NCBI GenBank assembly: GCA_020061125.1
Contig: JAGUYV010000189.1
Location: 1-34,014 of the forward strand
DNA length: 34,014 bases
Direction: 5' to 3'
Origin: a bacterium
GTDB taxonomy: Bacteria > UBP15 > UBA6099 > DSWB01
Positions 1 to 34,014 of this stretch are shown here, piece after piece. The translations under genes were made by a program, and so were the position numbers. The first letter of the stretch is position 1. Each line of letters opens with the position of its first letter. The notes under the pieces were generated by a model. That model saw only the letters and a program-made list of their open reading frames with translations. It was not told the DNA's origin and ran no database searches.

Positions 1-81
1 TAGTGTTCTGCCGCACGGAAAATGGCTGAACCCGCGCCCGTTACTATGGACATGCGGCGCTTTCTTCTGTAGAACATAATC

Positions 82-945
82 ATGGCGGATTATTACTACC
101 GGCAGGTCAACACAGTGCGGTTCGGCCCCGGGGCGCTGACCCCGGTGGTGCGCAATCTGCTTATTGCCAATGGGGCCGTGTTCGCTGTACAGGTCGTGTT
201 CTTCTATTCGCTGGGGGGGCACAACCTGGGACCGCATTACCAGGATCCCGTGTCGGTCTGGTTCGGGCTGAACCCGGCGCACGGCGTGTTCCGCGGCAAG
301 GTGTGGCAGCTCGGCACCTACATGTTTCTACATGCCGTGAACAGCCCGCTTCACATTCTATTCAACATGTTCTATCTGTGGATGTTCGGCGTGAGCGTGG
401 AGCAGCGAATGGGCAGCCGTGCGTTCGCGTGGATGTACTTCGTCAGCGGCCTGGGCGCTGGCGTGCTGACCTGCCTGTTCTGGCCGTTCTGGAACGCCAC
501 AACCATCGGCGCGTCAGGCGCGGTTTTCGGCGTGCTTCTGGCCTACGGGTTGCTGTTTCCGAACCGCATGATCCTTCTGTTCTTTATCATTCCGGTCAAG
601 GCCATATTCATGTCCCTGGGCCTCATCGCCATCGAGGTCATGTACATGATCACCTCCGTGAACGACGGCGTGGCGCACATCACCCATGTGTCGGGCGCGG
701 GCTTTGCATACCTGTTTCTGCGTTACCAGAACCGCATTCTGGACGCTGCCCCGAGCGCGCCTATCGTGAATCCTGTGGAGGCCGTTAGGCGCGTGAAGGA
801 AAAAGCAGAGCAGATGAGCGAAGCCGAAGAACAGCGGCGCGTGGACGAAATTCTTGATAAAATAAACAAGCAGGGGATTCACACATTGAGCCGGAACGAG
901 CGCGCGTTTCTCAAGCGCCGCGCCCGGAGGCGCGACCGGGATTGA
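82..945 (+). CDS. Rhomboid-family intramembrane serine protease
   Basis: Polytopic inner-membrane protein of 287 residues. The rhomboid core is visible: HxxxN motif in a membrane helix at H91-N95 (HILFNM), catalytic serine S145 in GASGAVFG, and the catalytic-helix histidines H199 and H202 in AHITHVSG. These fit a Ser-His dyad protease that cuts substrates within the membrane. The C-terminal ~50 residues (about 240-287) are charged and cytoplasmic, with the pattern VDEILDKINKQGIHTLSRNERAFL, which is common at the end of this rhomboid subfamily. The start at 82 is the first in-frame ATG giving the full family N-terminus, but no good Shine-Dalgarno precedes it. The gene lies 121 bp upstream of enolase and is probably transcribed separately. 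Substrate unknown. Confidence 0.9.
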   Translation: MADYYYRQVNTVRFGPGALTPVVRNLLIANGAVFAVQVVFFYSLGGHNLGPHYQDPVSVWFGLNPAHGVFRGKVWQLGTYMFLHAVNSPLHILFNMFYLWMFGVSVEQRMGSRAFAWMYFVSGLGAGVLTCLFWPFWNATTIGASGAVFGVLLAYGLLFPNRMILLFFIIPVKAIFMSLGLIAIEVMYMITSVNDGVAHITHVSGAGFAYLFLRYQNRILDAAPSAPIVNPVEAVRRVKEKAEQMSEAEEQRRVDEILDKINKQGIHTLSRNERAFLKRRARRRDRD

Positions 946-993
946 ACGGCGTGGACAGCCTTGCCTGGCGGCCGCTAAAGCAGCATTCACATT

Positions 994-1023
994 TTGAAAT
1001 CATGCGTATCGTATACGCATAAT
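994..1023 (+). promoter_or_regulatory. Candidate eno promoter with palindromic spacer
   Basis: TTGAAA at 994-999 and CATAAT at 1018-1023 are separated by 18 bp, a reasonable sigma70-type pair 44 bp upstream of the eno ATG. The spacer holds an inverted repeat, ATGCGTAT (1002-1009) and ATACGCAT (1013-1020), with a 3-nt centre, which overlaps the -10 and resembles a repressor operator. The repeat is seen directly; promoter function is inferred. Confidence 0.45.
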
Positions 1024-1039
1024 GCGATTCACATCTTGA

Positions 1040-2350
<1,311 letters not shown>

Positions 2351-2392
2351 AGCCGCGGCGCTGCCATTGTTGCTGAAAAGAGCTTTATCTGA

Positions 2393-4468
2393 ATGACGGC
2401 AAGGCATGCAAAGAGCAAAAGCATTCTCCCCGAGCTGTCCCTGGACGGCTCGGCATGCCGCGATCTCTCGCACGCGCTGGAACTGGAATGGCTGGAAACC
2501 AACGGGCTGGGCGGCTACGCGTCGTCCACTGTGGCCGGGGCCAACACCCGGCGCTACCACGGCCTGCTCGTTGCGGCGCAGACCCCGCCGACCGGCCGCA
2601 CCGTGATGCTCAACAAACTCGACGAGACCGTGCGGTGCGGAAATGACGAATGGCAACTCGGGTGCAATCTGTTCCCTGGCGCCACTCATCCCTCCGGGCA
2701 TGAATTGATCGAATCCTTCCATCTGGACCCGTTCCCGCGCTGGGTTTTCAGACTCGGTCCGCACCGCCTCGAAAAAACCGTGTTCATGGTCTATGCGCGA
2801 AACGCCGTGGCCTTGTGCTACCGGTGGGTGGACGGGCAGGGCAGGCCCCTGGATTCCGCAAGCGCGCCAAACGCATCTCTGCGCCTGCGCCCCTTCATCA
2901 GCTTCCGCGATTTCCACCACATCCGCAGGGAAAATCCGTACCTGGATTCCTCGTGCGTGTTCAAGGAGGATTCCCTCACCCTGAGGCCCTATTGGAACAT
3001 GCCAGTGCTCACGATTCTGCACCACGGCTTCTATTTCGAGTCGTCTCCGCACTGGCACTACAATTTCGAATATCCCCGAGAGCGGGAGCGGGGGCTGGAC
3101 TTCCAGGAAGACCTGTTCTCGCACGGGGAGCTGGCCCGGCCGGAAATGGGCGCGTCCTGTTGCGTATTGGCATTCATGGGCAAGGCGTCGCGCCTGTTGA
3201 GCGGCGCGCAGGAATCGCCGGAACTCGAAACCTTCGTGAGCGTGCTGCGGGACAAGGAAGTCATGCGCCGCCGCAGGCTGCTCAACGAATTCAAGGGCCG
3301 CAGCGACACTGTGCGCAGGCTCGTGCTTGCCGCGGACCAGTTCATCGCCGAGCGCGGCGGCCGTCGCAACACCATCATCGCCGGCTACCACTGGTTCAAC
3401 GACTGGGGCCGCGACACCATGATCGCTTATCCCGGAATCGCGCTCACGGCAAAGCGCCTGGCCATGCGCCGCGCCACGCTCCAGGCATACGCCGGGTTCG
3501 TCAAGCATGGCCTCATCCCCAACAACTTCCCGGACACCGGGTTCGAGCCGTCTTACAATTCCGTTGACGCCACACTCTGGTTTTTCAACGCGGGCAGCGA
3601 ATATGCGGAGAATTCTGGAGATTACGAGTTTGCAATCCAGGAACTCTGGCCCGTGTTTCAGGATATCATCGCCCATTTCCGCCGCGGCACTCTGTTCGAC
3701 ATCCGCATGGACGAGGACGGGCTGATCACGGCCGGCAGCGAAAACACCCAACTCACCTGGATGGATGCATGCGTGGACGGAGTCCCCATGACGCCGCGCT
3801 ATGGCAAGGTCGTGGAAATCAACGCCCTGTGGCACAACGCCCTGCGCGTGGCCGCCACCTTGGCCGCGCGCGCGGGGCAGGACCCCGCGCCGTACAGCGA
3901 ATTGGCGGACAAAACCCGGGATTCGTTCAACGCCGTGTTCTGGAATCCCGCGGCCGGGTGCCTGTTTGACACCGTCAGCGATCACGGATCTGATTCCGCG
4001 ATTCGCCCGAACCAGCTCGCGGCCTTGAGCCTGCCGCATGCGCTGCTTGATTCAGAGAAAGCCGAGAGCGTTCTGCGCTCCGTTGAAGAGCGGCTTCTGA
4101 CGCCCGTGGGGCTTCGCAGCCTCGACCCCGCGGATTCCCGTTATTGCGGACGATACGCCGGGGGTGTGGCCGAGCGGGACGGCGCGTATCACCAGGGCGC
4201 GGTCTGGGGCTGGCTTATGGGCCTGTACGCGCGCGCCCTGCGCAATGTGCGCGGCGACGACGCGGCCCGAACCTCCCTATCTTCCCTGTACAAATCCATG
4301 AAGCGGCACATCACCACAGAAGCATGCCTCAACTCCGTATCGGAAATTTTTGACGGCGACCCGCCCCATGCTTCGCGCGGTTGCGTGGCGCAGGCATGGA
4401 GCGTGGGCGAATGGCTCTACATAGCCGATTTTCTGGAACCCGCACCGCACCCGGCCCTCCACAAATAA
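2393..4468 (+). CDS. Glycogen debranching enzyme, amylo-alpha-1,6-glucosidase (GH133)
   Basis: Protein of 691 residues matching the prokaryotic GDE family, which hydrolyses alpha-1,6 branch points of glycogen or limit dextrins. The N-terminal sugar-binding beta domain starts with the signature EWLETNGLGGYASSTVAG followed by NTRRYHGLLVA (about residues 33-62). The C-terminal (alpha/alpha)6 catalytic domain has HWFNDWGRDTMIAYPG (about residue 330), NSVDATLWF and TWMDACVDGVPMTPRYGK, which carry the acidic catalytic residues. No signal peptide, so cytoplasmic. It sits 42 bp after eno, consistent with a sugar-storage and glycolysis context. The Shine-Dalgarno is weak. A terminator-like palindrome overlaps its stop codon. 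Confidence 0.95.
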   Translation: MTARHAKSKSILPELSLDGSACRDLSHALELEWLETNGLGGYASSTVAGANTRRYHGLLVAAQTPPTGRTVMLNKLDETVRCGNDEWQLGCNLFPGATHPSGHELIESFHLDPFPRWVFRLGPHRLEKTVFMVYARNAVALCYRWVDGQGRPLDSASAPNASLRLRPFISFRDFHHIRRENPYLDSSCVFKEDSLTLRPYWNMPVLTILHHGFYFESSPHWHYNFEYPRERERGLDFQEDLFSHGELARPEMGASCCVLAFMGKASRLLSGAQESPELETFVSVLRDKEVMRRRRLLNEFKGRSDTVRRLVLAADQFIAERGGRRNTIIAGYHWFNDWGRDTMIAYPGIALTAKRLAMRRATLQAYAGFVKHGLIPNNFPDTGFEPSYNSVDATLWFFNAGSEYAENSGDYEFAIQELWPVFQDIIAHFRRGTLFDIRMDEDGLITAGSENTQLTWMDACVDGVPMTPRYGKVVEINALWHNALRVAATLAARAGQDPAPYSELADKTRDSFNAVFWNPAAGCLFDTVSDHGSDSAIRPNQLAALSLPHALLDSEKAESVLRSVEERLLTPVGLRSLDPADSRYCGRYAGGVAERDGAYHQGAVWGWLMGLYARALRNVRGDDAARTSLSSLYKSMKRHITTEACLNSVSEIFDGDPPHASRGCVAQAWSVGEWLYIADFLEPAPHPALHK

Positions 4469-4491
4469 CGCGCGCGCGTTATTTATTTTTT
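4463..4491 (+). terminator. Intrinsic terminator after the debranching enzyme
   Basis: A perfect 22-bp palindrome at 4463-4484 (arms AAATAACGCGC and GCGCGTTATTT) is followed by a run of six T at 4486-4491. It includes the stop codon of the debranching enzyme. Hairpin plus T-run on the + strand is the layout of a Rho-independent terminator. Confidence 0.6.
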
Positions 4492-4505
4492 ATAAACTTC
4501 TGTTG

Positions 4506-4511
4506 TATAAT
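4506..4511 (+). promoter_or_regulatory. Candidate -10 box of the pilMNOPQ operon
   Basis: A consensus TATAAT lies in a strongly AT-rich stretch just after the upstream terminator and about 140 bp before the pilM start, giving a leader of about 130 nt. No convincing -35 is seen at 16-18 bp, so this could need an activator or be a weaker promoter than the -10 suggests. Confidence 0.4.
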
Positions 4512-4647
4512 ACACAATTGTTATAGAGCTATTGAATTGAAGTTGTTTTGCATGTAGAAATAGAGGGGAAATAGACAGGGAAGCGGGGTTGCGTATGGGT
4601 GGATTTTGCGTGCGCCCGCATTTCTTGATCCGGAGACGCTGAACGGC

Positions 4648-5898
4648 ATGGCCAAATTCAATCTGGGCGACAGCATGAAGCTCAATATGCCGGATTCGTT
4701 CAAGAATCTGAACCTGTTCGCGTCCAGGGGACCTGTGGCCAGGCTCGGGCTGGACATCGGAACGCGCTACATCAAGATGTCCATGGTGCAGTCTTCGTCC
4801 CAGGGAATCCAGTTGAGCAAGTACGGGTTTTCGGCAACGCCCGTGGGCGCGATCACCGAGGGGACCATGAACAACCCCGAGGCCATCGGAGAAGCCATCT
4901 GGCAAATCCTCACGCATTACAACATCAAAGAAAAGCGCGTGCTGTGTTCGCTTCCCGGACGCGCGGTCATCATCCGCCAGGTATCCATCCCCGGAGGGCT
5001 TCCGGAAAGGGAAGTCAAACAGGCGGCCATCTCCGAAGTCGAGCGCTTCCTGCCGTTCCCTCTGGATGAAATGGAATACACATACCACAAACTCGGGGAA
5101 ATCGTGCAGGGAGAGGTGCGGCAGCAGAGCATCCTGTTCGTGGCCTCGCACAAGGATGCGGTCCAGCGCCGCGTGGAAGCCGCGCGCTTCGCGGGCCTCG
5201 AATCCATCGAGATTGATGTGGACCCGTTCGTGATTCTGCGCTCGGTCATCGAGTCCGGCCTGTTCGAGGATCCCGATACATTTTCGCAAACCATTCTGCT
5301 GCTGGACATGGGCGCCAGCGCCACCAATGTGAGCATCATCCACGCGGGTGCGCTGCGCTTCACCCGCATCTTCGCCATCGGCGGCGACACGCTCACCCAC
5401 GCCATCGAATCCGGGTACGACGCCACCTACCTCGAAGCCGAAAAACTCAAGATGGAAAAAGGCGTGGCCGTGCTTGATGAAGAAGTTATGGAAATTGACG
5501 ACGAGATGCGCGAGATCCACGGCATGATCAGCTCGCACCTGGACACGCTCGCGCTCGAAATCCGGCGTTCGCTCGCGTACTACACCTCCAAGTACCGCGG
5601 GGAAAGCGTCACCCGCATCGTGCTCACGGGCGGCGGGTCGCTGCTGCGCGGCGTGGGCCGGTTCTTCGAAGACGATCTCGGCATTCCTGTGACATTCAGC
5701 AATCCGCTGCAAAATGTTCCCTACATCGGCGACGGCGACATTGACCATCTCGCGCGCCTGGTTCCGTTCCTGGGGATATCCGTGGGGCTGGCCCTGCGCC
5801 AGGCGCCACAACGCGTGCTCGCGCGCCACACGCTCGATGTGAGCGTCGAGCCTAACTATGAATTCGGCAGCACCGCCCAGGCGGGCGGCGCGGCCTGA
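4648..5898 (+). CDS. pilM: Type IV pilus assembly ATPase-fold protein PilM
   Basis: Cytoplasmic actin-like protein (416 residues) that binds the N-terminal tail of PilN and links the pilus alignment complex to the inner membrane. Seen: phosphate-1 motif RLGLDIGTRYIKM (about residue 32), the SHS2-like 1C region, phosphate-2 motif LLLDMGASATNVSI and adenosine motif IVLTGGGSLLRGV. The frame is open from a TTG at 4606, but the first 14 residues do not look like PilM; ATG 4648, with a GGAG about 12 bp upstream, is preferred, and ATG 4675 is another option. First gene of a five-gene operon; pilN starts 13 bp after its stop. Confidence 0.95.
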   Translation: MAKFNLGDSMKLNMPDSFKNLNLFASRGPVARLGLDIGTRYIKMSMVQSSSQGIQLSKYGFSATPVGAITEGTMNNPEAIGEAIWQILTHYNIKEKRVLCSLPGRAVIIRQVSIPGGLPEREVKQAAISEVERFLPFPLDEMEYTYHKLGEIVQGEVRQQSILFVASHKDAVQRRVEAARFAGLESIEIDVDPFVILRSVIESGLFEDPDTFSQTILLLDMGASATNVSIIHAGALRFTRIFAIGGDTLTHAIESGYDATYLEAEKLKMEKGVAVLDEEVMEIDDEMREIHGMISSHLDTLALEIRRSLAYYTSKYRGESVTRIVLTGGGSLLRGVGRFFEDDLGIPVTFSNPLQNVPYIGDGDIDHLARLVPFLGISVGLALRQAPQRVLARHTLDVSVEPNYEFGSTAQAGGAA

Positions 5899-5911
5899 CG
5901 GGGTTTCGCGC

Positions 5912-6556
5912 ATGCTTCGCACGAACCTTCAGCCCAAAGTCAAGGCCGAAGTCAAAGGCGGCTTCCAGCTTCCCGTCTGGGCGCCCATTCTGCTCGGCAT
6001 CATCGTGATCGCGGGCATGGGCGGAACCTGGTGGTATCTCAACCTCACCGTCAACGATTTGAACTCGCAGAAAACCAGCAACCAGCGCAAGCTTCGCGAT
6101 TTTCAGGAACTCATCCGCGAAGAGCAGCGCGTGCGCGAAGACCGCGATTATCTCAACGACAAGCTCTCCTACATCCGCAGCCTGTACAACAATCAGGCCC
6201 AGTGGACCTATTTCCTGGACACCTTCAAGGACAACATCCCCGCGGATGTGTGGGTGCAGAAACTGAAAGTCACCGAAGACGGAGAGCTGGAACTCATTGG
6301 TTCCACATACACATATTCGGCTGTGGGCCATTTCATTATCAGGCTCGAAGCCATGCCCCAGTTGAGCGGCGTGGCGCTCGAGCAGGCCCAGGCCCAGCAG
6401 CAGGGCAATGCCGAAGCCGACGCTGACCTGGAGTCCAGGATGCGCAAGGATTTCAAAATCAAGGCCACGACCAGCCTTCTGGGCGCAGCCAGCAAAAAGC
6501 AAGCGGCGGACGCCCAGCGCGTGAATCAGGGAGCAAAAGCCGCGCCCAAAAAGTGA
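5912..6556 (+). CDS. pilN: Type IV pilus inner-membrane protein PilN
   Basis: Bitopic inner-membrane protein of 214 residues. The short cytoplasmic N-terminus, MLRTNLQPK, corresponds to the conserved PilM-binding INLLP-type tail. One membrane helix follows at about residues 21-43, then a coiled coil (45-90) and a periplasmic ferredoxin-like domain (about 100-160) that pairs with PilO. The Ala/Gln-rich C-terminal tail from about 165 is longer than in many PilN proteins. The frame is open upstream to 5858, but that extension overlaps pilM and lacks PilN character, so ATG 5912 is taken as the start. Confidence 0.92.
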   Translation: MLRTNLQPKVKAEVKGGFQLPVWAPILLGIIVIAGMGGTWWYLNLTVNDLNSQKTSNQRKLRDFQELIREEQRVREDRDYLNDKLSYIRSLYNNQAQWTYFLDTFKDNIPADVWVQKLKVTEDGELELIGSTYTYSAVGHFIIRLEAMPQLSGVALEQAQAQQQGNAEADADLESRMRKDFKIKATTSLLGAASKKQAADAQRVNQGAKAAPKK

Positions 6557-6569
6557 CACACGGAGTTCC

Positions 6570-7397
6570 ATGAAACTCGGCACCGTATCGCGAAACCAGA
6601 TCATCGGCCTCATCCTTTTCCTCGAACTGGTGGCTGTGGCCGCGTTTGTGTTCTATTATGTCATGCCCACTAACAAGAAAATCGAGGGCGTGTCAACCGA
6701 GATTAACAACATGGTGCGCGAGTTGCGCGGCATTGAAACCACGAAAAAGAACCTCAACGAGCTGCAGACCGAAGTCCAGCAGTTCAACGATGAACTCAAG
6801 CGCCTGGAGCAGCACTTCAAGCAGGAGCTTTTCATTACCCGAACGCTCATGCTGCTCGAAGTGCTGGCTGGTAACACCCGCGTTGACATCGTGGGATTCA
6901 AACCGAGCGGCAAGGACAATAGGGCGCGCAGGCCTTCCGGCGCCGCACAGAACCAACCCCGCCCTGAACCTCCCAAGGCAGGCGGAAAAAACGCCAAGCC
7001 TGTGCCCGGTCAGGGCGAAAAACCAGCAAAGCAGTTCAACTCCGCGCAGGAGTTCAAGGAATCCAAATACGAACTGTATGTCATCGGGCAGTTCAAGAAT
7101 GTTTACAATTTCATCAACGAACTCAAGGACTTCCCCAAACTCGTGGTTCTGGATTCCATTGAAATATCCATGGACTCGTCAATGGGCAAAAATGAAGGCG
7201 CGGGGGCTCCGGCGGCGGCCATGCCAGGCGCTTCGCAGGCCGGTTCCCTTCAGGTAAAAATGCCACTGACATTCTATGTGCAGAGCGCGGAACCGCTCGT
7301 CAAGCTCGGCGGCGAAAAGGGAGAGCAAGAAGACAGCGCCGCGGAGGGCGAGCAACCCGCTCCGGGACCGGGAGCACTTCCGCCAGCGGGAGAATAA
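6570..7397 (+). CDS. pilO: Type IV pilus inner-membrane protein PilO
   Basis: Bitopic inner-membrane protein of 275 residues: membrane helix at about 10-32, a coiled coil at about 36-90, then a periplasmic ferredoxin-like domain interrupted by a Pro/Lys-rich linker at about 110-155. The FNSAQEFKESKYELYVIGQFKNVYNFINEL stretch (in part: YELYVIGQFKNVYNFI) is typical PilO. It pairs with PilN and contacts PilP. A GGAG sits just upstream of ATG 6570. The Gly/Pro/Glu-rich C-terminal tail (about 245-275) and the internal linker make it longer than the usual ~200 residues. Confidence 0.92.
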   Translation: MKLGTVSRNQIIGLILFLELVAVAAFVFYYVMPTNKKIEGVSTEINNMVRELRGIETTKKNLNELQTEVQQFNDELKRLEQHFKQELFITRTLMLLEVLAGNTRVDIVGFKPSGKDNRARRPSGAAQNQPRPEPPKAGGKNAKPVPGQGEKPAKQFNSAQEFKESKYELYVIGQFKNVYNFINELKDFPKLVVLDSIEISMDSSMGKNEGAGAPAAAMPGASQAGSLQVKMPLTFYVQSAEPLVKLGGEKGEQEDSAAEGEQPAPGPGALPPAGE

Positions 7398-7427
7398 TGC
7401 CACCCGGCGACACGACAGGACATGCAA

Positions 7428-8243
7428 ATGCGGCAAAGCATTAAAAACATCAAAGCGCAGGCTGGAATGGCCGTCAAAGGTATGGCTATTGCGGCCATGT
7501 TTGTGCTGTTTATTGTGCCTCTGGCCTCATCATGCGGAGGTTCCAGTAAAAAATCCGCAAGCAAAACCAAACAAACCAAGCAAACCAAGCCCGCAGCGGG
7601 CGCGCAACAGACGCCCGGCACGCCAACCGCCACAGCCGCGGACGGAACCCCGGTGTTCGGAGAATACAACGACCAGCTCATCGCCGATGCCGAACTGGAC
7701 CAGTTCAAGGGCCAGTTCAGCACGGATGTGGGCCGTGAAGACCCCTTTGAATTCGTTCCCTACAGCAGCGCGGGCGGCGCGGGCATGATTGACAAAGGTA
7801 TGCAGGAAAACCCGGACATGTACCGCGTGATTGGCACCGCGCGCACCACGCCCAGCGGCCCCGCAGCGCTCATTCAATTGGGCGGCGATACCTTTGTGGT
7901 GCATGAGGGCGATGAAATAGACAAGGCCGTTATCAAGCGCATTGATCTGCGCGATGTGCTCATTGAAATGAACGGCAGGGAATTCACCTTGAGCATGCGA
8001 ACGCGCAAGCGCACCGTGCCCGCTCCGGACATGACCCAGGAAGGCATGGAGATGACGCAACTTGGCAAGCTCCAGTCGCAGATGGGCAAATTCGACAGCC
8101 TCTACGAAGAATATCTGAACAGCAAATACGGCAAAACCGATTTCTTCGAGGGCGAACGCAAAGAAGGGCCGAACAACTTCAACGACTATCTCAAAGAACG
8201 CGAAAAATTGACATACGAAAATCCCAAAGTGAGTCCATTTTGA
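7428..8243 (+). CDS. pilP: Type IV pilus lipoprotein PilP
   Basis: Lipoprotein of 271 residues bridging PilN/PilO to the secretin PilQ across the periplasm. The signal peptide ends in lipobox LASSC, with C36 as the lipidated residue, followed by a Lys/Thr/Pro-rich flexible linker. The folded domain contains GREDPFEFVPY and then YRVIGTARTTPSGPAALI, FVVHEGDEIDKAVIKRI and DVLIEMNGREFTL, the beta-strand pattern of the PilP homology domain. ATG 7428 is preferred over 7422 because AGGA at 7417-7420 is then 7 bp away. The C-terminal ~65 residues are charged, predicted helical, and not part of the usual domain. pilQ starts 9 bp after the stop. Confidence 0.9.
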   Translation: MRQSIKNIKAQAGMAVKGMAIAAMFVLFIVPLASSCGGSSKKSASKTKQTKQTKPAAGAQQTPGTPTATAADGTPVFGEYNDQLIADAELDQFKGQFSTDVGREDPFEFVPYSSAGGAGMIDKGMQENPDMYRVIGTARTTPSGPAALIQLGGDTFVVHEGDEIDKAVIKRIDLRDVLIEMNGREFTLSMRTRKRTVPAPDMTQEGMEMTQLGKLQSQMGKFDSLYEEYLNSKYGKTDFFEGERKEGPNNFNDYLKEREKLTYENPKVSPF

Positions 8244-8252
8244 GGTGAGCCA

Positions 8253-11200
8253 ATGAAACACTGCATGGCAAAATCATGGAAAGCGGCGCTGACAACGGTT
8301 CTCGCAATGTGCGCCGTGGCCATGGCATGCGCTCCGCCGTGCCTGGCGCAGTCCCAGACCAACAGGCTGCGCAAAATCAATATCGGCCAGGAAGGGGATC
8401 ACTTGTATCTCAAGCTGTCGGGTTCCGACAGGTTCCGCTACCGGGTCAAGGCCGAAGACAAGCCTCCGCGCCTCACCGTGCAGCTTTTCAGCACCGAATC
8501 CGACCTGGGATATTCCGAACTCGAAGTCAACAAGGGATATGTCAAAAATCTCACCGTTCAGCAAATGACCGTCAGCGGCCAGAAAGCCACTTTCCTTATA
8601 GTGCATCTTAGCCAGTCCGTGGAAATGGACTACGGCCTTTCGGGAGACGGCCGCACTTTCTATCTCGCAACTCCCATGTATGCGGGCGCCAAATCGGTGA
8701 GCCGCAGCGGCGAATTTCAGGCCGACTCGCGGGACACCACCGTGCGCGCGGAGTCCCCTCTGCCCGTGGCTGGAGGCTCTTTGCCTCCAGAAATCGTGGT
8801 GCCGGAAAATGCGCCCTCGGTCGCGCCGTCCAGCGTCATGGTTCCCTACGCGGGATCGGGCAGCAGCCAGCCCGGCACCTTCGCGGACTTTCCCCAGAAA
8901 ACCGGCATTGACAATTCCCCGTACATCGCCGGTCCGGTGATCCTCCAGGATGCCGACATTTCTAAAGTTGTGCAATTGTTGAGCGAAGCTGCGGGCGGCG
9001 CAAGCATCATCGTGGAGTCCAAAGTGCTGGAGCAGAGCGCGGCCAGCATCGCGTCCGCGGGCGCCGGGGGCGGCGGCGGCATCACCATGACCCTGTCTTA
9101 CATCACCCTCGAAGACGCCCTCGATGTCATCACCTCGGCCAACAACTGGGCCTGGATGAAAATCGCGAACAGCTATGTAATCATGTCCCGCGACACCGCG
9201 AACCAGGGCGTAAATCCCATCAGCGCGGCCACGGTCTACGATCTCTCCACACCCAAACTCACCGTGAGCGTGTACAGTCCCAAGAGCGTGGACGCCTGCT
9301 CCCTCACCAGCGCCGTGTCGTCCATCCTGCCGGATGTGAAATGCGACCCTGACCTGAATTATCTGCTCATGAAAGGCCGCGAGGAGGACATGATCCGCGC
9401 CAAGCAGATTCTGGCGCAGCTCGACCGTACGCGCGACAGCAGCGATCTGCCGGTCATCAAGGACATGGCCGAGCGCGTGCTCAAGGAGTCAGCCCAGTAT
9501 CTGGTCACCAAGGTCATTCGTCTTCAGTACATTCGCGCCGCGTCACTGGGCGTCCAGTTGAACAGCCTCATGGACAATCCATACTTCGGAAACCTCAATG
9601 TTATCACCAACTCCACCTCGCGATCCGTTGTTGATTCGTCCCTGGGTTCCAACAACTCGGACAAGAACATGAACATGCTCACCGTGGACGAATCCACCAA
9701 TACCATGGTGTTCGTTGGACAGGAAGAGGTGTTCCGCCGTCTCGAGGCCGTGATCAAGCAGCTCGATGTTCCGTACAGCGCAACCGTGGTACGCACAATC
9801 ACTTTGCGCAATGCCTTCGCCGATGATCTCAAACAGGAAATTAGCGAAGATCTCGTGGAGAAACTCGGCCGGTACCAGAACACCGAGATTATGTACAATT
9901 CGCTCGACAACACCATAACATTCGTCGGAACGCAGGATGACTTTGATCGCTTCCAGAACATCGTCAAGGAACTGGACAGCGAACAGAAGGCCATGATCAC
10001 CGAGAGCGTGCCCTTCACCAACATTGATGTCCTCGCGCTGACCAACACCGATACATTAAGCCCGATTCTGGGTTCCGCCTATTACGGGTACGCAGAAATC
10101 ATTGACAGCAAATCCAAGACATCCACATCCCTCAACAGCCGAACGCGCATCAGCGTTCACAGCCCTACAAACGCATTTGTGATAACCGCACAGCGGCGTT
10201 ACATAGATCGCGTCAAACAATACTTGCTTTCCCTGGATCGGGATCAGGCCAATGTCGTCACAAAAGTTGTAAGAATCAAGCACATGAACGCGACGCGCAT
10301 AGCCCTGGCCCTGCAACAGCTTTTAAGCCTCGAAGATCCTGACACGGGAAACACAAGTTTCGATGGCGAGGCGCCGTTCATGGGCAATTTCTATTCGACT
10401 TGCGGTCTGCCCTGGCGCTGGGAAGTGAACGAGGACAAGGTCGAATACACATACGAAGTCTGCGAAAAGAATTCCAGGCTTCTCATAAAAACCTCCCCAA
10501 CGCAGGAAGGCTCTTACGCCCGCAGCCACTTCCTTTCTGTTTATGTGGAAGCCGCGCAGAATGCGTTGGTGCTTCGCGGCACGGACAAAGATCTGCGCCT
10601 GGCCGAGGACATCATCAAACGCATTGACACCGCGCAGCCCCAGGTGCGTATAGATGTGCAGATCGTGTCCGTGAGCCGCCAGGATCTCAAGAGCTTCAGC
10701 AAGGAATTCAACATTCAGGACGGGCGGTTCTCTCTGTCCAACGAGGGCGCGTCTCCGTCGGGAACCACCAGCATTCTTTTCGACGACTCGGCAAATCTGG
10801 CATCGAATTTCAAGAGCTTTATAACCGCTCTGGTCTCGTCCGAGCGCGCCACGGTGCTTGCCAATCCTTCGATTGTGGCGCGTGAAAACGCATGGACCCA
10901 AATCGCGTTCGTGCAGCAGATCAGGTGGAGTGAGGCTTCTGGCAATGTCTTCCTGTCGGCTGAAGATGATACGGCCACGCAGCTCGTCGTGTCCCGCACC
11001 GCGAATATCGGCCCGCAACTGTGGATGGTGCCGCACATCAACATCGAGGACAACACCGTGCACCTGCACATGGCGCCGTATTCGTCCACTCTGGTGCGCT
11101 TCACAGAAGGCGGAGCGCCCATTACGGACACCTCGTTCATGGTGCAGGAATTTTTTGTGCGCAACGGCGACACCATCATCGCGTCCGGCATGATCAGCAG

Positions 11201-11342
11201 CCAGGATGTGGAGAACCAGAGCCGTGTGCCCATCCTCGGAGACCTGCCAGTGGTCGGAAACCTGTTCCGCAGCAAATCCCACACAACCGAAGATCGCGAA
11301 ATCATCTTCCTGCTCACGCCCACGATTCTTCCGGCCATCTGA
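8253..11342 (+). CDS. pilQ: Type IV pilus secretin PilQ, multi-N1 form
   Basis: Outer-membrane secretin of 1029 residues forming the pilus exit pore. In order: signal peptide 1-32 (cleavage near CLA/QS); AMIN-like peptidoglycan-binding domain 40-140; Ser/Pro linker 150-225; STN-type N0 domain 226-312; about five N1-like KH modules at 325-391, 417-505, 510-575, 581-662 and 667-792; and the secretin barrel domain 797-1029, with the hallmark VPILGDLPVVGNLF (992-1005) and the terminal strand REIIFLLTP. Many PilQ proteins are 700-900 residues with fewer N1 domains. Cysteines C349/C364 in the first module and C717/C737 in the last could form disulfides. The GAGGTGAG-like ribosome site overlaps the pilP stop, indicating translational coupling. 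Confidence 0.96.
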   Translation: MKHCMAKSWKAALTTVLAMCAVAMACAPPCLAQSQTNRLRKINIGQEGDHLYLKLSGSDRFRYRVKAEDKPPRLTVQLFSTESDLGYSELEVNKGYVKNLTVQQMTVSGQKATFLIVHLSQSVEMDYGLSGDGRTFYLATPMYAGAKSVSRSGEFQADSRDTTVRAESPLPVAGGSLPPEIVVPENAPSVAPSSVMVPYAGSGSSQPGTFADFPQKTGIDNSPYIAGPVILQDADISKVVQLLSEAAGGASIIVESKVLEQSAASIASAGAGGGGGITMTLSYITLEDALDVITSANNWAWMKIANSYVIMSRDTANQGVNPISAATVYDLSTPKLTVSVYSPKSVDACSLTSAVSSILPDVKCDPDLNYLLMKGREEDMIRAKQILAQLDRTRDSSDLPVIKDMAERVLKESAQYLVTKVIRLQYIRAASLGVQLNSLMDNPYFGNLNVITNSTSRSVVDSSLGSNNSDKNMNMLTVDESTNTMVFVGQEEVFRRLEAVIKQLDVPYSATVVRTITLRNAFADDLKQEISEDLVEKLGRYQNTEIMYNSLDNTITFVGTQDDFDRFQNIVKELDSEQKAMITESVPFTNIDVLALTNTDTLSPILGSAYYGYAEIIDSKSKTSTSLNSRTRISVHSPTNAFVITAQRRYIDRVKQYLLSLDRDQANVVTKVVRIKHMNATRIALALQQLLSLEDPDTGNTSFDGEAPFMGNFYSTCGLPWRWEVNEDKVEYTYEVCEKNSRLLIKTSPTQEGSYARSHFLSVYVEAAQNALVLRGTDKDLRLAEDIIKRIDTAQPQVRIDVQIVSVSRQDLKSFSKEFNIQDGRFSLSNEGASPSGTTSILFDDSANLASNFKSFITALVSSERATVLANPSIVARENAWTQIAFVQQIRWSEASGNVFLSAEDDTATQLVVSRTANIGPQLWMVPHINIEDNTVHLHMAPYSSTLVRFTEGGAPITDTSFMVQEFFVRNGDTIIASGMISSQDVENQSRVPILGDLPVVGNLFRSKSHTTEDREIIFLLTPTILPAI

Positions 11343-11369
11343 TGCAACGCGCAGAAAACGGACACAAAC

Positions 11370-11400
11370 GCGGGACGCCCGAGGGCGTCCCGCTTCGTTT
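11370..11400 (+). terminator. Intrinsic terminator of the pil operon
   Basis: Arms GCGGGACGCCC (11370-11380) and GGGCGTCCCGC (11383-11393) are perfectly complementary over 11 bp and are followed by TTCGTTT. This strong GC hairpin with a short T-rich tail, 28 bp after the pilQ stop, separates the operon from ispH. Confidence 0.75.
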
Positions 11401-11405
11401 ATAAT
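11400..11405 (+). promoter_or_regulatory. Candidate -10 box upstream of ispH
   Basis: Consensus TATAAT directly follows the terminator hairpin, 35 bp before the ispH ATG. A -35 at normal spacing would fall inside the hairpin, and none is recognisable, so the call rests on the -10 alone. Confidence 0.35.
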
Positions 11406-11440
11406 GAAAGTGACGAAACTGGCACGACAGGCGTGAAACC

Positions 11441-12295
11441 ATGAAGATTACAATTGCGGACCATGCGGGATTCTGCAAGGGCGTGGATCGCTCGGTACGC
11501 ATCGCCATGCGCGCGGCGGAAATGGAGCAGGGACCGGTGTTCACACTTGGTCCGCTCATTCATAACCCGCGGGTGGTGAACACATTGCAGGCGCACGGCT
11601 TGCGCATGGCCACCGGACCGGATTTCGACTTCCCGGCGCACGCCACGGTGGTGCTGCCCTCGCATGGGACCCCGCGCCAAGTGGAGCGCGCTCTCGAAGA
11701 ACGCGGCCTCAAGATCGTTCAGGCCGCATGTCCGCGAGTGCTGGCCGTTCATGAGCGTCTGCGTAAAGCCCTGGCTCAGGGGCGCCGCGTGTACCTGGCC
11801 GGGGTTCCGGGCCACACGGAGACCGTTGCGGCCGCGTCCCTGGATCCGGATCGCGTCACCGTTTTGTCGTCCTTGCGCGACGCGCGGCAGACCGCAGTCC
11901 AGGACGCGCCGGCGCTTCTGGCCGCACAGACAACTTTCTCACCCGAAGTTTTTCGAGAAATGGACAGGGAGCTTTCAAGCCGCATCTGGGACCTGGATGT
12001 TTACGATTCCCTTTGCGGCCACACACTTCGCGCGCAGCGCGCGGCCGCGGACCTCGCCGCGAATTGCAGCATCATGATCGTGATCGGCGGCGCGGGAAGC
12101 GCCAACACGCGGCGTTTGCGCGAGGCCTGCCGTTCCGCGTGCGCGCGCGTGAGGCGCGTGGAATCCGCATCCGCTCTGCGCCGCACCATGTTCCGCGATC
12201 ATGATCATGTCGGCATCACCGCGGGCGCTTCCACGCCCCGCGAGCACATCCGCGAAGTCCGGGACTGGCTTTGCGCCCGTTTTGAAATCGGCTAA
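11441..12295 (+). CDS. ispH: 4-hydroxy-3-methylbut-2-enyl diphosphate reductase (IspH/LytB)
   Basis: Iron-sulfur enzyme of the last MEP-pathway step, making isopentenyl and dimethylallyl diphosphate from HMBPP. The protein has 284 residues, slightly short for the family. The three cluster cysteines are present: C12 (AGFCKGVDR), C97 (QAACPRV) and C192 (SLCGHT). Substrate-binding residues H41 (PLIHN), H75 (PSHG), H125 and E127 (GHTET), the QTT motif near 163-165, S220/N222 (GSANT) and S264 (AGASTP) are kept. Surrounding sequence is divergent, for example CGHTLRAQ where CYATTNRQ is seen in E. coli. No other MEP gene is nearby. The ribosome site is poor. Confidence 0.9.
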   Translation: MKITIADHAGFCKGVDRSVRIAMRAAEMEQGPVFTLGPLIHNPRVVNTLQAHGLRMATGPDFDFPAHATVVLPSHGTPRQVERALEERGLKIVQAACPRVLAVHERLRKALAQGRRVYLAGVPGHTETVAAASLDPDRVTVLSSLRDARQTAVQDAPALLAAQTTFSPEVFREMDRELSSRIWDLDVYDSLCGHTLRAQRAAADLAANCSIMIVIGGAGSANTRRLREACRSACARVRRVESASALRRTMFRDHDHVGITAGASTPREHIREVRDWLCARFEIG

Positions 12296-12298
12296 AAT
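12271..12298 (+). promoter_or_regulatory. Candidate promoter of the epimerase-isomerase pair
   Basis: TTGCGC (12271-12276) and TAAAAT (12293-12298) are 16 bp apart, at the very end of ispH. Transcription would begin about 45 bp upstream of the epimerase ATG. A second -10-like CATAAT lies at 12325-12330. Confidence 0.3.
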
Positions 12299-12351
12299 GA
12301 TCCGCAGCGCGTTAGATTCCGCGCCATAATGGCTGACAGGAGACACAATTC

Positions 12352-13290
12352 ATGAAAGCGCTCATCACCGGAGGAGCCGGGTTCATCGGCTCACACATCG
12401 CAGATGCGTATCTGGCGGCGGGTTGGGAAGTGCTCGTGGCCGACAACCTGCACTCCGGCAAGATGGAGAATCTGGACCCCGCCGCGCGATTCACGAACAT
12501 AGATATTTGCAGCCCCGAATTTCCCCACTACATCATGGATTCAAAGCCGGACATCGTGGTGCACGCCGCGGCCCAGATTAGCGTGTCCTTTTCCGTGCGC
12601 GAGCCGGGGTTTGACGCGAAACAGAACATCACCGGCCCGCTGGACATGTGCATGGCGTGCGTGCGCGCAGGGGTCAATAAAATCATTTTCTCATCCTCGG
12701 GCGGTACCATCTACGGTGAAATTCCGGGCGAACCGGCAACCGAAGACCATCCCTTTGCGCCTATGTCCCCGTACGGCATCAGCAAAATGGCGTTCGAATA
12801 CTATTTGCGGTTTTTCCGCAACGAGTACGGACTGGACTTCACCTCATTGCGGTACGGCAATGTTTTCGGCCCCCGGCAGGACCCGCACGGAGAGGCCGGC
12901 GTGGTCGCCATTTTTTCCAAAATGATCCTCAACGGGAAGACGCCGACCATCAACGGGGACGGCAAGTTCTATCGTGATTATGTGTATGTAGCTGATGTGG
13001 CGCGGGCCAATCTGCTGGCTGCGGAAAAGGGCGCGGGCCGCGCCTACAACATAGGCACCAGAAAAGCCACGGATGTGAACGAGATTTACCGTCTGGTTGC
13101 TGATGCCGCTGGCTTTGACGGTGCGCCAGATTACGGCCCTCCGCGGCCCGGAGATTTGCGGCGCTGCGTGCTCGACATTTCCCGCGCCGCCGCCGAACTC
13201 GGCTGGCAGCCGCAGATTACCCTTGAACAGGGGATGCAGCACACCGTGGACTTCTTCCGTTCACAAACCCAGCCGCGGGACGCCTCATGA
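12352..13290 (+). CDS. NAD-dependent epimerase/dehydratase (UDP-sugar 4-epimerase-like)
   Basis: Extended short-chain dehydrogenase of 312 residues. The N-terminal Rossmann motif is GGAGFIGSH (7-15), followed by an acidic residue D31 after the second strand, as for NAD binding. The catalytic triad is S116 (FSSSGGTIYG), Y141 and K145 (SPYGISK). The RYGNVFGPRQDP stretch and FYRDYVYVADVA match the GalE/UDP-glucose 4-epimerase group, so nucleotide-sugar epimerisation for surface glycans is the likely role; the exact substrate cannot be read. AGGAG at 12338-12342 is 9 bp before the ATG. Its stop overlaps the start of the next gene by 4 bp (ATGA), so the two are translationally coupled. Confidence 0.9.
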   Translation: MKALITGGAGFIGSHIADAYLAAGWEVLVADNLHSGKMENLDPAARFTNIDICSPEFPHYIMDSKPDIVVHAAAQISVSFSVREPGFDAKQNITGPLDMCMACVRAGVNKIIFSSSGGTIYGEIPGEPATEDHPFAPMSPYGISKMAFEYYLRFFRNEYGLDFTSLRYGNVFGPRQDPHGEAGVVAIFSKMILNGKTPTINGDGKFYRDYVYVADVARANLLAAEKGAGRAYNIGTRKATDVNEIYRLVADAAGFDGAPDYGPPRPGDLRRCVLDISRAAAELGWQPQITLEQGMQHTVDFFRSQTQPRDAS

Positions 13291-14162
13291 TCCCGGGCGT
13301 TTCCTCCCAGATTTTTCACAGGGAAAAACTGGGCGCGGCTCATGCCGCGGCCATAAGCCAGGCGGGTTTTACACTGACCGAAGCCTACACCTATCCCGGC
13401 CATTTTGAATTGGGAGATGAGGCGCACGCGCGCACAGTGCGCGCCGCGTTCGACGATCATGGCGTGACCCTGGTTTCACTGCACGCTCCGTTTTTCGATG
13501 AACACAAATCCGGTTCGGCCAGCCGCGGGCGGCTGTCCATATCCAGCGCCAAACCGGCTGCGCGCGCCGCAGCCCTGGACGCCGTGCGCCGCTGCGCGGA
13601 CACCGCCGCCATTCTGGGCGCACGCATTCTGGTCATACACTTCGGCGACGGCGGAGACAAGAACACGCACGCCGTGATCGAAAATCTGTTTTCCTCCATG
13701 CTTCATATTGAAGACATTCTGCTTGGAACCGGCATCACTGCCGCATACGAAAATATCGGAACGCCAACCTCGCTCTGCGGGTACATTGCAAACATGCTGG
13801 ACCGCTACGAGCTGCGCCAGGCAGGGGTATGCCTGGACATCGGTCACGCCAACATCAACGAAGATCCGGCCACGGCCGTTGAGCGCGCCGGCGCGCGCCT
13901 GACGCATATCCACGCCTCTGACAATTCAGGACACGAAGATCAGCACAACCCACCGTTTTTGGGTTCCGTGCGCTGGGACCGCGTCATGCCCGCCATTTTG
14001 AAATCCGGATATCGCGGCGCGTTCATATTCGAGCCAAGGTTTCAGCCCGAACCAATCAAGCTGCTGCATCACCTGCGCGCTTCGTTCGAAAAGCTCTCGC
14101 TTCTCGCTCAAGGCGAAAACCCCGATGAGACGGAATCCGATACCCCGTTTTCCAGTTGTTAA
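13287..14162 (+). CDS. Sugar phosphate isomerase/epimerase family TIM-barrel protein
   Basis: Protein of 291 residues with the xylose isomerase-like/AP-endonuclease 2 TIM-barrel fold. Putative divalent-metal ligands occur at the strand ends: HFGDGG, the glutamate in YENIGTP, the D/H pair in CLDIGHAN, the histidines in HIHASDNSGHEDQHNPPF, and the glutamate in FIFEPRF. The ATGA overlap with the epimerase suggests a shared sugar pathway. The family includes isomerases, epimerases and endonuclease IV. The lack of a recognisable Nfo signature and the neighbour favour a sugar-acting enzyme, but the substrate is unknown. The last ~20 residues are acidic and probably disordered. Confidence 0.82.
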   Translation: MIPGVSSQIFHREKLGAAHAAAISQAGFTLTEAYTYPGHFELGDEAHARTVRAAFDDHGVTLVSLHAPFFDEHKSGSASRGRLSISSAKPAARAAALDAVRRCADTAAILGARILVIHFGDGGDKNTHAVIENLFSSMLHIEDILLGTGITAAYENIGTPTSLCGYIANMLDRYELRQAGVCLDIGHANINEDPATAVERAGARLTHIHASDNSGHEDQHNPPFLGSVRWDRVMPAILKSGYRGAFIFEPRFQPEPIKLLHHLRASFEKLSLLAQGENPDETESDTPFSSC

Positions 14163-14210
14163 ACATAATTTCATGCATTAATTCCAGACAATCTTAGAAT
14201 AGTAATAGAA

Positions 14211-14245
14211 TTCATGTTCAAACTAATCCGGTTATGATCCGGATT
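14211..14245 (+). promoter_or_regulatory. Candidate promoter with inverted repeat over the -10
   Basis: In the AT-rich 140-bp gap, TTCATG (14211-14216) and TATGAT (14233-14238) are 16 bp apart. The -10 sits between the arms AATCCGG (14225-14231) and CCGGATT (14239-14245) of a perfect 7-bp inverted repeat, a typical place for a repressor site. The repeat is seen; function is inferred. Confidence 0.4.
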
Positions 14246-14302
14246 TCGGATTCATGCATGTGATTTTCGGGTAAATAGAAAATGAAAGAAGGAGGTGCGG
14301 CC

Positions 14303-15052
14303 ATGAAAACAACAGCACGAATCATAATTCTCACCGCAGTATTTGCGCCCTTGTGCCTCATGGCCCGCGCCGACGACTTCTGGGATTCCTACAGCAAAAA
14401 TGTTGTTTATCACTATTCAGTCAAAACTGCGGCCATTCCGGACATTCCTCGCACGGGACTGCGGCTCTCCAACGATGAAATGACCGCCATTCTCACCAAG
14501 TCGTTCTCCCGCGCACTGGGTGAACGGCTCACGGATGTTGCGGACAAGCGCAGCTATGTGGCCATTGTCTGCATATTTCATCCCGAGCCGGAACGCTGTT
14601 TCGCGGATAATATCCTTGACGCCACATTTGACGAAGTACATTTCGTCAAAGCTCCCAGATTCAGCCAGAAGTTCCTGAAAAAAATGTCGAATTACTATTC
14701 CTATACATTGAGTGACGACGAGCAGGAAATGCAGCGTCGCACAGAGGCCGCGGGCCGTGTGCCGCCCTGGAAAAAATTCAACCCGCGTTTCAGCTTCGAC
14801 CTCAACGAGCCGGAGATCGCCGTGAGTTCCCCGTTCTATTCATTCGAGGGCGTATTCGTGGAACCACGCTACGGTACGGGCAAGGGAGCGTCCGTGTCTT
14901 TCCTTTTCAAACGATATCTTCTGGATGTGCGCAAAGAAGGCGTGGAGCTGAAGTGCCGCACGGGGCACAATGCTTACGGCCGAGGGTACCTGTCCATCAC
15001 CATCAGGCCGGAAGGGGAAATCGTCATCAGCAATGAATTCATAATGCGCTGA
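14303..15052 (+). CDS. Exported protein of unknown function
   Basis: Not recognised. The 249-residue product begins with a Sec-type signal peptide (MKTTARIIILTAVFAPLCLMARA, in brief: basic n-region, hydrophobic h-region, cleavage near ARA/DD). The mature protein is mixed alpha/beta with a C-terminal beta-rich stretch of alternating aromatic and charged residues (FSFEGVFVEPRYG; YLSITIRPEGEIVIS). It holds three Cys in the mature part. ATG 14303 is chosen over the frame's upstream ATG at 14282 because a strong GAAGGAGG lies between them and serves 14303. It probably has its own promoter with an operator-like repeat. A periplasmic location is inferred. Confidence 0.75.
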   Translation: MKTTARIIILTAVFAPLCLMARADDFWDSYSKNVVYHYSVKTAAIPDIPRTGLRLSNDEMTAILTKSFSRALGERLTDVADKRSYVAIVCIFHPEPERCFADNILDATFDEVHFVKAPRFSQKFLKKMSNYYSYTLSDDEQEMQRRTEAAGRVPPWKKFNPRFSFDLNEPEIAVSSPFYSFEGVFVEPRYGTGKGASVSFLFKRYLLDVRKEGVELKCRTGHNAYGRGYLSITIRPEGEIVISNEFIMR

Positions 15053-15124
15053 CGCGCGCCTGTGGCGCGTCGGGCATGCCCTCAACTATAATGACTGTGG
15101 CGCGTGCGGACGCTACGCGCCACA
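15051..15124 (+). promoter_or_regulatory. Promoter and structured leader of the DUF1343 gene
   Basis: A TATAAT at 15087-15092 lies between two copies of TGTGGCGCGT (15061-15070 and 15096-15105). The reverse complement ACGCGCCACA follows at 15115-15124, so the leader can form a 10-bp stem with a 9-nt loop. Upstream, GACGCGC (15051-15057) pairs with GCGCGTC (15065-15071), and a GGGCATGCCC palindrome occupies 15072-15081. No -35 is evident. The repeats are certain; the regulatory role is not. Confidence 0.35.
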
Positions 15125-15147
15125 TTGCATTTCAGGAGGCGCGCCCG

Positions 15148-16320
15148 ATGCGAACAGCCACGGGACTTGAACTGGCTTTTGAAACTCATAAGCAAATTCC
15201 GCGAGGCGCGAGCATCGGACTGCTGTGCCATCCCGCCTCCGTTGACGCGCGTCTGCGCCACGCATCCGAAATCTTCACTGCAAGTCCAGAAATCCGGCTA
15301 CGCGCACTGTTCGGACCCCAGCACGGATACCTCGGAAACACCCAGGACAACATGATCGAGTGGTCCGGCTTCACGCACCCGCAGCTTGGCATTCCCGTGT
15401 ACAGCCTGTACGGGGAACACCGCAAGCCCGCGTCCGCAATGCTCGACGGGCTTGACGCGCTGGTGTGCGATCTCATGGATGTGGGAACGAGGGTTTACAC
15501 ATTTATCTGGACCATGTGCCTGTGCATGGAAGCGTGTTCCGAAGCGGGCATTCCGTTTGTGGTGCTGGATCGCCCGAACCCGATAGGCGGCGAAGCTGTG
15601 GAGGGAAATGTGCTGGATCCGGCTGTGCGCTCGTTCGTGGGTCTGCACCCCATTCCCATGCGCCACGGCCTTACGCCCGGCGAAGTGGCGCTTTTCGTTA
15701 ATGAGACCGCAGGCGTGGGTTGCGACCTGCGCGTGGTTCCCATGAAGGGCTGGCGGAGGGACATGCTTTTCGGGGACACGGGCCTTCCCTGGGTGCTGCC
15801 GTCTCCCAACATGCCCACGCCTGACACCGCGCTTGTTTATCCTGGAACGGTTGCGTTCGAGGGCGCGAATGTGTCGGAAGGGCGCGGCACATGCCGCCCG
15901 TTCGAACTCATCGGCGCGCCATGGCTGGATGCCGAAGCGCTGGCGAAATCCATGAACGCGCGCAATTTGCCCGGCGCGTATTTCCGCGCCGCATGGTTCG
16001 AGCCGGTATTTCACAAGGGGGCAGGGAAGATATGCGGCGGCGTTCAGATCCATGTCACGGATCCGTATACCTTCAAACCGTATCTCACGGGCCTGGCTTT
16101 ACTTCAGGATTGCCGGGGCCAGTCGCCGGAAAAATTTGCTTGGAAACAGCCGCCTTACGAATATGAATTCGATAAATTGCCGATTGATCTGATACTGGGA
16201 GATTCACAGGTGCGCCGCGGCATTGAGGACGGTATCGCCGTTCAGCAGCTTGAGGAAGCCTGGACGATGGGGTTAACCGCTTTCCGCGAACTCAAGAAAC
16301 AATATCACTTATATGATTGA
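15148..16320 (+). CDS. DUF1343 / GH171 protein, NamZ-like exo-N-acetylmuramidase
   Basis: Protein of 390 residues with the full DUF1343 signature: FGPQHGY near 52, YSLYGEHRKP, DLMDVGTRVYTFIW, VLDRPNPIGG, GLHPIPMRHGLTPGE, LPSPNMPTPDTALVYPGT and NVSEGRGTCRPFE. Characterised members (NamZ) remove terminal N-acetylmuramic acid from peptidoglycan fragments in muropeptide recycling. ATG 15148 is preceded by AGGAGG at about 7 bp; the frame runs further upstream, but without family similarity. No signal peptide is visible with this start, so the protein appears cytoplasmic, unlike exported relatives. It ends convergently, 29 bp from the end of ccmF. Confidence 0.9.
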   Translation: MRTATGLELAFETHKQIPRGASIGLLCHPASVDARLRHASEIFTASPEIRLRALFGPQHGYLGNTQDNMIEWSGFTHPQLGIPVYSLYGEHRKPASAMLDGLDALVCDLMDVGTRVYTFIWTMCLCMEACSEAGIPFVVLDRPNPIGGEAVEGNVLDPAVRSFVGLHPIPMRHGLTPGEVALFVNETAGVGCDLRVVPMKGWRRDMLFGDTGLPWVLPSPNMPTPDTALVYPGTVAFEGANVSEGRGTCRPFELIGAPWLDAEALAKSMNARNLPGAYFRAAWFEPVFHKGAGKICGGVQIHVTDPYTFKPYLTGLALLQDCRGQSPEKFAWKQPPYEYEFDKLPIDLILGDSQVRRGIEDGIAVQQLEEAWTMGLTAFRELKKQYHLYD

Positions 16321-16349
16321 AACCAGATGGGCAGGGCGGCAGAAATGGC

Positions 16350-19300
16350 TTACTGCCCGTGATTCTGAACGGCAGGGATTCTCATTCCGGCAAATCCTGC
16401 GATGAGCGCTCCGAACGACACCAGAATCATGCCGATCCACAGGAAGAAAATAAACGGCTTGCGCAGCGTGTCGAACTGAACCACGACCGAAGCGCCACCG
16501 GATGGATTCTGTTCCGCGGCCGCGGGAGCGGGTTGCATGCCTTGTGGAGCGGAACTGATGGTCAGAACCACGGTCTTTGTTTTGGGGTCGAAGGATTCCA
16601 CCTGCCACATGGACCCATCCCGGAAGAACAGGTTGAGGCTCTCGGGCGGCATTTTCCCGGCGGGATCGAAGCCGATGCTCATGGGAACTGGTTGTGCGCC
16701 CTGCGCGGAAAGCTGCAGGTGGATGATGTCGTTGCCGGAAGGTCCTTTGTCGTGTCCGGCGAAGGAAAGTGCGCCCTGATCGAGCATGGCAGGAGCGCCC
16801 GGCGCAATGGTGTAAGTGCGCGAAGGACTGGCGGATGATTCCGGCGCCGCAGGCGTGATCGTGGACTCGTCAGCGGTTCCGGTCTGGGTTTCTTCCTGTG
16901 CGCCTGTGACTTTGAGCACTGCAAATTCCAGGTCCGGGTTGCCGGGGTCCACGCTGATGCGCACGACGCGGATCCCTGTACCGTCGGGGAGAATTGCGGA
17001 ATTGCCATTTTCATCCTGCGGTTCGGCCTGGTAGGGAATTACGAGTTCCACGGACTGCTGATCGCCGCTCGTAGCGGAAATTTTCACGCTGATGCGGTCT
17101 TCCTGCATGGCGGAAATATCCCAGCCGGAGAGGAGAAGGGACCATTTGCCGGCCGTCACGGGTTTGGCGCGGCTCACGGCCAGCCCGTCTTCAGCCTGGG
17201 GAACAGAAGCGCCGTCTGTGCCTTTTCCCTCCTGAAAATGTCCCGTGGACGCGCTCGTTGCCAGAACCACGGACTGGGTTTCCCGGATTATTTCCATCAC
17301 GGCCACGGTCGAGCCGTCGGGCAGGGTGGACGGCTCCTGCTCCGTGCGCGGGCTGTAGGGCAGCTCCAGAGGACTGGTTTGGCCGTCGCGTTGCACATCA
17401 AGAATCACGATGACCTGTCCCATGGTGCGCATGTTGTCCGTGTTGAACCCGGCCACGCGCATTTGGTAATTGCCTACGGGCGCGAATCCTTCCATGCCCA
17501 CGGTCACGGTATTGCCGGCCTGTTCTTCGGGAAAATCAATCTGTTTGGGCGCCAGATAAATGTCTCCGAATCCGTAGTTGATGATAGCCGGGTGAGTCTG
17601 CATGCCGCGCTCTGAAAATGAGAAATCAATGAATGTGCGGTGCGTGCGGTTCGCGTACGCGACATCAATGTAAGCGATCACGCCGTCGCCTTTTTTGTTG
17701 TCCCGCACCTGCGCGAGCGTGTATGTGGCGAGTTTTCCTTTGTGCGGCTGCGTGGAATCAAGAACCACATTTTCCCGGATTTCCCCGGCCGAGGAAAACA
17801 GCACGCCCCAGATCATGAGCGCAGCGCCGATGTGAATCATGTAACCGGCCAGATTCCAGCGGCGCAGGGTGTAGAAGTGAAGGGCGTTGGCCAGATTCGC
17901 TCCGATGACCGTGCCTGCCAGGGCCGCGAGCGCATAATAGAGAACCGGCGCCGCGCCCGGCGTAGCGCCGCGTGAAGACATGAACACCATCAGCAAGCCC
18001 AGCGCAGCGCCGCCGCCCGCGAACGCAAACCGCACAGGCGCATTCATGCCGCGAGCCGCTTTCACGAACACGAACGGGCACCACACAAGGAGGGCCGCGG
18101 TTATGAACATCATCAGATAGGAAGTTTTGTTGTAATAGGACTGCTCCACGGTGGTGGCGCTTGAAAACATCTTGCCGGCTATGGGAAGAGAGCCGAGAAA
18201 CTGCCACTTGGAGAAAAGAGGCAATGTGGTTCCAAGAAGCACAAAGCCCAGGGTCAGAATCAGCAGAAGCGCGGTCCATGACAACATGCGCTTGCCGAGC
18301 GGCGCGTCCGCTCCCGTGCTCTGGCGCGCTTCCCTGAACCGGATCGCGGCCAGCGCAATCATCGCAAGGCACACGCCCGTGAATCCAATAAATGTGTACA
18401 GGATGGGCAGATACAATTCGCTTTGCTGAAACGAATGCACGGAAAATTCGCTCATCACGCCGCTGCGGGTGAGGAAAGTGGCCATAAACACCATAAGCAG
18501 AGCGAGCGCCGAAAGAGTAACATTCCAGGCTGCGAACCGTTTGCCGCGGCCCTGAAGAATCAACCCATGCGAAAGCGCGGCCAACGCCAGCCACGGGAAC
18601 AGGGACGCATTTTCCACCGGATCCCAGGCCCAGTATCCGCCCCAGCCGAGAATGATGTAAGCCCAGTAGGAGCCGCAAAAAATGCCCGCGCCCAGAAACG
18701 CCCAGGCCATGGCGGACCATGCGCGCGCGGGTGCGGCCCAGCCCGAGAAATCTCTGCGGAACACGCCTGCACACGCCAGCGCGAACGGCGCTGCAGCAAA
18801 CGCATAGCCCACAAACACCAGGGGCGGGTGTATCGCCATCCAGGGGTTGCGAAGCACCGGATTCAATCCCATGCCGTCTTTGGGCATGCCCGCGGCGTTC
18901 AGCCAGGTGGCGTGGAAGGTCTGCAAATCCACGGGTTCAAACGGATTGGACTTGACCAGGAACACGCCGATGATGACCAGCACAAGCCCAATCATCATAT
19001 AAGCGCCGCGCGCGAACGCTCCAGGTTTGCGCATCAGAATCAGAACAAGCGCCGTGAGCCAGTACCACAAAAGGAAAGTGCCCGCCTGTCCTGCCCACAG
19101 GGCCGAGAAACGGTATATCCGCTCCAGATCGTCGCTGCTGTTTTCAAATACATATTTGAATTCGTAGTGACGCGCCATGAACAGGTGGAACAGAACAACG
19201 ACCAGAACTGTGGAAACGGCCACTATGGTCCAGCGCAGAATTGCGCCAATCCTGTCATTTGCAATGACATGTTCATCGTTGCGGAAGAGATATGCCGCGA

Positions 19301-19376
19301 ACAGAATCAGCGCCAGCATCAGGGGCCCGTATTGGAGAATGGTCCAGGAATTGAAGAAAATGTTTGCGATTGTCAT
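16350..19376 (-). CDS. ccmF: Cytochrome c haem lyase subunit CcmF with enlarged periplasmic domain
   Basis: Polytopic inner-membrane protein that attaches haem to apocytochrome c in system I maturation. The core spans about residues 1-530 with a dozen or more membrane segments, the WWD haem motif GWGGYWAWDPVENAS (244-258), and the conserved histidines in NPWMAIHPP (H183), ALSH (H270) and GYMIHIG (H515). Residues ~531-972 are periplasmic, then a last membrane helix at ~974-996. The total of 1008 residues is about 350 longer than typical CcmF (~650). The excess contains two similar ~75-residue beta-modules (636-706 and 744-824) and an Ala/Pro/Ser-rich linker. No other ccm genes except the upstream thioredoxin are in the window. 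Confidence 0.93.
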   Translation of the reverse strand: MTIANIFFNSWTILQYGPLMLALILFAAYLFRNDEHVIANDRIGAILRWTIVAVSTVLVVVLFHLFMARHYEFKYVFENSSDDLERIYRFSALWAGQAGTFLLWYWLTALVLILMRKPGAFARGAYMMIGLVLVIIGVFLVKSNPFEPVDLQTFHATWLNAAGMPKDGMGLNPVLRNPWMAIHPPLVFVGYAFAAAPFALACAGVFRRDFSGWAAPARAWSAMAWAFLGAGIFCGSYWAYIILGWGGYWAWDPVENASLFPWLALAALSHGLILQGRGKRFAAWNVTLSALALLMVFMATFLTRSGVMSEFSVHSFQQSELYLPILYTFIGFTGVCLAMIALAAIRFREARQSTGADAPLGKRMLSWTALLLILTLGFVLLGTTLPLFSKWQFLGSLPIAGKMFSSATTVEQSYYNKTSYLMMFITAALLVWCPFVFVKAARGMNAPVRFAFAGGGAALGLLMVFMSSRGATPGAAPVLYYALAALAGTVIGANLANALHFYTLRRWNLAGYMIHIGAALMIWGVLFSSAGEIRENVVLDSTQPHKGKLATYTLAQVRDNKKGDGVIAYIDVAYANRTHRTFIDFSFSERGMQTHPAIINYGFGDIYLAPKQIDFPEEQAGNTVTVGMEGFAPVGNYQMRVAGFNTDNMRTMGQVIVILDVQRDGQTSPLELPYSPRTEQEPSTLPDGSTVAVMEIIRETQSVVLATSASTGHFQEGKGTDGASVPQAEDGLAVSRAKPVTAGKWSLLLSGWDISAMQEDRISVKISATSGDQQSVELVIPYQAEPQDENGNSAILPDGTGIRVVRISVDPGNPDLEFAVLKVTGAQEETQTGTADESTITPAAPESSASPSRTYTIAPGAPAMLDQGALSFAGHDKGPSGNDIIHLQLSAQGAQPVPMSIGFDPAGKMPPESLNLFFRDGSMWQVESFDPKTKTVVLTISSAPQGMQPAPAAAEQNPSGGASVVVQFDTLRKPFIFFLWIGMILVSFGALIAGFAGMRIPAVQNHGQ

Positions 19377-19404
19377 TGGCGGTCGGAATCTTTCTGTGGG
19401 GCGG

Positions 19405-19824
19405 TTAGGAAGCGCCGCTTTTTTTCAGCATGTTGTCGAGCAGTCCGCGAAACACGGGTTCCGTGGCAGGGCCTTCGAAGTGATCGAAATGTGTTTCGCG
19501 GTCCAACAGCAGGTAAAAAGAGGGCACATATTCGACGGGGTACTCTTCCATAAGCGCCGCGCCTTCAGGGCTGTCCGTGGACACCACAACGAAATTCACC
19601 CTGCCTTTGTATTCAGTCTTGAGTTTGTCCACGAGCGGCTTCATGTCCTTGCACACGCCGCATGACGGGGATGTGAATTCCAGAACCACCGGCTGGCCCT
19701 GGAACACCATCTCCATGGCCTTTTTTTTGTCTTTTTCCTTGAGCCAATCGGGCACGAACAGGGCCGCGATGATCAATATGATAAGCCCTCCAAACACACC
19801 GGCTTTTACGATTTTTTCACTCAT
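19405..19824 (-). CDS. Membrane-anchored thioredoxin-like protein (probable cytochrome c maturation)
   Basis: Protein of 139 residues: one membrane helix (about 8-26), a Lys-rich stretch, then a thioredoxin domain with active site C55-G-V-C58 (TSPSCGVCKDM) and cis-proline P101 in YVPSFYL. It lies 28 bp upstream of ccmF in the same transcript, which suggests the CcmG/ResA role of reducing the CxxCH cysteines of apocytochrome c. The lysines after the helix (KEKDKKK) go against the positive-inside rule for a periplasmic domain, so topology needs care. AAGGAG precedes the ATG. Confidence 0.85.
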   Translation of the reverse strand: MSEKIVKAGVFGGLIILIIAALFVPDWLKEKDKKKAMEMVFQGQPVVLEFTSPSCGVCKDMKPLVDKLKTEYKGRVNFVVVSTDSPEGAALMEEYPVEYVPSFYLLLDRETHFDHFEGPATEPVFRGLLDNMLKKSGAS

Positions 19825-19855
19825 TGCTCAATCGCTCCTTCGAGGCAGTCTATAC

Positions 19856-19884
19856 ATTCTAAGAGCGTCAGGGCTGGTTATCAA
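19856..19884 (-). promoter_or_regulatory. Sigma70-type promoter of thioredoxin-ccmF
   Basis: On the minus strand, TTGATA (19879-19884) and TAGAAT (19856-19861) are exactly 17 bp apart, 32 bp upstream of the thioredoxin start. This is close to consensus. Confidence 0.65.
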
Positions 19885-19908
19885 TAAACGGCGAACCTGA
19901 CGCGCGGG

Positions 19909-20559
19909 TCAATCGCCGCCAAAGGAGAGCCGGTGAAGATGGTGGATCACGCCGAAGGAATCCAGGTAATGCGAGAAATCCTTGACCGGGCTGCCGCCCT
20001 GGGGATCCACGCGAAACGCGATGCGGAACGCGCGGTCAAAGAACTGCGCCGGATGATGGGTTTTGCTGAATGTCATTTTGTGTTCATAAACCCGTTCCAT
20101 GGGTTCCGGGTCCGGGCCGAGCAGGAAACCGCCGTCCGCGCCGAGAGATAAAAAGGTCTCGTTCACATCGGGCATGGGGCAGTTTTCGTCCTGAATCAGA
20201 AGCAGGTAATCGAGCCGTGTGATGGGCGCGAAGCGCGGAGGCGCGGGCGCGGCGTCCAGAAACACCGTGCCCGAGGGCGCTTTGTCCAACAGTTCGGCGC
20301 GCAGGCGCTCTGGCATAACCTCCTGTTCCATGCGGAAATCCATGGTTTCGCATTCGCTGGACTGGCCCACGGACAGGGGCGGGGTCAGATAGGAAATTTT
20401 GGGCTTGGGGTTGTAGCCTTTGGTGAAATAGATGGGCATGCCGGTTCTGCGAAGGGCGCGCGACCACCCGCGCATGGTATCAATGTGGGACAGGAACCGG
20501 CCGGTCCAGCATTTGCAGAATGTGACGCGCCACACAATGGCGGCGCACGGTTCGCTCAT
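19909..20559 (-). CDS. TIGR03936/DUF2344 family protein
   Basis: Protein of 216 residues with the family pattern GRFLSHIDTMRGWSRALRRTG followed by MPIYFTKGYNPKPKISYLTP and PLSVGQSSECETMDFRM (quoted in parts). In most genomes this domain is fused to, or encoded beside, a radical-SAM protein (TIGR03960), and its role is poorly defined, with a suspected RNA-modification link. No radical-SAM partner is in the window. ATG 20559 is chosen because it aligns with the family N-terminus; the frame is open to 20670, inside nth. It lies 19 bp after the nth stop and is probably cotranscribed with it. Confidence 0.82.
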   Translation of the reverse strand: MSEPCAAIVWRVTFCKCWTGRFLSHIDTMRGWSRALRRTGMPIYFTKGYNPKPKISYLTPPLSVGQSSECETMDFRMEQEVMPERLRAELLDKAPSGTVFLDAAPAPPRFAPITRLDYLLLIQDENCPMPDVNETFLSLGADGGFLLGPDPEPMERVYEHKMTFSKTHHPAQFFDRAFRIAFRVDPQGGSPVKDFSHYLDSFGVIHHLHRLSFGGD

Positions 20560-20578
20560 GTTACGGTTGCCGCTTCTC

Positions 20579-21244
20579 TCATGATTTTGCGCCCGCTTTT
20601 TTCTTGAGCGACTGCCCGTGCGGGCAATGGGGCAGTAGGAAGCAGTCGCCGCACAGCGGCTTACGCGCATTGCACAGGGCGCGTCCGTGCGCCACGAACT
20701 GGTGGCTCACCAGGGTCCAGGACTCTCGCGGGAAAAGCTCCATAAGATCGAATTCGATCTTCACTGGGTCTGTGTTTTTTGTGAGGCCGAGGCGCTGGGA
20801 CACTCGGGACACATGGGTATCCACCACCATACCGGGGATGCCGCATGCGTTGCCCAGAACCACATTTGCGGTTTTGCGGCCCACGCCGGGCAGGGCCGTG
20901 AGTTCCTCCATGGTTCCGGGCACTTTGCCGCCGTGTTTCTCAACCATTGATTTGGCCGCGGCCATGACATTCGCGGCCTTGTTGCGGAAAAACCCCGTGC
21001 TGCGGATGTCTTCCATGAGCTGTTCCGGATCCGCGTGCGCGTAATCTTTTGCCGTCTTGTATTTTTTGAACAGGGTTTTTGTCACGATGTTCACGCGCTC
21101 GTCCGTACATTGCGCCGCGAGCATGGTGGCCACCAGAAGCTGAAGCGGATTCTTGAAATCCAGAGTGCATTCGCTTTTCGCGTAATGCGCATCGAGCAAG
21201 GCGTGAATCGCGTCGGCGCGAACTTTGGTCTGTTTCCCGGCCAT
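20579..21244 (-). CDS. nth: Endonuclease III (DNA glycosylase/AP lyase)
   Basis: Base-excision repair enzyme removing oxidised pyrimidines. The protein has 221 residues. The helix-hairpin-helix LPGVGRKTANVV contains catalytic K124, and D142 is in VDTHVSRVSQRLGL. The 4Fe-4S cluster motif C191-x6-C198-x2-C201-x5-C207 is intact. A short Lys-rich tail follows the cluster. AAAGGA is upstream of the ATG. The start is 27 bp after the end of the propeller gene, so it may be read through from there. Confidence 0.96.
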   Translation of the reverse strand: MAGKQTKVRADAIHALLDAHYAKSECTLDFKNPLQLLVATMLAAQCTDERVNIVTKTLFKKYKTAKDYAHADPEQLMEDIRSTGFFRNKAANVMAAAKSMVEKHGGKVPGTMEELTALPGVGRKTANVVLGNACGIPGMVVDTHVSRVSQRLGLTKNTDPVKIEFDLMELFPRESWTLVSHQFVAHGRALCNARKPLCGDCFLLPHCPHGQSLKKKAGAKS

Positions 21245-21271
21245 GGCGGCAATCGGTCCTTTCGGCGCAAA

Positions 21272-23527
21272 CTACTCCTGTTCCACAATAAAGCCGTAGT
21301 ACCGTCCCATCCAGTAGGGCAGCAGAAACCAGGTTCCTGGCTGCTGTGTATAGGCGGATTGCTCGCGGCCGTCCATGCGGAACGGGTTCTCGTTCCAGAT
21401 GTGCAGTGTGCGCTCGTCCATGGGCAGCATGTCCACGGACTGCAGTTCATTGAAGCGGCCCTTGGACTGGTCCACGACGATGTCCGCGCGGTGGGTGTTG
21501 CGATGCGGGAACCGTATGCCGGTGAGCGGAATCCGTTGCAGCATCCACACGGACTGCTCCACATCGAACGCGCCGGGCATGGCCGCGCCGTAGATGAAAT
21601 TGAACAAAGGATTGTTTTCCGTGCGCTCGATCTGCCAGCTCCGCTCCAGGCTGCGGTTGTAGTAATCCAGCAGGAACGGGCGTTTTTCGTATTTCATGAG
21701 CGGGTAGTAGGCAAGGAACGCCAGCTCGTCGTCCGAGTGGTTCCAGATCTGAAGGTGGGACAGTTTCTGCATGACCGTGTTCTTTGCATACCCGTGTTCT
21801 TTGACGAGATACCTATACGCTTCGGAGAATTTTGGATCTCCGGTGATGTGTTCCGCAGTCATCAGGTAGGAGAGGATCTCCAGGGAGTTGAGTCCCTTGA
21901 GGAATGGGCCGTCGGTTTTGAACACCTCGGGGTTCCATTTGCCCCATGTGGTGGGCTTGCCGTCCGTGTCTATCAGGTAAAAATCGTGGTCCACGATGTA
22001 ACCCATGATAAGGCCGGTCTTTTCGCGGATTTCCTTTTTCTCCTGCTCGTCGGCGCAGACATCGTAATAAACCGAGTAGACATACATGTGGCCGTCAATT
22101 TCGTCGGAACTGGTGTCGCCTTTCCAGCGCCACTTGCCGTCGCTCGTGATGTGGTCCCACTCACCGTCGCAGTGCGGATCGTCCGGCTTTGCAAACGAGC
22201 GCGAAACGAAGCCCGGAATCTCGTTCACGGTTTCGAGGAACATGATGGATTCGAGGGCCTGGCGCGCGCGGCGCTTGGCTTCTGGATCTTTTGTGGCGCC
22301 GTAGCGGTAGCATTCCGCCGCCACATACATGGCGGTCCACAGGCCGTCGTTGTCGCTGGTGGTGGGCTTGCAGGAATTCGGGTCCGCCTCGCGTTCCAGA
22401 TGGCAGCCCGAGAACATGCCGTAGCGATTGTGCTGTTCCTGTGTGTAGCGGGTGAAAAACTCCGCCTTTTCTTTGAGCGTCATCATCTTATAAACAACAT
22501 GAGACAGCCCGGCAGGCGTTCCGAGCCACGCCGTGCCGTCCTGCGCGCTCGCCAGGGCCTGCACGCGGTCGTCATGCAGATATTGCGGCCCCTGGAAATA
22601 GTGCCATTCGTATCCGTCGTACAGGGCCGCGCCGATGCTTGTGCCGACCCACAACTGGTTGGGGCCTCCAGGGTTTGCGCCCGTGACTTCATAGGGCTGG
22701 AACTTGGGATTCTTCCTGACTTCGGCGATGAACCCGCGGCCGGATACGGTTAAAATGTCTTCGTAAGGCAATCCATTGTTTTTGCCGTCAATGTGGTCCC
22801 AGCGGCTTTTGCGGTCAAACCGCGACAGTCCGGCCGGCGTGCCCATCCACAGCATGCCCGCGGCGTCAATGTACAGGCTGCGCACATTTGCATGAATGGG
22901 GCCGTTGCCGTGTTCATCCTTGACATAGAAGACCGGTGCGGCATCCTGCGAGGGGATCATGGCCAGGGCCGTGTCGAGTCCGGCCCATAGCGCTCCGTCC
23001 GGGTCGAACGCCACATCGTTGATGTGCTTTTTCTCCAGGGAGAGAACCCGTTGCGCGGTTGCGCCCGAGGCGAGATACAGGCCGCTGGTGGTGCCGATGG
23101 CGAGTTTGTTCCCGTTTGCGTCGAGCGCGGTCACGGGCACGGCAACGCCCTCGATGCGCGCCAAACCTTTTTCCGAATACAGGAAAGTGCCGGTGTTGGT
23201 TCCGATGGCAAGCCCGCCATTGCACGCCAGGGCCGTGACCCCGGATGCGAGCGCGGATTGCGGATCGGATATCTGGGACCACGCGCCGCTATGCCACACG
23301 GACACGCCCTTGTCCGTGCCTGCATAAACCTTGTCAGCGCATGCGGCCAGGGCGCGCACGCCGTTCGCCGCCGCCTGCGGCGCATAATCCGCGCTCTGGA
23401 ATTTCTCAACGGTGCGTTGCGGGAACTTCCCGATTTTCATGGATCGCACGGGTTGAGGTTCGGACAACCCCGGCGCCGCATGGAGGATAACCGCCAAAAC
23501 AAAAAGAGATGCCAGCCTGATTTTCAT
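21272..23527 (-). CDS. Exported propeller-repeat protein fused to an alpha-helical (alpha/alpha barrel-like) domain
   Basis: Protein of 751 residues. A Sec signal peptide covers 1-22. Residues ~55-348 hold repeated blades of the two-component-regulator propeller (Reg_prop) type, with recurring patterns such as KVYAGTDKGVSVW, LAIGTTSGLYL, GMLWMGTPAGLSRF, QLWVGTSIGAALY and TAWLGTPAGLSHV. Residues ~355-700 form a different domain: HNRYGMFSGC, SDNDGLWTAMYVAAECYRYGAT and GFVSRSF, all-helical repeats reminiscent of six-hairpin glycosidases, with an acidic cluster D392-N-D394. No kinase, membrane helix or response-regulator part follows, so it is not a sensor kinase. Periplasmic or secreted; a carbohydrate-active role is a guess. 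AAGGA precedes the start. Confidence 0.75.
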   Translation of the reverse strand: MKIRLASLFVLAVILHAAPGLSEPQPVRSMKIGKFPQRTVEKFQSADYAPQAAANGVRALAACADKVYAGTDKGVSVWHSGAWSQISDPQSALASGVTALACNGGLAIGTNTGTFLYSEKGLARIEGVAVPVTALDANGNKLAIGTTSGLYLASGATAQRVLSLEKKHINDVAFDPDGALWAGLDTALAMIPSQDAAPVFYVKDEHGNGPIHANVRSLYIDAAGMLWMGTPAGLSRFDRKSRWDHIDGKNNGLPYEDILTVSGRGFIAEVRKNPKFQPYEVTGANPGGPNQLWVGTSIGAALYDGYEWHYFQGPQYLHDDRVQALASAQDGTAWLGTPAGLSHVVYKMMTLKEKAEFFTRYTQEQHNRYGMFSGCHLEREADPNSCKPTTSDNDGLWTAMYVAAECYRYGATKDPEAKRRARQALESIMFLETVNEIPGFVSRSFAKPDDPHCDGEWDHITSDGKWRWKGDTSSDEIDGHMYVYSVYYDVCADEQEKKEIREKTGLIMGYIVDHDFYLIDTDGKPTTWGKWNPEVFKTDGPFLKGLNSLEILSYLMTAEHITGDPKFSEAYRYLVKEHGYAKNTVMQKLSHLQIWNHSDDELAFLAYYPLMKYEKRPFLLDYYNRSLERSWQIERTENNPLFNFIYGAAMPGAFDVEQSVWMLQRIPLTGIRFPHRNTHRADIVVDQSKGRFNELQSVDMLPMDERTLHIWNENPFRMDGREQSAYTQQPGTWFLLPYWMGRYYGFIVEQE

Positions 23528-23585
23528 GTGATTGAATTCCTTAATAGAGGTCGGATTTCACAACGCGCCGCGAGGCGCGCGCGAA

Positions 23586-24737
23586 CTATCTGCGCTCGCG
23601 CTGCAACTGCATGGCGATGACGACTTTCTGAATCTCGGAAGTGCCTTCGTAGATTTCCGTGATGCGCGCATCGCGGTAGAATCGCTCGACCGGGTAGTCG
23701 GTCATGTAGCCCATGCCGCCGTGCACCTGCACCGCATCGTAGGCCACCTGGTTGCACATCTGCGAACAGAACAGCTTGACCATGGCGGAGTGTTTGGTGA
23801 TGCGCATGCCGTTGTCGTCCATCCATGCGGCCTGGTAGACCATGAGGCGCGCGGCTTCGATTTGCGTAGCCATGTCCGCGAGCTTGAACTGGATGGCCTG
23901 CTGTTTGATGATGGGCTGGCCGAACTGTACACGCTGTTTGGCGAAGTCCTGGCTCATGTGCATGCACCTCTGGGCCATGCCCACGCAGCCCGCGCCCAGG
24001 CCCAGTCGGCCGCCGTCCAGGGTCTTCATGGCGTATGCGAAACCCATGCCGGGGTTGCCGAGCAGGTTCTCCTCGGGCACTTCGCAGTCCTCGAAGAACA
24101 GTTCGGCCGTGCTTGAGCCGCGGATGCCCATGTGATGCTCGATGGCGCCCAGCTTGAAGCCGGGGAACGATTTTTCCACGATGAACGCGGTCACTCCGCC
24201 GCGGTCATTGTCCGACGGCAGCAGGTTGGCGTACACCACATACACATCGGCCACGCCGCCGTTGGTGATCCAGATTTTGGAGCCGTTCAGCAAAAACCCG
24301 CCGTCCGTGCGTTTGGCCGTGGTTTTGATGCCCGCGGCGTCGGACCCGGCCGTCGGCTCGGTGAGCGCGAACGCGCCCAGCAGTTTGCCCTCGGACATGG
24401 GCTTGAGATACTTTTCCTTTTGCTCGGGTGTGCCGCCCACATGGATGGACTTGGCCGCGATGCCCACATGCGCGCCCACGATGGTGCCGAACGCGGGAGA
24501 GCTGTACGCAAGCTCCTCGTTCATCACGCAGTATCCCAGCATGCCAAGGCCCGTGCCCCCGTATTCCTCGGGGAACGGCACGCCCAGCATGCCCAGCTCC
24601 GCGGCCTTTTGCAGCACATCGTGCGGGAAATACTCTTCTTTATCCATTTTGTCCGCGATGGGTTCGACCTCGTTTTTCACGAAGTCGCGAAACATGGCCT
24701 GGGCCGCGCGAACATCTTCAGGAAGTGTGAAATCCAT
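23586..24737 (-). CDS. Acyl-CoA dehydrogenase
   Basis: FAD-dependent enzyme of 383 residues oxidising acyl-CoA to trans-2-enoyl-CoA, cytoplasmic. It is the usual length for the short/medium/branched-chain group. Seen: ALTEPTAGSDAAG (125-136), WITNG FAD-contact region (156-160), the QFGQPIIKQQAIQFKLADM helix, QVHGGMGY (337-344), and catalytic base E364 in EIYEGTSEIQ. The chain-length specificity cannot be read; butyryl-CoA or glutaryl/isovaleryl-type substrates are possible. No electron-transfer flavoprotein or other beta-oxidation gene is nearby, and it has its own near-consensus promoter. Confidence 0.95.
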   Translation of the reverse strand: MDFTLPEDVRAAQAMFRDFVKNEVEPIADKMDKEEYFPHDVLQKAAELGMLGVPFPEEYGGTGLGMLGYCVMNEELAYSSPAFGTIVGAHVGIAAKSIHVGGTPEQKEKYLKPMSEGKLLGAFALTEPTAGSDAAGIKTTAKRTDGGFLLNGSKIWITNGGVADVYVVYANLLPSDNDRGGVTAFIVEKSFPGFKLGAIEHHMGIRGSSTAELFFEDCEVPEENLLGNPGMGFAYAMKTLDGGRLGLGAGCVGMAQRCMHMSQDFAKQRVQFGQPIIKQQAIQFKLADMATQIEAARLMVYQAAWMDDNGMRITKHSAMVKLFCSQMCNQVAYDAVQVHGGMGYMTDYPVERFYRDARITEIYEGTSEIQKVVIAMQLQRERR

Positions 24738-24757
24738 GTGTATGGCTCCTGTGCGAC

Positions 24758-24772
24758 GGGGACGGCGTCCCC
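24758..24772 (-). promoter_or_regulatory. Hairpin/operator-like repeat in the acyl-CoA dehydrogenase leader
   Basis: A 15-bp inverted repeat, GGGGACG-N-CGTCCCC, lies between the promoter and the ribosome site of the acyl-CoA dehydrogenase. It could be an operator or an mRNA hairpin; the sequence cannot distinguish them. Confidence 0.4.
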
Positions 24773-24790
24773 TGGTTTCAATTGCTGATT

Positions 24791-24819
24791 ATGATAGTGA
24801 CTTTGATTCTTGATGTCAA
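24791..24819 (-). promoter_or_regulatory. Sigma70-type promoter of acyl-CoA dehydrogenase
   Basis: On the minus strand a perfect TTGACA (24814-24819) is followed after 17 bp by TATCAT (24791-24796), 53 bp upstream of the ATG. Confidence 0.7.
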
Positions 24820-24875
24820 AAACGGGCGGCGGCGCAGGCCCACCGAACGAGAGGCGTTGAACGGGGGGAACAGGG

Positions 24876-25541
24876 TTATTTTTCCCGGTCGACCTTCCAT
24901 GCGGGATTGGATTCAATGAAACGCCAGGCGGGTTCAACTGATATCCGGCTCCAGACAATGGCGATCAGGCTCGCGGCATAGAAGGCGTAGAAGTAATAAA
25001 TTTTGAAACCCACAAAATAGAGCATGAGACCGAACACGCTGACGGATTCAATCATGGCCATACCAACGATTCCGACAGTTTGTATGTTTTGCATCGCGGT
25101 TGCTGCGTTGTCGTATTTCCGGATTTTTTCAGGAGTGATTTGCAGCTTGATTACGATGATCCCGCCGATTAGAGAAAACAACGCAACGATTGAAATTATG
25201 GGAAGCATGGCGATCGGTGGATCCGTATTCATGCTTTCCCTGCCCATGCCGACCAGATAAGACACAACCGCATACATGTGTAAAGCCATGAACATGGCGA
25301 ACCAGATGACATTGTATGTCCGCTTTGAAGCAGGCTGAATTTGTTGCATGGAAGTAGCGTTCATGCTGAAAAACTTGTCAAGGAGTGTGGATTTTGACAG
25401 CGCGCCCGGACCGGATGAACTGGTGGGCGAGGGATGAACACCCGCGGATGACAAAGACGGCGCTGCGGGCATGGGAGCGCCGCATTTGGCGCAGAATTGT
25501 TTCTTCTCTGGAACCATCGTGCCGCAGTTCGGACAATACAT
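24876..25541 (-). CDS. Zinc-ribbon membrane protein of unknown function
   Basis: Protein of 221 residues. The N-terminal zinc ribbon has C3-x2-C6 and C17-x2-C20 (MYCPNCG and FCAKCGAPM). A Ser/Pro linker follows, then four predicted membrane helices (about 75-98, 108-130, 150-173, 177-196). The architecture is common among bacterial proteins with no assigned role. The ribbon is cytoplasmic if the protein follows the usual topology. AAGGAG lies 8 bp before the ATG. The neighbours are unrelated by annotation. Confidence 0.75.
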   Translation of the reverse strand: MYCPNCGTMVPEKKQFCAKCGAPMPAAPSLSSAGVHPSPTSSSGPGALSKSTLLDKFFSMNATSMQQIQPASKRTYNVIWFAMFMALHMYAVVSYLVGMGRESMNTDPPIAMLPIISIVALFSLIGGIIVIKLQITPEKIRKYDNAATAMQNIQTVGIVGMAMIESVSVFGLMLYFVGFKIYYFYAFYAASLIAIVWSRISVEPAWRFIESNPAWKVDREK

Positions 25542-25611
25542 GACGCATCTCCTTCGCGTTATTGAGTCATGGATCCGCAGCTTATGCGTTTTCGCTGTTT
25601 GCTGACGAGAA

Positions 25612-26907
25612 TTATTTCACATCTATGGGAATCATGTAAAGCACGATGTTTTGCGGCGGGAACCAAAGGCTTCGGGACAGATCCACTTTGACCCACTGGT
25701 CCTGCTTTTGCTGGATTTTTAGAGTCGCGGTCGTTGCCGTAATCTGCAGATTGCCCAGAAACTGCGCATCGGCCGCGGGGGCGCTGTAGAACGAAACGCT
25801 GTTTCCTCCGCCGAGTTGCAGATCGTCTCCCGAAATGTTCAGGCCCGGTTTGGCGGGGTCTGCCGAAGTCCAGGCTTCAACGGGGTAGGGGGCCTCGGCC
25901 GTGAATCCCGCATCCGTTGCGTTCAAGAGCGTGACGGCTGTATTGTCGGGGATTTCGAGGCCCTCGGCAGGAGCGCCTCCTGACCACAGGCGCAGAGGGG
26001 CTGCGCCGAACACGCGCGCCTGGTCCGAAAACCGGTAGATGGCGTTTGTGTTCATGCCGGGTTTCCATTGCGTGACGCCGTGCGCGGAAGCGATCCAGAA
26101 CATGTCTCCGTCCGGCACGATGTCGAGCACCGCGCCGCGCGGGAGGCGTGCGTTGTCAGCCGTGTATAGCACAGGATCGCCCTTGCGCGGGGCTGCGATG
26201 AATCCGCCGCGGTTCAGGCAGGTGTCCGCGTCGCAGAACGACACGCCCAGGATCACGCGGTCCCCGGTTCCCGTCATGCGCGTGACTATGGTGCGGCCGG
26301 GATCGAAATGAAGCTGCGCGGCCGTGTATATGGTAAAGGTTTTTTCCGAAGTGTCGAAACACCCGATGCCTTCGCTGTACAGCGCGCCGTTGGCCTTGAC
26401 GCGCATGTCGAACCACAGGCGCGCGCCCTGCACATGTTTGAACAGGTACTCTCTTGTCCCTTCGCCCGAATCCGGAATTTGATCGCTGGTGTAGCGCGCG
26501 GGTTCGATGCCCGTAACAGTGACCACGGCGCGGTTCTTGTCCCAGCCGATGGAATAGCTGTTGCTTCCGAGCTGGATGTGCTCGTAGCCGCTGCGCGAAT
26601 AGAACAGGGTTTCGGGATCAATGTTCCGGCCGTTCCAGGCGATCGGTGCGCTAAAGTTCTCTGCCGTGCCGATGGTTGTCCATTCGCCTGTGGCGCGGCT
26701 GAACGCGAACAGGCCGTATGGCGTGCGGTGCGCGCCACCGGCTCGGGCGCGAAAGAATACGAAATCGTCGTCCGGGTAAATCTGCGCCGCGCCCATGGCG
26801 CCGGCCTCGAATGCGTGGTCCGCGCACCTGATGGGCGCGCCCGCCGCGCTCACGCACAGCATGATTGCGAATATGACCGCAAGCCGCTGTTTTATGGAGT
26901 CTTTCAT
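25612..26907 (-). CDS. Exported beta-rich protein of unknown function
   Basis: Not recognised. The 431-residue product starts with a signal peptide (MKDSIKQRLAVIFAIMLCVS, cleavage near AGA/PI or RCA). The mature part is dominated by short strands with repeated FW/YT-type aromatic positions (YGLFAFSRATGEWTTIG; GAVLDIVPDGDMFWIASAHGVTQW), compatible with a propeller-like fold. The C-terminal ~60 residues (ATTATLKIQQKQDQWVKVDL) could form an SH3-like domain. ATG 26907 is preferred to 26931 because the AGG ribosome site lies between them. It sits downstream of the HEAT-like lipoprotein gene in the same direction, about 75-100 bp away, and may share its transcript. Confidence 0.72.
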   Translation of the reverse strand: MKDSIKQRLAVIFAIMLCVSAAGAPIRCADHAFEAGAMGAAQIYPDDDFVFFRARAGGAHRTPYGLFAFSRATGEWTTIGTAENFSAPIAWNGRNIDPETLFYSRSGYEHIQLGSNSYSIGWDKNRAVVTVTGIEPARYTSDQIPDSGEGTREYLFKHVQGARLWFDMRVKANGALYSEGIGCFDTSEKTFTIYTAAQLHFDPGRTIVTRMTGTGDRVILGVSFCDADTCLNRGGFIAAPRKGDPVLYTADNARLPRGAVLDIVPDGDMFWIASAHGVTQWKPGMNTNAIYRFSDQARVFGAAPLRLWSGGAPAEGLEIPDNTAVTLLNATDAGFTAEAPYPVEAWTSADPAKPGLNISGDDLQLGGGNSVSFYSAPAADAQFLGNLQITATTATLKIQQKQDQWVKVDLSRSLWFPPQNIVLYMIPIDVK

Positions 26908-27006
26908 ATCGTTTGTGCCTGGTCTCCGCATGCTATCCGGATATGCGTCATTATGCAGACTTATGGCCGGCGATGCGCTCCGCTTGCATGCGGAAGCGGA
27001 TTTGCT

Positions 27007-28197
27007 TTACCTTGCTTCGAGTTTCAGGCCGGATATGGGTTTGCCGTCCGCACCGAGAATGTGGATCTTGAAACGGGACAGGTTGGTCTCGCCAGTCAGT
27101 TTGATCACAACCCGGTTGTCCCCGGCTTTGAATTTGCCTTTGGCCATAAGCTCCTGCTTCAGGGAAGGCCGCTTGCCGGATGAGCGGAACACCTCGGCGC
27201 CGTTCACCCACACCGCAATGTGCGCGTCCGAACTGATGCGGAACATGGCGTCCTTCGCCTTTTTGGTTTTGGCGATGAATGTGGCATACGAGGAAAACTC
27301 GCCGGACGCATCCACGCCCCATTCGTCAATGAGGCGGCTCATGTGGATCACGACTTTGTCCTGAAGCTCGTCGGGAATCACATCCCAGTACACGCCTTCG
27401 TCCTGCGCGCTCTGGGGCAGGCCGGAGTATTCGTCTTTGGCGGGATTGACTTTCTTAATGTTGACCGAGTTGTCCTTGAACTTGTCGTATATGGGAAGGG
27501 CCACGAACATAGCGCGAACGGGCACGCCGCAGGAGTTTTCGGCCAGAGACGCTTTTTCGCGGTACTGTGCGGCGTCCTCGCCCCGGCCTTCGGCGATGTC
27601 CGCATATTCGTTATACAGGGACGCGGTTTTCTGGCTAAGCTCGCTGTCGCAGGGGATGTATTCCAGAGCCTGCGCGAAGAGGTCGGCCTTGGAGATAATG
27701 GTGTCGTCGCGGGTGGCGTAACCGTCCGCGCGTTTCATGAGATCCGCGGCCAGATCCTGCAGCACCGCGCGCGCTGCGTCCGAGACCTTTGCGCTCTTGT
27801 CCTGGGACGCGGTCATGAGCAGCGGCACCCAGTCCTTGCCCGGAACCTTGGGCAGCATGCGCACGATCTCCGCGCGCACTTCTTCGGACTTGTCCGTTTC
27901 GTAGGCTTTTTTCATGGTCTCGAAAACGGATTTGTCTGTGCGGCTTTCCGCATACTGGCCGAGCAGATAGGCGAGGTTTTTGCGCGTGCGCTCATTGTTC
28001 TTTTTGCTGTTGAGCAAAGCCTTCTCTATTGTGTCTTTGGAGCCGGGAGTGGCCAGAAGGCTGGCCATGGCCTTCTGGCATGTAGCGTCGGTGTCGCAGT
28101 TGGCGTCGAGTTTCTTGATGTCGCCGCCGCCGTTGCAGCCCGCGGCGAAAGCAGCGGCCAGCGCGAGTAACAAAAGCAGTGTGCGTGCGGATTTCAT
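27007..28197 (-). CDS. HEAT-like repeat lipoprotein with C-terminal beta-sandwich
   Basis: Lipoprotein of 396 residues: basic n-region, hydrophobic segment and lipobox AAGC with C21 as lipidation site. Residues ~35-160 are helical repeats of HEAT type (RTRKNLAYLLGQYAES; EEVRAEIVRMLPKVPGKDWVPLLMT). A helical linker follows, and the C-terminal ~130 residues resemble a carbohydrate-binding beta-sandwich (AHIAVWVNGAEVFR, then KFKAGDNRVVIKLTG). The role is unknown; a scaffold on the periplasmic or outer face is a reasonable inference. A strong AGGAGG precedes the ATG, and a near-perfect promoter lies about 57 bp upstream. Confidence 0.78.
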   Translation of the reverse strand: MKSARTLLLLLALAAAFAAGCNGGGDIKKLDANCDTDATCQKAMASLLATPGSKDTIEKALLNSKKNNERTRKNLAYLLGQYAESRTDKSVFETMKKAYETDKSEEVRAEIVRMLPKVPGKDWVPLLMTASQDKSAKVSDAARAVLQDLAADLMKRADGYATRDDTIISKADLFAQALEYIPCDSELSQKTASLYNEYADIAEGRGEDAAQYREKASLAENSCGVPVRAMFVALPIYDKFKDNSVNIKKVNPAKDEYSGLPQSAQDEGVYWDVIPDELQDKVVIHMSRLIDEWGVDASGEFSSYATFIAKTKKAKDAMFRISSDAHIAVWVNGAEVFRSSGKRPSLKQELMAKGKFKAGDNRVVIKLTGETNLSRFKIHILGADGKPISGLKLEAR

Positions 28198-28253
28198 GGC
28201 CGGACCTCCTGAAGAACGGATGCGGAGCGCCGCGCCTGCGCGGGTCCGGCTCT

Positions 28254-28283
28254 ATTATATGTTGTCTGGAAAAACCGTGTCAA
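28254..28283 (-). promoter_or_regulatory. Near-consensus sigma70 promoter of the HEAT-like lipoprotein
   Basis: On the minus strand TTGACA (28278-28283) and TATAAT (28254-28259), both perfect hexamers, are 18 bp apart. This is the best promoter in the window and suggests high expression of the downstream lipoprotein. Confidence 0.8.
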
Positions 28284-28300
28284 AGTGAGCGGCCGCCCGG

Positions 28301-28411
28301 AGTGCCCGAACGCGGCTGTGCCTGCACCACTTCGTTGCGGGCGGCGGGCTGTTCATTGCAACACGCCATGGATTTTTGGCGATTTGTTTTGAGCGTGCGA
28401 TACAGAGATAC
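28301..28411. other. Non-coding spacer
   Basis: Sequence between the lipoprotein promoter and the repeat-bounded element. I see no gene, hairpin terminator or promoter in it. Base composition is ordinary for the window. Confidence 0.5.
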
Positions 28412-28846
28412 ATCCCCCTTGATCCCCCTTCATTAAGGGGGACCTTTGAGCCGGGTCAGCTTGATTGCCAGATAGTCAAAGGTAAAATTTTGCGCAGGCA
28501 ACATTTCATTACGATGGCTGATGGAACAATCCAATCTTTATAACAACAGAATAGGAATGATATGGTTTTCCTTTATCAAAAAAAATTGCATTGCTAATGC
28601 AGTAAAACATATTCTTGATTTTGTTTCATCTGTAAATTCGCTCTTCTTTTTTTTGTTGTTTTTTGGCTTTGCATTTTGAATTGTGGAAGAACATTCGATA
28701 CTGTCGAAATTGATTTCATGCGATTTCCTGCAACTGGAGCAAATTTAATCATTTTATTGTTTCAGAGATTGATTTGTTTGCGTTTTTTGGCGCGCAGTGA
28801 CGGACAAGCTTCAGGTCCCCCTTAGCAAAGGGGGATCAAGGGGGAT
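28412..28846. repeat. AT-rich element bounded by 34-bp inverted repeats (MITE/REP-pair-like)
   Basis: The left repeat (28412-28445) and right repeat (28813-28846) are inverted copies: each reads ATCCCCCTTGATCCCCCTT, four variable bases, then AAGGGGGACCT. Each copy also folds on itself through CCCCCTT/AAGGGGG. The 367-bp interior is very AT-rich with long T tracts, in sharp contrast to the GC-rich flanks, and encodes no transposase. Similarity between the copies stops at the repeat ends. No clear target-site duplication is seen. This could be a non-autonomous mobile element (MITE) or two REP-type palindromes flanking acquired DNA. Confidence 0.7.
28557..28679 (+). CDS. Possible 40-residue hydrophobic peptide (doubtful)
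   Basis: Inside the AT-rich element, ATG 28557 with AGGA directly upstream (spacing too short) opens a 40-codon frame ending in TGA. It encodes a basic/polar first half and a Phe/Leu-rich hydrophobic second half (SLFFFLLFFGFAF). The hydrophobic tail largely reflects the T tracts, so a chance frame is the more likely explanation. Confidence 0.15.
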   Translation: MIWFSFIKKNCIANAVKHILDFVSSVNSLFFFLLFFGFAF

Positions 28847-28917
28847 ATGCCCTCGTTTCGCAAATTCGATATGAACGCTTTGTCTCATCCCTCTCCGCTT
28901 TCCCGCCTTGCCTGGAA

Positions 28918-28947
28918 CTGAAAGGTTTCCCGGCTGTCGGATATGAT
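28918..28947 (+). promoter_or_regulatory. Candidate promoter of the Cys-rich exported protein
   Basis: CTGAAA (28918-28923) and TATGAT (28942-28947) are 18 bp apart, 42 bp before the ATG at 28990. The -35 is only partly like consensus. Confidence 0.4.
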
Positions 28948-28989
28948 ATAACAGGCTGTATCAACGACCGCATCAAACGGAGGACAATT

Positions 28990-29715
28990 ATGAATAACTT
29001 CAAGCTCAAAATAACGGCCATGTTCCTGCTGCTTGCGGCGCTGGCCGCTGCGCCTGCGCTGGCCGCGCAATCCGTGCGCATCGAATCCATGTCCTGCTCG
29101 GGCGTTCCGACCAGCGTCATGACCCAGGCCATGGAAAGCGAATGGGCGGACACGGGGGCGTCGTGCATCAGTTGCATGGCGTGCGGGTGCTCGTGCACGG
29201 CCGATGGCGTATATGTCGCGGACGGCCTGCGCATTGACGCCACGCGCGTGTCCTGCGAGGGCAAGACTTATACTCTCGTAGCCGGAAACCGATCCTACAA
29301 ATGCGACAGCGTGATAATGAAGCCCGCGGACACGAAAAAGAAAATCGGCGGTCCCCTCGCCGGCAGCCACTTGCTGGACTGCGAGCCGTTGCCCATGGAC
29401 TGGGCACTGGACTGTTTCGCCTATCCGGGCGCGAGCCTAGTCAGCCAGAGCAGCGGCCGGTTCAATTTCGATGGAGACGCATTTTCGGACCAACGCTACA
29501 TTTGGAAAGTGTTCGTAACCGGCGACAAATTCGATGAAGTCAATGCCTTTTTCCGCTCCAGGCTGGGGCAGGAAGTGCGCGCCGTGATGGCCAACGCCAA
29601 ACCCATGGCCGTGTTCCCGATACGGGCGGGCAACTCCTCGGTGACCGTGACCGCGGATGAACGGGCGCGCAAGGTTTACATCACCGTTTTCAAATATGAA
29701 AGCGGGCTGGATTAA
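28990..29715 (+). CDS. Cysteine-rich exported protein of unknown function
   Basis: Not recognised. The 241-residue product has a clear Sec signal peptide (cleavage near ALA/AQ, residue 26). The mature protein has ten cysteines: C36, the dense cluster C59-x2-C62-x2-C65-x-C67-x-C69, C89, C105, C131 and C142. The even number suits disulfides, while the cluster could also bind a metal. The last ~90 residues lack Cys and look like an alpha/beta domain (FNFDGDAFSDQRYIWKVFVTG). GGAGGA lies upstream of the ATG. The MBL-fold gene begins 6 bp after its stop if its long form is used. Confidence 0.75.
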   Translation: MNNFKLKITAMFLLLAALAAAPALAAQSVRIESMSCSGVPTSVMTQAMESEWADTGASCISCMACGCSCTADGVYVADGLRIDATRVSCEGKTYTLVAGNRSYKCDSVIMKPADTKKKIGGPLAGSHLLDCEPLPMDWALDCFAYPGASLVSQSSGRFNFDGDAFSDQRYIWKVFVTGDKFDEVNAFFRSRLGQEVRAVMANAKPMAVFPIRAGNSSVTVTADERARKVYITVFKYESGLD

Positions 29716-29721
29716 GGGTCC

Positions 29722-30456
29722 GTGCGCCGCGCCGCCGCGCTGTCAGTTCTGTTTGCGGCTCTGGTGTGCGCCGGGTGCAGGAACGCGCCCGGCCCGCGCG
29801 GTGTTATAATGCATGGAAGCAAAAACGAACCGAAAGGCAAACGCACCGCCATGACCATTGACACAATACAAGTGGGAATGCTTGAAACCAACTGCTACAT
29901 CATATCCGACGAAGACAGCAATGCGGCCATCATTGACCCCGGGGCCGAGCCGGGCAGAATCATTGAAATCATAGAAAGCCGCAAGCTCGTGGTGAGGGCC
30001 ATATTGCTCACGCATACGCACAACGACCATGTGGGCGCGCTCCAGGCCGTGCGCGAACGGTTCCAGGTTCCGGTCGTCATATCCGAACCCGAGGCGCGAT
30101 TCTACAATGTGCGCGCCGATGAAATGGAACCTTTTCAGGGACGCATTCAAGGACAGAAATTCCTCACCATCAATCACGGCGATCAGATACCCGTGGGGCG
30201 GCTCACCCTCACCGCGCTCATGACGCCCGGACACACGCCCGGCGGCACATGCTACAGGAACGGCGGCGATGTGTTTACCGGCGACACCCTGTTCCAGGAC
30301 GGCGTGGGACGCACGGATTTCCCCGGCGGCAACACCACGCAGCTCATGGAATCCATCCGTGTGAATCTGCTCTCCCTGCCTGATCACACGCGCATTTATC
30401 CGGGACACGGCCCATCCTCAACCATCGGCATCGAACGCGACTACTTCGGTTCGTGA
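29722..30456 (+). CDS. MBL-fold hydrolase (glyoxalase II-like); long form may be a lipoprotein
   Basis: Metallo-beta-lactamase fold with the binuclear zinc motif THTHNDH (H55, H57, D59, H60 from ATG 29851), TPGHTPGGT, FTGDTLFQDGVGRTD and PGHGPSS. The short, 202-residue form starting MTIDTIQVGMLETNCYII matches the cytoplasmic glyoxalase II-like hydrolases that act on thioesters. The frame, however, opens at GTG 29722 and adds 43 residues that look like a lipoprotein signal peptide: two Arg, a hydrophobic stretch, and lipobox VCAGC with C19. The short form has its own TATAAT at 29805-29810; the long form would be coupled to the preceding gene. Which form is made is unresolved, and the substrate is unknown. 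Confidence 0.88.
   Translation: MRRAAALSVLFAALVCAGCRNAPGPRGVIMHGSKNEPKGKRTAMTIDTIQVGMLETNCYIISDEDSNAAIIDPGAEPGRIIEIIESRKLVVRAILLTHTHNDHVGALQAVRERFQVPVVISEPEARFYNVRADEMEPFQGRIQGQKFLTINHGDQIPVGRLTLTALMTPGHTPGGTCYRNGGDVFTGDTLFQDGVGRTDFPGGNTTQLMESIRVNLLSLPDHTRIYPGHGPSSTIGIERDYFGS
29805..29810 (+). promoter_or_regulatory. Candidate internal -10 box for the short MBL-fold protein
   Basis: Consensus TATAAT 40 bp upstream of ATG 29851 and inside the longer reading frame. No clear -35. GAAAGG at 29832-29837 is a possible but distant (13 bp) ribosome site. Confidence 0.35.
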
Positions 30457-30468
30457 GCCGAGCGGCTC
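30455..30468 (+). terminator. Weak hairpin after the MBL-fold gene
   Basis: GAGCCG and CGGCTC form a short stem overlapping the stop codon, followed by GCTTCATTTC. The T-run is poor, so termination is uncertain. The convergent gene ends at 30515. Confidence 0.3.
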
Positions 30469-30514
30469 GCTTCATTTCGAAATTACATGTTGCCCACTAT
30501 AAAAGGAATAGTGT

Positions 30515-31183
30515 TCATATGATAGTGCGCGTGGCGTTGCCGGTGAATTCCGCGTGCAGGTAATCGAATAGGAGCCAGCCCACGCCGGCAAGGCTTTCCA
30601 TGTCCAGGAACTTGTCGGCGCGGTCCTCGAACATGATGCGCGTTTCCGCGGGGAATTCCTCATCCGCATCATTGAACAGCAGAAGGACCGGAACTTCGGG
30701 CAGGGCCTGAAACATGCGAATGAGATCGTATTGCAGCGGCTGCTCGAGCTGCGGCTTGACCCCGCCCATGGCGTCGCAGGCCTTTTCCAGCAGCTCGAGT
30801 TTTCCGGAAAATATTTTGGCGAGGGGTTCCTCGACGCTGGTCCGGAATCCGCCCACGAACGGCGCGGCGTCCATGAAATCTCGATACAGAACCCAGTTGC
30901 TTGAAAACGGGAACGCGTGAGGGAACCGGATCACGAACTGGCACAGGACCACGATTTCCGCATGCACCAGTGGTTTGTTTTCAGGATATTCGATGCCGCG
31001 CGAGCAGATATGGTAGCGCCTCCCGAACAGGCGCACGGGAAGCATGTCACGGTCCATTTCCACATTAAGCCTTTTGGCCAACTCCGGCAGATTGCGTTCG
31101 CCGATCTGTTTGAGATACATCTGGTAAGTTTCGCCGAACACATCGCCCGCGCTCGGCGGCTGGATTTTGCTGTTGTCCGTCAT
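30515..31183 (-). CDS. DUF3786-like protein
   Basis: Cytoplasmic protein of 222 residues with no signal peptide or membrane helix. The layout resembles DUF3786: an N-terminal helix with YQMYLKQIGERNLPELAKRL, RYHICSRGIEYPENK, a helix around EIVVLCQFVIRF, the YRDFMDAAPFVGGFR segment, then LPEVPVLLLFNDADEEFPAE near 165-185, which is the characteristic acidic stretch. Family function is unknown; it is found mainly in anaerobic bacteria and archaea, sometimes beside corrinoid or methyl-transfer proteins. It begins 15 bp after the end of the sialidase-fold gene, so the two share a transcript. Confidence 0.7.
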   Translation of the reverse strand: MTDNSKIQPPSAGDVFGETYQMYLKQIGERNLPELAKRLNVEMDRDMLPVRLFGRRYHICSRGIEYPENKPLVHAEIVVLCQFVIRFPHAFPFSSNWVLYRDFMDAAPFVGGFRTSVEEPLAKIFSGKLELLEKACDAMGGVKPQLEQPLQYDLIRMFQALPEVPVLLLFNDADEEFPAETRIMFEDRADKFLDMESLAGVGWLLFDYLHAEFTGNATRTII

Positions 31184-31198
31184 GGTGTGCCTTTCTGG

Positions 31199-32299
31199 TC
31201 AGTTTCCGCGCAGCCAGGCTTCGTTGAAGGCGGCGTGCCTAATGGAAGCGCGATTGTTGGCGGTGTATGTGAGATGGATGGTTCCGTCCGGTGATTGGGA
31301 CAGGAAGGGATAGGAAAACTCCTCGGACGCTGTTTCCAGTGTTTTATCGAAGGGCCAGGTTTTGCCTCCGTCTTCGGAAAGGGCAACTTTGAGGGGAGTG
31401 CGCACGAATTTGCTGTCGTTCCACACCAGCACGAGCGCGCCGCTGCGCAGGGCGATGAGGGCGATGCCGCTGTCCGGGTTGTTGAGCTTGTGCTGGAACG
31501 GCGTTTTCCAGGTCCGGCCGTTGTCGCTTGAAAGTGACACCCAGATTCTGCCCGGCACAGTGTGATGGCGCGCGAACAGGATGTAGTTTTCGCCGCCGAG
31601 CGGCGCTACGGACGGCTGCAGGTGCGCGGGTTCGGTGAGCGGCACGGGATATTCCTCAAAGGATTCAAAGCCGTCGCCGCTGATCCAGATCACGGATTGC
31701 ATGGGCTGGCCCGGGCGTTCGAGGTACACGGGCAGCATCACGGATCCGTCTTGCATTTCCAGGGCGTTGGCCCTGATGACATAGCCTGTTTCCTTTGAAA
31801 TTTGCCGCGGCTCGGACCATGTGCGCCCGCTGTCCGCGGAAGTCATGGCGAAGATGTGGCAGGTGCCCCAGTCGGCCCAGCCCTCGCCGTATTTAATCAC
31901 ATAGAACAGCCACACCGTGTTCCGTGAATCCACGAACAGCACGGAATTGCCGAGCGCGTATTGTTTGTCTTCCACGAGAAGGTAGGGCGCATCCCATGCG
32001 GCCGCGCCCCTGGGCTTGCGCGCGGCCCACAGGTTCACATCCGGCAGGCCCTCGCGGGAACCTCCGAACCAGGTGGCGAGCAGGCTGCCGTCGGGCATGG
32101 GGGCGATGGTCGAGGCGTGGTTGGCCGGGCGCGCGGGATCGGGCGCGAATATGAGTTGCGTTTCAAAGAAAGGCGCGTTCGAGGCCATGGCCTTGCCTCC
32201 CATGAAAAGGCAAAGAACCGCGGCCGCAACAAATACGCGGATTGCGCGCGCGGCCCCATTCACCTTGCCGGATTTGCATTGAGCATTTTTCATCTTCAT
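31199..32299 (-). CDS. Exported sialidase-fold (BNR/Asp-box) protein
   Basis: Protein of 366 residues with an N-terminal signal sequence (cleavage near AMA/SN, about residue 40). The six-bladed propeller of the sialidase superfamily is indicated by Asp boxes SADSGRTW, SSDNGRTW and SEDGGKTW. The first strand region, HASTIAPMPDGSLLATWFGGSREG, read in parts, is typical of the exo-alpha-sialidase-like (BNR_2) family. Such proteins hydrolyse or bind terminal sugars, but the family also has many members without sialidase activity, so the substrate is open. Its start lies 12 bp after the glcD-like stop, suggesting one transcript. Confidence 0.85.
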   Translation of the reverse strand: MKMKNAQCKSGKVNGAARAIRVFVAAAVLCLFMGGKAMASNAPFFETQLIFAPDPARPANHASTIAPMPDGSLLATWFGGSREGLPDVNLWAARKPRGAAAWDAPYLLVEDKQYALGNSVLFVDSRNTVWLFYVIKYGEGWADWGTCHIFAMTSADSGRTWSEPRQISKETGYVIRANALEMQDGSVMLPVYLERPGQPMQSVIWISGDGFESFEEYPVPLTEPAHLQPSVAPLGGENYILFARHHTVPGRIWVSLSSDNGRTWKTPFQHKLNNPDSGIALIALRSGALVLVWNDSKFVRTPLKVALSEDGGKTWPFDKTLETASEEFSYPFLSQSPDGTIHLTYTANNRASIRHAAFNEAWLRGN

Positions 32300-32311
32300 A
32301 TCGTATTCATC

Positions 32312-33727
32312 TCACACCACATCGTTGTCCGGAAACACTTTTCCGGGGTTAAGAATTCCGAGCGGATCGAAAACTTTTTTGATGCCCTTCATGAGTTCGA
32401 GTTCGGCGCGGCCCACGGCAAGGGGCAAGTGATTGTTCTGCAGGCACCCGATGCCGTGTTCTCCGGACAGGGTTCCGCCCATGGCCACCACGATCTTGTG
32501 CAGTTCTGTGACGGCGCCGGGCAGTTTGGTTTTCCATTCCTGTTCCGAAAGCGCGCTTTTCACAATGTTGCAGTGGATGTTTCCGTCCCCGGCGTGACCG
32601 TAGCAGATGGTGCGGATGCCGTGGCGCGCGGCAACATCTTTGATGGCGCGCACCAGCTCCGGGAGCATGGCGCGGGGCACGACCGTGTCTTCCTCGCGGT
32701 ATGCGGAATGCTTTTTTACGGCTTCGCCCATGGCGCGGCGAACGCTCCAGAGCTGCTCCTGTTTTGCCGGGGATTCGGCCACGAGCACATCAGACGCGCC
32801 GCCGTCAAGGCAAGCCTGGCCCGCGCGCTCGATGTCCGCCTGGATCACGGTTTCGTCGTCGCCGTCCAGTTCGAGCAGGAGCAGTGCGTGCGCGTCGCTG
32901 CAAGGGAAAGGGCGGTCGAGCATGCGCACCGCGTTCTGGATGGCGTCGCGTTCCATAAACTCCGCGGCGCACGGGAAAATGCGGTTCATGAAAATGGCGT
33001 TGAGCGCGGCCGTGGCGTGGTCCAGGGACGAGAACGGTGCGAGCAGAGTGCGGCGCAGCCGGGGCAAGGGAATGAGGCGCACGATGATTTTCGTGATCAC
33101 CGCGAGCGTGCCTTCAGAGCCGATGAGCAACTGCGTCAGATCATAACCGGTGACATTTTTGAGCAGCTTGCCGCCGGTGTTGATGATGTCACCGTTCGGG
33201 AGCACGGCTTCGAGACCTCGGACATAGTCTCGCGTCACGCCGTATTTGAGGGTGCGGGGTCCGCCCGCGCACTCGGCCAGGTTCCCGCCCAGGGTGCAGC
33301 TTGCGCGGCTGGCCGGGTCCGGGGGATAGAACAGCCCGAGCGCTTCCGCGGCTTCGTGAAGATTCTGCGTTATCACGCCCGGCTCGCACACGGCCATGAA
33401 GTTTTTCGTGTCAATCTCCAGGATGCCGTTCATGCGTTCGAGGGACAGGACCACGCCGCCGCGCACGGGCAGGGCGCCGCCGCTCAAGCCCGTGCCGCCC
33501 CCGCGCGGGGTCACGGGTACGCGCCCGGCGCTGCACAGGCGCATGATCTCCGATATCTGCTCCGTGGCGCGCGGCTTGACCACGGCCTCGGGCGTGTATT
33601 GCAAATCTTCGGTTTCGTCGTGCGTGTACGGCTCGATGTCGAAAGAGGAAGTGAGCACATGCTCCGCCCCGGCGATGCGCTCAAGCTGTGTGACGATCTG
33701 CTGTGTGACGGGGTTGAACTGGTCCAT
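32312..33727 (-). CDS. FAD-linked oxidase, GlcD-like (glycolate/D-lactate dehydrogenase subunit)
   Basis: Protein of 471 residues in the VAO/PCMH flavoprotein family that oxidises 2-hydroxy acids such as glycolate or D-lactate. The FAD-binding domain has PVTPRGGGTGLSGGALP (71-87), PPDPASRASCTLGGNLAECAGG (135-156, in part) and TGYDLTQLLIGSEGT; the C-terminal domain has the conserved SGEHGIG (421-427) and ends with the usual NPGKVFPD. There is no signal peptide. The partner subunits GlcE and GlcF (Fe-S) are not in the window, so its electron acceptor is unclear. GGAAGGAG lies upstream of the ATG, and a TATAAT is at 33751-33756 on the minus strand. Confidence 0.93.
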   Translation of the reverse strand: MDQFNPVTQQIVTQLERIAGAEHVLTSSFDIEPYTHDETEDLQYTPEAVVKPRATEQISEIMRLCSAGRVPVTPRGGGTGLSGGALPVRGGVVLSLERMNGILEIDTKNFMAVCEPGVITQNLHEAAEALGLFYPPDPASRASCTLGGNLAECAGGPRTLKYGVTRDYVRGLEAVLPNGDIINTGGKLLKNVTGYDLTQLLIGSEGTLAVITKIIVRLIPLPRLRRTLLAPFSSLDHATAALNAIFMNRIFPCAAEFMERDAIQNAVRMLDRPFPCSDAHALLLLELDGDDETVIQADIERAGQACLDGGASDVLVAESPAKQEQLWSVRRAMGEAVKKHSAYREEDTVVPRAMLPELVRAIKDVAARHGIRTICYGHAGDGNIHCNIVKSALSEQEWKTKLPGAVTELHKIVVAMGGTLSGEHGIGCLQNNHLPLAVGRAELELMKGIKKVFDPLGILNPGKVFPDNDVV

Positions 33728-33750
33728 GCGCGCGGCTCCGCTCCTTCCGC

Positions 33751-33756
33751 ATTATA
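33751..33756 (-). promoter_or_regulatory. Candidate -10 box of the glcD-like gene
   Basis: Consensus TATAAT on the minus strand, about 24 bp upstream of the ATG. The best -35 candidate at 17 bp is TTTTAA, which is poor. An AACCGGTT palindrome lies further upstream in the same intergenic region. Confidence 0.4.
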
Positions 33757-33799
33757 AACGATCCCCGAACCGGTTAAAATCATAGCTCCATATCCTGTT

Positions 33800-33825
33800 T
33801 TGAAATCATGTAAATGCTGTATAAT
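33800..33825 (+). promoter_or_regulatory. Candidate promoter of the truncated lipoprotein gene
   Basis: TATAAT at 33820-33825, with TTGAAA at 33800-33805 only 14 bp upstream, which is too close for a standard -35. The TTTTGAAATCATG stretch here is identical over 13 bases to the one upstream of enolase. Confidence 0.4.
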
Positions 33826-33891
33826 CCATTAAATAAAAGGAAAGTCAGAGATCGTTCAAGTTTGAGCCGGGAATGACGATAAAGAAATAAC

Positions 33892-34014
33892 ATGGGCGGA
33901 AAGCGGTTTTTGCATGGAATAAAACTGCGGCTGTGAGCCGCGGCGGTTGTGTGCGCGCTTGCGCTCGTTGCGGGGTTGTCCTCGTGCGGCGGCGGCGGGG
34001 GGCGCAGCGCGGGA
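33892..34014 (+). pseudogene. 5' end of a lipoprotein gene interrupted by an in-frame TGA
   Basis: From ATG 33892 the frame reads MGGKRFLHGIKLRL, then TGA (33934-33936), then AAAVVCALALVAGLSSCGGGGG up to the window edge (in part: VALVAGLSSC-type lipobox). Together these form an almost textbook lipoprotein signal peptide: basic n-region, hydrophobic h-region, and lipobox GLSSC followed by a Gly-rich linker. The TGA lies exactly between the n- and h-regions. The only in-frame start after it is GTG 33949, which would give a signal with no basic residues. It is either a pseudogene, a sequencing error, or a gene using another start. The rest lies outside the window. Confidence 0.5.

Follow-up and report, generated by a model that had tools for sequence, protein, structure and literature searches.

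Two-ended hairpin repeat units in a bacterial genome and their association with genes for a predicted DUF559 nuclease

The window analysed here (the whole 34,014 nucleotides of contig JAGUYV010000189.1, assembly GCA_020061125.1, from a bacterium of the GTDB lineage UBP15) holds a real, bounded two-ended repeat unit, and the family has about nine such units. That this unit belongs with the repeats flanking DUF559 genes is well supported, and its partner enzyme, judging from the sequences, is probably the predicted DUF559 nuclease. We lean towards regarding the feature as a REPIN- or RIME-like two-ended unit on whose folded ends that nuclease would act, spreading and homogenising them.

The unit has two inverted arms of 34 bp each (28412-28445 and 28813-28846), identical at 31/34 positions, around a core (28446-28812) of 35.1% G+C in a window of 58.5% G+C. 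The original prediction of inverted 34-bp repeats around an AT-rich 367-bp core was therefore correct. With a repeat finder the arms lengthened to 50 nt at 80% identity, with 367 nt between them. The half-motif has 2 exact matches in the window; 100 dinucleotide-shuffled versions of the window gave a mean of 0.19 matches when 3 mismatches were allowed. The core sits in the most AT-rich region of the window; 41 of 33,647 segments of 367 bp have a G+C content equal to or below its own, with the minimum at 28422. Each arm is composed of TCCCCCTT, 2 bases, the hairpin TCCCCCTT-4 nt-AAGGGGGA and CCT. The lone first TCCCCCTT, a third copy of the hairpin arm, is termed the tail (T) and the hairpin H. 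The order is T-H on the left and H-T on the right, which gives a T-H-core-H-T unit whose tails both point away from the core. Homology to other units exceeds the 34-bp arms, by about 24 nt beyond the left and about 36-39 nt beyond the right. The features are as follows (numbers with C denote contigs of this genome, C367 being the window).

28388..28411, plus strand: left outer flank, type O2, common to other units and similar to what follows the DUF559 gene at C14 and C34 (alignment).
28412..28445, plus strand: left repeat, with tail 28413-28420, hairpin 28423-28430/28435-28442 and loop 28431-28434.
28446..28812, no strand: AT-rich core, 35% G+C, single copy in the genome (genome search; composition).
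28813..28846, minus strand: right repeat, with hairpin 28816-28823/28828-28835 and tail 28838-28845.
28847..28882, minus strand: right outer flank, type O1, whose far end is ATATGAACGCTTTG on the plus strand; the same position in C410 is ATGAAGCTC, the DUF559 start codons.

As DNA, the left repeat folds at -8.5 kcal/mol (z -2.5), and 28808-28880, with the right repeat, at -13.7 kcal/mol (z -3.0). The neighbours of the unit are a minus-strand ORF (27007-28197) and a plus-strand ORF (28990-29715); the unit is upstream of each, and the two ORFs leave 28198-28989 free. A perfect TTGACA-18-TATAAT promoter match is present at window positions 28254-28283 on the minus strand, upstream of ORF 27007-28197.

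Searches for further copies were carried out over the whole genome (G000), the assembly of which is 79% complete. The pattern TCCCCCTTNATCCCCCTT, with at most one mismatch, was found at 24 places and its reversed control at none. With a model built from 23 ends, 27 copies were detected at E <= 3e-4, some of them (C410, C429, C328) degenerate or variant. Nine tail-out pairs account for 18 of the 27 copies; they lie on C34, C64, C71, C210, C308, C367 (the window), C410, C420 and C455, and their repeat starts are separated by 244-539 bp. Two copies surround a DUF559 gene at C14 (8831, minus; 9302, plus), and one lies to the left of the DUF559 gene at C34 (221, minus), its right partner (691, plus) being counted in both the gene-flanking and the tail-out sets. 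The others are three tandem partial copies (C14 8641, C34 26, C64 862), two single copies (C429, C328) and one that lies where contig C303 ends. The single-copy or always unpaired repeat that the original prediction had named as evidence against itself was thus not what was seen: the repeat is dispersed and mostly paired, and the unit is longer than first claimed. Partial tandem duplications of one unit end, about 190-250 bp apart and 92-99% identical, were observed at C14 8515-8881, C34 1-280 and C64 511-910.

Comparison of the units revealed ends that are alike around cores that are not. Over all tail-out ends but the degenerate one at C410 (17 of 18), the repeat averages about 92% identity, and identity drops to background within about 40 nt on the outer side and 30-60 nt on the inner side. 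C308 and C367 have common ends of 112 bp at 85% and 66 bp at 88% identity; in blastn, C308 444-509 matches C367 28388-28453 at 88%, and the last ~42 nt of the window core, like a few nt at its beginning, belong to subterminal sequence that other units also have (C308 716-826 vs C367 28771-28882, 85%). C64 and C420, at unlinked loci, have common ends of 108 bp at 90% and 147 bp at 85%. In alignments read by eye, the two inner ends are unlike in 7/9 units (all but C34 and C410), one being CCTTGAGCC-like and the other different. The window core has no second copy anywhere in the genome, so the full 435-bp unit is not itself repeated. The other eight cores have 47-58% G+C, generally below their flanks.

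Smaller repeats occur inside some cores. One of ~97 bp with TATACA...TGTATA ends is 93% identical between C420 745-840 and C455 2032-2128, and a second (98 bp) is 92% identical between C71 9566-9662 and C210 2028-2125. In addition, GAGTTTTTCAACAGCCCC, which we take to resemble an insertion-sequence end, is present at C71 9866-9896, right beside the outer end of that contig's unit, and at C420 961-990, within the C420 core.

The same repeat, in the opposite orientation (H-T-gene-T-H), encloses an ORF of 125-126 aa at C14 and C34. Both ORFs are DUF559 proteins (PF04480; Pfam E 1.8e-31 and 2.2e-33). At C303 a copy is followed by the first codons of a DUF559 ORF and then by the contig end. A gene between matching ends at C14 and C34, and incompletely at C303, is the arrangement of the proposed DUF559-associated element. 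At C34 a tail-out unit directly follows the DUF559 gene. The O1 outer flank of tail-out units resembles the DUF559 gene leader, C410 retaining ATGAAGCTC as at the gene start. A third DUF559 gene of the genome (C363) has no such repeat in the flanks read, which covered 16/30 loci. Pfam gives family PF04480 no function; YcjD-like proteins are assigned to the PD-(D/E)XK nucleases, related to Vsr, in the parts of PMC1189080 consulted. Across 14 aligned DUF559 sequences E24, E64 and D66 do not vary and D53 hardly does. A link between DUF559/YcjD and repeats of this kind was not found in print among the openly licensed PMC literature. The cores were also considered as decayed DUF559 genes and rejected as such: a tblastn search of the nine cores with the DUF559 proteins from the survey gave a best E of 0.04 (positive control, 1.7e-93).

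The survey took in 80 DUF559 loci, the best 80 of 513 confirmed relatives, with a detector for a GC-rich hairpin plus a third arm copy and 200-bp bins from the gene. Bins were used at 77/80 loci upstream and 67/80 downstream. At these best 80 of 513 loci, the repeat was present within 200 bp upstream in 61/77 and in 8/75, 1/75, 4/73 and 3/73 in the following bins, then in 0-1; downstream the counts were 28/67 within 200 bp, 4/66, then 0-2. From 400 to 2200 bp the frequency was mostly 0-2% and at most 6%. Mononucleotide-shuffled flanks had a repeat in 2/720, and control neighbouring ORFs of at least 150 aa from the same loci in 2/60 upstream and 3/84 downstream. At least one repeat was present within 450 bp in 69/80 DUF559 loci, and none in 11/80. 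The tail pointed towards the gene in 79/93 nearest repeats (upstream 51 vs 11, downstream 28 vs 3). By record titles, repeat-positive loci came from Thermotogae, Cyanobacteria, Cloacimonadales, Desulfamplus, Nitrosomonas, Candidatus Haliotispira, Dehalococcoidia, Acidobacteria, Clostridiales, Fimbriimonadaceae, Bacteroidetes and Alphaproteobacteria.

On the two sides of a given gene, the repeat arms resembled each other more closely than shuffled partners did (0.904 vs 0.745; 0/2000 at 18 loci). Protein similarity and repeat-arm similarity were not correlated at 55 loci (Mantel rho -0.041, 690/1000 permutations as high). Inverted (24/70) and direct (21/70) flanks at a score of at least 30 were not separated because the repeats are palindromic; this comparison used the 70/80 loci with both flanks of at least 120 bp. 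A CCCCTCC-type pattern was found in 13/14 surveyed genomes tested (reversed control 0), solely as one inverted pair about 425-550 bp apart in some (G046, G050, G052) and dispersed in others. Genome G030, 98% complete, has 13 such repeats, mostly TCCCCCTTAGTCCCCCTT and mostly single (loci L082, L085, L088, L091, L093, L095, L097), and no DUF559 match. The 15 tail-out pairs next to DUF559 genes elsewhere have cores of 22-131 bp, which makes the cores of the present genome unusually long.

Complete units and length variants were found in Sinorhizobium and E. coli. In Sinorhizobium sp. C101 (L194) the DUF559 gene is flanked by two complete T-H-core-H-T units (2328-2457 and 2920-3048), both cores of which start with GACGA and finish with ACGGTGTC while their interiors differ. 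S. meliloti Ak57 (L189) has a similar arrangement on one side. S. meliloti Rm41 is T-H-T, the segment that runs from the first to the second hairpin being absent. Insertion polymorphism was considered for S. meliloti and rejected, the variants being deletions between hairpin arms. Between hrpB and mrcB of E. coli there is a pair in MG1655 and O157 PA20, a single hairpin in O111 88.0502 and PSJ-23, and nothing in CFT073. The variants of the two species thus amount to core loss and to presence or absence, the direction of which they do not give. In MG1655, ycjD (DUF559) adjoins TMECO no. 9 as given in the parts of Holder et al. (PMC4666352) used here. Read by eye, a degraded second hairpin stands at the end of ycjD, with a 22-nt copy of the 3' end of the gene in between. 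The PF04480 search of control genomes gave no match in E. coli, though MG1655 ycjD is annotated as DUF559.

Among known systems, an inverted pair of short palindromes is a non-autonomous unit in REP/REPIN, and its single-gene partner, RAYT, is flanked by the same palindromes. The present family is REPIN-like in its nine dispersed inverted palindrome pairs and in a probable single-gene partner between the same palindromes. Unlike RAYT, that partner is a predicted PD-(D/E)XK nuclease and not a Y1/HUH enzyme; unlike REPINs, the ends have a third arm copy and the cores are long and unrelated. The Sinorhizobium repeat sequence of this survey is presumably RIME. The likeness lies in a short core bounded by two palindromes; in Sinorhizobium this arrangement is dispersed, and L194, L195 and L197 are T-H-core-H-T. 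RIME, the Rhizobium-specific intergenic mosaic element, differs from the window family in its cores of about 25-54 bp and in its sequence, and no partner gene figures in the portion of its description consulted (PMC2573895). The TM/TMECO intrastrand-triplex repeats of E. coli, linked to instability by Holder et al. 2015, are also similar as far as described in the parts of that paper used (PMC4666352): both families have a hairpin with a third arm copy within a few nt, many intergenic copies and some inverted pairs. The E. coli TM consensus in those parts, CCCTCNCCCN3-6GGGNGAGGGN3GGGNGAGGG, is however not matched by the window family, which is TCCCCCTT-GA-TCCCCCTT-N4-AAGGGGGA and has CCCCCTT where TM repeats have CCCTCNCCC. 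By our own reading of the table in PMC4666352, as far as consulted, 4/5 MG1655 pairs are tail-in over 16-27 bp, whereas here nine are tail-out over 244-539 bp. DUF559 is not mentioned in the consulted parts of that paper.

The following course of events is proposed for the favoured reading. The DUF559 nuclease, predicted to be a Vsr-like PD-(D/E)XK enzyme, would recognise the folded end and nick or cut it. The ends could then spread when the damage is repaired from other copies or when the freed unit is captured. Such repair would keep the 34-bp repeat nearly invariant, leaving the core free to decay, be deleted or be replaced. More tentatively, and with somewhat less than even confidence, stand-alone DUF559 nucleases and triplex-type hairpin repeats may constitute one widespread class of minimal elements, mobile or homing, in which a Vsr-like nuclease replaces the transposase and two-ended units are non-autonomous members with exchangeable cores. 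Against the nuclease reading we count the missing target duplication (see below), the lack of co-divergence between protein and arm, the C363 gene without a repeat, the G030 repeats without a DUF559 match and the 11/80 loci without a repeat within 450 bp. The neighbour gene of the window unit is about 30% identical in the few of 6 relatives that have it; the relatives are thus too distant to offer an empty site for the unit, which is likewise counted against it. The S. meliloti and E. coli variants, moreover, look like deletions between hairpin arms, for which a nuclease is not needed.

These last variants bear on the likeliest alternative, in which no enzyme takes part: hairpin or triplex DNA would stall replication, template switching alone would duplicate, delete and homogenise the repeats, and DUF559 genes would merely tolerate them or be regulated by them. 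We consider this unlikely. The E. coli allele series (full, single hairpin, absent), the core deleted between arms in S. meliloti and the unit ends that are duplicated in tandem (C14, C34, C64) are consistent with it, as is the tie between repeats and instability in the consulted parts of Holder et al. (PMC4666352). It does not, however, predict copies at unlinked loci, nor repeats that flank DUF559 genes in many phyla with their tails facing the gene.

Less probable still is a classical MITE: the units would be the non-autonomous copies of an insertion sequence, and the 79%-complete assembly would lack its transposase gene. The ends are inverted and alike, homologous ends occur at unlinked copies and the assembly is incomplete, all as such an element would have it. 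No target-site duplication was found, however: the longest direct match beside eight of the nine units (C410 left out; exact unit borders uncertain by a few nt) averages 4.4 nt, against 4.5 nt between different units. Nor did any of the paired copies that were read enclose a transposase; the gene found in that position is DUF559. The genome has four Y1 transposase genes, and 0/4 lie on a repeat-bearing contig, so the RAYT arrangement, a Y1 gene flanked by the same palindrome, was not seen in this 79%-complete genome. The consulted parts of Holder et al. (PMC4666352) likewise record no mobility genes beside the E. coli repeats. The idea of a non-autonomous mobile element therefore holds only in part: homologous ends at unlinked loci (C64/C420, C308/C367) agree with it, and the RAYT or IS transposase with matching ends gave way to a predicted DUF559 nuclease.

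It is improbable that the unit is a regulatory element whose hairpins would terminate transcription or stabilise mRNA and whose core would be the promoter region of two divergent neighbours. In its favour, the unit is intergenic between a minus-strand and a plus-strand ORF and its hairpins are stable; against it, neither hairpin has a terminator-like site, both neighbours have the unit on their upstream side, the cores of different copies are unrelated and no Rfam match lies above threshold. The earlier suggestions for the core fared no better: promoter-like sites inside it are weak (9 of 12), and as a small RNA it was rejected on the same Rfam result.

DUF559 genes between or beside repeats at most of the 80 loci, in a preferred orientation, provide a concrete candidate enzyme, E. 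coli ycjD included. If the nuclease reading is true, it would supply the missing enzyme for the hairpin repeats of E. coli and rhizobia; its confirmation would place a nuclease-driven counterpart beside RAYT/REP and give a protein family of unknown function its role. On cyanobacterial plasmids (L192 1819-3039; L193 1-3101; L191 2402-3105), DUF559 genes adjoin DUF1156, DUF499 or BREX-like methyltransferase genes according to the record annotation.
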